This document shows, piece after piece, positions 1 to 42,879 of a stretch of 42,879 nucleotides of DNA. The stretch is from a virus. The DNA lies in the IMG/VR virus record IMGVR_UViG_3300036851_000513, positions 1-42,879 of that record, one strand, 5' to 3'. The stretch's first letter is position 1. Every line of letters starts with the position of its first letter. The notes under the pieces were generated by a model. That model was not told where the DNA came from and searched no databases. It worked only from the letters and a program-made list of their open reading frames with translations. The translations under genes were made by a program, and so were the position numbers.

Positions 1-15
1 CCTCACGACCTTCTT

Positions 16-36
16 GATGGGCAATGGATGGCAAGA
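16..36. repeat. Candidate integrase arm-type site, left of core
   Basis: Contains ATGGGCAA followed after three bases by ATGGCAAGA. A near-identical tandem motif lies at 191-214 on the other side of the tRNA half. Paired short repeats flanking a core are the usual arrangement of arm sites bound by the N-terminal domain of lambda-type integrases. Binding here is inferred only. Confidence 0.4.
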
Positions 37-78
37 TCTCAGGAACAGATGGGATGGTGCGGACTTTCGAGGGCTCCC

Positions 79-121
79 GTGGCTCCGCAGGCCAACGCTC
101 TATCCACTGAGCTACGGGCGC
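79..121 (-). other. 5' half of a tRNA-Arg-like gene, probable integration core
   Basis: Read on the minus strand from 121: acceptor 5' strand GCGCCCG, TA, D-stem GCTC/GAGC with an 8-nt loop, then an anticodon arm whose loop is CTGCGGA (anticodon GCG, arginine, if numbering is standard). The anticodon stem has one mismatch. After position 79 no T-arm and no CGGGCGC acceptor partner appear, so this is not a full tRNA. The layout fits a phage-carried tRNA 5' half that would complete a host gene after recombination. The second copy lies at 42796-42838. Arginine identity is inferred from the half only. Confidence 0.7.
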
Positions 122-133
122 GTACCCTTGATA

Positions 134-169
134 GGACTGCATTTTCTCACGCATCGGTCTTCTCGTCAA
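134..169 (-). promoter_or_regulatory. Sigma70-like promoter pointing into the tRNA half
   Basis: On the minus strand TTGACG (164-169, 5 of 6 to consensus) is followed by exactly 17 bp and GAAAAT (141-146, 4 of 6). The predicted start near 134 leaves a leader of about 13 nt before the tRNA 5' end at 121, a typical tRNA leader length. This promoter would drive a hybrid tRNA formed on integration. It overlaps the stop of the small gene 170-346 by nothing, so it sits in the gap between that gene and the core. Confidence 0.5.
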
Positions 170-346
170 TCACGCGCGCCGCGTCTTTCGTATGGGCAAG
201 GGATGGGCAAGACGTTTCCGCCGCACGAATGCCACTGCCTGCTTCCCGTCCGCGCTCTCGACTACGAACCCCCGGTGAGCCTCGAGGCCTTCGCCGCACT
301 CCACGCAATCCCCGCGACCATCGTCCACGAACAAGTGTCGCTTCAT
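170..346 (-). CDS. Small protein with a CxxC motif, unknown function
   Basis: A 58-codon gene. Its ATG (344-346) overlaps the TGA of the upstream gene (343-345) as ATGA, which supports translational coupling. The protein begins MKRHLFVDDGRGDCVECGEG: a two-cysteine knuckle (C14, C17) with a nearby histidine, then a valine-rich strand and a very basic C-terminus. I do not recognise a family; it may be a one-knuckle zinc binder. It is the last gene of the leftward integrase transcript and contains the right candidate arm site. Confidence 0.55.
   Translation of the reverse strand: MKRHLFVDDGRGDCVECGEGLEAHRGFVVESADGKQAVAFVRRKRLAHPLPIRKTRRA
191..214. repeat. Candidate integrase arm-type site, right of core
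   Basis: Two ATGGGCAAG-like units with an 11-bp period (ATGGGCAAG, GG, ATGGGCAAGA). It matches 16-36 apart from a few bases and lies about 70 bp beyond the core, inside the small gene at 170-346. Same strand and same unit spacing as the left copy support a specific DNA-binding site rather than chance. Confidence 0.4.
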
Positions 347-675
347 GCTTCCGCCTCCGCAGTTTGCGCACGGCGTCGGGCTAGTACTTCATTCAGCCGA
401 TGCTCGAACTCATTGTAATCTTCAGTTCTCGCCCACCGCGCAAGCGCATCGAATGCAACCATCATGATCTGATTATGGGTTTCGTTCCCCTCAATTCCTA
501 TGTCGAGCCATACGTCTGGCTTGAGCGTAGCGCTCACAAACAACCAGAGAGCAACTGCCAGGACATCCTCTGTATCACCTTTCGTAGCCGCCTCATCCCT
601 TTCACGAAGTATCCCCTTCAGGGCCCCGAGACTTCGATGCACTGAGTTGATGAGTCGCTCTTCCTGCTCACTCAT
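343..675 (-). CDS. Hypothetical helical protein, integrase-adjacent
   Basis: 110 residues from the ATG at 673-675, chosen over an ATG at 705 because GAGGGAG lies about 7 nt upstream and it overlaps the integrase stop by only 8 nt. The protein is predominantly helical and acidic to amphipathic (MSEQEERLINSV start), with a hydrophobic central helix around ALWLFVSATL and an arginine-rich tail. No catalytic motif is visible. Position between the integrase and att is where excisionases often sit, but the sequence does not look like a winged-helix excisionase. Function unknown. Confidence 0.65.
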   Translation of the reverse strand: MSEQEERLINSVHRSLGALKGILRERDEAATKGDTEDVLAVALWLFVSATLKPDVWLDIGIEGNETHNQIMMVAFDALARWARTEDYNEFEHRLNEVLARRRAQTAEAEA

Positions 676-1825
676 CTGGCACTCCCTCGACCGCCTTATC
701 CCCACCCGTCGATGTCAGCAGCCTTTGGGCGGCCTGTGCAGCCTGGTCTTGCATCGACGGCACCATGTGGATGTAGCGATCCTGGGTGAATGCCGCGGAA
801 CTGTGGCCGGCCCGCTCCTGCACCGCCTTGAGCGGTACGTTGGCGGCCGTCAGGTAAGTCAGGTGCATGTGCCTCAAATCGTACAGCCTGGCCTTCGGAA
901 GCTTCGCATCCCTCACCAGCTTCCCGAAGTCCCGACGCATGAGGTTGTGCTCGTGCAGCGGCTTCCCGCTCTCCTGACAGAACACCAGCTCGTGCGTCGG
1001 ACCTCCGGCCACGGCCCGCTGCGCCTCTTGGACAGAATGGGTCCAGCGGAGCATGGTGATTAAGGCTTCGGGCAACTGCACGGATCGACGGGACTTCTTC
1101 GTCTTCGGGTAGTCCCTGAACCTGAATCCGCCACCCTTCGGCCTCTCGAGGACACGCATCACCCGCAGGAGCCCCGCATTGAGATCCACGTCCCGCCACC
1201 GTAGCGCCAGCACCTCTCCGGGACGGAGCCCCGTCCCCACCATCGTCGCATAGAGAACAAGGTGGCGGGACTTCTCGCGCGCCGCGTCCAGAAACTTCGT
1301 GAGCTCCTCGAGGGTCCAGATCGTCGGCATGTACTCCCCCGGCCGCGGAGGCACAATGTGCTCACAGGGATTCGCCGAAATCAACCCCATCGCCAACGCA
1401 CGGTTGAGGGCCGTGCGGAGAAGCCGGAACAGCCGGCTGTCCGTCGTGGGGTTCGTCCCCGCTTCACGCCGACGGGCGAAGAACTCATCGATGGTCGCCG
1501 GATGCAATCGGGCCAGGGGAACCTGCCCGAGCTCGTTCACGAGCCGTTTGACATGCGACGTTCGGGCCCGGCGTTCGCTCTCGGCCAGCTGCGAGGTCCG
1601 GAGCCAGGACTGAAGATAGTCACCCAGCCGGAGCCGGGAGTTCCCCCACGGCCCCACCCCGGCGCCGATCGCGGGATGGACGGCCATCTTGACCCGTTGG
1701 GAATCGGCGTCCTTGTACGTCGGAAAGGCCAGACTCTTGTACCGCTTCTTCCCGGTCTGAGGATCCGCACCGAGGTAGACGCGGAGCTCAAAGGCTGATC
1801 CGCGCCTCCGAATGGAGCCGCTCAT
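668..1825 (-). CDS. int: Tyrosine-family site-specific integrase
   Basis: 385 residues from the ATG at 1823-1825, preceded by GGGGAGGG; an in-frame ATG at 1870 has a poorer ribosome site. N-terminal AP2-like arm-binding region (about 1-60, with GKKRYKSLAFPTYKDA), SAM-like core-binding domain (about 65-150), and catalytic domain carrying R201 (GTGLRPGE), K about 243 (PKTKKSRR), YDLRH with R318, H340 (AGHSS) and nucleophile Y351 (DRYIHM). The usual first HxxR histidine is tyrosine, common in phage integrases. It catalyses phage integration and excision at the neighbouring att site. Complete catalytic set, normal length. Confidence 0.95.
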   Translation of the reverse strand: MSGSIRRRGSAFELRVYLGADPQTGKKRYKSLAFPTYKDADSQRVKMAVHPAIGAGVGPWGNSRLRLGDYLQSWLRTSQLAESERRARTSHVKRLVNELGQVPLARLHPATIDEFFARRREAGTNPTTDSRLFRLLRTALNRALAMGLISANPCEHIVPPRPGEYMPTIWTLEELTKFLDAAREKSRHLVLYATMVGTGLRPGEVLALRWRDVDLNAGLLRVMRVLERPKGGGFRFRDYPKTKKSRRSVQLPEALITMLRWTHSVQEAQRAVAGGPTHELVFCQESGKPLHEHNLMRRDFGKLVRDAKLPKARLYDLRHMHLTYLTAANVPLKAVQERAGHSSAAFTQDRYIHMVPSMQDQAAQAAQRLLTSTGGDKAVEGVPDE

Positions 1826-1872
1826 GGTGATCCCTCCCCATCTCTGTGGATGGGTGAAGGTTTGGCCCATGA

Positions 1873-2871
1873 TCAGACTCGCTCCTTCATGGCGTTCATC
1901 GCTTCAAGGATTCTTTCGCCGATCCACTCCGCGACTTCTGCGATGACAGCATTCCCGTCTGATCGGAGCCACGGCACCCGTCGAGCGATCCCTTTGGCAA
2001 CTCTAGGAATTGCTCGATCCAGGTCAAAACCTCGCTCACGGATTCGGCGTGCCACGTCAGGGGGAAGTTCATCAACCAGTTGACCCACACTGGGTTCAGT
2101 TGCCCACCAATCGCCGTCGCCAAATCGTCCCCGCCACTCCCATCCCGGCTTCTCCTCGCGTAGTCCGGACCGGAAGGCGAAGACTTCGGGGTGGGCAGCA
2201 TCCCCCGCTGCACGGCCACATTCAGCGGGTCGCTGTTCCGATTCCACTGCGATGGGCCTGCCAAGTTCTCGGCGTCCTGAACCGTCGGCGTTGGCCACAT
2301 CCCGGAACTCGCCATTCGCTGTAATGACGGACGCAACTTGGATCCTGGGCTGTCGCTGATGTTGCCAGACCCATTGCTGACCACGGGTGTAGGCAACCAA
2401 GAAGACTCGATAACGGAGGTGCGGGGCACCAAAGGCGGCCGCTGGTAGGTTCTCCCATTCCGCATCGTACCCGAGGGCGGCCAAGTCCCCGAGTATCTCT
2501 CCAAAGGCAGCTCCTCCGTTGACAGTAAGGAGCCCTGGTACGTTCTCCACGAGGATGAATCGGGGTCGAAGAAGGCCAAGAACTCTTCGGAACTCGGGCC
2601 AGAGCCAGCGTTCGTCGGCAGTGCCTCTTCGTCTGCCGGCATGACTGACGGGCTGACAGGGGAAACCCCCGGCCACAAGGTCAACTGGTTCGAGTTCGCT
2701 TCCGGTGAGTTCTCGGACATCGCCATGTTTCGGAACATCAGGCCAATGCTTGCTCAGGACCCTCCTGCAGTAGTCGTCGATCTCCACCTGCCATCGGCAC
2801 GTCCAGCCAGCGCGCTCGAGGCCGAGGTCGATCCCGCCGATACCTGAGAACAGACTGCCGAAGGTAGGCAC
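1873..2871 (-). CDS. dcm: DNA (cytosine-5)-methyltransferase
   Basis: 332 residues. Motif I (SLFSGIGGIDLGLERAG, 6-22), motif IV with the catalytic cysteine C72 (GGFPCQPVS), motif VI (VENV, about 108-111), motif VIII (RYRVFLVA, 153-160), a short variable target-recognition region about 190-270, and motif X (GNAVIAEVAEWI) near the C-terminus. It transfers methyl from S-adenosylmethionine to cytosine C5. No restriction partner is adjacent, so a solitary phage methyltransferase protecting against host restriction is likely. A long second reading frame lies inside it (1896-2738). It lies upstream of the integrase on the same strand with a gap of about 50 bp to the chosen integrase start. Confidence 0.95.
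   Translation of the reverse strand: MPTFGSLFSGIGGIDLGLERAGWTCRWQVEIDDYCRRVLSKHWPDVPKHGDVRELTGSELEPVDLVAGGFPCQPVSHAGRRRGTADERWLWPEFRRVLGLLRPRFILVENVPGLLTVNGGAAFGEILGDLAALGYDAEWENLPAAAFGAPHLRYRVFLVAYTRGQQWVWQHQRQPRIQVASVITANGEFRDVANADGSGRRELGRPIAVESEQRPAECGRAAGDAAHPEVFAFRSGLREEKPGWEWRGRFGDGDWWATEPSVGQLVDELPPDVARRIRERGFDLDRAIPRVAKGIARRVPWLRSDGNAVIAEVAEWIGERILEAMNAMKERV
1896..2738 (-). CDS. Nested same-strand ORF inside the cytosine methyltransferase
   Basis: 280 codons open in another frame of the same strand, fully within the methyltransferase. The product is rich in Ser, Pro, Thr and Trp and contains phrases I recall from many phage hypothetical proteins: FDPDSSSWRTYQGSLL, SGTWPPSGTMRNG, LPTP/MWPTPT and LNPVWVNWLMNFP. 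Part of this conservation must follow from the methyltransferase codons (DSSSWRT is the shifted reading of RFILVEN). No clear ribosome site was identified. It may be a real dual-coding gene or an open shadow frame; the sequence alone cannot decide. Confidence 0.3.
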   Translation of the reverse strand: MFRNMAMSENSPEANSNQLTLWPGVSPVSPSVMPADEEALPTNAGSGPSSEEFLAFFDPDSSSWRTYQGSLLSTEELPLERYSGTWPPSGTMRNGRTYQRPPLVPRTSVIESSWLPTPVVSNGSGNISDSPGSKLRPSLQRMASSGMWPTPTVQDAENLAGPSQWNRNSDPLNVAVQRGMLPTPKSSPSGPDYARRSRDGSGGDDLATAIGGQLNPVWVNWLMNFPLTWHAESVSEVLTWIEQFLELPKGSLDGCRGSDQTGMLSSQKSRSGSAKESLKR

Positions 2872-2879
2872 GACGCACC

Positions 2880-3332
2880 TTAGCCGACCCTATCGCCTGC
2901 CCTGAACACCAGCACGACCGAAGGGAAGGGGGCATCGTACTGCGCGCCTCCGAACTTCAACCGTCCACGAATGAAGCGGACCTCGCTGGCGAGCGGTGCG
3001 TACTTGTGCCACCATGCCGTATCCGTCCTCGCTGGGAGCAGATAGACTGCGACGGTGGCCTCCGGTGCTTTGTCCAGCCAGCGAGCGACGCCGCGGCCAT
3101 AGGGCGGGTTGCAATAGACGCGCTGCCCTGCCCAGGACAACATCAGTCCCTCGATGCCATCGCTCCTGAGCGGGCAAGGGTCTAGCGTGAACGAAAACTC
3201 CTCATCGAGTGCACGGTAGACTGCCTCTGGCGTCGCCCAGTTCTGTGAGCGCCGACTGAAGATGGCACCTTTGAGCTGCGTGATCGTCAACGGCACCGTC
3301 CTATGCGTCCTCGCCCTTGATCGCGGTTTCAT
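2880..3332 (-). CDS. dam: Phage-type DNA N6-adenine methyltransferase
   Basis: 150 residues, typical of the compact phage Dam family (PF05869 type). The N-terminal part holds SRRSQNWATPEAVYRALDEE, then DPCP (51-54), the catalytic NPPY (75-78) in YCNPPYGRGVARWLDKA, and C-terminal LLPARTDTAWWHKY and IRGRLKFGG blocks characteristic of this family. It methylates adenine N6 using S-adenosylmethionine. It follows the HNH-like gene by about 14 bp and precedes the cytosine methyltransferase, so the phage carries two chemically different DNA methyltransferases. The ATG at 3332 is the first start; an in-frame GTG about 12 codons later is possible. Confidence 0.88.
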   Translation of the reverse strand: MKPRSRARTHRTVPLTITQLKGAIFSRRSQNWATPEAVYRALDEEFSFTLDPCPLRSDGIEGLMLSWAGQRVYCNPPYGRGVARWLDKAPEATVAVYLLPARTDTAWWHKYAPLASEVRFIRGRLKFGGAQYDAPFPSVVLVFRAGDRVG

Positions 3333-3346
3333 GCATGATCGTCGCC

Positions 3347-3799
3347 TTAATCGGCTGCATCCTTCACTCGTCTGAGCTCCTCATGGAGCGCGATCGCCGT
3401 CATGGTCTTGCTCGGTCGGCTGAAGGTCTTGGCCAGGACCAGGAGCTTGGCGTAACCATCGATCCCGATGACGCCTTTCACCCACGTCGCCCCCTCGCCG
3501 TCGTGGTTTCGTCCCCCGCGGTTTTGGTCGAACCAGCGATGACATGGGATTGTGCACATGGAAATTCCGTTCGCGACTACAAATTTGAGATTTGGATAGG
3601 ACCCAACCGGCAAGATATGGGCGGCGTCGATTTGGAAGCCCTCCTCCTTGGTACGGCCGCAGCGCTGGCACTTGAAGCCATCCCGGGTCCGGACGACCTC
3701 ACTCCAGAGCTCCCGCAGGCGGTCGCGCCGAATCGCCAGGGCGCCGCGATTCTTCCGGCGCGCGCGCCAGGGGGATCCGGGGGCAGCACGAAACACCAT
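3347..3799 (-). CDS. HNH-like zinc-binding nuclease, NinG-like
   Basis: 150 residues from the ATG at 3797-3799, which overlaps the upstream stop as TGATG; a GTG lies immediately before it. A basic N-terminus is followed by a zinc knuckle CQRCG (C45, C48), DAAHILP with the HNH first histidine region, N78, then CTIPCHRWFDQN (C83, C87, H88). This C-x2-C/AH/N/C-x3-CH arrangement is that of HNH/NinG-type recombination nucleases. A role in recombination or branched-DNA cleavage near the replication and methylation genes is inferred. Confidence 0.72.
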   Translation of the reverse strand: MVFRAAPGSPWRARRKNRGALAIRRDRLRELWSEVVRTRDGFKCQRCGRTKEEGFQIDAAHILPVGSYPNLKFVVANGISMCTIPCHRWFDQNRGGRNHDGEGATWVKGVIGIDGYAKLLVLAKTFSRPSKTMTAIALHEELRRVKDAAD

Positions 3800-4185
3800 C
3801 ACGCCTCGAGCCGCTCGATCGCTGCGATCGCGGCAACGATCTCGTCCCGCCGGCGCCGGAGATCCTCGAGCACGATCGCGTAGTCAATCCCGTTCTTCAC
3901 TGACGCCCCCCCCCGCGAGCTTCTGGAGGAGTTTCCGTTAGGCGACTCAGGGGGAATCCGTTCACCCTTGTCGGTGATCCGCCACCACACGCCAGATTGT
4001 CGAACGAGCTTCCTCCGCTCCATCGCGGTGAGCAACGCGTTGGTAGAGGTGACGTCGCGTCCAACCCCCTCCGCGATCTGGCTCACACGGCCGTGGCCTC
4101 CCCTGTTCCGCAAGACTTCGAGGATCCGCGCCTCGACGACGGGACTGGCAACCAAGTCTTCCTGCTCCTCTACGGTGAGTACCAT
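3799..4185 (-). CDS. Winged-helix-like small protein with helical tail
   Basis: 128 residues. Residues about 15-70 (VVEARILEVLRNRGGHGRVS, then VTSTNALLTAMERRKLVRQ and a WWRIT strand) look like a winged helix-turn-helix; a Ser-rich linker follows, and the C-terminal 35 residues form a charged helix (VLEDLRRRRDEIVAAIAAIE). It may be a DNA-binding accessory of replication or recombination. Coupled to the HNH-like gene by TGATG. A 22-bp inverted repeat (4250-4271) lies between it and the DnaA-like gene. Family not recognised. Confidence 0.7.
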   Translation of the reverse strand: MVLTVEEQEDLVASPVVEARILEVLRNRGGHGRVSQIAEGVGRDVTSTNALLTAMERRKLVRQSGVWWRITDKGERIPPESPNGNSSRSSRGGASVKNGIDYAIVLEDLRRRRDEIVAAIAAIERLEA

Positions 4186-4249
4186 GCTCCGTTCACGCTC
4201 CTGAGATTGCTCGGCGGGCAGCCCGATGGCACGCCGCTATGATGGAATT

Positions 4250-4271
4250 CCCGGGATTCTTGTCTCCCGGG
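4250..4271. repeat. Perfect inverted repeat between replication-region genes
   Basis: CCCGGGA, 8-nt spacer, TCCCGGG. It lies downstream of the DnaA-like gene (stop at 4294) and upstream of the gene starting at 4185. There is no U-run, so it is not a standard terminator; an operator or an mRNA-processing hairpin is possible. Confidence 0.45.
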
Positions 4272-4293
4272 TGTGAGCCGCCCGCCGGCGGTT

Positions 4294-4650
4294 TCATGCC
4301 AATCCCTCCAGCCCAACCCCACGGGCCGCAGCTTCTCTCAGGATGTGGGCACGATCAGCCTTTTGATCCGCGTACATCCTGGCGTATGCTCCGGCATAAC
4401 TGATCTCGTCGGGCTTGATGTGCTTGAGGTGATGGACAATGGTGGAGTGGTCTACGGTGAGGATGCGGGCAATCTCCATCAGGGACAGCCCCCACGATCT
4501 GAGCACCCACATGACTAACCGACGAGCCTTCACGATCTCCGGCGTTCTCCGTTTGGCGAACAGTGGGGTCGACGTGTTGGCTTCGACCCACCGCACGAAA
4601 TCGTTGGCTCGGCGGATCCGCGGGAATTCTGTGACGGACGTATCGTTCAT
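4294..4650 (-). CDS. DnaA domain-IV-like DNA-binding protein
   Basis: 118 residues. The central segment from about residue 36 to 82 (EIVKARRLVMWVLR, GLSLMEIARILTVDHSTIVH, HLKHI) matches the C-terminal DNA-binding domain of the initiator DnaA, where the DHSTV-type helix reads DnaA boxes. The AAA+ ATPase part is absent, so it cannot load helicase by itself. Such stand-alone domains occur in phages and may bind the phage origin or act as regulators. ATGA overlap with the upstream gene. It lies about 300 bp from the iteron cluster in the neighbouring replication gene. Confidence 0.82.
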   Translation of the reverse strand: MNDTSVTEFPRIRRANDFVRWVEANTSTPLFAKRRTPEIVKARRLVMWVLRSWGLSLMEIARILTVDHSTIVHHLKHIKPDEISYAGAYARMYADQKADRAHILREAAARGVGLEGLA

Positions 4651-4958
4651 GGGCCCTCCAGCTGCATCTCGATCGTCGGCATGTCGTAGGCGGCAGAATA
4701 GCGATACTTGTGCAGGCTCATCCGAAGTCGTCCCTCCGCTGCCGATACAACTCCGGCCAGTTCCTCGGAGACCACGAGTCCCCCGGCCTTCAGCCAGCGC
4801 TTCTCGGCGTAGAGACGATCGAGCCGTTCCTCAACGTCCGTGATGGATGGCCTCACGTCATCTCCCGCATCGAGCCGCTTGACCAGCCGATGCCACTCGT
4901 CGGCGACACCATTGATCTCCCGACAGACCTCGGCCAGGAGTCTACGCTGCGCCTTCAT
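4647..4958 (-). CDS. Hypothetical charged helical protein, replication operon
   Basis: 103 residues, no recognised family. Sequence is rich in Glu, Arg and Leu with helical heptads (LLAEVCREINGVADEWHRLV; DVEERLDRLYAEKRWL), suggesting a coiled coil. Stop-start overlaps link it on both sides: ATGA with the DnaA-like gene downstream, and a 4-bp overlap with the replisome-organizer-like gene upstream (4955-4958). It is placed where small replication accessory proteins sit. Function not assigned. Confidence 0.7.
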   Translation of the reverse strand: MKAQRRLLAEVCREINGVADEWHRLVKRLDAGDDVRPSITDVEERLDRLYAEKRWLKAGGLVVSEELAGVVSAAEGRLRMSLHKYRYSAAYDMPTIEMQLEGP

Positions 4959-5668
4959 GCGTCCACCTCAATGTGTGGCCGTGGGATATTGCTTGGGGCC
5001 AGCTCATCCCGTTCCAGCCGACGTTTGTAACGGCGCCCGGCCTCAATTTCGATCTCAACAGACGATACAGGGGGGACTGGTTTGCCGATCGACCGAGCCA
5101 TCTCGGCGAGCTGTGCCAGACCTTCAGGATTAACCAAAGCAGTTTCTTTTGTATCGATCGGTAAGGACAGGACAGGTGCTGGTGGTCTGCTGGTGCTTCT
5201 GCTGGTAGCGTCACCAGCAGGGCTGCTGGTGGTCTGCTGGTCGCCTGCTGGTGGTTCTGCTGGTGCAAACCGCCCCCCGACCCGAGACGCTCCAGTTGCC
5301 CGTGCCTGCCCGCCGGCCACCCGGATGGCTCTGGCATCCTCGCGGCGCCGCTCCTGCTCGGCCTTGCTGAAGTTGTAGGCGAGGAAGTCGTGGATAACCC
5401 AGCCATCCCCAGGCTCGCCACCGAGAGCCTCCCAACAACGCTGGCATGTCCTGTCCAGACCCTTTGCTCGATGCCAAAGGCCAGTGGCGACGAGCCGATC
5501 GGCCACTCCGGCCTGTCGCTTCCCCTTGACAAAGGATGCGGAGAGCCGACCATCAGTAAGGTGGCTCCCAGCGCGGCAGAGACCGCGGAAGAACAGCGCC
5601 ACCGCGTGATCGTCGAGTCCCTCGGCTTTGGGATGACTGAAGAAGCTGCTTTCAATACGCACCCACAT
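4955..5668 (-). CDS. Replisome-organizer-like replication protein
   Basis: 237 residues. The N-terminal about 100 residues (MWVRIESSFFSHPKAEG, then ALFFRGLCRAGSHLTDG, LVATGLWH, WVIHDFLAYN) resemble the winged-helix N-terminus of phage replication initiators and DnaD-like organizers. A Ser/Pro/Ala-rich linker (about 130-165) follows, then a basic helical C-terminus. The DNA encoding the linker carries an array of TGCTGGT repeats, as lambda O does for its origin. No helicase or helicase loader is evident, so host DnaB recruitment is inferred. The same-length ORF in the adjacent frame (4942-5655) was rejected. Confidence 0.72.
   Translation of the reverse strand: MWVRIESSFFSHPKAEGLDDHAVALFFRGLCRAGSHLTDGRLSASFVKGKRQAGVADRLVATGLWHRAKGLDRTCQRCWEALGGEPGDGWVIHDFLAYNFSKAEQERRREDARAIRVAGGQARATGASRVGGRFAPAEPPAGDQQTTSSPAGDATSRSTSRPPAPVLSLPIDTKETALVNPEGLAQLAEMARSIGKPVPPVSSVEIEIEAGRRYKRRLERDELAPSNIPRPHIEVDA
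5177..5264. repeat. Iteron-like array, candidate replication origin
   Basis: TGCTGGT occurs on the plus strand at 5177, 5188, 5200, 5224, 5235, 5246 and 5258, and once inverted at 5213-5219. Spacing is 11-13 bp, close to one helical turn, with one double step bridged by the inverted copy. It sits inside the replication gene in the linker-coding region. This matches the layout of lambdoid origins, where the initiator binds iterons in its own gene. Origin function is inferred. Confidence 0.6.
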
Positions 5669-5835
5669 CTCGGATGTGTTATCGCGTGAGTCCTAAGAGG
5701 GTTTCCTGGGCCCGCTGTGCTAGCCGCCCGTCACAACAACAGTTACACTCAGGCCTAGACGCCGTATGGCATCGGGCATCGCAGCGCCGCGAACCTTCTG
5801 AATTCCCGACGGTCATAATGGTGGTCATTAAGGAA

Positions 5836-6108
5836 TCAACCCGCGCTTACATCGAGCGGATGACGTCGCTCCGGTTTGGTAACGCGCCATCCATCAGTGA
5901 GATTCTTGGGATCGACACTCCGCTTCGCCCACGTGCCGTTCGCCCTCATGGCTGAGATGGTCACTCGGCAACGCCCAATCCTTAGAACCTTGGCCGGGAC
6001 GAGCGTGGCATAGCCATAGCCGCCGGGGCTCACGGCCCGCCAGGTTACAGCCTGCCCTTCACGCCACTCAACGCTCAACGAGGGACACCTGCTCAGATTG
6101 TGGGCCAC
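5836..6108 (-). CDS. Small conserved-looking phage protein, unknown function
   Basis: Up to 90 residues from a GTG at 6108; a TTG at 6076-6078 would give 80 residues with a shorter overlap (11 nt) and a GAGCAGG site 9 nt upstream. The core (VTWRAVSPGGYGYATLVPAK, VLRIGRCRVTISA, RSVDPKNL) reads as a small beta-rich SH3-like fold, a pattern I recall from small phage proteins. No catalytic residues. First gene upstream of the replication block; the 170 bp downstream of it (5669-5835) holds no convincing gene. Confidence 0.65.
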   Translation of the reverse strand: MAHNLSRCPSLSVEWREGQAVTWRAVSPGGYGYATLVPAKVLRIGRCRVTISAMRANGTWAKRSVDPKNLTDGWRVTKPERRHPLDVSAG

Positions 6109-6460
6109 GCTTCGGAGGTGCCTGCCACCCGCGCTTGGGTGCCAGAATGTTCACGGTGTAGGACCACAGTTCAGGTGTGAGCCGGTGGACGTTATTGAGA
6201 GCGGCATTCCGGCTCGCTGCGACGGCGAGCTCGCGCCCCGTGATTTCCGTCATCTGCCCGGGCCCGCGGCGGCTTATCAGCGCCGAGAGGGAGCCCCAGT
6301 GATGCGGATGATCCGCCTTGATACCTGCAGCTTCGAGCGAAAGGCGGAGATGGCTAAACTCGAGACCTTCGTTCCCGTTCATAAAGAACAGACGACAAAT
6401 CTCCTCGCGCGCCTGGCGCAGGAGATACTCCGCAACGAGGATGTCCGGACCGCCGGTCAT
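6068..6460 (-). CDS. Hypothetical early phage protein
   Basis: 130 residues from the ATG at 6458-6460, which forms ATGA with the upstream stop and has GGACGGAG before it. Helical N-terminal half (LVAEYLLRQAREEICRLFF) and a block HPHHWGSLSALISRRG followed by TGRELAVAASRN, resembling the DPNAWG-type motif of phage proteins found near replication and nuclease genes. No established function. C-terminus is basic and Pro-rich. Confidence 0.65.
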   Translation of the reverse strand: MTGGPDILVAEYLLRQAREEICRLFFMNGNEGLEFSHLRLSLEAAGIKADHPHHWGSLSALISRRGPGQMTEITGRELAVAASRNAALNNVHRLTPELWSYTVNILAPKRGWQAPPKRGPQSEQVSLVER

Positions 6461-6735
6461 GGTCGCTCCGTCCTCGATGGCCAATCCGTCGGTGCGTTTT
6501 CGAGTCCGCGTGAGTCCACCCCAGTTACACGCCCCTTGCGAGCCTTCGGAGTGAACCCAAGTCGCTGGAGCATACGTTTGCCCGCGCTGACCGATGGCAC
6601 AGCGTTCTTCACTTCGGACACGAGATGGATGCGCTCTGGATCCGTCTGCTCGACGCCCCGCATGGCCGCGAGCATGTCCTCGACCCGTTCAGTTGGCAGA
6701 TCGACCATCACATACATACGGGCTGTCCGTGCCAT
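6457..6735 (-). CDS. Hypothetical early phage protein
   Basis: 92 residues from the ATG at 6733-6735, two bases after the upstream stop, with GGAAG about 11 nt before. The protein starts MARTARMYVMVDLPTERVED, a beta-alpha pattern, and ends in a basic, glycine-poor tail. Not recognised. Coupled to its neighbours by short overlaps, so expressed as part of the early leftward transcript. Confidence 0.6.
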   Translation of the reverse strand: MARTARMYVMVDLPTERVEDMLAAMRGVEQTDPERIHLVSEVKNAVPSVSAGKRMLQRLGFTPKARKGRVTGVDSRGLENAPTDWPSRTERP

Positions 6736-6737
6736 CG

Positions 6738-7085
6738 CTAGAACGTCTTCCAATCCGGGAACGGCTTCTCTTCGCTGTAGTCCCAATCACGGTAGCGGAA
6801 TCCCGGGAACCCCCGGAAGAGACGCTCGATAGTCACCGCCACGGCGCCGCCTGCCCTGATGAGGTAGGACCTGCCGCGGATCCCTGGGTCGATACGAACG
6901 AGCGGAGCGTAGCCGCGGAGCTTGCCGTTGGCCGCAACGTAGACGCGCTCTCCGGGGTCGATGCGGGGTTTACCGATAACCCCCCACATATACTCGCAGC
7001 CCGTTGGAGCATCTCCTGGGAGGTCGCCACCCATCAGCCAGGTGCGCCACCACTGCTTGGGGATCGTGACGTAGATGTCAGACAT
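6738..7085 (-). CDS. Hypothetical beta-rich early protein
   Basis: 115 residues from the ATG at 7083-7085; longer in-frame versions up to 7310 are a low-complexity shadow of the upstream gene. MSDIYVTIPKQWWRTWLMGG start, then GERVYVAANGKLRGYAPLVR, a pattern like an ASCH or EVE-type beta-barrel that binds nucleic acid, though this is only a resemblance. The C-terminus (GFRYRDWDYSEE) is aromatic-rich. Overlaps the upstream gene by 8 nt. Confidence 0.6.
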   Translation of the reverse strand: MSDIYVTIPKQWWRTWLMGGDLPGDAPTGCEYMWGVIGKPRIDPGERVYVAANGKLRGYAPLVRIDPGIRGRSYLIRAGGAVAVTIERLFRGFPGFRYRDWDYSEEKPFPDWKTF

Positions 7086-7317
7086 TGGTCTTTGGTGTCG
7101 TGTTGCGGAGCGTAACTTTCGGCGCGGCCGCCTGCTTCTGCAACTTGCGCCAGCAACCGACACAGTCATCGGGACCGGGGTTCTCCGCTGCTGCATCCTG
7201 CGTCGGGGTGGGTGCACCGCTGAACATGTATCCGCCGCAGAGCGAAACAATCTCACCCGTGAGGAAGTAATGTGCTTTCCTTGCAATCGGCGGCCACTTC
7301 CAAGCACCAAGACTCAT
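7078..7317 (-). CDS. Small cysteine-containing protein
   Basis: 79 residues. ATG at 7315-7317 overlaps the upstream stop as ATGA. Cysteines occur in SLCGGY and DDCVGCWRKL, together with HYF near the N-terminus, which could form one zinc site. The DDCxxCWRKLQ phrase recurs in small actinobacterial and phage proteins as I recall, without assigned function. Part of the early operon of coupled small genes. Confidence 0.6.
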   Translation of the reverse strand: MSLGAWKWPPIARKAHYFLTGEIVSLCGGYMFSGAPTPTQDAAAENPGPDDCVGCWRKLQKQAAAPKVTLRNTTPKTNV

Positions 7318-7493
7318 CTCTTGGGTTCCGTCACGTCGCAGGAGAGATTCAGTCGAAGCCGATACTCAAGGGGACCGTTGCTGGTCGCGAGAGCGCGGCC
7401 CTGATGGATCCCGATCTGCACCGCCACGATGAAGACCAGCAGCAGTCCAGCGGTCCAGATGAGGAACCGGAAGAAGCGATCGCCGGCGGTCAC
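7314..7493 (-). CDS. Small single-pass membrane protein
   Basis: 59 residues from a GTG at 7491-7493 that overlaps the upstream TGA (GTGA). One clear transmembrane helix near the N-terminus (FLIWTAGLLLVFIVAVQIGI), positively charged start, and a polar tail with one cysteine. An in-frame ATG at 7523 would lengthen it, but the coupled GTG is the better start. Could be a superinfection-exclusion or other membrane-acting early protein; no direct evidence. Confidence 0.55.
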   Translation of the reverse strand: MTAGDRFFRFLIWTAGLLLVFIVAVQIGIHQGRALATSNGPLEYRLRLNLSCDVTEPKR

Positions 7494-7750
7494 GTTTCCC
7501 ACACCACGCCGAGACGCGCGCATAAGTCATCGTGGCGCTCAAGACGTTTGTACAAGTGGTCATCGACCTTCAGGAGGATGGTGCGTTCTGAGGCCATCGG
7601 CTCAAACCAACCGATCCATTCTTCATTGCCGTACACGAGGTCCAGCGTTCCGCCTTGCTTGTTGCGGTACAGGTAATAGCCCGCTGGCAGTGTGATGTCC
7701 ACCACGGGTTCCCACGGCCAGGTCCGCCATTTGATGCAGGGCGACCTCAT
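7490..7750 (-). CDS. Hypothetical early protein
   Basis: 86 residues with many aromatic residues (IKWRTWPWEPVVDITLPAGY; NEEWIGWFEPMAS) in a mainly beta arrangement, then an acidic C-terminus. ATG at 7748-7750 overlaps the upstream stop as ATGA. No recognised family and no catalytic motif. Belongs to the chain of coupled early genes between the switch and the replication genes. Confidence 0.6.
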   Translation of the reverse strand: MRSPCIKWRTWPWEPVVDITLPAGYYLYRNKQGGTLDLVYGNEEWIGWFEPMASERTILLKVDDHLYKRLERHDDLCARLGVVWET

Positions 7751-7917
7751 GCAGCTCGGTCTCCGTAGAAGCTGAGGAACGGGCGGCGCCCGATGCGCAC
7801 AAATCCACGAGCTTCGCTCGGAGCCCGTGGCTCAAGGGGGAACACCGGATGCCGCCCAAAATACAGTGGAGAGGAAGCGCCGCGGGTCATGTCGTCCGGG
7901 TACGCGATGCACGGCAC
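7747..7917 (-). CDS. Small hypothetical early protein
   Basis: 56 residues from a GTG at 7915-7917, chosen because GGGGAG lies 7 nt upstream; an in-frame ATG at 7890 lacks a site and a longer form to 8094 reads as non-coding. Product begins PCIAYPDDMTRGASSPLYFG after the start and has GRHPVFPLEPR, a beta-hairpin-like pattern. The 190 bp upstream (7918-8107) has no other convincing gene; a strong GGAGAGGGAGG site there precedes only a 7-codon ORF that ends before this gene. Confidence 0.45.
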   Translation of the reverse strand: MPCIAYPDDMTRGASSPLYFGRHPVFPLEPRAPSEARGFVRIGRRPFLSFYGDRAA

Positions 7918-8107
7918 TGAGCCGCTCCCCGGAGCTGCACTCGTCAGTGCAGTGCTTCCGACCTCATCCTCCCTCTCCACCTTTTCAGAATTACTGGAGC
8001 AGGTCCGCGTCGTGCAGCTAACCGAGGAGGGACCGTGCTGTCGGGAGCGCAGCGTGAACCGAGGATCCGTTGCACGAACCTGCCCCATATTCAAAGTTTG
8101 ACCCGCC

Positions 8108-8380
8108 TTATCTCGCTGAAGGTTTGTCTATTACTCTTTGCCGATCGAACCTCTGCAGGTAGTGCAGAGCAACCAGCACTCTGACGGGTGCCCACATCTG
8201 AGGCATTCCTGGTTGCCTTCCTCGGGTTTGAGTTTGGCGGTGCGGACCTTCACGCCCGCGCCCTCGCGCGACCACCAGCACCAGCAGTGCGCAGATCGCA
8301 AGACTCAACCCGAAGAAGAACTCGATGAAGATCTCTCGGTAAGACATCTCAAGGATCCGTGGGGTGTCGCGGGGGATCAC
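8108..8380 (-). CDS. Single-pass membrane protein, frame overlaps a zinc-ribbon ORF
   Basis: 90 residues from a GTG at 8378-8380 that overlaps the upstream stop (GTGA) with GAGGTGG before it; an ATG twelve codons later is an alternative. One transmembrane helix (FIEFFFGLSLAICALLVLVV) after a short polar start. The C-terminal half after about residue 45 is basic and looks less protein-like, because a better-looking cysteine-rich frame (8131-8253) overlaps it. The natural product may be the membrane part joined to that frame by a shift. Confidence 0.5.
   Translation of the reverse strand: MIPRDTPRILEMSYREIFIEFFFGLSLAICALLVLVVARGRGREGPHRQTQTRGRQPGMPQMWAPVRVLVALHYLQRFDRQRVIDKPSAR
8131..8253 (-). 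CDS. Overlapping small zinc-ribbon ORF
   Basis: 40 codons from a GTG at 8251-8253 with GAGGGCGCGGG upstream, in another frame of the membrane-protein gene. Product has ECLRCGHPSECWLLCTTC, four to five cysteines in two CxxC knuckles, a classical zinc ribbon. It ends with two consecutive stops (TAA TAG). It is either a coupled separate gene or the real C-terminus of the membrane protein reached by frameshifting or altered by a sequence error. Confidence 0.45.
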   Translation of the reverse strand: MKVRTAKLKPEEGNQECLRCGHPSECWLLCTTCRGSIGKE

Positions 8381-8676
8381 GAACCCACCTCGAGCGACCG
8401 GCGGGCTTCGTTGTCGAAGAGCCGACCTTCCTGAACGGCTTTCATCTGTCGCTGGAGGCGGTCGATCCAGGCGACTTCCTGATCTTTGAGTGAGCGGAGT
8501 TGCTCGATGTTCTCGGTCTGGAGCTTGTCGTCGGCCTTATCGATTTGGAAGGACTGCACACTGCGGCAGAGGATACCATCGATGTGAGCAAGCCGCTCCT
8601 TGGCTTCGGCGAGCTCGTCCATCAGGAGGTGCTCGACCCGGATCCGTGCAACTGCACCGTTCCCGTTGCCGCTCAC
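8377..8676 (-). CDS. Coiled-coil early protein
   Basis: 99 residues. Glycine/asparagine-rich start, then continuous heptads (LLMDELAEAKERLAHIDGIL; ENIEQLRSLKDQEVAWIDRL) predicting a long coiled coil. No catalytic motif. It overlaps the Cro-like gene upstream by 4 bp (ATGA) and is therefore the second gene of the early leftward operon. Function not assigned. Confidence 0.65.
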   Translation of the reverse strand: MSGNGNGAVARIRVEHLLMDELAEAKERLAHIDGILCRSVQSFQIDKADDKLQTENIEQLRSLKDQEVAWIDRLQRQMKAVQEGRLFDNEARRSLEVGS

Positions 8677-8924
8677 GCGGACCGCTCCTTTGCTATCCCA
8701 ACTGGCTCCCCAGCCCGAATCTCAAACAGATCATCGAACCCCACCCGAAGTTCATCCATGATGCGCTGCCGGATGTTCGGCCCAGGTTCTCTTCGACCAG
8801 ATAGCAGCTGGCTGAAGTAGGAGGGGTTCACCTCCAACACGTCTCGCGCGAATCGTTCCTGAGTGATGTTCCGACGGAGGATTTCTTCTTTGATGCGGTC
8901 TGCCTTAATGACGATCACAGGCAT
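8673..8924 (-). CDS. Cro-like HTH transcription regulator
   Basis: 83 residues with an XRE/Cro-CI helix-turn-helix (ITQERFARDVLEVNPSYFSQ, LLSGRREPGP; about residues 19-50). First gene of the leftward operon and divergent from the repressor gene, the position of cro. A minus-strand TTGACA lies within the operator, followed after 17 bp by TAACGT with an upstream TG; that -10 abuts the ATG, so the message would be leaderless or start at the GTG codon 3. Probably binds the shared operators to switch between lysogeny and lysis. Confidence 0.8.
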   Translation of the reverse strand: MPVIVIKADRIKEEILRRNITQERFARDVLEVNPSYFSQLLSGRREPGPNIRQRIMDELRVGFDDLFEIRAGEPVGIAKERSA

Positions 8925-9012
8925 ACGTTACCACAGGTTGACAAAACTGTCAACTCCATATGACGGGTATTTACCCTCTCCATGACTATCAGGGTGTACA
9001 CTCTGGGTTGCG
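8925..9012. promoter_or_regulatory. Divergent operator-promoter region of the lysis-lysogeny switch
   Basis: Two perfect inverted repeats: GTTGACA-AAAC-TGTCAAC (8937-8954) and GGGTA-TT-TACCC (8965-8976). The first contains TTGACA on both strands, so a bound repressor would cover a -35 box. Leftward: TTGACA, 17 bp, extended -10 TAACGT at the cro start. Rightward: a -10-like TACACT (8997-9002) about 10 bp before the repressor GTG with no good -35, like a weak maintenance promoter. Two different palindromes suggest separate sites for the two regulators. Confidence 0.65.
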
Positions 9013-9420
9013 GTGAGTCAAAAAGGAGTCAAAGGCACAGAGGCCCACAATGCCTACCTGCTGGAGTTGGCGGCTACATTCGGGCGGAACGTCTCCCTAG
9101 CTATCAGCAGGCGCAACCTGAGCCAGTCAGAAGCAGCACGTAGAGTTGGCGTCAGCCGGACGACTATCGGGAATTGGATGAAGGGGGAGTTGCCGGAGTG
9201 GCCCAGCCTGGCTGCCGCCCTGCTGGAACTTGACATCCCACTCTCCGAACTCTTCGACGGGCGTTACGATGCCCGCCCGCAGGAAGATCGGCTCATGGAA
9301 CGTTTCGAAAAGAAGTTGAAACCTTTGGAGAATTCCCTCAACCGGATCCTGATTCGTCAGGGGGAGATGGCGAAAGCAATGGGCACTCAGAACAAATCCC
9401 GCACTCCCCCGAGTCGCTGA
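9013..9420 (+). CDS. HTH repressor, candidate CI-type lysogeny regulator
   Basis: 135 residues, the only regulator transcribed rightward. XRE-type helix-turn-helix at about residues 28-55 (LSQSEAARRVGVSRTTIGNW). The rest is short: PSLAAALLELDIPLSELFD then a helical acidic-basic tail (RLMERFEKKLKPLENSLNRI). There is no LexA-like Ala-Gly cleavage site or Ser-Lys protease domain, so induction would not be by RecA-stimulated self-cleavage. GTG start at 9013 lies about 4 nt after the predicted transcript start, so it may be leaderless, as lambda cI is from its maintenance promoter. Confidence 0.78.
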   Translation: MSQKGVKGTEAHNAYLLELAATFGRNVSLAISRRNLSQSEAARRVGVSRTTIGNWMKGELPEWPSLAAALLELDIPLSELFDGRYDARPQEDRLMERFEKKLKPLENSLNRILIRQGEMAKAMGTQNKSRTPPSR

Positions 9421-9428
9421 AGGCCGCG

Positions 9429-9563
9429 ATGACTCTCTTCAGGAGGACACGTACGTTTGGGCAGTACCACTCATCGCTGAGCCCCTCTCGGATGAGGAAG
9501 CCGTTACGCAGACGACTGACGAAGATCGAATCGACCGACAACATCTGGGGCGCCCCAGAATAG
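9429..9563 (+). CDS. Possible small basic protein after the repressor
   Basis: 44 codons from ATG at 9429, eight bases after the repressor stop, with GAAGG as a weak ribosome site. Very basic (RRTRTF, SRMRKPLRRRLTK), no hydrophobic core. It would be co-transcribed with the repressor. No family recognised; a minus-strand ORF over the same bases (9338-9544) seems less likely. Low confidence that either is expressed. Confidence 0.3.
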   Translation: MTLFRRTRTFGQYHSSLSPSRMRKPLRRRLTKIESTDNIWGAPE

Positions 9564-9640
9564 TAAGCGGTGCTGTACCGCTACCCGTTTAGGCGCTAGG
9601 GTACCCAATCGCTGGAGGCTTTAGACAGGAGGCCTAAATT
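9545..9640. other. Palindrome-rich intergenic stretch before a rightward gene
   Basis: Holds a perfect 14-bp palindrome CTGGGGCGCCCCAG (9545-9558), then a hairpin AGCGGT-GCTGT-ACCGCT, a GGGTACCC palindrome, and AGGAGG of the next gene. None is followed by a clear U-run. It probably separates the repressor transcript from, and may contain the promoter of, the gene at 9641. Confidence 0.4.
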
Positions 9641-10042
9641 GTGAAGACTCAACCCGGGGGCATACAAGTGACGACCGGTGACTTGGCGCGCGCATATGAG
9701 GTCATCGGCCCGGTCTACTTCCAGGTTTCAAACAAAGGGCTCTTCTCGAGCGCGCTGTCCAAGCTCTCCAAGACCTATGGCGATGAGATCGCTCAGATGA
9801 AGAAGCAAGGCCAAATGGGACAGGCGCGCACTGATTGGGGATTCTTGTACGGTGAGTGGAGTGTCGGTCAGACGGATTTTGACAAAGCCTTCTTCGTCGC
9901 CGTTCAGGAGCTCAAGAAGCGAGCTGCTATCCTTGGAGCCGACGCGATTATCTCGATGCGTCAAGACATCGATTTAGACACGAACACCTTCCAGTATTTC
10001 TACCTCCAGATGTACGGAACCGCAGTCAAGTTCACGAGTTAG
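9641..10042 (+). CDS. YbjQ/UPF0145-like protein, rightward moron candidate
   Basis: 133 residues from GTG at 9641 with a strong AGGAGG eight bases upstream. The C-terminal part (KKRAAILGADAIISMRQDID, then YLQMYGTAVKF) resembles the YbjQ/UPF0145 fold, in which a conserved LGADA-V/I segment precedes a terminal GTAV strand; those proteins assemble into small rings of unknown role. Isolated on the plus strand between leftward operons and convergent with the next gene (11-bp overlap of ends), as expected for a moron expressed in the lysogen. Confidence 0.65.
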   Translation: MKTQPGGIQVTTGDLARAYEVIGPVYFQVSNKGLFSSALSKLSKTYGDEIAQMKKQGQMGQARTDWGFLYGEWSVGQTDFDKAFFVAVQELKKRAAILGADAIISMRQDIDLDTNTFQYFYLQMYGTAVKFTS

Positions 10043-10349
10043 CGGGGTCCTGCTCGGTTTTCATGGGTTCCATGATCGTGATCGATTCCACCAGGGCTTC
10101 TGGAACCCAGGTCACCTGGTACTCCGGGGTGGACTTGTGCTCGTCAGGGTCGATGGGGTTATGACCCTCGGAGTGGATGATTCGCACGACGCCATCTGTC
10201 AAATCGTCGATGACACCCCGCTCCTTCCACGTAGCCAGCGCGGCCATCCCTTTGAGGACCTGCTCGATCTGGCAGGAGACGCGCACGCCGCGGGGATCCC
10301 GCCAGACCAGCTCGACTTGCTTACCGATGTAGGAGCGGGGGACGCGCAT
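10032..10349 (-). CDS. Hypothetical protein at end of late leftward operon
   Basis: 105 residues; starts MRVPRSYIGKQVELVWRDPR, a small beta-barrel-like opening, followed by a helical region and an acidic C-terminus. ATG overlaps the endonuclease VII stop as TGATG. Last gene of the long leftward arm and tail-to-tail with the rightward YbjQ-like gene. No recognised family. Confidence 0.62.
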   Translation of the reverse strand: MRVPRSYIGKQVELVWRDPRGVRVSCQIEQVLKGMAALATWKERGVIDDLTDGVVRIIHSEGHNPIDPDEHKSTPEYQVTWVPEALVESITIMEPMKTEQDPANS

Positions 10350-10744
10350 CAGGAGTCCTCAAAAGCCGCTTGGTCGTTGCGTCCGATGAATCCGAGATAC
10401 ACGAGAATCTTCTTGGCCTGCGCCGTTTCGAATTGACCAACCACGAGGTTGCATCTAGCGCACAGCAGGCCCCGCACTTGACCAGTTGTATGATGGTGGT
10501 CGATAACGAGTCTGTCGCCTGCCCCCTTGCCTCCACGCAAATTTAGTGGCCTTTCGCAAATAGGACATATGCCTCTTTGGACGACCAAGAGTCTGGTGTA
10601 GTCTTCGAGGCTTAGCCCATATTTTAGGAGTCTCTTTGCGAAAAGCTGCGGGCGGCGCTTTTCCTGTGAGCGTTTCCAAGTACGACGCCACGTCTCCGGG
10701 TGGCGCCGGCGCCATCGATACGTCTTTTCCTTGTTTGACATCAT
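10349..10744 (-). CDS. Recombination endonuclease VII (HNH)
   Basis: 131 residues. Basic N-terminus, then the signature of the T4 endonuclease VII family: YGLSLEDYTRLLVVQRGICP, CxxC at C60/C63, IDHHHTTGQVRGLLCARCN with DHH at 82-84 and CxxC at C95/C98, N99. Four cysteines bind structural zinc and the DHH/N residues form the nuclease site. The family resolves branched DNA, trimming junctions before packaging. Length is typical of the compact phage form. Confidence 0.88.
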   Translation of the reverse strand: MMSNKEKTYRWRRRHPETWRRTWKRSQEKRRPQLFAKRLLKYGLSLEDYTRLLVVQRGICPICERPLNLRGGKGAGDRLVIDHHHTTGQVRGLLCARCNLVVGQFETAQAKKILVYLGFIGRNDQAAFEDS

Positions 10745-10750
10745 GTAGGC

Positions 10751-11005
10751 TTAGGTGGTCTTCAGCTTGTAGACTGGGATCGGGCGCATGGTTCCATCGA
10801 TCGCCGGCCGCAGCGCTCGACCGGGCTCAAGCTTCCCTGCCTCCAGCAACTTCATCAGCCGGTCGCGGAGCCACTCTTCCCGGTGCCCTGTGACCTGTCT
10901 GAGCTCTTTCATCGTCATCCCCTCGGCGTGGCGTGACTTACGCATCACGTCCTCGAGGGATTGGAGCAACTTGCGCTGGACGATAGGTTTGCCCATCGAC
11001 CTCAC
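10751..11005 (-). CDS. Small winged-helix protein, paralogue A
   Basis: 84 residues from a GTG at 11003-11005 overlapping the upstream stop (GTGA); an ATG three codons later is also good. MTMKELRQVTGHREEWLRDR and LMKLLEAGKLEPGRALRPAI form a winged helix with a wing ending in PVYKL. It resembles the upstream gene 11002-11256 in size, order of elements and C-terminal PVYK/PAYK strand, implying tandem duplication. Possibly DNA-binding adaptors; role unknown. Confidence 0.65.
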   Translation of the reverse strand: MRSMGKPIVQRKLLQSLEDVMRKSRHAEGMTMKELRQVTGHREEWLRDRLMKLLEAGKLEPGRALRPAIDGTMRPIPVYKLKTT

Positions 11006-11256
11006 CCCTTCGCCCGCCGATTCGCGGCAGCAATTTTGTACGCCGGCACAAGCGCGTTCCGGCCATCGAGTCCCATCTGTTTCTTCCGCCCCACGATCAG
11101 CCGCCCCGCGGCCGCAAGCAAGCGGAGCTTGTCTTTGATCCAGTCCACGTTCTTGCCGGTCTTGATGGCGAGCTCTTCAGCTGTGAGCCCATCCTTGAGT
11201 TCTTTGCTGCCGAGCCCTGCGATGAGTTCTTCGAAGGCATCTACAAACTCCGGCAT
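11002..11256 (-). CDS. Small winged-helix protein, paralogue B
   Basis: 84 residues. LTAEELAIKTGKNVDWIKDK followed by LRLLAAAGRLIVGRKKQMGL and VPAYKIAA gives the same winged-helix plan as its downstream neighbour (EEWLRDRLMKLLEAGKLEPG, PVYKL). Acidic helical N-terminus. Lies between the metallophosphoesterase and paralogue A in the leftward arm. No target known. Confidence 0.65.
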   Translation of the reverse strand: MPEFVDAFEELIAGLGSKELKDGLTAEELAIKTGKNVDWIKDKLRLLAAAGRLIVGRKKQMGLDGRNALVPAYKIAAANRRAKG

Positions 11257-11296
11257 TGTATCGCCTCCTTGGCTGTGCGCATGTTTGCTCGACCCC

Positions 11297-12232
11297 TCAT
11301 ATCCAGTCCCGGTCCTTTGGGTTGTAGAAGGGGATCAGTTCGTGCCGGATGAGCACGATGCCGTTGGGCCGATCAGCTCCCGGGGATCCATACTCCACGT
11401 CCACGATGAGCCCGCCCAGCTCTGGGTAGAGACCAAGCTCCCGCTCATAATCGGTCTGTCCCTGAAACGCACCGACCATCCATCCTATGACGTTGCGGTA
11501 CATCGGCAGGTAGTTCCAGGAGTGCTTCCCGCCGAAGAACAGCAGCTCCGGCTTCTCGCCTGGTGCGATCTGCTCGATGATCTTCTGCATCCGGTAAGAA
11601 CGCGCATAGGTGAGCCCGCCCTTCGGATGGATGAGCTGCACCTTCAACCCGTCCATGTCGAGCTTGGCGGACAGCGGCCCCAAGTAGACGATGTCCTTGC
11701 GCCGCTCTTCTAGTGCCGCGCAGATGTCTGCCCCATCGCTTTTCCAGAACGACCAACAGTGATTGCCCGCGATAATGTAGGTCTTGATGTCTTTCCTTGC
11801 GGGTAAGTTCTCCGATACGTAGTCGAGTTGTGCGTTGTAGCCATGCAGGAAGAGGTCGAACTCTTGACCCTTGTAGACTCGCCCGTTCCCGTCGAAGATA
11901 TCGCCGGGGCAAAGTACCGTCTTGATCCCCTCGGCCGCCATCCGGTCATAGAAGGTCCGCAGGAAGGTGAGTTGCTGGTGCTTGTTGCAGAGGTGGGGAT
12001 CACCGAACACTCCGAAGCGGAGCCGTTTCGCCCCGCCGTAGCGTTTCTCGGCCAGGCCAGTGAGTTGCCACTTCTTGCGGCGCTCGTCCTGAATGTCGCG
12101 CTTGACAATCTTGTAGCCTTCTTGCTGCAGGTTCTCGATCATCTCCCGAGGAGACAGGAGTTGCTTCTCCCCGCCGGTCCCCATGAGGAGCGTGACAAGA
12201 TTCAGTTCGTCTTTACGTGACTTTCGTGGCAT
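11297..12232 (-). CDS. Calcineurin-like metallophosphoesterase with altered metal motifs
   Basis: 311 residues. N-terminal helix-turn-helix-like region (about 25-60), then metallophosphoesterase motifs: GDPHL (D78, H80), PGDIFDGN (D111, D114), AGNHCWSF (N157, H158), LIHPKGG (H202), FGGKHSWNYLP (H237). Two canonical positions deviate: GNHD/E is GNHC, and the first histidine of GHxH is glycine. The family hydrolyses phosphodiesters using two metals; these changes may weaken or retune that. Downstream of a secreted protease gene; its SD lies in a hairpin (12235-12249). Confidence 0.82.
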   Translation of the reverse strand: MPRKSRKDELNLVTLLMGTGGEKQLLSPREMIENLQQEGYKIVKRDIQDERRKKWQLTGLAEKRYGGAKRLRFGVFGDPHLCNKHQQLTFLRTFYDRMAAEGIKTVLCPGDIFDGNGRVYKGQEFDLFLHGYNAQLDYVSENLPARKDIKTYIIAGNHCWSFWKSDGADICAALEERRKDIVYLGPLSAKLDMDGLKVQLIHPKGGLTYARSYRMQKIIEQIAPGEKPELLFFGGKHSWNYLPMYRNVIGWMVGAFQGQTDYERELGLYPELGGLIVDVEYGSPGADRPNGIVLIRHELIPFYNPKDRDWI

Positions 12233-12234
12233 CT

Positions 12235-12249
12235 GATACCTCCGGTATC
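12235..12249 (-). promoter_or_regulatory. Ribosome site sequestered in a small hairpin
   Basis: On the minus strand GATACC-GGA-GGTATC forms a perfect 6-bp stem ending two bases before the metallophosphoesterase ATG (12230-12232). The GGAGG ribosome site occupies the loop and the start of the 3' arm, so folding could limit initiation. Confidence 0.45.
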
Positions 12250-12288
12250 TCTGGGGTTAGCCAGCGAGTGAGAACGGGGCCGCCTGTT

Positions 12289-13098
12289 TTAGGGTTTCGC
12301 GAAACTTGCACAGGTCGGTTCGACCATGCAGGGGACCTGCTTCTTTATCATGGCCAGCGGCGTCAAAATATGTAACCGGTCATTGGCTCCAGCAACCAGG
12401 ATAGCCACGGCTCGATCATTCTCATCCACGACAAGGGAGCCACTGTTGCCCGGCGCGGCCGTTACGTCCGCGGCGATGTAGCCCTCTGCCCATTCCGTCG
12501 ATGGGGCACGGTACTTTGAGTTGGCGACGTAGCCGCGAGCGAAGAACCGATCTCCTCCGAGCGGATAACCGTAGAGGTAGATGACATCATCCTCCAAAAG
12601 GGCGCCGCTGTCCCCGATCTCAGCGATCGGTTTCTTGCCGTCGATCTCCACAATGGCCCAATCGCCTCGGGAAATGTCGATCCGGTCGTCGTTGACCTGC
12701 TGCTGCCGGAGGAACCCGGGGGAAGGGAGCTTCCCGAAGAGCTCTCGAGGACTTACCGATCGCGTCTTCGCGTCGGGGTCTCGGAGCCGCCAGCCAGTTG
12801 CAAGAACGCGCGCAGCCTGGAAGTTGGAACCTGATTGGGTGACCAGAAACTCTACGCCACGGCCCATCTCAGATTGCGAGAGTGCGATGCAGTGGCCAGC
12901 GGTAAGGAGTCTGGTCGTCTTCCCATCGGTCCAGTAGGCTCCCGCCGAGCAAATGGCTGAAAGCCGTCCCCATTCGCGGACGAATAGCTGATAGGACTGG
13001 GCATTTAGCTGGTCGACGTAGGACCAGCGACCCGCAGCACTCGCGGGTGGGAGCACAAGCAAAGCAAGAGCGATCACCAGCAAGAGGATCAACCGCAT
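12289..13098 (-). CDS. Secreted trypsin-like serine protease
   Basis: 269 residues. Signal peptide 1-21 (LILLLVIALALLVLP core, ASA-A cleavage site). Trypsin fold with the complete triad in order: H69 (LLTAGHC), D146 (SRGDWAIV), S219 (APGNSGSLV). Cysteines C50 and C70 could pair across the catalytic histidine. It would act outside the cytoplasmic membrane. Trypsin-like proteases are not standard phage genes; here it lies just beyond the lysis region in the same orientation. It may aid lysis, degrade a surface protein, or be a host-benefiting cargo gene. Confidence 0.85.
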   Translation of the reverse strand: MRLILLLVIALALLVLPPASAAGRWSYVDQLNAQSYQLFVREWGRLSAICSAGAYWTDGKTTRLLTAGHCIALSQSEMGRGVEFLVTQSGSNFQAARVLATGWRLRDPDAKTRSVSPRELFGKLPSPGFLRQQQVNDDRIDISRGDWAIVEIDGKKPIAEIGDSGALLEDDVIYLYGYPLGGDRFFARGYVANSKYRAPSTEWAEGYIAADVTAAPGNSGSLVVDENDRAVAILVAGANDRLHILTPLAMIKKQVPCMVEPTCASFAKP

Positions 13099-13113
13099 TG
13101 GGACTACCTCCCT

Positions 13114-13209
13114 TCAGAGATGGAACCCGAGTCCGACATACAGCCCCCAGAGGAAGCCAGCTCCCAGGGCTAGGAAGAGCGCGATGAACCAGATGAGGTT
13201 ATAGCGCAT
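13114..13209 (-). CDS. 31-residue membrane peptide
   Basis: ATG at 13207-13209 overlaps the stop of the upstream membrane-anchored gene as TGATG, so it is translationally coupled. Product starts MRYNLIWFIALFLALG and is almost all one transmembrane helix with a single early arginine. It fills the gap before the secreted protease. In a lysis neighbourhood it could be a small holin or antiholin, or a spanin partner, but nothing beyond the helix supports this. Confidence 0.5.
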   Translation of the reverse strand: MRYNLIWFIALFLALGAGFLWGLYVGLGFHL

Positions 13210-13886
13210 CAGAACCTGTAGGAGACAAATCCCAAACCCCACGGACCCGCCGTGGACTGCCCGCCGGCGATCTGGACAGAGATGTGCCCGCGGCTGGCCT
13301 GGACGGTTGCTCCATAGGACAGCGCGACGTTCCCACCCAAAGCCAAGACGCCGATCGTGGGTCTTAGCTCCACATGCCAGCGCGGCGCCAGCGCGGCCGT
13401 CGCGACCTTGGTCTCGGTCCGGACCTCATCAATCTTCCAGCCTTCCATCTGGGATGAGACTGCGTAGGCGCCAGGGGCCACCTGACCGATGATCAGCTGC
13501 GGATTGACGGGCGTGGCCCAGCCGTACTCTTTGGTGAGAACGGACCCCACGGCCACGGTAATGAACTGCGGCCACTCTCGGCGGATGACGTCGACTGGAA
13601 CCGGCACGGGTTTGGTGATGGTGACGATGCGATCCTGGCCAGGGCGATCAATGAATCGTGTGACCTCGACCGGCACCTGCACCAGCTGCACGGGCCCAGG
13701 CACAGCGAAGGGCACGATCTTGGTCTCACCCGGGACAGCAACCCCGACAATCTTCGGGTCCACCTGCTGCACCTGGATCCTGGGGAACCAGGCGCGGCCA
13801 GCGAGGATCCCGCCGGCGAAGATCAGCCCAAGGATGATGAGAGGTGCGAGAAGCCGAAGTGCGGCGCGCGCCTGGTGAGGCATCAA
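13209..13886 (-). CDS. Membrane-anchored protein with C-terminal beta segment, spanin candidate
   Basis: 225 residues (an ATG pair at the start). N-terminal transmembrane anchor about 12-32 (LAPLIILGLIFAGGILAGRA), then a Pro/Val-rich periplasmic stretch with repeated VPV/VPG units, a helical-beta middle, and about 60 C-terminal residues of alternating hydrophobic beta strands ending in ...GFVSYRF. A C-terminal aromatic after a beta strand recalls outer-membrane proteins. Position between lysis-like genes suggests a spanin-type role in joining inner and outer membranes; that is inference only. Confidence 0.55.
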   Translation of the reverse strand: MMPHQARAALRLLAPLIILGLIFAGGILAGRAWFPRIQVQQVDPKIVGVAVPGETKIVPFAVPGPVQLVQVPVEVTRFIDRPGQDRIVTITKPVPVPVDVIRREWPQFITVAVGSVLTKEYGWATPVNPQLIIGQVAPGAYAVSSQMEGWKIDEVRTETKVATAALAPRWHVELRPTIGVLALGGNVALSYGATVQASRGHISVQIAGGQSTAGPWGLGFVSYRF

Positions 13887-14221
13887 GAATTCCTCCTGGG
13901 GACAGCGAGTGATGGGCTTCCAGCACCTGCTCGCAATCGATACCGGTACCCATCCGGACGCTCAGGGAACGCATGTCCAATGATCTTCCTGCCGGGGACC
14001 GGGGCGTGCCCACAGTCAAACCCGGGCGGGAAAAACCCGCGGCTGTGTGTCAGTCCGCAATCGCAGCACTCTTCATATTCACGATCGTAGATGTCAAAGA
14101 CCCGATCCTTCCGAACAACCATCTGGCGGCGCACAATGCGGGCGCGGAAAACCCCTAAGATAATGATCAGCTGCGTAATGGCCTCGTAGACCAGAAGCCG
14201 CCAAACCGGCGTATGGATCAT
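13883..14221 (-). CDS. Hypothetical protein with CxCG motif
   Basis: 112 residues. Hydrophobic N-terminus (VYEAITQLIIILGVF) that may be a short membrane or amphipathic helix, followed by a basic patch (RARIVRRQMVVRKDRVFDIY) and EECCDCGLTH, a cysteine-histidine cluster, then FDCGH. The C/H cluster could bind zinc. ATGA overlaps with both neighbours place it in the lysis-region operon. Not recognised. Confidence 0.62.
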   Translation of the reverse strand: MIHTPVWRLLVYEAITQLIIILGVFRARIVRRQMVVRKDRVFDIYDREYEECCDCGLTHSRGFFPPGFDCGHAPVPGRKIIGHAFPERPDGYRYRLRAGAGSPSLAVPRRNS

Positions 14222-14640
14222 CTGATCTCAACCTCCATCGCCTCGCCTCGTTCGTAGGGAATCTTCAGCAGAGCCATCAGGCGCTTCATCGCATCGCGGC
14301 TCTGCAGGATCTTGTCGCCATCCCGGGTCTCGCCGACGAGAATGCATCCCTCGGTATCGGCGTGGGTGTTGCCAGAGTGAATCAGCACCCCCGTGAACCC
14401 CGGCACATCCAGCAGCCTGGGCGTGATGCGCATGAACCTGGGCGAGTAGGCCAGAACAAGGCGGTACGTCCCACGCGAGATGGCCGTCCGGCCCTTGATC
14501 TTCGCCGACGGCTCGAACTCGAGTTTCCGGTCAGCATCCTCCAGCGTCTGCCACGGCGCGGCTGCCGGATCCTCATATGTCAGGATGCCTAACGTGGTGT
14601 CTGGCAAAAAGGTGTCGCGTACAAGGACGAGTTTCACCAC
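14218..14640 (-). CDS. DUF5675 family protein, peptidoglycan-related candidate
   Basis: 140 residues from a GTG at 14638-14640 (or the next GTG) with CTGGAGG just upstream; ATG at 14754 would add a non-coding-looking leader. Family signature present in order: LVLVRDTFLPDTTLGIL, WQTLEDADRK, AISRGTYRLVL, then VPGFTGVLIHSGN and DTEGCILVG. The H-x-G-N-x4-T-x-GC arrangement resembles an L,D-transpeptidase-like active site (His and Cys), which is why such proteins are often placed in phage lysis or tail modules. It may be this phage's cell-wall enzyme, as no other endolysin is seen. Confidence 0.75.
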   Translation of the reverse strand: MVKLVLVRDTFLPDTTLGILTYEDPAAAPWQTLEDADRKLEFEPSAKIKGRTAISRGTYRLVLAYSPRFMRITPRLLDVPGFTGVLIHSGNTHADTEGCILVGETRDGDKILQSRDAMKRLMALLKIPYERGEAMEVEIR

Positions 14641-14692
14641 GCGCCTCCAGACATATCGGCTGATGTTCTCGATAGCTTCCCGCTGATCACGG

Positions 14693-14875
14693 TCATACCG
14701 GATCCCCTGGGTCCACGGGGAAGACGACAAAGATGTCAAGGTAGTAGGCCGCACCGCACTTCGGGCAGACGCCAGTGAAGGTAGGCTCCTTGGGATCGTA
14801 GACGCCCGGGGCGATCGAGAGCCCTATCCATATGCCGCAGGAACAGGGATATGGCCACCACGCTTCGCGGAGCAC
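14693..14875 (-). CDS. Small zinc-ribbon protein
   Basis: 60 residues with PCSCG near the N-terminus and CPKCGAAYYLD later, two CxCG/CxxCG knuckles that form a zinc ribbon. Begins MLREAWWPYP. Its stop overlaps a 20-codon ORF (14634-14696, ATGA) that leads into the DUF5675 start, a possible coupling leader. Follows the holin candidate immediately. Function unknown. Confidence 0.6.
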   Translation of the reverse strand: MLREAWWPYPCSCGIWIGLSIAPGVYDPKEPTFTGVCPKCGAAYYLDIFVVFPVDPGDPV

Positions 14876-14876
14876 A

Positions 14877-15080
14877 TCAGGGCTGGCGCTCGATCAATCG
14901 ATCCACTCGGTCCGAGAGCTTGTCCACGCTCTGGGTGTTCCGGTCGACACTGGTAGATAAGCGATCGAGCTTTCCGTTTAGACTGCCGCTCACCCAGCGG
15001 ATCAGATAGACGGCGATCGCGGTCGGGAACCCCACGGTAGCGATGAATCGACCTATGGCATCGATCGTCACTGCATCCAT
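14877..15080 (-). CDS. BhlA/YvrJ-like small membrane protein, holin candidate
   Basis: 67 residues. One transmembrane helix (IATVGFPTAIAVYLIRW) after a short polar N-terminus, followed by an amphipathic coiled coil (LNGKLDRLSTSVDRNTQSVD). This layout is that of BhlA- and YvrJ-type phage membrane peptides often annotated as holins or holin-like. First gene after a terminator (15095-15121) and followed by the DUF5675 gene, consistent with a lysis cassette. Pore-forming activity is inferred. Confidence 0.68.
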   Translation of the reverse strand: MDAVTIDAIGRFIATVGFPTAIAVYLIRWVSGSLNGKLDRLSTSVDRNTQSVDKLSDRVDRLIERQP

Positions 15081-15094
15081 GTGTCACCCTCCCA

Positions 15095-15121
15095 GAAAAG
15101 GAAATGGCCCCTTGCGGGGCC
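15095..15121 (-). terminator. Rho-independent terminator after the NHL gene
   Basis: Minus-strand stem GGCCCC-GCAA-GGGGCC (15106-15121) with a stable GNRA-type loop, followed by ATTTCCTTTTC. It ends transcription from the tail-fibre/NHL genes and separates them from the lysis cassette. Confidence 0.78.
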
Positions 15122-15161
15122 GTAGTCTGATGCGCCTGCCGATGCCGCCAGAAAAACTGGT

Positions 15162-16055
15162 CTAGCGGGTGACCGTGAGCCTCACGACGTGCGGATCTCC
15201 GAGCAATCCGACGTAGAGCCTGCCCTGTGCGTCCAGCGTCACCGTCTTGGGGAATCGGCCGACAGGGATCGCTCCCGCCAACGACCCACCAAGAGTGAAG
15301 ATCTGAACGCGGTGATTGTGGGTATCGGCGACGTAGATGTGTTTCCCGAAGACCGTGACCTCGTAGGGGAAGCGCAGCTGCCCGGCCCAGCTGCCGATCG
15401 ATCCCCATTGGCGGACGAAGCGACCATCCGGCGTGAAGACCTGAATCCGGTTATTGCTCGAGTCGCCGACGTAGACTAGGCCCGCCGAGTCCAACGAGAC
15501 GTACAGCGGGGAAGAGAACTCGCCCGGCGCTGTCCCGCGCTTCCCTGATCCCCACACCGCCAGGAGCTTCCCGTCGTGCGTGAACTTCTGTACGCGGTGA
15601 TTACCGTAGTCGACGACATAGACTTCCCCTGACGGGGCCACCTCGATGTCGTAGGGCCGCTCGAATTCACCGGGTGCCGTGCCCTGCTTACCGAAAGCCC
15701 GGATGAATTGACCCTCCGAATCAAAGACCGCGATCCGGTGATGATAGTGGTCCACCACGAACGCGGTGCCCTCGCGGTCGAGTCCGATCCCCGTGGGGTG
15801 GTCGAGTGTCCCCTTGCCGATCACCCGGAGCAGCCGACCGTCCTCGAGCGCGTACTGTATAACCACGCTCCCGGGGCAGTCCGAGACGTAGAGGAAGCCG
15901 CGGGCCTTATCGACCGTGCTCCCATAGGGGTGGGCGGGTCGGACTGTAGAGATGCGCCATGTCTCGTCTCGCACCAGTACCACGGTGCGGTGGGGCAATC
16001 TTTCCACCGCGAGCACCGGGAGTAGCGCGGCAATCAATATGATCGTACGCTTCAC
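15162..16055 (-). CDS. NHL-repeat beta-propeller protein with N-terminal export signal
   Basis: 297 residues from GTG at 16053-16055 with AAAGGG upstream. N-terminal hydrophobic signal-like segment (MKRTIILIAALLPVLAV). Five to six NHL repeats follow, each with a strand pattern such as IYVADTHNHRVQIFTLGG, VYVVDYGNHRVQKFTHDG and VYVGDSSNNRIQVFTPDG, and GTAPGEF linkers. NHL propellers bind proteins, sugars or RNA. An exported propeller is unusual in a phage genome; it sits directly after the glycine-rich adhesin, so it may act in adsorption or be cargo from a host. Complete, not truncated. Confidence 0.82.
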   Translation of the reverse strand: MKRTIILIAALLPVLAVERLPHRTVVLVRDETWRISTVRPAHPYGSTVDKARGFLYVSDCPGSVVIQYALEDGRLLRVIGKGTLDHPTGIGLDREGTAFVVDHYHHRIAVFDSEGQFIRAFGKQGTAPGEFERPYDIEVAPSGEVYVVDYGNHRVQKFTHDGKLLAVWGSGKRGTAPGEFSSPLYVSLDSAGLVYVGDSSNNRIQVFTPDGRFVRQWGSIGSWAGQLRFPYEVTVFGKHIYVADTHNHRVQIFTLGGSLAGAIPVGRFPKTVTLDAQGRLYVGLLGDPHVVRLTVTR

Positions 16056-16089
16056 GGATGGTGCCCTTTCGACGAACCCGCAATCGTTC

Positions 16090-17076
16090 CTACCAGGACA
16101 CAACCCATACCTCGCCACGCGCGCCACGACCACCTACAGCTCCTGAAGTCCCGCTACCGCCGCCGCCGCCACCACCACCGGGTGCGCCGCCATCACCGCC
16201 TGCGCCGTTCTGGCCACCACCACCACCGCCTGCGCCGTTTTTCGTGGAATCACCTGCGGCACCAGCGGCCCCGGCCGTACCAGACCCGACCCCTCCAGCT
16301 CCACCTCCGCCGCTACCCCATAGCTCTTTTCCGGTCGCTCCGCCGGCCGCACCGTTCCCAGTGCCGCCGTTCGATCCTCCGCACCCGCCGCCACCACCGC
16401 CAGCTACGGACGTCCCACCGGCACTGCTCGTCGTCGCCCCACCACCGCCAGCGCCTGCGCCTCCTGTGTACGCTTGATGTCCTGCGGCACCAGCAGGTGC
16501 CCCACCACCGCCGTCTCCGACGCCTTCCTGTACGGTACTCCCGAGACGCGGTGCGCCGCCCGCCTGTGAGGCGGCTTGCCCTGTCGTGCCCGCCCCGGCC
16601 GCCCCGCCCCCGCTGCCTCCACTTCGGTCTGCCCCAGCGTCGGCACCCCAGCCACCGCCACCGCCGCGGGCAGAGGCATGGCTGCCGAATGATGTCGTGC
16701 CACCGATCGCGCCGTTTATGCCGATGGCCGCCTGGCCGGTTTGCGCAGCGACCGTGACAGCCACGGTCGCCCCCAGATCGGAGGCACGGAACAGTCTGGA
16801 CACACGCGCTCCTCCGCCCGCACCCGTGCCACCCGTGTAGGCTGTGCTGTTCCCACCACCACCACCGCCGCCGCCGCCCCCGGCCAGCATGACGAGCACC
16901 CAGTTCGCCGGCGAGGGCTTCGTCCATGTGCCGTCTGCGGTAAAGGCCTGGATATTAACTGCAGGGGATACACCAGAGAGGCCGTGAATGTGGTCGAGGA
17001 TGTTCTGCTCGGTTTGATTGTAAATGGCCGCCGTCAGGATCTGATTGATGACGACGTCCTGGTGGATGAATGCCAT
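16090..17076 (-). CDS. Glycine-rich tail fibre/adhesin
   Basis: 328 residues. N-terminal about 75 residues (MAFIHQDVVINQILTAAIYN; then AFTADGTWTKPSPANWVLVM) resemble the tail-attachment part of glycine-rich phage tail proteins. The remainder is a glycine-rich domain with many GGGGG runs separated by short loops, ending in GRGARGEVWVVSW, a typical terminal strand. Such domains form a polyglycine-II-like sheet whose variable loops bind receptors. Follows the tail genes; likely the receptor-binding protein. Confidence 0.82.
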   Translation of the reverse strand: MAFIHQDVVINQILTAAIYNQTEQNILDHIHGLSGVSPAVNIQAFTADGTWTKPSPANWVLVMLAGGGGGGGGGGNSTAYTGGTGAGGGARVSRLFRASDLGATVAVTVAAQTGQAAIGINGAIGGTTSFGSHASARGGGGGWGADAGADRSGGSGGGAAGAGTTGQAASQAGGAPRLGSTVQEGVGDGGGGAPAGAAGHQAYTGGAGAGGGGATTSSAGGTSVAGGGGGGCGGSNGGTGNGAAGGATGKELWGSGGGGAGGVGSGTAGAAGAAGDSTKNGAGGGGGGQNGAGGDGGAPGGGGGGGGSGTSGAVGGRGARGEVWVVSW

Positions 17077-17088
17077 CTCGTCCCTCGG

Positions 17089-17319
17089 CTATCCGACCTG
17101 GAGGATCGCGCCGGTCTCTTCGTCGATCGCGTAATCGATGCGCTCGACGTCCAGCCCAAGTTCCCTGAGTGCTGTCTCGCCTAGCGTGCGCTTGCGGGCG
17201 TTGGCCTCTTGGAGATCCGCCTCAAGAAGCCCCACCTGAATGGGCGTGAGCCGATTCTCCCTGATGAGGGTTTGGGCGCGCTTCATGAACTCCGTGTAGG
17301 CACCATTCGCTTCCCGCAA
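17089..17319 (-). CDS. Small helical tail-region protein
   Basis: 76 residues if it starts at TTG 17319; an ATG at 17286 (GGAG upstream) gives 65, and the open frame extends to 17415 over the previous gene. Helical and charged (YTEFMKRAQTLIRENRLTPI; LLEADLQEANARKRTLGE), ending EETGAILQVG. Likely a small structural or assembly protein between hub-related and fibre genes. Start codon uncertain. Confidence 0.55.
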   Translation of the reverse strand: MREANGAYTEFMKRAQTLIRENRLTPIQVGLLEADLQEANARKRTLGETALRELGLDVERIDYAIDEETGAILQVG

Positions 17320-17338
17320 CTCCTGGAGCCTAGCGGGG

Positions 17339-17737
17339 CTAATCCGCAGACCGATTGATCGTCTCGCGGATTTGTTCGGCGATGATAGTGCCAACTGGTG
17401 CAACGAATGCCACATCGAATCCTCCGATGGCCCGCAGGCTCTGGGGGCCGGCGAATTGCAGCAATCGAGGTTTACGCGTCAGCTCGCCCCCATTGTCCCG
17501 TAGCCATGCCGCGACCTGATCCCCCAGGGGGCCGTCGAGGAAGACAGCATCGAACTCCAAGGCGGTCAGGTAACGCACGGCCATATGGAATAGTGCGCAG
17601 GTGAAGACCTCGTGCGGGCCTGACATGTCCTCGTCCGTGAGGACGTGAACGAGGTGACGCGGGCGACCGCGCTGATCGAGGCGATCGCCGACCACGACTT
17701 CGCCGAGTGCTGCCTTCCCCACCACAAGGATCCGCAT
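17339..17737 (-). CDS. Hypothetical tail-region protein
   Basis: 132 residues from ATG 17735-17737 overlapping the hub stop as TGATG. Begins MRILVVGKAALGEVVVGDRL, with further beta-alpha units (FDAVFLDGPLGDQVAAWL; GFDVAFVAPVGTIIAEQI), so a small Rossmann-like alpha/beta fold is likely. No catalytic motif seen. Position directly after the hub gene suggests a baseplate accessory. Confidence 0.6.
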   Translation of the reverse strand: MRILVVGKAALGEVVVGDRLDQRGRPRHLVHVLTDEDMSGPHEVFTCALFHMAVRYLTALEFDAVFLDGPLGDQVAAWLRDNGGELTRKPRLLQFAGPQSLRAIGGFDVAFVAPVGTIIAEQIRETINRSAD

Positions 17738-20466
17738 CAAAATCCCAGGCGGTTCTGGTCCAAACGCCCTTCAGGATCCTTGTCGAGGGTGAGCCAGTCG
17801 TAATCCACATGCTTGCGGAGCTGGTAGGTCACGGTGTGCTCAAATCCTGGTGCCTGGACGGTTTCCCGAAGCCCGTCCACCACCCAGCGGTAGGATACTC
17901 CCGTGAGGCTCTCGACGATCTCGATCACTGTCCCGAGATCGATCTCGAGCATGTCTGGGAAGACGTTCCTAAGTGTCATCTCCGCCGGCGGCACGACGTC
18001 TTTGCGGTCTAGCACAAGAAACTCCGCAAGGTCCTTGGCGTACAGGTCCTTACCGATCAGGTCGTTGTCGATCACCCCGTCATGCTTCTGAAAGTCCTCC
18101 TGGCTCGTCACATCGGAGGCCTCGCGCAGAATGGGGGTCTGGGCGCGGAGCGGCTTCCCGCGCAGCTCGAATTTCGAGACGAAGATGGTGGCACCGTCGT
18201 TGTTGGTGAGCGTCACCTTGGATTTCTCGGCGAAGAAAACCACGACGACACCGAGCTGAGCCGTCTTGTCCGTACCAGTCTCCGTGGAGCCTGCCGTGTA
18301 ATCGGTCGTCGCCACTGGGGTGACCATCTCATCGGCCGGCGCTCGAACAAAGCTCGTCTGTGATGGATCGAAATACTCCAGAAACAACTCTACGGACGCG
18401 CCGACGGCGAGTTCGTAGGGCACTTGCAGCTTGGCCACAACGGCGAGGGAAGCGTCTTTCTTGCGCGGGTTACTCTTGACCTGGACGGCGTTGAGGATGC
18501 GGGCCTCGTCGTAGACAGGCCGAAAGTCCACCATCTCCGCGTCGTAGGTCTTGTAGGTCGCCGCACCGAGCGTCCAGTAGCGGTTCTCCAGGCGATACTT
18601 CCCCGATGGATCGATGTAGTGGGCGTACTGCCCGGCCTCGACCGGCTTGCGTAGGGCCTCAAGGGCCGCCTCGTCCGTGAAGAGGGCAAAGGGTGATGTG
18701 TCGACCGTCGTCGCCAAGACGCGCTCACCTGAGGGCACGCCAGCCTCGTCCAGGATTTCCGTGATGATCGCGCCGAGGGTTTGGTCGGCGAGAATGCCGG
18801 TGGTGACCCGCTTTGCCCGGAGCAGTTTGAAGCGATCCTCCAGGACGCAGTTTACGACCCGACTATCCTCAGGCCCGGCCTCAAGGCGGGTCTCCGGCTC
18901 GTACTTGAGGATATAGCCCGTGAAGCGGTCCTTGGTGACACCAGAGGTGGCGGTGATCCGGGCTTTCAGGAACGGACGGAGCAGTCCAGCAAACTTCGAG
19001 GAAGGGTTGTCCGGGGAGTAGGTGCCCTCGGTAAAGTAGGCCTGGTCTCGGGTCGACCAGGCGGCCCCGGTGATCGTCCCGTGGTTGAGGTTCGTGGTTG
19101 CGTCTTGAGCCTGTGTGCCGGAAGCTTCATCGAGTCTCCAGTACCCCACGAGGCCCTTCTCGTTCCCTGCGAGCCGGCGGTGCATGTTATTCTGGATCTG
19201 GGCCTGGGTGCGGGCGACGTTCCAGATGCGGTTTTCATCAAGCAAACCATCAATGAACCCGCTGTTTGGGGGTGAGCTGGGGCCGTGGGCACCGAAGTGG
19301 AGAGGGCCTGTTGTTGTGCCGATTGTACCGGTCTCAGACTGAGAAGCAAGGAGAATTCCGTCAACGTAGAGTCGCATAGCCGAACCATCATATGTTCCCG
19401 CGACGTGATACCATCGTCCGGCCACTGGGACCACATTGGAATAAAGTGAGCGCTGTACGCCAGCGAGGAAGAGCCTAAAGGCCCATCCCACGTTACCACC
19501 ATCATCCGACTTCCACAGAAGATAGGCTGTGTTGATAGGGTCTTTTGAGATGAACGTCGGATGATTCGTGGTCACAATGTCGAACTTGACCCAGCTTTCC
19601 AGCGTGATCGCTGAAACAATATCCAGAGCAGGAGCGTCAGGGACCTCGACATAGTCATCCACCCCATCGAAGCTCAGGGCAGGGCTACTCTGTTTCCCCT
19701 CCACGTTGTTGAGCTCGATGCGGGCTTGGCCGGTGACGATCTCGCCCCGGATGGCTTCCGAGCGGCCGCGGGAGATGCTGTACTCCCGGAGGTCTGCCGC
19801 GATGTCGGCGATCTCCCGCTCTGACCAGGCCGCTCCGGTGAGGGTCCCATGATTCGCGTTCGAAGTGGCGTCCTTGACCTGGGTCCCGGTATCTTCATCC
19901 ATCCTCCACAGACCCACCAGCCCGGACTCCGTGCCAGCCAGACGGCGGAATCGGTTCTCGGCGATCTGGGCCTGGGTGCGGGCGACGTTCCAGATGCGGA
20001 CGTCGTCGAGGACACACCCAGCAGGCCCAACATTGCTTGAGCCTCCGAACTTGAAGGAAGCCGCCGTGTTTGGGAGACTGAGGATATCTGCTGTCGGCCC
20101 ACCAACCAACGCCCCATTCAGATAGATACGGATGTTACTCCCATCAAATGTGCAGGCGACATGATAAAGGGTATCGAGGCTGAGCACTCCCGTGTTGACC
20201 GTGACGTTTGAGTCCGTGGAGAGTCGGCGGTTGAAATGCACGGACTCGTTAGGCTCTTTTACGACCTGCCAGCCATCACCAGCCCCGGTCAACTTCCCGA
20301 GAATGTGTCGATGGTCGGCTGTTTCTACCGTAAGTTTGATCCAAAACTCGACGGTGAACGCGGCCGTACCCGCGAAGTCCCATACATCCCCAACTGTGAC
20401 GACATCATCCACCCCATCGAAGCTCAGGGCGGGCGAGAGCAAATTGAGCTTATAGGTGGCTGGCAT
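17737..20466 (-). CDS. Tail hub/tip protein with two inserted LamG domains
   Basis: 909 residues. Two LamG/concanavalin-like jelly rolls, about 10-215 and 258-475, each starting SPALSFDGVDD and containing VARTQAQI and GLVG-W-DE blocks. Around them is a phage tail hub: KLNLL, then ADLREYSISRGRSEAIRGEI with TGQARIELNNVEGK, and after the second LamG YSPDNPSSKFAGLL followed by FTGYILKYEPE. Thus the hub's LDN-x-DGRFSP-x-N-type strand pair is split by LamG2. The C-terminal 400 residues are the conserved tip part. LamG modules probably bind surface glycans. Confidence 0.8.
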   Translation of the reverse strand: MPATYKLNLLSPALSFDGVDDVVTVGDVWDFAGTAAFTVEFWIKLTVETADHRHILGKLTGAGDGWQVVKEPNESVHFNRRLSTDSNVTVNTGVLSLDTLYHVACTFDGSNIRIYLNGALVGGPTADILSLPNTAASFKFGGSSNVGPAGCVLDDVRIWNVARTQAQIAENRFRRLAGTESGLVGLWRMDEDTGTQVKDATSNANHGTLTGAAWSEREIADIAADLREYSISRGRSEAIRGEIVTGQARIELNNVEGKQSSPALSFDGVDDYVEVPDAPALDIVSAITLESWVKFDIVTTNHPTFISKDPINTAYLLWKSDDGGNVGWAFRLFLAGVQRSLYSNVVPVAGRWYHVAGTYDGSAMRLYVDGILLASQSETGTIGTTTGPLHFGAHGPSSPPNSGFIDGLLDENRIWNVARTQAQIQNNMHRRLAGNEKGLVGYWRLDEASGTQAQDATTNLNHGTITGAAWSTRDQAYFTEGTYSPDNPSSKFAGLLRPFLKARITATSGVTKDRFTGYILKYEPETRLEAGPEDSRVVNCVLEDRFKLLRAKRVTTGILADQTLGAIITEILDEAGVPSGERVLATTVDTSPFALFTDEAALEALRKPVEAGQYAHYIDPSGKYRLENRYWTLGAATYKTYDAEMVDFRPVYDEARILNAVQVKSNPRKKDASLAVVAKLQVPYELAVGASVELFLEYFDPSQTSFVRAPADEMVTPVATTDYTAGSTETGTDKTAQLGVVVVFFAEKSKVTLTNNDGATIFVSKFELRGKPLRAQTPILREASDVTSQEDFQKHDGVIDNDLIGKDLYAKDLAEFLVLDRKDVVPPAEMTLRNVFPDMLEIDLGTVIEIVESLTGVSYRWVVDGLRETVQAPGFEHTVTYQLRKHVDYDWLTLDKDPEGRLDQNRLGF
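19195..19999. repeat. Direct repeats marking the duplicated LamG module
   Basis: A 37-bp stretch at 19195-19231 is identical to 19963-19999 (both within the VARTQAQI-coding part), and the start of each LamG also shares a run of about 25 bases (around 19660 and 20410). The two modules lie about 768 bp and 750 bp apart, so the domain was duplicated recently or is homogenised by recombination. Confidence 0.8.
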
Positions 20467-22028
20467 CAGCGGGCGTACTGCTCCCGAAACACGGACCCGG
20501 CAACTGATTCAAACCAGCGCCGAACGTCTTCCTTCGATCCCAGAAAGGTCGGGCTGTGCAAGTGGAAGTGGACCTCTCCCCCGCCGCTTCGGCCTAGACG
20601 GCTGAACGGGGTCACCTGCACCAACTCGGGCTCATGGCCCTCTCCCGTCATAATGGGTGTGGGCCCGCGGGCGATGAAGGACCCTCCGTGCTCGAACCCG
20701 AGAATTCCAGCGATGCCTCCGAGGATCGGCCCGACTACGGGGATCGCGGAGAGGAGGCTGCTGATTTTAAATCCACCGGCTGCACTCAACCCCTTGAATC
20801 TTGCGGCGATGGCATCCCACACTGCGCTGGCCACGATCTTCGCGAGCGCACTGATGGCGGCGTTCTTGATGGCGTCCCAGATGTTCCCGCTGGTCTCACG
20901 GAGCACACCCATCTTAATCAGAATTCCATCGATCCCGCTCACCCACGCGGATTTGGCGCTCTGGGCCGACTGCTTCATGGCCTCTTCGTTCCTAAGGATC
21001 CCCTGGAGCTGCAGGTGTCCCGCCTGCCGCTGCGCCGCTTCGACATCCTCCAATACGGTTTGGGCCTCTCTCGCGCCCGCTGCAGTCGATTTCCCGAATT
21101 GCATACCAGCGTCACGGGCATCAAGGATCAGCGCCCGGTACTGGCTCAGGGGACCCAGCGATCGGTCGACGATCTCGCTGATGTCCTCTATTGCCTGCGC
21201 CGTTTCGCGCAATCCCCCCGCTGCGTCCCGGGCATCGAACGCCAACCCCTTGATCTGCGCTGCCAGCGCCTGTGCTCTTGGGATGGCCACCTGAGTGACT
21301 TCATCCAGAAGACGCTCGGCGGCGATCTCCATCTGGAGGGCTTCCGCGGCCTCCCGGGCTGCGCGCGCACGTTCCGCAGCAGCCTGTCCGGCTTTACGGT
21401 CCGCCTCGGCCATGCCCTCGATAACCTGACGGGCTTTCTCCGTAGCCCCAGAAGTGTCTTCAAGTTGGCTTTGCAGTTCACGCTGGCGATGCGTGAGGCC
21501 ACGACCTTCAGAGGTGAACCTAGCAGCGGAAGCAGCGGCCTCATCGAGGGCCGAGGCGTGTTCTTCGGCGGCACGTTTAGCGTCCATATGCCGCTTGATA
21601 AGCACGCCGGCCACCGCCACAAGGGCGGTGATCCCCGCGACAACCCACCCCACGGGCCCGCTCAGCGCCACCACGGCGACGCGGAGGGCCACCGTCGCTC
21701 CCGTAGCGAGCTGGGCGGCGTTTCGGAACACATTGATGGCTGTGGAGGCCAAGGTGAGGCCCACGGTCGCCTTTTCAAGCCTGTCGCGTAGTTCTTCGTT
21801 GCCACGGGAAACAACCGATAGGAGTGCAGATGTCCCGGCGAGCGTCTGGGCAAGATCCCCCGCGGCCCGAATGGCTACCCTGGCCTGTTCGCTGGCGCGC
21901 CCGAGGCCTTGATTCATGGGCGTGAGTTTCACGCCGGCATCCTGGGCGGCCTGGCCGACGCGCTTCAGGGCGGCATCGACGTCTTTGTCTCCGGAGACCC
22001 GGAGTTTGACGACGAGCTCGGTCGCCAC
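20466..22028 (-). CDS. Tail tape measure protein
   Basis: 520 residues from GTG 22026-22028, GGGGAG upstream. Long helical, Ala-rich protein with a hydrophobic block about 115-148 (VALSGPVGWVVAGITALVAV), extended coiled coil in the middle (EKARQVIEGMAEADRKAGQA), and a second hydrophobic segment about 425-447 (LLSAIPVVGPILGGIAGILG). C-terminus GGGEVHFHLHSPTFLG is typical of short tape measures. Length sets tail length; at the usual 0.15 nm per residue a tail of roughly 80 nm is expected. Preceded by the frameshifted chaperones, as in siphoviruses. Confidence 0.88.
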   Translation of the reverse strand: MATELVVKLRVSGDKDVDAALKRVGQAAQDAGVKLTPMNQGLGRASEQARVAIRAAGDLAQTLAGTSALLSVVSRGNEELRDRLEKATVGLTLASTAINVFRNAAQLATGATVALRVAVVALSGPVGWVVAGITALVAVAGVLIKRHMDAKRAAEEHASALDEAAASAARFTSEGRGLTHRQRELQSQLEDTSGATEKARQVIEGMAEADRKAGQAAAERARAAREAAEALQMEIAAERLLDEVTQVAIPRAQALAAQIKGLAFDARDAAGGLRETAQAIEDISEIVDRSLGPLSQYRALILDARDAGMQFGKSTAAGAREAQTVLEDVEAAQRQAGHLQLQGILRNEEAMKQSAQSAKSAWVSGIDGILIKMGVLRETSGNIWDAIKNAAISALAKIVASAVWDAIAARFKGLSAAGGFKISSLLSAIPVVGPILGGIAGILGFEHGGSFIARGPTPIMTGEGHEPELVQVTPFSRLGRSGGGEVHFHLHSPTFLGSKEDVRRWFESVAGSVFREQYAR

Positions 22029-22031
22029 GGA

Positions 22032-22196
22032 TTATCGCTCCCCGAATGATCGCAGTATCTGCTCTTCGCGACGCGCAGCCTGGTTGTGGAGATGGATGCA
22101 GAAGTCGATCTCGGCCTGTGTCATCCGGTCGTAGACGTCAAAACTCCATCCGGTTCGGAGGGAGAGGGCGTCGACGGTTCTCCACCACCATCGGGA
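22032..22196 (-). CDS. Tail assembly chaperone, -1 frameshift extension (T part)
   Basis: 54 codons in the -1 frame beginning at the slippery site and ending TAA at 22032-22034, just before the tape measure. Product reads WWWRTVDALSLRTGWSFDVY and continues with MTQAEIDFCIHLHNQAARRE, strongly protein-like. With the first 120 codons of the upstream chaperone it forms a G-T-type fusion of about 174 residues. In siphoviruses the fusion links tape measure and tail tube subunits during assembly. A 30-codon ATGA-coupled ORF (ATG 22122-22124) in the same frame is the alternative without frameshifting. Confidence 0.75.
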   Translation of the reverse strand, partial: SRWWWRTVDALSLRTGWSFDVYDRMTQAEIDFCIHLHNQAARREEQILRSFGER

Positions 22197-22555
22197 AAAG
22201 GGGACAGCTCGTCACCGGCCCGAGCACCTTCCTTCTCGGGTGGGGCCTCCGGCTTCGGCCAGATCAGAGGGGCGAATTGGTCCGCCCACGCCAAGGCGAT
22301 CTTGCCGAACTCGTTCTCGGTCAGGCTGTCGAAATCAGCGGGCGTGACACGGCGATTCGCCTTCATGGCGAAATACACGACCAGCGCGAAGAGATCGTCC
22401 GCCGTCAATCCCTCTCGCGTAGCGTCTCGGTTCATGAGGTTATAGCCCAGCCGGTCCAGCAGGCGCTTCTCTCCCATCGTCCATGCATCCCACGGCTTTG
22501 CGAATGGCAGCGAGAGAGAGAAATCGAAGATCTTCCCATTGACCGTGTGCGTCAT
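22121..22555 (-). CDS. Tail assembly chaperone (G part)
   Basis: 144 residues. N-terminal beta region (MTHTVNGKIFDFSLSLPFAK) and a helical middle (LTADDLFALVVYFAMKANRR, TPADFDSLTENEFGKIALAW), ending in a Pro/Ser-rich tail. It precedes the tape measure, follows the tail tube gene, and contains the C CCT TTT slip site at codons 119-120, as in lambda gpG. Without slippage it ends at TGA 22121-22123. Confidence 0.82.
   Translation of the reverse strand: MTHTVNGKIFDFSLSLPFAKPWDAWTMGEKRLLDRLGYNLMNRDATREGLTADDLFALVVYFAMKANRRVTPADFDSLTENEFGKIALAWADQFAPLIWPKPEAPPEKEGARAGDELSPFPDGGGEPSTPSPSEPDGVLTSTTG
22196..22202 (-). promoter_or_regulatory. Programmed -1 ribosomal frameshift site, C CCT TTT
   Basis: The heptamer fits X XXY YYZ and is in register with codons TCC-CCT-TTT of the chaperone gene (CCT 22199-22201, TTT 22196-22198). 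Slippage by one base enters the T frame, which stays open for 54 codons. Confidence 0.72.
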
Positions 22556-22566
22556 CGAATCACCCC

Positions 22567-23517
22567 TTACGGCGTGGCCGAATCGTTCGTGAGCTTGACG
22601 GTCAGGGCATCCGCAGTGTCCTTGAACGCCTCAAAGGGCAGCTCCACGAGGCTCTCGTCGACGGGTCCGCCGATGCGGCGCCGGGTGGGTCGATACCGCG
22701 CCTTAGGCAGATCGAAGTCCCACTTGAAATTCCCCGTACCGAGGGTCGGCCCCGTGAACACTACCTTGAGGGCGACCGCAGTGAAATCCCGGATCTTCGT
22801 GAGCTGCGCGGCCTCCTCGGCCGTTAGCAACAGACTGCCCTCGACGATCCAATCCCGGGGGTCAAGCGAGAACACGGTCCGGGCCCCGCTGCGGAAGTCA
22901 TCGGGGAAGATGTCGTTGAAGAACCGCAACCGGAAATTGCGGTACTGCTTGGCCGCGGCATCGATCGTGAGCGCGGCCTGGTGGAAGACGGTTAGGATAT
23001 TGCTGGAGGGCGGGGCGAAGGTGGCACCAGAAGCGTTGATCTGGTAATCCTTGGCGAAGCCGTTGACGGTCAGCCGAGCAGGCCCCTCGGCATCGCTCTC
23101 GAGGATGAGCTCGTTGACCCGCCCGCCGAGGAGCTTGTAGAAGTCGGGCGCGATCTCGTGCTCCAGGGTCAGCCCCGCCGGCGGGGCGTCGGCTCTGGTA
23201 AAGGTATGGGTCCACCGCACGCCGACCTCGTCCTGGACGGTGGCTACGGCACCCATCCCGTGCTTGAAGAACAACCCGGCGAGGCCCTTGTAGGCCAGGT
23301 CGAACCCGAGAGAGTAACTGACGCGCTTCCGCCCCTGGGCGGTCTGCGTAAGCAACCGGCTCCTCGCCCCATGCATTCCCGGACGGAAGAGCACCTCGTC
23401 TTCGGGGACGCCGGTCTCGCCCTCGGCGTGCTCCTCGAACCTGGCGATTGTCGCCGCGGTCCCCCAGGTAGTCTCTTCTCCAGCTCCAATTTGGCCTTCC
23501 CATCCGAATCGAGGCAT
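22567..23517 (-). CDS. Major tail tube protein
   Basis: 316 residues. Starts MPRFGWEGQIGAGEETTWGT, characteristic of phage tail tube proteins (Phage_tube type), and continues in repeated beta-strand pairs (ARLTVNGFAKDYQINASGAT; GPTLGTGNFKWDFDLPKARY). Strong ribosome site GGAGGAG. It polymerises as rings to form the tail tube. A stem-loop (23535-23564) lies between it and the upstream small gene, possibly an attenuator or an mRNA stabiliser, as expected for a protein needed in large amounts. Confidence 0.85.
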   Translation of the reverse strand: MPRFGWEGQIGAGEETTWGTAATIARFEEHAEGETGVPEDEVLFRPGMHGARSRLLTQTAQGRKRVSYSLGFDLAYKGLAGLFFKHGMGAVATVQDEVGVRWTHTFTRADAPPAGLTLEHEIAPDFYKLLGGRVNELILESDAEGPARLTVNGFAKDYQINASGATFAPPSSNILTVFHQAALTIDAAAKQYRNFRLRFFNDIFPDDFRSGARTVFSLDPRDWIVEGSLLLTAEEAAQLTKIRDFTAVALKVVFTGPTLGTGNFKWDFDLPKARYRPTRRRIGGPVDESLVELPFEAFKDTADALTVKLTNDSATP

Positions 23518-23534
23518 GTCTACTCCTCCAAAAG

Positions 23535-23564
23535 TAAAGCGGCGAGCATGAAGCCCACCGCTTT
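23535..23564 (-). terminator. Strong hairpin upstream of the tail tube gene
   Basis: A 12-bp stem with two wobbles (AAAGCGGTGGGC against GCTCGCCGCTTT, loop TTCAT) followed by ACTTTTGG. The U-run is short, so it may be a leaky terminator or an RNA-stability element between 23597 and the tube gene. Confidence 0.5.
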
Positions 23565-23596
23565 GAAATCACTACATTCCGACCCGAAGAGAGGGA

Positions 23597-23779
23597 TTAC
23601 GCTATCGGTTCAGCCCCGCGCTTGCGTGATGGCTCCTGTCGTTCAAAGTCGCCACGGCCGAGGAGCTCCTCGAGCATGGATTCCGGAATGTCACGCGCCG
23701 CGCCCGGCTTCCACCCCACAATCCCGAGTGCCGGGAGATCGATACCGCCCGCCATGCTTCCCACGTAGGTCAGTTTCAC
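23597..23779 (-). CDS. Small tail-region protein
   Basis: 60 residues from ATG 23777-23779, overlapping the upstream stop (ATGA). MKLTYVGSMAGGIDLPALGI is a beta hairpin-like start; the rest contains IPESMLEELLGRGDFE and a basic tail. Small proteins of this type, often with a valine-glycine strand and a pro-helix, sit between connector and tube genes in HK97-like phages. Role unknown. Confidence 0.65.
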   Translation of the reverse strand: MKLTYVGSMAGGIDLPALGIVGWKPGAARDIPESMLEELLGRGDFERQEPSRKRGAEPIA

Positions 23780-24276
23780 GCTGCTCCTCCTTCAGACCGG
23801 AAGACATCCCTGAGAATCCCCCGCAGCCGTTGGACAAGGTTCGGGTACTCCGCCGCCCACGCCCGATCCAGGAACAGATTGGGCTTGATTCCTTTCGCTG
23901 CGATGGCGCGCGCGATGACGAACGCGACGTGCTTCGCCTGCTGCTCGGTCGCGGCGAGCCCTCGCGCCTTCACCCACTCCACCAGCTGCTTGGGCGGCGG
24001 CATCTTCGCTCCAGCCTGGCGCCCGCCGCGGCCAATGATCCAGGAGTGTGGGGCGAAAAGGCTGATCCGCGCCCCCAGGAACCTCGCGGAGGATGTAACA
24101 CGCACCTGGCTGGCGAGCGTCCCCGTGAACTGCGGCGCCGCAGCGCGGGCCTGGGTCGCGATCGCGCGCCCGGATGTGCGCAGCTCCTTCATGATCCCCT
24201 TGACCATCGCCTTGTTCTTCTGGTCCAGGGTGGAGATGAGCTTCGTCTGGCCATCGAGCGTGATCTGGACGAGCAT
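23776..24276 (-). CDS. HK97 gp10-like tail component
   Basis: 166 residues. Hallmarks of the gp10 family: an N-terminal helix (ALKGIMKELRTSGRAIATQA pattern: MVKGIMKELRTSGRAIATQA), AAAPQFTGTLASQVRV, ARISLFAPHSWIIGRGGRQA and a C-terminal helix PNLFLDRAWAAEYPNLVQRL. Family members act at head-tail joining or as tail completion factors. Adjacent to connector genes on both sides in the normal order. Confidence 0.83.
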   Translation of the reverse strand: MLVQITLDGQTKLISTLDQKNKAMVKGIMKELRTSGRAIATQARAAAPQFTGTLASQVRVTSSARFLGARISLFAPHSWIIGRGGRQAGAKMPPPKQLVEWVKARGLAATEQQAKHVAFVIARAIAAKGIKPNLFLDRAWAAEYPNLVQRLRGILRDVFRSEGGAA

Positions 24277-24726
24277 TTACTTCCTCACCTGGTAGGAAAC
24301 GATGACGGCGGCTTCCGCGTGGGGCGGTGTGAACTCAATATTGCTCTGAACCTCCTGCGTCACCGCGTTGAGGATCCAGGGCTTCGTGCTATATGAGGCC
24401 ACGTTGAGCGTCCGGTTCACATCCTTGAAAAGGGCCGCGTACACTTTCCCGAGGAGATCCTGGATCGCTGCCTCTGCCTCGGCCAGCCCTTCGTGCTTGG
24501 ACGTCCAGAGCATGATCCGGATGGCCACCGTCCCGCCGAACCCTGAGGGAATCGTGGCCCACCCCAGCTCTGTCCCTGGGCCCAAACTCACCCCGCCAGC
24601 GGGAAAGCTTCTGAGATTGTAAGGGGTGAATCGACCCTTCTCCCAGTTGATACTTTTCGTCCCGGCGTCGGCGGCAAGGACATCAAAAACGGCTGTGACG
24701 ATGCCCTCCAGGTCGAGGTCTGGCAT
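24277..24726 (-). CDS. Tail completion/terminator-like protein
   Basis: 149 residues, start coupled to the connector gene stop (TAATG). Alpha/beta pattern with MPDLDLEGIVTAVFDVLAAD at the N-terminus, a beta sheet core (GTVAIRIMLWTSKHE), a helix (AEAEAAIQDLLGKVYAALFK) and a terminal strand EAAVIVSYQVRK. This matches the size and position of tail terminator or completion proteins in HK97-like phages. Assignment rests mainly on position and topology. Confidence 0.62.
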   Translation of the reverse strand: MPDLDLEGIVTAVFDVLAADAGTKSINWEKGRFTPYNLRSFPAGGVSLGPGTELGWATIPSGFGGTVAIRIMLWTSKHEGLAEAEAAIQDLLGKVYAALFKDVNRTLNVASYSTKPWILNAVTQEVQSNIEFTPPHAEAAVIVSYQVRK

Positions 24727-25355
24727 TAGATTAACGGCTTTTGGTGCTTTCTCAGACCCATGACGATGTCGAGGGGCCAGCGATCGAAGTTGAGCGTCAT
24801 GCCGGCAAATGACTCCGCAGATAGGGCCTGCTTCCCGCGGTGGAGATACTCCCCGAGCACGAGCCTGATGGCGTACTCCTCGAGATCGTAGGGGAGATCC
24901 CGCGGCGTCCCCGGCGGCACGGCGTTGGGAGGCGTCACATAACCAGCGTTATAGGTGATCTCGATTCCGAGCGCATCCGATTTCCACGTGCCCCCCCGAA
25001 AGAGCGCCACCCAGGTCCCATCTGGGAGCTTGTATTTCACCCATTGCTCGGGGTCGATGTCGGCAAAGTCCGTATCCTCAGTGATCGCCGTGCCATCAAT
25101 CTTTACGGAGGTGACGGAATTGATCGGCCACTGGTGGGGGTAGAAGAACTGTTGCCCACGCACTCCGGTATGGAGCTCACTCGTGTACGTTGCCTTGGCG
25201 AACTTCCGCCGGCAGAACTCTTCGACTGCGGCACTCACGGAGTTGAGCATGAACTCCACGGTGATCGCATGCTCCGGGGGGATGGCCTCGCCCACCCCTT
25301 GAGCAAATGCCTGAACATTCTCTACGGTCGTCAGCGCGTTAGCAGCAAGGGGCAT
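24726..25355 (-). CDS. Head-tail connector (HK97 gp6-like)
   Basis: 209 residues. N-terminal helices (TTVENVQAFAQGVGEAIPPE; EFMLNSVSAAVEEFCRRKF) then beta segments about the cysteine-containing region (EFCRRKFAKATYTSELHTG) and helices again (DLEEYAIRLVLGEYLHRG). The helix-FCxRxF-helix pattern is typical of gp6/YqbG adaptor proteins that form a ring under the portal. Longer than the ~100-residue minimum because of a beta insertion (SVKIDGTAITEDTDF). Confidence 0.78.
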   Translation of the reverse strand: MPLAANALTTVENVQAFAQGVGEAIPPEHAITVEFMLNSVSAAVEEFCRRKFAKATYTSELHTGVRGQQFFYPHQWPINSVTSVKIDGTAITEDTDFADIDPEQWVKYKLPDGTWVALFRGGTWKSDALGIEITYNAGYVTPPNAVPPGTPRDLPYDLEEYAIRLVLGEYLHRGKQALSAESFAGMTLNFDRWPLDIVMGLRKHQKPLI

Positions 25356-25670
25356 TTACTTTTCCCGAACCACCTGGACGAAGATATAGTCAGCGTTGGG
25401 GATACTCAGCTTCTTGCCTGCGGCGTCGACTGCCTCGAACTTTGCCCGATACGTGCCCGCAACATCGGTATCTCCGGTAGCCCAGTCATACTGCAAACTC
25501 CCGGCGACGAAGTCAACAATCGTGGCGGCCGCATCGATCTTCACAACCCCATTCCAATCCGTCATCTTGAACTTCGGGGTCGTGAAGCCGGTGAGATCTA
25601 TGACAACGCCCTTGGCGTCCTTCGCTATCGCTGTGGCGGCCGGCCGCCGATCGCCCTGCTTGATGACCAT
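25356..25670 (-). CDS. Ig-like/BppU-type structural protein
   Basis: 104 residues, all beta: MVIKQGDRRPAATAIAKDAK start, LTGFTTPKFKMTDWNGV, then LQYDWATGDTDVAGTYRAKF and a terminal strand. This strand order and the DWxxxDTDxAGxYxAxFE phrase are characteristic of the N-terminal Ig-like domain of BppU-type baseplate and related phage virion proteins. It lies between the repeat protein and the connector gene, so it may decorate the head or tail. Directly abuts the connector start. Confidence 0.72.
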   Translation of the reverse strand: MVIKQGDRRPAATAIAKDAKGVVIDLTGFTTPKFKMTDWNGVVKIDAAATIVDFVAGSLQYDWATGDTDVAGTYRAKFEAVDAAGKKLSIPNADYIFVQVVREK

Positions 25671-25677
25671 CGCTCAC

Positions 25678-27174
25678 CTAGTGCTGAACCTTGGTGTCGT
25701 CAACATCCGCATATCGACGCGTATCTCCTGTGATCGCGTCGACAGGGCCATGCGCGATACGTTCTGGCAGAAACAACTCTGCCGCTGCACCTGTGAGCAC
25801 ATAGATCCCGGTTTCCGCGTTGAGCACGTATCCTGTAGTGGCATAGATGAGATCGGCGACCGCACCAGTAAGAACATAGACGCCCACCTCTCCCGACAAG
25901 AGCCGTGCCGCGAGGACGCTAGCTTGTTCACCTGTTAGTCCGTAGGTGCCCGGGTCAGCGGAGAGTAACCGTTGGGCGAGCAGGGCAGCCTCCGCTCCGA
26001 TCAAGGCGTATACCCCTGGATCAGCGGAGACCACTCGGCTCGCGACGAGCGCTGCGAGCTGCCCCGTGATGAAATACGCTCCCGGATCAGCGGTGAGGAT
26101 TCGTTGAGCAAGGATCGCCGCGACTGCCCCAGTAAGTGCGTAACTACCTGGGTCGGCGACCAGCACAAACGCCCCCACTGGGCCTTGCAGGGTTGCATCA
26201 AGACCCGTCAGGACATAGACGCCTGCATCGCCGGCTAGGACGCGTCCGACGACCACCGTCGCGGCAATACCTGTCAGCGCGTAGACTCCGGGATTTGCAT
26301 CGAGGAGCCTGGTCGCGAGGATTCCGGCTCCCGCGCCAGTGAGGGCGTAGGCACCCGACTCAGCATTGAGCGGGAATCCTCGAAACACTCCGGCATCAAG
26401 TCCCGTCAGTGCATAGGCGCCCGCAGCCGCGTCGACCAGCCGAGAGGCCAGTGGTGTCGCGGTCACTCCCGTCACGGCATAGGAACCTGGTTCTGCGTTC
26501 AGCGGAAAGTCTGCGGGGCCGACTTCCTTGATTGCAAGGTGGACTGCAGCCCGGTCGTCCGAGGTCCCGGAGGAGAACCCGACGTTCCGGGCCCCTTGGC
26601 CCGCCGTCGTCTCCCGCACAGTCTGGATTACGCGGGTTCCAAAGTCGATACCGTGGAGGACCGTGGAGCTCGCGCCCGCCGCCGGAACTGCGGCAAGCCC
26701 GGAGTTCACTCCGGCGTAGCGGACGCTGTTCGTGCCGGGGGACCCATCATCTACGCTCTGCTCAACGAGGGTGCCGTCTCCCTCGATCTTGAGGACCCCT
26801 AAGGCACCGGTGCCCCCCCCGGCGGTCACGGTGATTGCTACGGCATACATGACGTTGCCGTTGTTCGTCCGGTTGATCCGTACGGTCGTGGTGGCCGTCG
26901 GGAGCCCGCTCCCTAGGAACCACGCCTTGCACCGCCCCGGCTCGCCTGCAGAGTCTACGGCCTCTCCGAAGTCCACGGCAGGGACGTCGGTGTTCGCCCC
27001 CGCCGGGTCGATCTTGACACTCAGAGCATCGGCAGCGTTCGCGTTTACGAAGGTGAAAACTAGAAGACCCTTCGTAGAAGCCGTGAATGGGACGCTAATA
27101 TCAAAAGACGCTTGGTTGGCTGAACCCGTCGTGCCAGTATGCGATTCGGTTGCGGACTCGTGAGCAACGGCCAT
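25678..27174 (-). CDS. Virion-like protein with eleven 22-residue repeats
   Basis: 498 residues. N-terminal about 220 residues are a beta-sandwich (FDISVPFTASTKGLLVFTFV; MYAVAITVTAGGGTGALGV). From about 228 to 470 come eleven repeats near 22 residues, consensus L-x-A-D-P-G-x-Y-A-L-T-G-x-x-A-x-L-x-A-R. This YALTG motif recurs in phage structural proteins as I recall. Regular spacing suggests a stacked beta-roll or spike. The C-terminus returns to a unique sequence. Placed between head decoration and connector genes; may be a fibre or a capsid decoration. No signal peptide. Confidence 0.72.
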   Translation of the reverse strand: MAVAHESATESHTGTTGSANQASFDISVPFTASTKGLLVFTFVNANAADALSVKIDPAGANTDVPAVDFGEAVDSAGEPGRCKAWFLGSGLPTATTTVRINRTNNGNVMYAVAITVTAGGGTGALGVLKIEGDGTLVEQSVDDGSPGTNSVRYAGVNSGLAAVPAAGASSTVLHGIDFGTRVIQTVRETTAGQGARNVGFSSGTSDDRAAVHLAIKEVGPADFPLNAEPGSYAVTGVTATPLASRLVDAAAGAYALTGLDAGVFRGFPLNAESGAYALTGAGAGILATRLLDANPGVYALTGIAATVVVGRVLAGDAGVYVLTGLDATLQGPVGAFVLVADPGSYALTGAVAAILAQRILTADPGAYFITGQLAALVASRVVSADPGVYALIGAEAALLAQRLLSADPGTYGLTGEQASVLAARLLSGEVGVYVLTGAVADLIYATTGYVLNAETGIYVLTGAAAELFLPERIAHGPVDAITGDTRRYADVDDTKVQH

Positions 27175-27189
27175 AAAGTTGCCGCCCGA

Positions 27190-27372
27190 CTATACCGACG
27201 CGCCGCGCAGTCCGATTCGACCGGGGTCCGCGGTCAGTTCAAAATGTCGGCACCCACAGACACGGCACACCCGCACGATCAGATCATGGCGCGCATCGGG
27301 ATGGTCGGGCACGATGGGCACGTTCCCTAACGTTCGGCAACAAGCATTAGGGGCTTCCGGAACACAGTCCAT
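27190..27372 (-). CDS. Small zinc-binding protein
   Basis: 60 residues with a CRVCGCRHFELTADPGRIG block, an RxCRxCGC knuckle that resembles small phage and bacterial zinc proteins with FELTADPG-type tails; CC near the N-terminus may complete the site. It fills the gap between two structural genes and keeps leftward orientation. Function unknown. Confidence 0.6.
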   Translation of the reverse strand: MDCVPEAPNACCRTLGNVPIVPDHPDARHDLIVRVCRVCGCRHFELTADPGRIGLRGASV

Positions 27373-27381
27373 GTCGGCTCC

Positions 27382-27819
27382 TTACGCTAGGGTGAAGATG
27401 GTTCCGGTCGTGTCACTATTGTTCGGCTTCCAGCTAAATGTCTCGCCGGCTGCGAGCGTCAGCGCGGAGCCGTAATCCCACCAGCCGGCCAGGGCATCCG
27501 CCGGTGCGGTCTGGGTATCGTTATAGAGGACAACGTACCGGAAGGGGCCGATGGAGCCGCCTGCGGCGGTCCAGACTACTTTCGTTCCCGTGACGGTCGC
27601 GGTGCCGGAGGCTTCGGCTAGGGTATTCTGCACATCTTCCCCGCCAGCCGTATACCCGTTGCCAGCCGTGATCTCCACCATGTCGGCCTTAACCGTATCG
27701 GCGGCGAGCGGCGCCTCGTTGGTGAGAAAGATCTTGAAGACATGGCCGGCCCCGGAAAGGTCATGCTTGGCGAGGAGTACCTGCTCAACGAAATCTTGGA
27801 ACTTGTTGTACGCGGCCAT
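27382..27819 (-). CDS. Phage structural protein, decoration-like
   Basis: 145 residues, beta-rich with short Ala/Gly/Thr loops: MAAYNKFQDFVEQVLLAKHD, HVFKIFLTNEAPLAADTV, then FRYVVLYNDTQTAPADALAG and WDYGSALTLAAGETFSW. This pattern is common in phage virion proteins found after the capsid gene, though I cannot name the family with certainty. A terminator (27853-27878) precedes it, so it begins or re-starts a transcript. Likely a virion component. Confidence 0.68.
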   Translation of the reverse strand: MAAYNKFQDFVEQVLLAKHDLSGAGHVFKIFLTNEAPLAADTVKADMVEITAGNGYTAGGEDVQNTLAEASGTATVTGTKVVWTAAGGSIGPFRYVVLYNDTQTAPADALAGWWDYGSALTLAAGETFSWKPNNSDTTGTIFTLA

Positions 27820-27852
27820 CAGGGCCCTCCAGGTACTGAGATACGTTCCCCA

Positions 27853-27878
27853 AAGAAAAAGCCGCCATGATTGGCGGC
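27853..27878 (-). terminator. Rho-independent terminator after the signal-peptide gene
   Basis: Minus-strand stem GCCGCC-AATCAT-GGCGGC (27861-27878) followed by TTTTTCTTT (27852-27860). The stem is perfect, and it closes the transcript of 27904-28308. Confidence 0.82.
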
Positions 27879-27903
27879 CTGAAATCTCATTGCGATTCGA
27901 TGT

Positions 27904-28308
27904 CTACGGCCCGAGATATCCGCTCACGAGCACGGAATGCGCGGTCGTGCCGCTGATGTCTGAGCAGAGGTCCTCGTTCAACGATGTCTCCAAGGGCGTG
28001 GGGAAGGTCATTGATACAGTGTCGTTGATCGCTAGGTTGACCAGGGGCACCACGACATCCGTGCTGGTCCCGCAGGTCGTACCGGTCCCGGTGATGATCC
28101 GCACCGTCTGCGCGGTCCCAGCATTAGAGATGACCACGCTGTTGACGTAGAACCTGACGCCCGCGCCCGGCGCCGCCTTGCAGACCGTATCGGCTGTCGC
28201 CCCGGAGATAGCGCAGGAGAAAGCACCCCCGGCCAGTGCGGGTTGCGGAGGCAGTACCACAAGCTGCAGCAGCGCCGCAATCAATAGCACCCGCAAAATC
28301 TTGGTCAT
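27904..28308 (-). CDS. Exported beta-sandwich protein
   Basis: 134 residues. Signal peptide about 1-26 (LLIAALLQLVVLPP hydrophobic core, ALA-G cleavage site), then a beta-sandwich-like domain with GVRFYVNSVVISNAGTAQTV and cysteines C32, C43, C79, C113 that could form disulfides outside the cell. A signal peptide on a gene placed between capsid and connector genes is odd: a virion decoration should not be exported. It may be a surface-exclusion or host-modifying product expressed with late genes. ATGA coupling to the zinc-ribbon gene upstream. Confidence 0.68.
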   Translation of the reverse strand: MTKILRVLLIAALLQLVVLPPQPALAGGAFSCAISGATADTVCKAAPGAGVRFYVNSVVISNAGTAQTVRIITGTGTTCGTSTDVVVPLVNLAINDTVSMTFPTPLETSLNEDLCSDISGTTAHSVLVSGYLGP

Positions 28309-28505
28309 TTCCGCCCTCCCGGTCGACTGCGCTTCGATTCAGACGGCCAGAACCGCCCCTTGTTCTCAGTGGTCTGCTGCTCTACGGCCTTCGCGCCGTA
28401 GACGTTCTCCGGCCAGTTGGATGAAGCGGAGGGCTCCCCGCAGCTGACGCACACGAGGACGCCTTCCACCAACGAGTAGGCTGGATGCGTACAGTCTGCT
28501 TCCAC
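28305..28505 (-). CDS. Small zinc-ribbon protein
   Basis: 66 residues from GTG 28503-28505, overlapping the upstream stop (TAGTG). MEADCTHPAYSLVEGVLVCV then SCGEPSASS gives C-x2-H plus CxxC, a compact zinc ribbon; VYGAKAVEQQT follows and the tail is basic. ATGA overlap with the downstream exported protein. Unknown role, but tied to the capsid-region transcript. Confidence 0.62.
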   Translation of the reverse strand: MEADCTHPAYSLVEGVLVCVSCGEPSASSNWPENVYGAKAVEQQTTENKGRFWPSESKRSRPGGRK

Positions 28506-28936
28506 TACGCGAGCTCCACGTACCAGACGGTGATGCTGAACTTCCCGGCCGTCAACACGGTGGCGTTGATGGCGAACTGGATCGACCTTTGGGCGGTCGT
28601 CTTCACGGGGGCGGCGTCGGCGTCAAGGGTCAGCCGCTTCGCGCCGGCGGTGGACCAGGGTGCAGCGTTGCGGGCCGCCGCGGTCTGGAGATCTGCGACC
28701 GCCTCGGAACCGAGCGACAGTGTATCCGTCGCTGTCCCACCGGTCGGCACCGTGTCCACATGCAAGAGCGCGTCCACGATGATCGCCCCCGATGGGATCT
28801 TGTCGCCACGGAGTTGGATCGTGCTGACGGCCCCGCCGTCAACGGCGAAATCATACAGGCCAACCGCTGGCTTCCGAATTCCGTAACCGAGCTCCGCTGG
28901 GCCTAGCTTCCCAGCACCTTCAATGATGGGCGGCAT
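28505..28936 (-). CDS. Capsid-associated structural protein, decoration candidate
   Basis: 143 residues. Beta-rich sequence: MPPIIEGAGKLGPAELGYGI, LYDFAVDGGAVSTIQLRGDK, IPSGAIIVDALLHVDTVPTG, with a final strand FSITVWYVELA. Good ribosome site GGAGG upstream. It follows the major capsid gene, after a strong hairpin, which is where decoration or head-fibre genes sit in HK97-like phages. The exact family is not identified. Confidence 0.7.
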   Translation of the reverse strand: MPPIIEGAGKLGPAELGYGIRKPAVGLYDFAVDGGAVSTIQLRGDKIPSGAIIVDALLHVDTVPTGGTATDTLSLGSEAVADLQTAAARNAAPWSTAGAKRLTLDADAAPVKTTAQRSIQFAINATVLTAGKFSITVWYVELA

Positions 28937-28946
28937 GTGATCCTCC

Positions 28947-28977
28947 GAAGAAGGGGCCCAGGGTATCCCTGGGCCCC
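28947..28977 (-). terminator. Strong terminator/attenuator after the major capsid gene
   Basis: Perfect 11-bp stem GGGGCCCAGGG-ATA-CCCTGGGCCCC (28953-28977) followed by TTCTTC. It lies between capsid and decoration genes; the short U-rich tail suggests partial termination, raising capsid mRNA over downstream genes. Confidence 0.7.
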
Positions 28978-28999
28978 CGCCTTATGACTCGAGGTTCGA

Positions 29000-30304
29000 T
29001 TACAGTCCAGTGACTTCAGTAAACGCAGCTGGTCGGAAGAACACCAGCGCCATCCGCACGTCGGCACGGATGGTCCGCTTGCCCTCCGTAAACTGCGTCC
29101 CGACGAAGCCGACCTGCACATCCACGCCCCGCCGCTCGAAGAGCGAAACCCACTGCGGCTGGAACGAACCGACAAAGCCCGTTCCGGCGGCGACGATGTC
29201 CTCCTGGATGACCGGGAGCCCCCACAGGCGCTCGGGACCGGCCTCGGAGGGGTTGCCCCAGATGTAGAGACCGTCGGCAGTGCGGAGCAGGCGCACCTTT
29301 TCCCAGTCAGTCGGGTGGACCAGGTTGTGCGTCGGGAAGGCACGACCCGTCACCCGGATCTGCCGCCCCGCCTTGAAGAACGCATCCGGGATGGGATCGG
29401 TCCCCTTGGCCTGGGTGTTGCGGCCGGTCAGCGTCTGCAGACCCTGCAGGTTCGGCGCGGTGCCGTTGCCCGCCAGGATCTGCCCATCGAGCCGCTGCCG
29501 CACCCCGAAAACGAGCCGGCCGTTCAGATAACTCTCGGCCAGCGCGACGTCCTCCAGCTGCTCGTCGGTGACGGGAATCGAGTCGGTGATCTTCCGCACG
29601 TTTGAGGACTTCTCCGCGAGCACGAAGGTGGACTCGGCGTACGCAACGCCCTCGGCCTTCTCAGCCGCGGCGTGCGTCCGGGTCGTTTCCTCCATGAACA
29701 CGATCTGCTCCTGCCCCGTCTTGCCAATCGGCACGATGTCGAGGACCTGGATGGGCCGACTGACTGCCTCGACGAACCCGGGCAGGCGGATGGACTCCGG
29801 CGCCCAACCGGCCGTGGTCTGGAAGAGCGTCTTCAGATGGATGTTACCGAGGGTGTCGAAGCCCCAGAACTTACCCAGGATGTCGCTGGGATAGAGATCC
29901 TCGAAGGCGAATGCGACTCCACCCTTGGAGCGCTGCTCGGTGAACTGCTTGTACTCCGCCCGGGCGGTGACCAACTCACCGAGACTCTTGAGCTCCCGCG
30001 GCGCCCCCTTACCGTCACCGACCGGCTTGCCGGTGACCGGGCTGAGCGCGCGATCCTTGATCTTCTGGGCCTCGCCCTCGACCTTGGACTGCTTCTCAGC
30101 CTCGTCGTAGATCTCGTTTAGCTCGGCCTCGAGCTGATGGATCTTGTCCAGACGGGCCGCGGTAGTCTTGAGGTCCTTGAGCTCGGGGACATCGACCTTG
30201 GAAAAGTCGTACTCGCCCCCGCCAGCTTCCTTCGCCTTCTCGAAGATGGAGCCGAGGGCTTCCTGCTTGATCTTGAATTTTTCGCGGAGATCCTTGAGGG
30301 TCAT
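29000..30304 (-). CDS. Major capsid protein, HK97 fold
   Basis: 434 residues from the ATG at 30302-30304, preceded by AAGGAGG; an upstream in-frame ATG at 30346 lacks a site. The N-terminal about 100 residues form a charged coiled coil (ETLKDLREKFKIKQ-type; AARLDKIHQLEAELNEIYDE), the delta/scaffold domain removed by the protease. The rest has HK97 capsid blocks: LGNIHLKTLFQTTAGW, IVFMEETTRTHAAAEKAEGV (E-loop), ITDSIPVTDEQLEDVALAES and PTDWEKVRLLRTADGLYIWG. Assembles the icosahedral head. Strong hairpin follows. Confidence 0.92.
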   Translation of the reverse strand: MTLKDLREKFKIKQEALGSIFEKAKEAGGGEYDFSKVDVPELKDLKTTAARLDKIHQLEAELNEIYDEAEKQSKVEGEAQKIKDRALSPVTGKPVGDGKGAPRELKSLGELVTARAEYKQFTEQRSKGGVAFAFEDLYPSDILGKFWGFDTLGNIHLKTLFQTTAGWAPESIRLPGFVEAVSRPIQVLDIVPIGKTGQEQIVFMEETTRTHAAAEKAEGVAYAESTFVLAEKSSNVRKITDSIPVTDEQLEDVALAESYLNGRLVFGVRQRLDGQILAGNGTAPNLQGLQTLTGRNTQAKGTDPIPDAFFKAGRQIRVTGRAFPTHNLVHPTDWEKVRLLRTADGLYIWGNPSEAGPERLWGLPVIQEDIVAAGTGFVGSFQPQWVSLFERRGVDVQVGFVGTQFTEGKRTIRADVRMALVFFRPAAFTEVTGL

Positions 30305-30388
30305 CGCACGTGCCTCCTTGTGGCTGTGGTTGATCGCCTCAAGCAAGCGGCACGCGCGAGGTAGGCGATTCCTATCTTACGATACAGG

Positions 30389-31327
30389 TTAACGGGGGTC
30401 AAGCCCCTTGACGATCCGCGCCTTCATGTCGAAGTATCGCTGCGCGAGGTCCTTCGGCAGCGGTACGCGCAGGATGCGGTTTAGCCGTTCGACCATGTCA
30501 GCGATCTTCGCCTGGTGCGCAGGCGAGAGTTCCCTGCCGTCCTTCAGACGCAGATCGTTCACGGCTTCCAGGCGTTCCAGGGTCGCTACGGTATAGGTGA
30601 GATGGTCGGCGAGTGTCTTCTGGCCGTCTCCATCCGCGCCGCGCTCCCCACAAGCCGCTTCCCACGCCGCGCAAAACTCCTCGGGGTCATCCACGTCAGC
30701 CTCGCCGCTGAAGCGGTCCACGCACTCCTGGAAGCTGGCAAAGGGCTTGGGGCAGGTAAATCCTTGCTTGATCAGCTCGCTCAGCTTGATCTTGGTGATG
30801 TGCCGCTCCCGCATCTTCTCGGCGCACGGGGGACACATCAACTTCACCTGATCGGTGGTCAGCCAAAGACCCTTCAACGCCACGGTCCTCGTATCGACCC
30901 CAGCCCCCAAAAGCACGAGGCTTACTTCGTGGACCGTGAGTTGCTTAAGGAACCTGACGGTTTGCCCTTCGAATCCGCCAACCTTCGCGCCGTCCTTCGG
31001 AATGCTGAATCCGTAGGACCACTGCTGAAGCGCCGGCGGATGGGCGAGGTCGAACTTCAGATGCTCATACCAATCGCGCCCTGTGTTAAGGTTGAGCGAG
31101 AACTCAGCCACGGCTTCATTGCCGCGCTCTACGATCTTCGCCTTGCCCAGGGGGACCGCTCCCCAGTTGTGCGCGGGCACGACTGGAACAAACTGTTCCC
31201 CAAACGCGCCAGGGAGCGTAACGTCGCCATCCTTATCCTTCACGTTGAGGGTGCTGATGACGGCGACGCCCTCACCTTTCTCGCTGAGCTGCTTGACGTT
31301 TCCCTCATGCACCTTGATCAGCATCAT
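30389..31327 (-). CDS. HK97-type prohead protease with cysteine-rich extension
   Basis: 312 residues (ATGATG start, overlapping the portal stop). Protease domain about 1-160 with H53 (VVPAHNW), S104 (QQWSYGF) and a further EVSLVLLGAG block, the S78 herpesvirus-protease-like fold. The C-terminal about 140 residues contain CPPCAEKM, CPKPFASFQECV and EEFCAAWEAACGE, a Cys-rich, acidic extension beyond the usual protease. It cleaves the capsid delta domain and itself during head maturation. The extension may bind metal or scaffold contacts. Confidence 0.9.
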   Translation of the reverse strand: MMLIKVHEGNVKQLSEKGEGVAVISTLNVKDKDGDVTLPGAFGEQFVPVVPAHNWGAVPLGKAKIVERGNEAVAEFSLNLNTGRDWYEHLKFDLAHPPALQQWSYGFSIPKDGAKVGGFEGQTVRFLKQLTVHEVSLVLLGAGVDTRTVALKGLWLTTDQVKLMCPPCAEKMRERHITKIKLSELIKQGFTCPKPFASFQECVDRFSGEADVDDPEEFCAAWEAACGERGADGDGQKTLADHLTYTVATLERLEAVNDLRLKDGRELSPAHQAKIADMVERLNRILRVPLPKDLAQRYFDMKARIVKGLDPR

Positions 31328-32676
31328 CGTCGGCCTCCGTCGCCGTTGCCCGCCACCAGACTAAGAGCATCTGCCCGCCGGCGCACAGTCAGCCGGCGCC
31401 GCGGCCGTCCTTCCGCGTCCAACCCCTCGTCCTGCTCCATCTCCATATCGGGGTTGTCCTGCACCATCCGGAGCGCTTGCTCCGCGGAGATCATGTTGAG
31501 CGGAGAGAGGTAGATGTCACCCTCCGGACCGATCGCGTTGCGATCCTCCACCTCGAGGATGTCGTTGACGGACTCGAAGCCCCACTGCCGAGCGACCGCA
31601 TGAGCCTGATACCGCTCCAGTGTCTTGCCGCGGAGCAATCCCTCGAGCTTGAACCTGACGAAGAACTCTTTGCGCTCCTGTGGGTCCATCAAGTCACGGG
31701 CGATCGCCTGCTCCCATCTGACGAGCCACGGGGTCAGGGTATCGGTGACGAACTCGATGCTCTGTTCCTCGATGTTGGAAAACGTCGCGTGCTCCAGATC
31801 GCCCAGCTTGTGCGGAGGGATGCGATAGATTCGCGCGATCTCGTTAACCTGGAACTTCCGGGTCTGGAGCCACTGAGCGTCATCCGGCGGGATCGTCAGC
31901 TTCTCGTACTTCAGCCCCTCCTCGAGGATGAGAAGCCGATGGGAGTGGGGCAACCCGGAACGCTTCTCCGCGATGGACTTATCGAGCCGATCGTACGCCG
32001 GGTCGCTGAGAGTACCGGGGTGCTGGAGCACACCACCAGCCATCATGCCCTGGCCGAAGAAACGGGCGCCGAACTCGGATGCGGCCAAACCCAGCGCCAC
32101 GGTCTCACGATGTAGCCGGATGGGTGACACCCCCTGCACGCCGTCCATAGCAAGAGCACGCACATGCAGCATCTGTGACTTCGGAAGGACCACGCGCCCG
32201 GCCCCCATCGGCAGGGTGATGTGATATTCCAGTGGCGCATCAACCGCGGGGCGTCGGATCTGCACCCGAGACGGATGGATCGGCCACAGCGCGAGGATCT
32301 CCCCGAGTGCGTTCCGCTGAATCTCCGCATAGGCGTTCCCCCAGAGTACAAGGGCCGCCATCTGAATCTCCCTGAACTCGCACGAGGTGAGCTCCGGATT
32401 CGGGAGATCGTGGAGTAGTGGGAAGAGCGCATGGTCGCGTGCGAGCCCCTTGCCTCTGTCCAATCGGCGATACATGAGAAGCGGCAGGGCGGCCACGCTT
32501 TCCGCGAGGACCTTCACCGCACCGAAGACTGCCGAGAAGGTTAGGGCTGCCTCTTCGGTGACCTTGATCCCAGCAAGAGTAGCGATCCCCAAATCCAGGC
32601 CCGACGCACTGGTGCTGACGAAGAACTCCTTCTTCAGCCACTGCTTGAATTTCGGCCAGACACCCCTACGCTCCAT
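31324..32676 (-). CDS. Portal protein, HK97 family
   Basis: 450 residues. Portal signatures: LTFSAVFGAVKVLAESVAAL, LPLLMYRRL, EFREIQMAALVLWGNAYAEI, PIHPSRVQI, and EIARIYRIPPHKLGDLEHAT, then a C-terminal helix with IARDLMDPQERKEFFVRFKL. It forms the dodecameric ring at the capsid vertex. Standard position between terminase and protease, overlapping the terminase stop by 11 bp. Basic/acidic C-terminal tail. Confidence 0.93.
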   Translation of the reverse strand: MERRGVWPKFKQWLKKEFFVSTSASGLDLGIATLAGIKVTEEAALTFSAVFGAVKVLAESVAALPLLMYRRLDRGKGLARDHALFPLLHDLPNPELTSCEFREIQMAALVLWGNAYAEIQRNALGEILALWPIHPSRVQIRRPAVDAPLEYHITLPMGAGRVVLPKSQMLHVRALAMDGVQGVSPIRLHRETVALGLAASEFGARFFGQGMMAGGVLQHPGTLSDPAYDRLDKSIAEKRSGLPHSHRLLILEEGLKYEKLTIPPDDAQWLQTRKFQVNEIARIYRIPPHKLGDLEHATFSNIEEQSIEFVTDTLTPWLVRWEQAIARDLMDPQERKEFFVRFKLEGLLRGKTLERYQAHAVARQWGFESVNDILEVEDRNAIGPEGDIYLSPLNMISAEQALRMVQDNPDMEMEQDEGLDAEGRPRRRLTVRRRADALSLVAGNGDGGRR

Positions 32677-34294
32677 CTATGCTGCGGACCCCCCGGGTTT
32701 CATACACACTCTTGCCTGTTTCCCCGGACGTTATCGCGTCCGTCCGGGCCTGCCATGAGAGCACGGCCGCCATCGCCGCGTCAATCTTGAATGGGCTATC
32801 GGGGCGTTCTTTTTGGATCACCCAAAGTGGCTGGCCCTTCTCATCAATCTGGCGCAGCGGCCGGCGATAGGCATTGCCGAGGTGTCTTGTGAGCACCTCA
32901 TCGCCTTTGTGGGTGACGGCACCGGATTGAACGGCCTCTCGGAATGCCATCAGCGCGTACGCCATCTTGACGTACTTGTTCGTCCAGAAGGCAACGACGC
33001 GTTTCTCGCCATACCGACCCGCCCACGCGCTGACCCACGTCGTCCAATACGGTGGATCTGCATACATTCGCCAGACGCGCCAGTGCTCGAAAGCGTGCGC
33101 GACGGCGGCATCAACTTCGTCTTCCGGGACTTCCCAATCCTCATCGTGACGAAGCGTCGTCGGTCGTTCCCAGACCGCCACGACCTGCTGCATTCCCGTC
33201 TTCACATCGGTGGCGACGATCGCGGTGGCGTCGAAGTACCGCGCACCGTCGAATCCAAGCGTGACCACCGCGCCTTTCGGAATCGTGAGATCGGGATTCG
33301 CCAGCGCCTTCCATTGCTGCACATCGAAGGCCCTGTCGGACGCCCGGACCATCCGGTTCGTCCAAACCCTCTCGAAATAAGAACGATCTGTGGTTGGGTC
33401 ACGCCACAAATCAACGATCCCATCGATGTCTGACCAGACCGCGGCTGCGCCGGAGGCCTCAATCACTGCGGCCCGCACACCTTCTTCGGTTGTGAGATCG
33501 TGACTGTCGGCAGCTTGTCGGTGAAAGAATAATAGGCGGGAATCCTTCTCCCGCCCTTCTTTGACCGCTCGCGCATACTCCCACGTCGCCTCGGCCACGG
33601 ATCCACCACCTGGTTCCGGCGCCGTCGTCACCTCGAGGCTCCACGCGTCGGCCTCCTTGCGCTTTGGAACGTTTGCCAACATCACCTGATGCGCCCGTCT
33701 GAGGTTGGGCAGCGTCATGCGGTGCGTTTCATCGAAACAATTCAAAGTTGTTCGCGCACCGTCTCGCGCATTTGGGGCGGTGGCCAGCGCAACGGCCTTT
33801 CCATCGCCACCCTTGCGCATGATGCGCTCGAGTCCGATGTCGAAGTCGTCGGCAAGCGGCCCCTCGCTGAGAACCACCCGGAGCGTCCCGTAAGCCAGTT
33901 CCTCGGACTGCTCTTCCGTATACGCGACCATCGGGATGTACGGGTCATCGACGGGCTTCCCCATCGGATTCCCCTTCTTATCCCAACCAGCGAAGCGTAC
34001 CGGCGCCTCCGGATGGAGCTCACAAGCTGCAATCCAAGCCATCAGCTCAGTTTTGGCTACACCCTTGCGCATGCTCAGCGCAACGCGCTTGAAGCGCCGG
34101 CGTCCAGCGAACTCGTGGCCCTTCGGATAGACTTCGTACATCCGCCAGATAAGGGCGCGTTTCTCATCATCAAGACGAGCCGGTTCCCCGCGCAGGTCTC
34201 CAGGACCATGCACAAGATTATCTTCGATAAACCTACACACGAGCGGCCCCAACGTGGGCCAAGGCTGATCGTCCTTCGCTGGCACTGGCACCAT
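32666..34294 (-). CDS. terL: Large terminase subunit
   Basis: 542 residues from the ATG at 34292-34294, the first start after the small-subunit stop (34303). ATPase domain: RKGVAKTE (76-83) stands where the Walker A motif is expected but lacks GxGKT, a known deviant in Terminase_1 relatives; Walker B is LNCFDETHRM (D188, E189). Nuclease half contains VTLGFDGARYFDATAIVATD and ADPPYWTTWVSAWAG. It cuts concatemers and drives DNA into the prohead. Normal order: small terminase upstream, portal downstream. Confidence 0.9.
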   Translation of the reverse strand: MVPVPAKDDQPWPTLGPLVCRFIEDNLVHGPGDLRGEPARLDDEKRALIWRMYEVYPKGHEFAGRRRFKRVALSMRKGVAKTELMAWIAACELHPEAPVRFAGWDKKGNPMGKPVDDPYIPMVAYTEEQSEELAYGTLRVVLSEGPLADDFDIGLERIMRKGGDGKAVALATAPNARDGARTTLNCFDETHRMTLPNLRRAHQVMLANVPKRKEADAWSLEVTTAPEPGGGSVAEATWEYARAVKEGREKDSRLLFFHRQAADSHDLTTEEGVRAAVIEASGAAAVWSDIDGIVDLWRDPTTDRSYFERVWTNRMVRASDRAFDVQQWKALANPDLTIPKGAVVTLGFDGARYFDATAIVATDVKTGMQQVVAVWERPTTLRHDEDWEVPEDEVDAAVAHAFEHWRVWRMYADPPYWTTWVSAWAGRYGEKRVVAFWTNKYVKMAYALMAFREAVQSGAVTHKGDEVLTRHLGNAYRRPLRQIDEKGQPLWVIQKERPDSPFKIDAAMAAVLSWQARTDAITSGETGKSVYETRGVRSIDGA

Positions 34295-34302
34295 GAAAAC
34301 GG

Positions 34303-34758
34303 TCACTGGACTACATGCAAGCTTGCCCGCGGATCCTTTCGCTGTAGAGGAGTGAGTGGTTTGTTCTTCCGCTCTGCGTCGGTCACGCGCTGGACTTCCC
34401 ATTGCAGACGTCTGCGATCAATCGGGCTGAGCCCGAACCGCTGTTCTTGCAGCCGGATCTCCGCAGCGAGCGTCGGCTTCGGATCACGCGTGAAATTGTC
34501 CTTGAGAATTGCAAGCGCAACGAGGCCGGGCACATCACTCTCAAGATATTCGGACCTCATCGGTGATTCCCACACGAGCTGCCACCACGCGAGTGTCCAC
34601 GGATGCCACTTTTTCTGATCGGGGCGCCGCTTCGGAAGCGTCGGCATCCCCACAATCGGCGCGGCCGCAGACAATGTCGCGGCTGTGGTGACACGATTGC
34701 GCCGCTGTCTAAGTTTTGAAGTCTTTGGGATTCGTGGCAATGTACGGAACCAGGACAT
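34303..34758 (-). CDS. terS: Small terminase subunit
   Basis: 151 residues. WHPWTLAWWQLVWESPMRSE, YLESDVPGLVALAILKDNFT, LAAEIRLQEQRFGLSPIDRR and RLQWEV form a pattern of actinophage-like small terminases (P27-related), with a basic N-terminus (LRQRRNRVTT). Binds the packaging site and hands DNA to the large subunit. Immediately upstream of terL, which starts 9 bp after its stop. The 96-bp gap upstream (34759-34854) is a candidate cos region. Confidence 0.8.
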   Translation of the reverse strand: MSWFRTLPRIPKTSKLRQRRNRVTTAATLSAAAPIVGMPTLPKRRPDQKKWHPWTLAWWQLVWESPMRSEYLESDVPGLVALAILKDNFTRDPKPTLAAEIRLQEQRFGLSPIDRRRLQWEVQRVTDAERKNKPLTPLQRKDPRASLHVVQ

Positions 34759-34854
34759 GACTGCGGCCTAGGATGCGTACACAGAACTTTCCTGGTCGCA
34801 TGACGGTTTGCTCTTAGGGTGGCAGAGATTTGCCCCCCCCTATCCCTTGTGTGT
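34759..34854. other. Gap between HNH gene and small terminase, cos candidate
   Basis: Non-coding interval with a run of eight C (34833-34840) and the small terminase start region. In many HK97-like phages cos lies between the HNH nuclease and the terminase genes. No known cos motif is recognised here, so this is positional only. Confidence 0.25.
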
Positions 34855-35196
34855 TCACACCGCGCGATGCGCAACAGATTGCGCCATCGTTTTCGTTGAG
34901 TGATGTGGCTTGCACATTGACTGAAGATTTGAGTCAGCGTGCGAGCGGCTGATACGGTACGGCACGATGTGGTCTACCTGAGTTGCTCGTTCACCACATG
35001 CGCAGAATGGATTCCTCGCGAGGAACGCAGCACGGATCCGGGGCCACTCTCCACCGTACCCACGCTGGCTGCTTGGCGGCCGCTGTGCATCCTGCTGGCG
35101 ATAGACCTGGCGCTGGTGAGCGTGACAGTACCGGCTGCGCACCACAGCAGGGCAACCCGGCCAGGCACAGACCTTTGGCAAAAGGGTATGGCTCAT
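34855..35196 (-). CDS. HNH endonuclease next to terminase
   Basis: 113 residues. Zinc-binding N-terminus CAWPGCP ... CHAHQRQVY, a RGYGGEWPRIRAAFLARNPF block characteristic of terminase-linked HNH proteins, then CACGERATQVDHIVPYRISR and SNLQSMCKPHHSTKT (DH, N, H, H) as the HNH site. This family assists terminase in cos cleavage in HK97-type phages. ATG overlaps the upstream HNH stop (ATGA). Confidence 0.9.
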   Translation of the reverse strand: MSHTLLPKVCAWPGCPAVVRSRYCHAHQRQVYRQQDAQRPPSSQRGYGGEWPRIRAAFLARNPFCACGERATQVDHIVPYRISRSHADSNLQSMCKPHHSTKTMAQSVAHRAV

Positions 35197-35750
35197 GTTT
35201 CAAGATAAGCCTTGCGATTCTGTCTTGAGGCTCTTGCACTGACGCGTGGCATGTTACGAGTCTTCTTCTTGCCGAAAGACTGCTTGCGGTGAATGGCTTT
35301 ATGACACTCACGACATAGACAGGTTAAGTTCCCCGCCGCATTATTGGCGTGGTTCCCATCTACGTGGTGTACCTCCAAGTGATCGGTGTTCCCACAGAGG
35401 GCACACCTCTTAAACGCATGGCCTCCATCGAACACCGCTCCCGCTTTCGGGTCGGGAGCGATAAATGATGGCCGCTTCTTTCCAAAACGAAAATCCGCCG
35501 TGCGCCAACCACGGCGGAGCGTAGAGTCCACAACATAAATCTTACTTGCGACTCGCCCTTTTGGCAAGCCCCTAAGCACAGGCCGCCAGTCGTAGCCCCG
35601 GACCCAGTGGCAGAGGATCTCCCTCATCGCCTCCGCAAATGAGCACTCGCTCTCCTGAGCAATGAGCGCAATGCGCGCATCTACCTTGTCGGGTAGATCG
35701 GTCCAGCGTCGTTTAGTTGTCCGGGGGTGGAACGTATCTTGCTGGGTCAG
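35193..35750 (-). CDS. RHH-HNH endonuclease with non-canonical start
   Basis: 185 residues if it begins at CTG 35748-35750 (AAGGGCGGGG upstream); the first ATG (35627) gives 144. Between them are 41 open codons with no ATG, GTG or TTG, reading RRWTDLPDKVDARIALIAQE then FAEAMREIL, a ribbon-helix-helix DNA-binding pattern. The C-terminal HNH domain has CALCGNTDHLEVHHVDGNHA, NLTCLCRECHKAIHR. So a DNA-binding domain fused to an HNH nuclease, possibly homing-type. The start codon, or a frameshift from the upstream gene, is open. Confidence 0.7.
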   Translation of the reverse strand: MTQQDTFHPRTTKRRWTDLPDKVDARIALIAQESECSFAEAMREILCHWVRGYDWRPVLRGLPKGRVASKIYVVDSTLRRGWRTADFRFGKKRPSFIAPDPKAGAVFDGGHAFKRCALCGNTDHLEVHHVDGNHANNAAGNLTCLCRECHKAIHRKQSFGKKKTRNMPRVSARASRQNRKAYLET

Positions 35751-36168
35751 GTGCTGCCCCGCCCTTCCGCTTCTTCCCCTGTTTCTTGTCGGTGGCGTCT
35801 GGGGGTACTCCGTGGAAGTGACGACTGCTCTGCTCTATGTGACTGGACACAAGGCCTTGTAAGCGCCGCTTCTTGATAACCTGCGCCCTTCTCTGGGGAT
35901 CGTCCTCATCGAGGATCTCCACAGGCTCGTCCCCGGTTGCAGATGAAGCGTTTACAGCCTCTTCGCTGAACCCCATTTTGATGAGCTTCTTGCGCTGCTC
36001 CTCGTTCCGATCCAACCGATCCTTGTGTTCATCACGGGCCTTCGAGTGCTTGTCTTCATCGAGGTGGGCATCCCGTTTCTTGACCAAGATCCCGATGAGC
36101 ACCCGCGGATTGCGCCTCATCGTTGCCCGAACCCGCTTCGAGCGGTCCCGCTTCCTACGCCCGCCCAT
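35713..36168 (-). CDS. Highly charged hypothetical protein
   Basis: 151 residues from the ATG at 36166-36168 with GGAGGAACGGGG upstream (an ATG 6 codons earlier exists). Very basic N-terminus (GGRRKRDRSKRVRATMRRNP), acidic helical middle (SKARDEHKDRLDRNEEQRKK; EPVEILDEDDPQRRAQ), and a basic, Pro-rich tail. Likely disordered or coiled coil and nucleic-acid-binding. Overlaps the RHH-HNH gene start by about 38 bp. No recognised family. Confidence 0.58.
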   Translation of the reverse strand: MGGRRKRDRSKRVRATMRRNPRVLIGILVKKRDAHLDEDKHSKARDEHKDRLDRNEEQRKKLIKMGFSEEAVNASSATGDEPVEILDEDDPQRRAQVIKKRRLQGLVSSHIEQSSRHFHGVPPDATDKKQGKKRKGGAAPDPARYVPPPDN

Positions 36169-36427
36169 CCCCGTTCCTCCGTCCATCTAGAAACAGGGCC
36201 TTGATGAGCTTCCTCCGTCCATCCACGAGGTCCGCGACAGGGTTGTCGTCCCGGGCTCGAGCTGCACGGAGTTCCTCGTACAGACGGTCTAGCCGGCGCT
36301 CGACTGCAACCGCTTCTCCTGGACGGCCCCTAAGTCGGTGTTCCTGTAACTGCGGGGCCAACTGCTTGATGTCGGCACCGATCTCGTCTTTTGATCTCTC
36401 GGTGAATGCGATGATCTCGTCCCGCAT
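36155..36427 (-). CDS. Hypothetical helical protein
   Basis: 90 residues from the ATG at 36425-36427 (GAGGGAG upstream). Helical throughout: IIAFTERSKDEIGADIKQLA, VERRLDRLYEELRAARARDD, then a basic tail GRRKLIKALF. First gene after a terminator (36441-36477), so its transcript may start within or read through that element. Role unknown. Confidence 0.6.
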   Translation of the reverse strand: MRDEIIAFTERSKDEIGADIKQLAPQLQEHRLRGRPGEAVAVERRLDRLYEELRAARARDDNPVADLVDGRRKLIKALFLDGRRNGDGRA

Positions 36428-36440
36428 GATCTGCTCCCTC

Positions 36441-36477
36441 AAAAGAGAAGAGGCCACCCCTGATTGGGGATGGCCTC
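36441..36477 (-). terminator. Bulged terminator hairpin upstream of 36427
   Basis: Minus strand: GAGGCCA-T-CCCC, loop AATCA, GGGG-TGGCCTC with one bulged T (36450-36477), followed by TTCTCTTTT (36441-36449). It lies between the genes ending at 36526 and starting at 36427 and would end the upstream transcript unless antitermination occurs. Confidence 0.75.
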
Positions 36478-36525
36478 CGGTGATCCGGTCGGCCCAGCCT
36501 TACAGTAAGTCCCTTTATGCCCCGG

Positions 36526-36666
36526 CTATCGTGTCAGCACGAGCCCAATTCCAGAAAGCCAGCAGGCAAGCGCGAGGGAGTGATTGCGGGATGCCCAAGC
36601 CCACCAGCCCGCCATCATTAGTGCCCCCGCGATAAACCCACCGACGACAGGCGGAATTTCCGTCAC
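36526..36666 (-). CDS. Small two-helix membrane protein
   Basis: 46 residues from GTG 36664-36666, overlapping the upstream stop as GTGA. Two hydrophobic helices (VVGGFIAGALMMAGWWAWA and LALACWLSGIGLVL) separated by a short basic-polar turn (SRNHS). Looks like a miniature class-II holin, but it lies well away from the lysis genes; a membrane accessory is equally possible. Confidence 0.55.
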   Translation of the reverse strand: MTEIPPVVGGFIAGALMMAGWWAWASRNHSLALACWLSGIGLVLTR

Positions 36667-36905
36667 TCGAACCTCACCTTTTCTTCACTGTTCAATCGCG
36701 ACGCACCCACGACCCGGTTCTGATGAAACTCGAGCTTGATCGTGATCTCCCCGTGCCCTGACCCAGGCGACCACGTCCTAATCTGCTCGATCAACTTCTC
36801 CTCCCACGTCCTGAACCGCAGTTTAAGGGGAACGGGTGGGGAGTGCATAGAGGGTGGGGGCATGGGCTTCTGAGATAGCGGCCGAGGCGGGACGTGGAGT
36901 GTCAT
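36663..36905 (-). CDS. Hypothetical protein
   Basis: 80 residues. Pro-rich N-terminus (MTLHVPPRPLSQKPMPPPSM) then an amphipathic block FRTWEEKLIEQIRTWSPGSG and beta strands EITIKLEFHQNRVVG. GTGA/ATGA couplings to both neighbours. Not recognised. Confidence 0.55.
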   Translation of the reverse strand: MTLHVPPRPLSQKPMPPPSMHSPPVPLKLRFRTWEEKLIEQIRTWSPGSGHGEITIKLEFHQNRVVGASRLNSEEKVRFE

Positions 36906-37147
36906 GAAAGTGTCTTCCCTTGTCCGTTCTGTGGCACGGTCGCATGATCGGCAAGCGCCTTGAGGGTGGCCAGTTCGTCCAGCTCCCCGATCAGCTCGAG
37001 GATGATGTCTCCCGGTACACCACGCCTGATATACTCCGTGACCTTCCGCAAAAGGTGGAAGGAACGATAGCAGTTCTCATGGATGGCATCAGTCCCAGGC
37101 AGTTGGGCGACCATCGTAGGAAGCCCGGCGATCTCAATCCACTTCAC
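36902..37147 (-). CDS. Hypothetical protein
   Basis: 81 residues: MKWIEIAGLPTMVAQLPGTD opening, then helices (ENCYRSFHLLRKVTEYIRRG; GDIILELIGELDELATLKAL). Coupled to the upstream gene (ATGA) and part of the same chain of small genes. No motif to suggest function. Confidence 0.58.
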   Translation of the reverse strand: MKWIEIAGLPTMVAQLPGTDAIHENCYRSFHLLRKVTEYIRRGVPGDIILELIGELDELATLKALADHATVPQNGQGKTLS

Positions 37148-37563
37148 GGAGCTGGCACCCCGGCCAGATCGGCATCAGCCTGAACGTCCGCCGGCGGTTC
37201 ATCCAGAAGCGGTGGTGGACTCAGCACTGCCACCAAATCTTCCTGCTGGTCTTTTGGCCACAACATGATCGCGGCGAGCACCACACCCTTGGAGGTCGTG
37301 GGATCCTTCAGCGCTTGGATGAGATTGGCACGCTGCTGGTCAGCCTGTGCCTTGGCCTGAAGGCCCTGGTGGTACTCGTTATAATCCCGCTGGAAACGCC
37401 ACAACCCCCACGCTTCTTTCGGGTAGTAATAATAGGGGCTCTCGACCCCGCGCTCCCTGAGCCATTGGAAGAATCCCTCGAAGTCGCGCTCGGCGAGTTC
37501 TTTATCGGAGAGAAACCGCCGCTTGCCCTGCGCAAGTTCAAGCACCCTCTGTTTCACACTCAT
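37144..37563 (-). CDS. Hypothetical protein with helical middle
   Basis: 139 residues from the ATG at 37561-37563 (GGGGAGG about 8 nt upstream); an ATG ten codons earlier is weaker. Helical and charged: MSVKQRVLELAQGKRRFLSD, DFEGFFQWLRERGVESPYYY (aromatic cluster), then a Gln-rich helix HQGLQAKAQADQQRANLIQA and an acidic Pro-rich end. Appears soluble. The stretch 37564-37801 upstream carries only two possible micro-ORFs. Confidence 0.6.
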   Translation of the reverse strand: MSVKQRVLELAQGKRRFLSDKELAERDFEGFFQWLRERGVESPYYYYPKEAWGLWRFQRDYNEYHQGLQAKAQADQQRANLIQALKDPTTSKGVVLAAIMLWPKDQQEDLVAVLSPPPLLDEPPADVQADADLAGVPAP

Positions 37564-37622
37564 GCCCGTTACCTCCCCGCCATCGTATGTCATTGACCCA
37601 TGTAAGTGAGTGGGCGGCTCCG

Positions 37623-37712
37623 TCAGCCGACTGGCGCAGATGCCCGGTATGGCGCAATGTCCCCCGTGAGTTCTCTGTGCGGTCCCTTGTTGCGCTCCGG
37701 CTGTACCCTCAC
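37623..37712 (-). CDS. Possible micro-ORF, 29 residues
   Basis: GTG at 37710-37712 overlaps the TGA of the preceding micro-ORF (GTGA). Product opens MRVQPERNKGPHRELTGDIA. It lies between larger genes with no other coding potential. Only the coupling and position support it. Confidence 0.3.
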   Translation of the reverse strand: MRVQPERNKGPHRELTGDIAPYRASAPVG

Positions 37713-37801
37713 GTCACCGTGTGGCCCTGCGCGGTCTCCCTCGGGATTGCAACCGCACACTCTCTACCACCTGCTCTTCGGGGGCCAGTCAGTTCCGGCA
37801 C
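37709..37801 (-). CDS. Possible micro-ORF, 30 residues
   Basis: GTG at 37799-37801 begins directly after the TAG of 37802-38323. Product opens MPELTGPRRAGGRECAVAIP. Coupled by GTGA to the next micro-ORF. Weak evidence; no family and no strong ribosome site. Confidence 0.28.
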   Translation of the reverse strand: MPELTGPRRAGGRECAVAIPRETAQGHTVT

Positions 37802-38323
37802 CTACTTCGTGCGCCCACTCACAACTCGCGCTTCTTTGGGAAGCGTCTGTCCCCAATCCTTGTCTAACCAGGTTCGCGCCTCCAGGGTCACGGGGAGATC
37901 CTCTCCCGCGAACTGTTCAACCCATGACACCAGCCGTTCGACCATCTCGCGCACCTTTTGTCGTTCAACGCCGAGCCAACAAGCCGCTCGCGCATATGCT
38001 TTTAGCTTATGGCGTTCCTGCTTCCATGACCTCAACTGCCTCTTCATATGCTCGTTCGCTGCCTGCAATTCGGTTCGTTCACGATCAAGCATCTCAATCG
38101 TCCCGCGGTCGTCATCGTACATACGGCTCACGACAGCCTTACCAACAAAGTAGAATTCTGCGTCACACGTCAGCCCCGCCTCGGACACTAACTCGTCGAT
38201 GCAAAGCGTGCAGAGCATCCCGTCCAATTCAGGATGTTCCTCGCGTACCGCCGCATTCCATACTTCATTAGGGATGGACGTATCCAACACATGAGGAGAC
38301 CCACATCGCTGGCAGAAGGTCAT
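37802..38323 (-). CDS. Zinc-finger coiled-coil protein
   Basis: 173 residues. N-terminal zinc site FCQRCGSPHVLDTS with a second pair MLCTLCIDEL (CxxC ... CxxC), then LTCDAEF and a coiled coil (MLDRERTELQAANEHMKRQL, RSWKQERHKLKAYARAACW). Coupled by ATGA to the HerA-like ATPase gene. May serve as an adaptor or partner of that ATPase, inferred from the coupling only. Confidence 0.68.
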   Translation of the reverse strand: MTFCQRCGSPHVLDTSIPNEVWNAAVREEHPELDGMLCTLCIDELVSEAGLTCDAEFYFVGKAVVSRMYDDDRGTIEMLDRERTELQAANEHMKRQLRSWKQERHKLKAYARAACWLGVERQKVREMVERLVSWVEQFAGEDLPVTLEARTWLDKDWGQTLPKEARVVSGRTK

Positions 38324-40122
38324 CGCCGACTCCCACCAAGGAACAGCACAGGACGGGCGACCACGCTACCCCTGTCAGGATAGTCGATGAAACCCAGCGA
38401 CCGGAGACGGCTCAGTGAGTTCACGAATCCCTTGCTCTGCAGGTGGCCGTAGCCAGCGGCCTGCGCGACCTCTTCACGCGGCAATGCCTGCGGGTAGGCG
38501 TCGATGAGCGGCTGCAGGATCCGTGCCGTCGCTCCTCCAAGCAGACCCACGATACGCTCCTGAACTTCTTGAACAGACCGTGGCCGCTCTGGGTATTTCG
38601 CCTGCGCCGTCCCCGTGTTCGTCAGCGCGACCGTGCCTCCGGATCCATATTCCGCGAGCCCGCCGGTCCTCAGGCTGCTCAGGGCGTTGATGAACCCCTT
38701 GCTCTGCAGATGTGTGTAGCCGGCGAGGAGAGCCACAAGCTCTCGGGGTGGCGTCGTGGAACCCAACACCTCCAGCTCAGCCAGCGCATCAAGGATCCGC
38801 TGTGCGACGCCGCTCAGCTGACCATCGGCAGAGGGAGCCACCGGCCGATGGTCCACGGTGACCGACCGCGCTTTGATAGCCTGCGGTCTGGAAGCAGGCA
38901 TCGCCTGTGCAACAGCGGCTCCACTCTTCACCTTGCCGGGGATCTCAGCGATCGCGTGGGCGGCCAGATGCAGGTCAGAGGCCTTGTCGGCTAGCTGCTG
39001 CGCGGTGCGCTTGAGGGTGTTGGCGATAGTCTCGAGTCGAGTGATCTGTCCGTCCTTCAGGACAGGCACCTCAACACGCTCCACCTTCACTTGTGGGGCA
39101 ACAGCCTGCGGCTTTCTGGCCAGCTCAGTTCTCAGCCTCGCGAGCTCGGCCTGTAGTGCCTTCGGGTCCTGTGCCTTCGCGCGCTCAATCGTGGCGGCCA
39201 TCTGGCGCTTCAGCGCGTCCAGATCGACGTCGGCCAGATTCTTCGGCTCAACGGGTTTCTTCCCAGGCTCAGGTGTGGCGCCGCTGTCGAAGGTCTCGAT
39301 GCGAAGAACCTTGACCCGCTCGAAGATACCGTCGGTTGTCGGCCACCCCGGAGACCAGACCCAGGCCTCCCCGGTAGGGAGAGCAGGCAGCGAGGCCATA
39401 AGGGTCTTCCGTTCGTCTTCGGTCCCGTGGACATCGATCCAGGCGTTCAGGGCTTCAAGATCCTGCGGGGCAATCGTGCGGAGGGCCATCAGGACCTGCA
39501 CTTGGGTCAGCACGTTCTTATTCAGGACCGCCGACCGTTGCGTGATGAGCGTGCAACCGATACCACGCTGCCCGCCTCGCCGCACAATATCTTCCGCAGC
39601 GCCGAGCATCCGCTCTTCGCCCTTCTGTGGCTTCTGAGGTGCGATGGCATCCGCCTCATCGATGACGAGCATCATGGGCGTACGAAACTGGTCGCGCGCC
39701 TTGAGCCGATAGAGGGCCTCGAGGAAGCCCTCCTGACCACCGCGGGGAGGCATCGGGCCCCCCATAAACTGTGCGACCTCACTCTTGCGGAAGCTCGACA
39801 AATCCAGGACGATGCTCACGCGTTCCTCGACCACGAGCTTCGCAACGATCTCCCCACCGCTGGGCTCGAGGTTCACGTCGCCGCGTTCTCCGCCGAGGAT
39901 GACCACCGGAAAGCCAGGTGCCTTGCCATCAGATGAGGACCTGATCCCCCACCAGTCACCCTTCGGGTCTACGATGACCACCTGCTGACCAGCCTTGAGG
40001 AGCTGCTCAGCCAGCCGGCGAGCGGTGTAGCTCTTCCCGGCTCGGCGCTTCGCGAGGATCCCAATGGATTGTGTGACGGCCTCAAGGGGTAGGCTGAGAT
40101 CAGCGGAGATTCGGAGCTTCAT
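38320..40122 (-). CDS. HerA/FtsK-like ATPase with tandem winged-helix C-terminus
   Basis: 600 residues from the ATG at 40120-40122, coupled (ATGA) to the zinc-ribbon gene. ATPase domain about 1-300: P-loop GILAKRRAGKSYTARRLAEQ (K30, S31), Walker B MMLVIDEADAI (D155, E156), sensor/finger region RRGGQRGIGCTLITQRSAVL. Coiled coil about 320-420. Then two winged-helix repeats each with HLQSKGF-[IV]-N-[AS]-LS-LR (about 470-530 and 545-600). HerA-type ATPases translocate DNA or pair with nucleases; the phage partner is not identified. Confidence 0.82.
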   Translation of the reverse strand: MKLRISADLSLPLEAVTQSIGILAKRRAGKSYTARRLAEQLLKAGQQVVIVDPKGDWWGIRSSSDGKAPGFPVVILGGERGDVNLEPSGGEIVAKLVVEERVSIVLDLSSFRKSEVAQFMGGPMPPRGGQEGFLEALYRLKARDQFRTPMMLVIDEADAIAPQKPQKGEERMLGAAEDIVRRGGQRGIGCTLITQRSAVLNKNVLTQVQVLMALRTIAPQDLEALNAWIDVHGTEDERKTLMASLPALPTGEAWVWSPGWPTTDGIFERVKVLRIETFDSGATPEPGKKPVEPKNLADVDLDALKRQMAATIERAKAQDPKALQAELARLRTELARKPQAVAPQVKVERVEVPVLKDGQITRLETIANTLKRTAQQLADKASDLHLAAHAIAEIPGKVKSGAAVAQAMPASRPQAIKARSVTVDHRPVAPSADGQLSGVAQRILDALAELEVLGSTTPPRELVALLAGYTHLQSKGFINALSSLRTGGLAEYGSGGTVALTNTGTAQAKYPERPRSVQEVQERIVGLLGGATARILQPLIDAYPQALPREEVAQAAGYGHLQSKGFVNSLSRLRSLGFIDYPDRGSVVARPVLFLGGSRR

Positions 40123-40283
40123 TTGGGTTTCTGCTTGTACCGCTCCAAGACGTGGTCGTACTTCCCTTCCTTCAGGTTCTTGACGATGCACTTGAGACAG
40201 TAGCCGCTCGGCGTAGCACCGCCCCGTTTGCAGCGAACGCATTTAACTGCCATGTTGACCTCGATGACCCGCGTATCGCTCAC
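40119..40283 (-). CDS. Zinc-ribbon protein coupled to HerA-like gene
   Basis: 54 residues from GTG 40281-40283, overlapping the preceding stop (GTGA) with GGAGGAG upstream; an internal ATG at 40253 gives 44. MAVKCVRCKRGG and GYCLKCIVKN form a CxxC-x-CxxC ribbon, followed by a basic helix. Stop overlaps the ATPase ATG (ATGA), so translation of the two is linked, suggesting a DNA-binding partner of the ATPase. Confidence 0.6.
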   Translation of the reverse strand: MSDTRVIEVNMAVKCVRCKRGGATPSGYCLKCIVKNLKEGKYDHVLERYKQKPK

Positions 40284-40360
40284 GACTCCTCCACCACCTC
40301 GACGGGTTCCTCGGGCCGCATCGCAAACGGCTGATAATCTCCCGAAGCCACCAATACCAC
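40280..40360 (-). CDS. Micro-ORF, acidic 26-residue peptide
   Basis: GTG at 40358-40360 with AGGGGCG upstream; ends GTGA with the next gene. Product MVLVASGDYQPFAMRPEEPV ends in an acidic cluster. Small but linked by coupling on its 3' side; separated by 34 bp from the membrane peptide upstream. Confidence 0.35.
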   Translation of the reverse strand: MVLVASGDYQPFAMRPEEPVEVVEES

Positions 40361-40394
40361 CTGAACCGCGCCCCTACGGGGAGATCAGCGAAGG

Positions 40395-40466
40395 TCATCC
40401 GCGTCTAGTCAGTAACGCAATTACCGCCGCTACGGCAGCACCAATCAGCACAGCCTGCCAGTCCAT
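40395..40466 (-). CDS. 23-residue single-pass membrane peptide
   Basis: ATG at 40464-40466 overlaps the stop of the upstream gene (TAATG) and AAGGAG lies 9 nt upstream, a strong site. Product opens MDWQAVLIGAAVAAVIALLT and ends in RRG: one transmembrane helix with a positive C-terminal end. Translation looks real; function unknown. Confidence 0.5.
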   Translation of the reverse strand: MDWQAVLIGAAVAAVIALLTRRG

Positions 40467-40759
40467 TATTTTGTCTCCTTCTCCGCGCCGGAGGTGGCAC
40501 CCAACTCAATGGCCACATCCCCCACAATATTTCCTGGCCCCGTGAAGCGTACGGGTGTTGCTGTCACATATCGGATGCGTTCTGCGTCAATCTTGATGCC
40601 TTCAACCGTGAAGAAACGCGCCTCGACTTGTTGTATCGCCTCACCGGCGGAAGCAGCGGTTGAGAAACCGCCGTAAATTGTGTGCTCTCGTTTAACAAAA
40701 TCGACCCGCCAACCGGGTAACACTACGCTTTGCCCATCATCTGCGGTATCTGCGTTCAT
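40466..40759 (-). CDS. Hypothetical protein
   Basis: 97 residues from the ATG at 40757-40759, with GGGGGAGGGAG upstream, overlapping the preceding stop (ATGA). MNADTADDGQSVVLPGWRVD, then beta strands (VDFVKREHTIYGGFSTAASA) and EARFFTVEGIKIDAERIRYV, an alpha-beta pattern with no known motif. Leads into the micro membrane peptide. Part of a repeated ribosome-site cassette (see 40983-41001). Confidence 0.58.
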   Translation of the reverse strand: MNADTADDGQSVVLPGWRVDFVKREHTIYGGFSTAASAGEAIQQVEARFFTVEGIKIDAERIRYVTATPVRFTGPGNIVGDVAIELGATSGAEKETK

Positions 40760-40968
40760 TTCTCTCCCTCCCCCAAGGCATCGGATTCCCATTCCAGCTT
40801 GTGACCCTTCCTGTGAAACAGCAACGCATCCTCAACCTTGAATGGAAAAGCATCAAAGAATGGCTCCCCGAAAATATGAACGCCTGGACACAGACTGCAC
40901 CTAACTTCGACAACTCCAGTTCCCTCACGCACCATTTGGAAACAACCGTAGTTGGGAAAACGCCTCAC
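40756..40968 (-). CDS. Small cysteine-containing protein
   Basis: 70 residues from GTG 40966-40968, about 10 nt after GGGGGAGGGAGAG; an ATG at 41055 would add a poorly conserved leader. MRRFPNYGCFQMVREGTGVV, then VRCSLCPGVHIFGEPFFDAF (CxxC plus H) and HRKGHKLEWESDAL. Could bind one zinc ion. Coupled by ATGA to the next gene. Confidence 0.52.
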   Translation of the reverse strand: MRRFPNYGCFQMVREGTGVVEVRCSLCPGVHIFGEPFFDAFPFKVEDALLFHRKGHKLEWESDALGEGEK

Positions 40969-40982
40969 TTCGGCTTCTCTCC

Positions 40983-41001
40983 CTCCCCCAAGGTGGACCC
41001 C
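40983..41001. repeat. Intercistronic repeat, copy A
   Basis: CTCCCCCAAGGTGGACCCC, identical to 41184-41202. Shorter matches: its first 11 bases recur at 40768-40778, and AGGTGGACCCC at 41286-41296. Read on the minus strand it supplies GGGGGAG ribosome sites just before gene starts. Confidence 0.65.
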
Positions 41002-41008
41002 CGCCACA

Positions 41009-41176
41009 CTAATCGGGCAACAACACGCGCACAGCCTCCCGAATAACCCCGGCACGATTCGCGTACCAAGAGTTCCCTTCCGCTATCGCCTCTTTCATGA
41101 TGTCGTTTGCCGCATCCCGAATCTCCCGAAGAAGGCGCAACTGTAATTCAAGCGAATACACATCTCCATCAGTCAC
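41009..41176 (-). CDS. Small helical protein
   Basis: 55 residues from GTG 41174-41176 with GGGGGAG about 8 nt upstream. Helical: MTDGDVYSLELQLRLLREIR then DAANDIMKEAIAEGNSWYAN and REAVRVLLPD. Between genes 41206 and 40968, in a stretch otherwise unassigned. Family not recognised. Confidence 0.55.
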   Translation of the reverse strand: MTDGDVYSLELQLRLLREIRDAANDIMKEAIAEGNSWYANRAGVIREAVRVLLPD

Positions 41177-41183
41177 GCCCCGA

Positions 41184-41202
41184 CTCCCCCAAGGTGGACC
41201 CC
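41184..41202. repeat. Intercistronic repeat, copy B
   Basis: Identical 19-bp block to 40983-41001, 201 bp away, placed before the 55-residue gene start on the minus strand. Suggests spread of a ribosome-site-bearing segment between adjacent small genes. Confidence 0.65.
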
Positions 41203-41205
41203 ACG

Positions 41206-41760
41206 CTACTCGGGTCGGCCAGAACCATACTTCGTACCTGGAGTCGTATGCGGAATGGGCTTGCTTCCAGCACCTTCCTTGTCTGAGGTGGACCCCGAAG
41301 TGGAGCGCAACACATCGAGAGCATCACCTAGTCCGACGAGCGCGGCGCGGACTTCCTCTGCGTAGTTCTCTTCAACCGCCCCGCCTTTCTCGGGTGTTGG
41401 AACGTTTGCCAGCCGCCACCACTTTTCTGCCCACTCCGCCACCTTCTCCAGCGCCTTCAGACGGTCGAGGGCGGCGGTGGCGTGGGGGGAAGTTACGCGC
41501 ATTTCCTCTGCGGCTTCCACATCGACGCTGTGGATAAACTCGAACGCCTTGTCATTCGCTTCCTGCAAAAGCGCCAGTTCGGCCCGCAGGGCGGCGTTCT
41601 CGGATTCCCGTTCGTGGATAATGTGCAGCGCCGCCTCAGCCACTTCGGGGGTCGTATGTTTGTTGCTTCCAGTAATACAGATTATTCGGAGGTCGTCGTG
41701 CGTCGGCAAGCTCCTCATCCCTACTCCCTCCCATCCGTCGCTATCCAGGCAGAGTTTCAT
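41206..41760 (-). CDS. Coiled-coil hypothetical protein
   Basis: 184 residues from ATG 41758-41760 (GGAGG upstream, ATGA coupling); an ATG at 41718 also has a good site. Acidic helical middle (ALHIIHERESENAALRAELA; LLQEANDKAFEFIHSVDVEA), a helix around EKVAEWAEKWWRLANVP, then a Ser/Thr/Gly-rich tail. Predicted soluble and elongated. Function unknown. Confidence 0.58.
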   Translation of the reverse strand: MKLCLDSDGWEGVGMRSLPTHDDLRIICITGSNKHTTPEVAEAALHIIHERESENAALRAELALLQEANDKAFEFIHSVDVEAAEEMRVTSPHATAALDRLKALEKVAEWAEKWWRLANVPTPEKGGAVEENYAEEVRAALVGLGDALDVLRSTSGSTSDKEGAGSKPIPHTTPGTKYGSGRPE

Positions 41761-42032
41761 GCGAGGGCCTCCAACCTCCGGAGGAGATCGGCCTCGCCAT
41801 CCTCGTCAGTCTGCCCCCACTTCTTGCTCCACGTGGCCACGGCACGACGCATCTTTTGCCGCATCTCGACCGTACTCACGGCCATACGAACGTGGTATCT
41901 CTGGACGACCGGCCATGTGTAGACGCGCACCACCAAGTTCTCGGCGACCGTGCGCACTTCGTCTGCGAATGCGGCCCCATCGCGCTCGGCCACGTAAGCC
42001 AGCAGGTCCTCAGCCTTCGGGTTCCATCTCAT
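41757..42032 (-). CDS. Hypothetical protein
   Basis: 91 residues from the ATG at 42030-42032, which overlaps the stop of the DUF4326 gene (ATGA); the open frame extends further upstream as a shadow. MRWNPKAEDLLAYVAERDGA, then VRTVAENLVVRVYTWPVVQR and a helix ending in DLLRRLEALA. Alpha/beta, not recognised. Confidence 0.58.
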   Translation of the reverse strand: MRWNPKAEDLLAYVAERDGAAFADEVRTVAENLVVRVYTWPVVQRYHVRMAVSTVEMRQKMRRAVATWSKKWGQTDEDGEADLLRRLEALA

Positions 42033-42367
42033 CGCTGGGGGTCTCCATTTGCAATCCGCAGGAGTACATCGGCGTGACAGGACGCGTCGAGCGGACACCA
42101 GCACGCGAGGTTCTTCCCGCGCAGCTCACCGATGTTCTCCGCCAGCATCTTCCGGTAGGCCATCTGCTCATCCGGGGTGGGCACGTCACACATGCAGACG
42201 AAGCCGGCCATCAGATAATTGAAGAGCTGGACGCAGTACGCCTTATTGTCCCGTCGGTTCGGACGAAAGGGATTACCCCATTTGGTCGAACGATCCACCT
42301 TTATCGTGTTGGGCGGCATCCGCCAGCCCTTAGCTCGTCTGAGTTGCACACGCTGGATCTTACTCAA
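42029..42367 (-). CDS. DUF4326 family protein
   Basis: 112 residues from a TTG at 42365-42367 that overlaps the upstream stop, with GGAGGAG just upstream; the ATG at 42403 is less likely. Family signature VQLRRAKGWRMPPNTIKV, KWGNPF, then ENIGELRGKNLACWCPLDASCHADVLLRI with the ACWC...CH block. DUF4326 proteins are common in phages and have no known reaction; the terminal CxC/CH cluster may bind metal. Confidence 0.8.
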   Translation of the reverse strand: MSKIQRVQLRRAKGWRMPPNTIKVDRSTKWGNPFRPNRRDNKAYCVQLFNYLMAGFVCMCDVPTPDEQMAYRKMLAENIGELRGKNLACWCPLDASCHADVLLRIANGDPQR

Positions 42368-42702
42368 TACGCTCCTCCGCCTCGTCCCGCTGGGCACAAC
42401 CAAATTTCGGTGCGACGTCGCTGGTGGGTTAGCCGGCCCACGGTGAGTCCATTCCGCTTCTCCGAGGTTCGATGTTCAGCCGTCACACGCAACGGCTCCT
42501 CGGACTCGGGTATCTCGTGTTCCCCACGGATTCGACAATCCCGGGCGGCCTTACGGTCACGCCCCAGCACGTCGCACACGTTAGAAAAAGGGTAGCGGCC
42601 CAGGTGGTTAGGCCTGGAAGTTTCCGCCAGCGATGCAGGGCAGGCAACTTCCGCCCCTTCGCGAATCAGGACACCCACTGGCTTCCACAGCGCCGATGGC
42701 AT
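42364..42702 (-). CDS. Hypothetical protein beside the att repeat
   Basis: 112 residues from ATG 42700-42702; the frame is open to 42741 inside the repeat. Starts MPSALWKPVGVLIREGAEVA; the rest (RDRKAARDCRIRGEHEIPES; EHRTSEKRNGLTV) is basic and not family-like, ending GRGGGAY at the ribosome site of the DUF4326 gene. Coupling by TTGA is the main support. Could be an open shadow region. Confidence 0.4.
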   Translation of the reverse strand: MPSALWKPVGVLIREGAEVACPASLAETSRPNHLGRYPFSNVCDVLGRDRKAARDCRIRGEHEIPESEEPLRVTAEHRTSEKRNGLTVGRLTHQRRRTEIWLCPAGRGGGAY

Positions 42703-42717
42703 AAGCGCCACGCTACC

Positions 42718-42841
42718 CCTCACGACCTTCTTGATGGGCAATGGATGGCAAGATCTCAGGAACAGATGGGATGGTGCGGACTTTCGAGGGCTCCCGTGGC
42801 TCCGCAGGCCAACGCTCTATCCACTGAGCTACGGGCGCGTA
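42718..42841. repeat. Right copy of the 124-bp terminal direct repeat
   Basis: Identical to 1-124, including the tRNA 5' half (42796-42838). After 42841 the sequence differs from that after 124. The flank here (42842-42879) contains a hairpin, and could be host DNA at an attachment junction or a second phage end. Confidence 0.85.
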
Positions 42842-42849
42842 GAAATGAA

Positions 42850-42875
42850 TGGCCTCCGGTGTGACCCGGAGGCCA
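42850..42875 (-). terminator. Perfect 10-bp hairpin beyond the att repeat
   Basis: TGGCCTCCGG, 6-nt loop, CCGGAGGCCA. On the minus strand it is followed by TTCATTTCTAC and then the tRNA 5' end, so it would terminate transcription arriving from the right just before the tRNA. Likely host-side sequence. Confidence 0.6.
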
Positions 42876-42879
42876 CATC

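Follow-up and report, generated by a model that had tools for sequence, protein, structure and literature searches.

A temperate phage attachment site carrying the 5' half of a tRNA-Arg gene behind a candidate phage promoter, in a probable Armatimonadota-like host

The analysed stretch of DNA, hereafter the window, is a complete, stand-alone IMG/VR virus record of 42,879 bp. It carries genes for terminase, portal, head protease, major head protein, head-tail adaptor, tape measure and tail proteins, and because of these structural genes we assign it to a tailed temperate phage; its host is probably an Armatimonadota-like bacterium. The large terminase (32666-34402) is separate from a 640-aa HerA-like helicase/ATPase (38320-40242), which also matches a PHROG terminase family. 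Inside a 909-aa gene that matches baseplate and virion-structural proteins, a 193-bp direct repeat (19055-19247 and 19823-20015, 72% identical) is probably an internal domain duplication.

One related record, IMGVR_UViG_3300031576_001095 (L207, with L236), has a portal 77% identical to that of the window and an integrase that does not match, a pattern consistent with exchange of the integration module. Among 17 phage records retrieved by portal or terminase similarity, five carry an integrase and none has a tRNA 5' half adjacent to it. These phages were therefore set aside as guides to the phage attachment site (attP).

The integration module lies at the left end of the window, and the attachment-site features and genes described for it are on the minus strand. 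A 400-aa tyrosine integrase (668-1870; Pfam PF00589, E 9.5e-23) is preceded directly upstream by a C5-cytosine DNA methyltransferase gene (1873-2871) on the same strand. Downstream of the integrase are an ORF of 110-120 aa with no assigned function (343-705) and a 58-aa ORF (170-346), and all three read towards a partial tRNA gene near the end of the record. Relatives of the integrase in genomes of the host clade (defined below) share 30-42% identity with it, and integrases of cultured phages reach at most ~32% among the matches listed.

Self-comparison of the window revealed a direct repeat, 1-124 and 42718-42841, exact over 124 bp as the original prediction had reported. That prediction took the whole repeat as the attachment site, which did not hold: the core shared with the host is only ~45 bp (80-124). 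Because the left copy begins with the first base of the record, it is cut off there by the contig end, and the assembly makes 124 bp a lower bound. With positions 1-79 belonging to a phage arm, 124 bp as the att core is ruled out. In both copies (80-124 and 42797-42841) the core consists of TAC followed by GCGCCCGTAGCTCAGTGGATAGAGCGTTGGCCTGCGGAGCCA on the minus strand; the right limit of the left core, at 124, was set by comparison with the right copy.

The minus strand from 121 to 80 (42 nt) is exactly nt 1-42 of tRNA-Arg(GCG), with the anticodon arm at 95-80 and its loop at 90-84. In a set of 84,980 species genomes, this 42-mer was found in five contigs, always as nt 1-42 of an intact tRNA-Arg(gcg). 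Three of these contigs are labelled Armatimonadetes and one Candidatus Nitrosymbiomonas (Armatimonadota), and all five records fall in one group of 43 genomes, the host clade. Identity between phage and host ends at nt 42; nt 43 belongs to the 3' strand of the anticodon stem, and from there the hosts read AAGG where the phage reads CGGG. The original prediction of the 5' half of a tRNA-Arg-like gene up to the anticodon stem was thus borne out. Neither the 42-mer nor the host flank at the right end (see below) had a match when searched in viral contigs. ARAGORN and Rfam found no complete tRNA in the window, which rules out a complete phage tRNA of the disrupted isotype. The same tRNA-Arg(gcg) gene is also used by an element of the 3' type in contig G001:C88 (L078, 1867-1942), where a displaced 3' fragment (nt 29-75, 94%) lies 4.5 kb downstream at 6414-6460.

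Downstream of nt 42, both repeat copies run on into identical phage sequence and not into a tRNA 3' half. As phage sequence follows nt 42 in the left copy, this copy is attP and not a host junction. The P arm of attP (1-79, repeated at 42718-42796) is unrelated to the tRNA 3' half. ATGGGCAA motifs flank the core in pairs, at 17, 192 and 203 with a variant at 27-35, and are candidate arm-type integrase sites: TTGCCCATC (16-24) and CTTGCCATC (27-35) on the P arm, and TTGCCCATA (191-199) and TTGCCCATC (202-210) on the P' arm, the latter two inside the 58-aa ORF. We place attP at ~16-210. The contig runs once round the phage, as an excised circle, a concatemer or a tandem, and the 79 bp of phage arm are repeated because it starts inside attP and ends across a junction.

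The sole host junction in the record is this right end. Upstream of the tRNA half, the right copy leaves the phage sequence at a point 3 bp ahead of tRNA nt 1; 38 bp remain (42842-42879). They contain a hairpin at 42849-42876 (-25 kcal/mol). The native tRNA-Arg(gcg) leaders of G001, G003, G006, G007 and G014 have a similar hairpin between the -10 box and the tRNA, mostly of the GGCCNCCGG type (L050, L051, L053, L057 and L059; 50 bp before the tRNA). Given these native hairpins, the 38 bp are most likely a host tRNA-Arg leader, and the host promoter would lie just outside the window. Possibly the hairpin is a leader element of tRNA-Arg(gcg), placed between the gene and its promoter; considering the native leaders, it is less likely to terminate an upstream gene. 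A hybrid query of host flank plus tRNA found the 38-bp flank in 0/43 host-clade genomes, and the flank is too short to place in a genome.

At the attP copy, the tRNA half is preceded by phage sequence with a candidate promoter, TTGACG-17-GAAAAT with an extended TG (169-141), located as the original prediction had stated. The stop codon of the 58-aa ORF abuts its -35 box. In the form TTGACG-17-TGAGAAAAT, it lies 19 nt before tRNA nt 1, which is within the host range and fits the predicted leader of ~13 nt. We trained a two-box promoter model on 98 host-clade tRNA leaders (learned -10, TGCTATAAT), and its best site within the 110 bp preceding the phage tRNA half was this same TTGACG/GAAAAT site. 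The site scores 10.1, a value matched or exceeded by 1.8% of phage 110-mers and 4.2% of dinucleotide shuffles, and 95% of host tRNA leaders score higher (host median 16.8). The model thus rates the promoter as plausible but weak, above the phage background. Only TAC is shared between the window flank and the host sequence upstream of the tRNA, which makes the phage leader, with any promoter that it contains, the phage's own.

We collected ~40 integrases from the 43 host-clade genomes that are related to that of the window or of G028. Most have the 3' polarity: ~18 lie by an intact tRNA with its 3' end towards the integrase, and ~7 by a 3' fragment in the same direction. Three loci have the polarity of the window, two at tRNA-SeC (G028 and G034) and one at tRNA-Ala (G042). 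In G028, an intact tRNA-SeC (contig C76) lies ~50 bp downstream of the integrase gene and points its 5' end towards that gene; contig C24 holds the displaced 5' fragment, which is exact over nt 1-45. The flank of this fragment is syntenic with the region upstream of the intact tRNA-SeC in G026 (2.7 kb, 74%), with shorter matches in G023, G024, G025 and G029, and the flank of the intact copy has no match in any of these five genomes.

G034 has the same layout, with the 5' fragment (nt 1-44) on C58 and the intact copy on C336, and the arm motif TTTGCAC occurs in pairs on each arm in G028 and G034 alike. G042 has an intact tRNA-Ala(cgc) behind an integrase fragment, with the displaced 5' fragment (nt 1-38) on C89. 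The intact and displaced copies have ~43 bp in common upstream, including the promoter, and the displaced copy has a TATACT to CATACT change and a D-arm change, as expected without selection. In contrast to the window, the G042 element carries a near-copy of the host promoter, and that of G034 shares ~14 bp of flank. We infer that the intact tRNA and the displaced fragment bound one element in each of the three genomes, where they lie on separate contigs of draft assemblies.

Our main reading, to which we give a probability of roughly 0.75, is that the phage supplies the 5' half of tRNA-Arg together with its upstream region, and that the gene is rebuilt at the integrase end. The integrase would recombine attP with the anticodon arm of the host tRNA-Arg(GCG) gene. 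Of the host gene, the promoter and 5' half would remain at the far end as a non-functional fragment, seen at the right end of the window; next to the integrase, the host 3' half would be joined to the phage leader and 5' half, giving a complete tRNA. By reciprocity, this second junction should consist of the phage promoter, the 5' half and the host 3' half (the 125-169 side, the core and a AAGGTCGTGGG-type 3' half). When the predicted integrase-side junction and the empty site were each assembled in silico, ARAGORN called a complete tRNA-Arg(gcg) in both, and it called no tRNA in attP or at the right junction. Transcripts of the rebuilt tRNA would start at the phage promoter, come from read-through of the integrase operon, or both, and in either case expression would be under phage control. 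The original prediction had the phage supply a promoter plus the 5' half; the 5' half and upstream region are supported by the attP anatomy, one host junction and, most strongly, the three related-integrase loci, and the promoter is a plausible but weak candidate.

Restoration of the gene is probably needed by the host. In G006, 41 of 47 tRNAs could be read, with one copy each of tRNA-Arg tct, gcg, tcg, ccg and cct and no acg among those 41; the six unread tRNAs are 82-92 nt long, the size of Leu and Ser genes. A single-copy tRNA-Arg(gcg), the missing acg and the lack of a complete tRNA in the window together suggest that the phage must give back what it interrupts.

A variant of this scheme keeps the 5'-half restoration but has read-through of the integrase operon as the main source of the tRNA, with an incidental -35/-10 match. 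The integrase and the two ORFs behind it are co-oriented, and no minus-strand terminator was found between this operon and the tRNA half. Read-through is thus a second possible source of the tRNA, and as a source it is equal in possibility to the phage promoter. For pTN3-like elements, expression of the rebuilt tRNA is attributed to the integrase promoter (PMC8371274). The weak promoter match in the window, and the even lower scores of the element leaders of G028 and G034, point the same way. Against read-through as the main source, the promoter site is the best one at a normal tRNA distance and beats 98% of phage sequence. Moreover, the integrase is usually silent in lysogens, while the tRNA is needed continuously. 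We consider this variant possible but rather improbable.

It is unlikely that the right end is an assembly chimera formed through the shared 45 bp, with a circular phage that is not integrated there and a tRNA half that is only a scar of attP capture. The flank stops exactly 3 bp short of the tRNA and has a leader hairpin of the native type, which argues against a chimera, whereas the stand-alone record, the shortness of the host flank and a left copy that is clearly attP would fit one. Even so, the host tRNA would have been present in the sample, and the attP anatomy alone fixes the polarity. Very improbable is that integration destroys the tRNA-Arg gene and that the phage or another host gene compensates, by tRNA-dependent lysogeny or a redundant isoacceptor: the assembled left copy indeed does not continue into a tRNA 3' half, but the window offers no complete tRNA, a 45-bp core ending in the anticodon arm is long enough to rebuild the gene, unlike cores of 8-10 bp (PMC10865867), and G006 has a single tRNA-Arg(gcg) with no acg among the 41 tRNAs read.

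Almost all tRNA-integrating phages leave the tRNA its own promoter, so that integration occurs without a change in transcription. If the phage-supplied 5' half and upstream region act as we propose, transcription of a host tRNA that is probably essential would rely on viral DNA in every lysogen. This would give the prophage a possible lever on host translation, and losing the rebuilt end would be costly.

Restoration of a tRNA by its 5' half is already known and is rare (PMC4383910, PMC8371274), and the window is probably a further case of it. Islander mapped 3,919 tDNA islands, 3,760 with a 3' fragment versus 159 with a 5' fragment (PMC4383910). Like members of the 5' class, the window carries an exact 5' part of a host tRNA in attP (nt 1-42) and a tyrosine integrase inside the element, and it would restore the 5' part of the tRNA and leave a displaced 5' fragment, probably the one at its right end. 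It differs in being a tailed phage of an uncultivated Armatimonadota-like group whose upstream flank is unrelated to the host leader. Archaeal pTN3-like integrases also use a tRNA 5' half, and the tRNA that they rebuild loses its original promoter (PMC8371274, PMC5495485). A review of these integrases states, citing Williams 2002 (NAR 30:866), that comparable cases are rarely found in bacteria. The window resembles pTN3 in the length of the tRNA half in attP (41 bp in pTN3, ~45 bp here) and in the predicted separation of the rebuilt tRNA from its promoter. However, it is bacterial, and the attP of pTN3 lies inside the integrase gene, which integration splits, whereas here the core (80-124) is outside the integrase gene (668-1870), which stays whole.

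Canonical prophages that restore the 3' half share with the window a core in the anticodon arm, pairs of arm sites and a tyrosine integrase beside attP, and the close relatives of its integrase belong to this type. The polarity of the window is reversed in comparison, as it supplies the 5' half and an upstream flank. In the tRNA-dependent lysogeny of mycobacteriophage Fionnbharth, the core is 8-10 bp long, integration breaks the tRNA, and the loss is made good by a complete phage tRNA (PMC10865867). There too the phage must keep a host tRNA function alive, but the window has neither a complete phage tRNA nor a ~10-bp core; instead, its ~45-bp core would rebuild the gene, and the predicted product folds as tRNA-Arg.

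A maximum-likelihood tree of 33 integrases requires at least three changes of polarity on supported branches. The 5'-type L041 (from G042) is sister (100/97) to the 3'-type L019, both at Ala-CGC, with L041 being a fragment of 182 aligned residues. We tentatively suggest, at somewhat less than even odds, that elements within one integrase family of this bacterial phylum repeatedly switch the tRNA half they carry, sometimes at the same gene (L019/L041), and that the window phage replaced the host promoter and leader hairpin with its own and so brought the dedicated CGC/CGU-reading tRNA under phage regulation. Sister elements with opposite polarity, the same tRNA and related integrases make the origin of tRNA-site polarity directly testable. 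Integration from both sides seems to make tRNA-SeC a hot spot in the host clade: in addition to the 5' fragments in G028 and G034, contig G025:C123 (L173) has two short exact copies of the tRNA-SeC 3' end, at 1112-1133 and 17389-17415.
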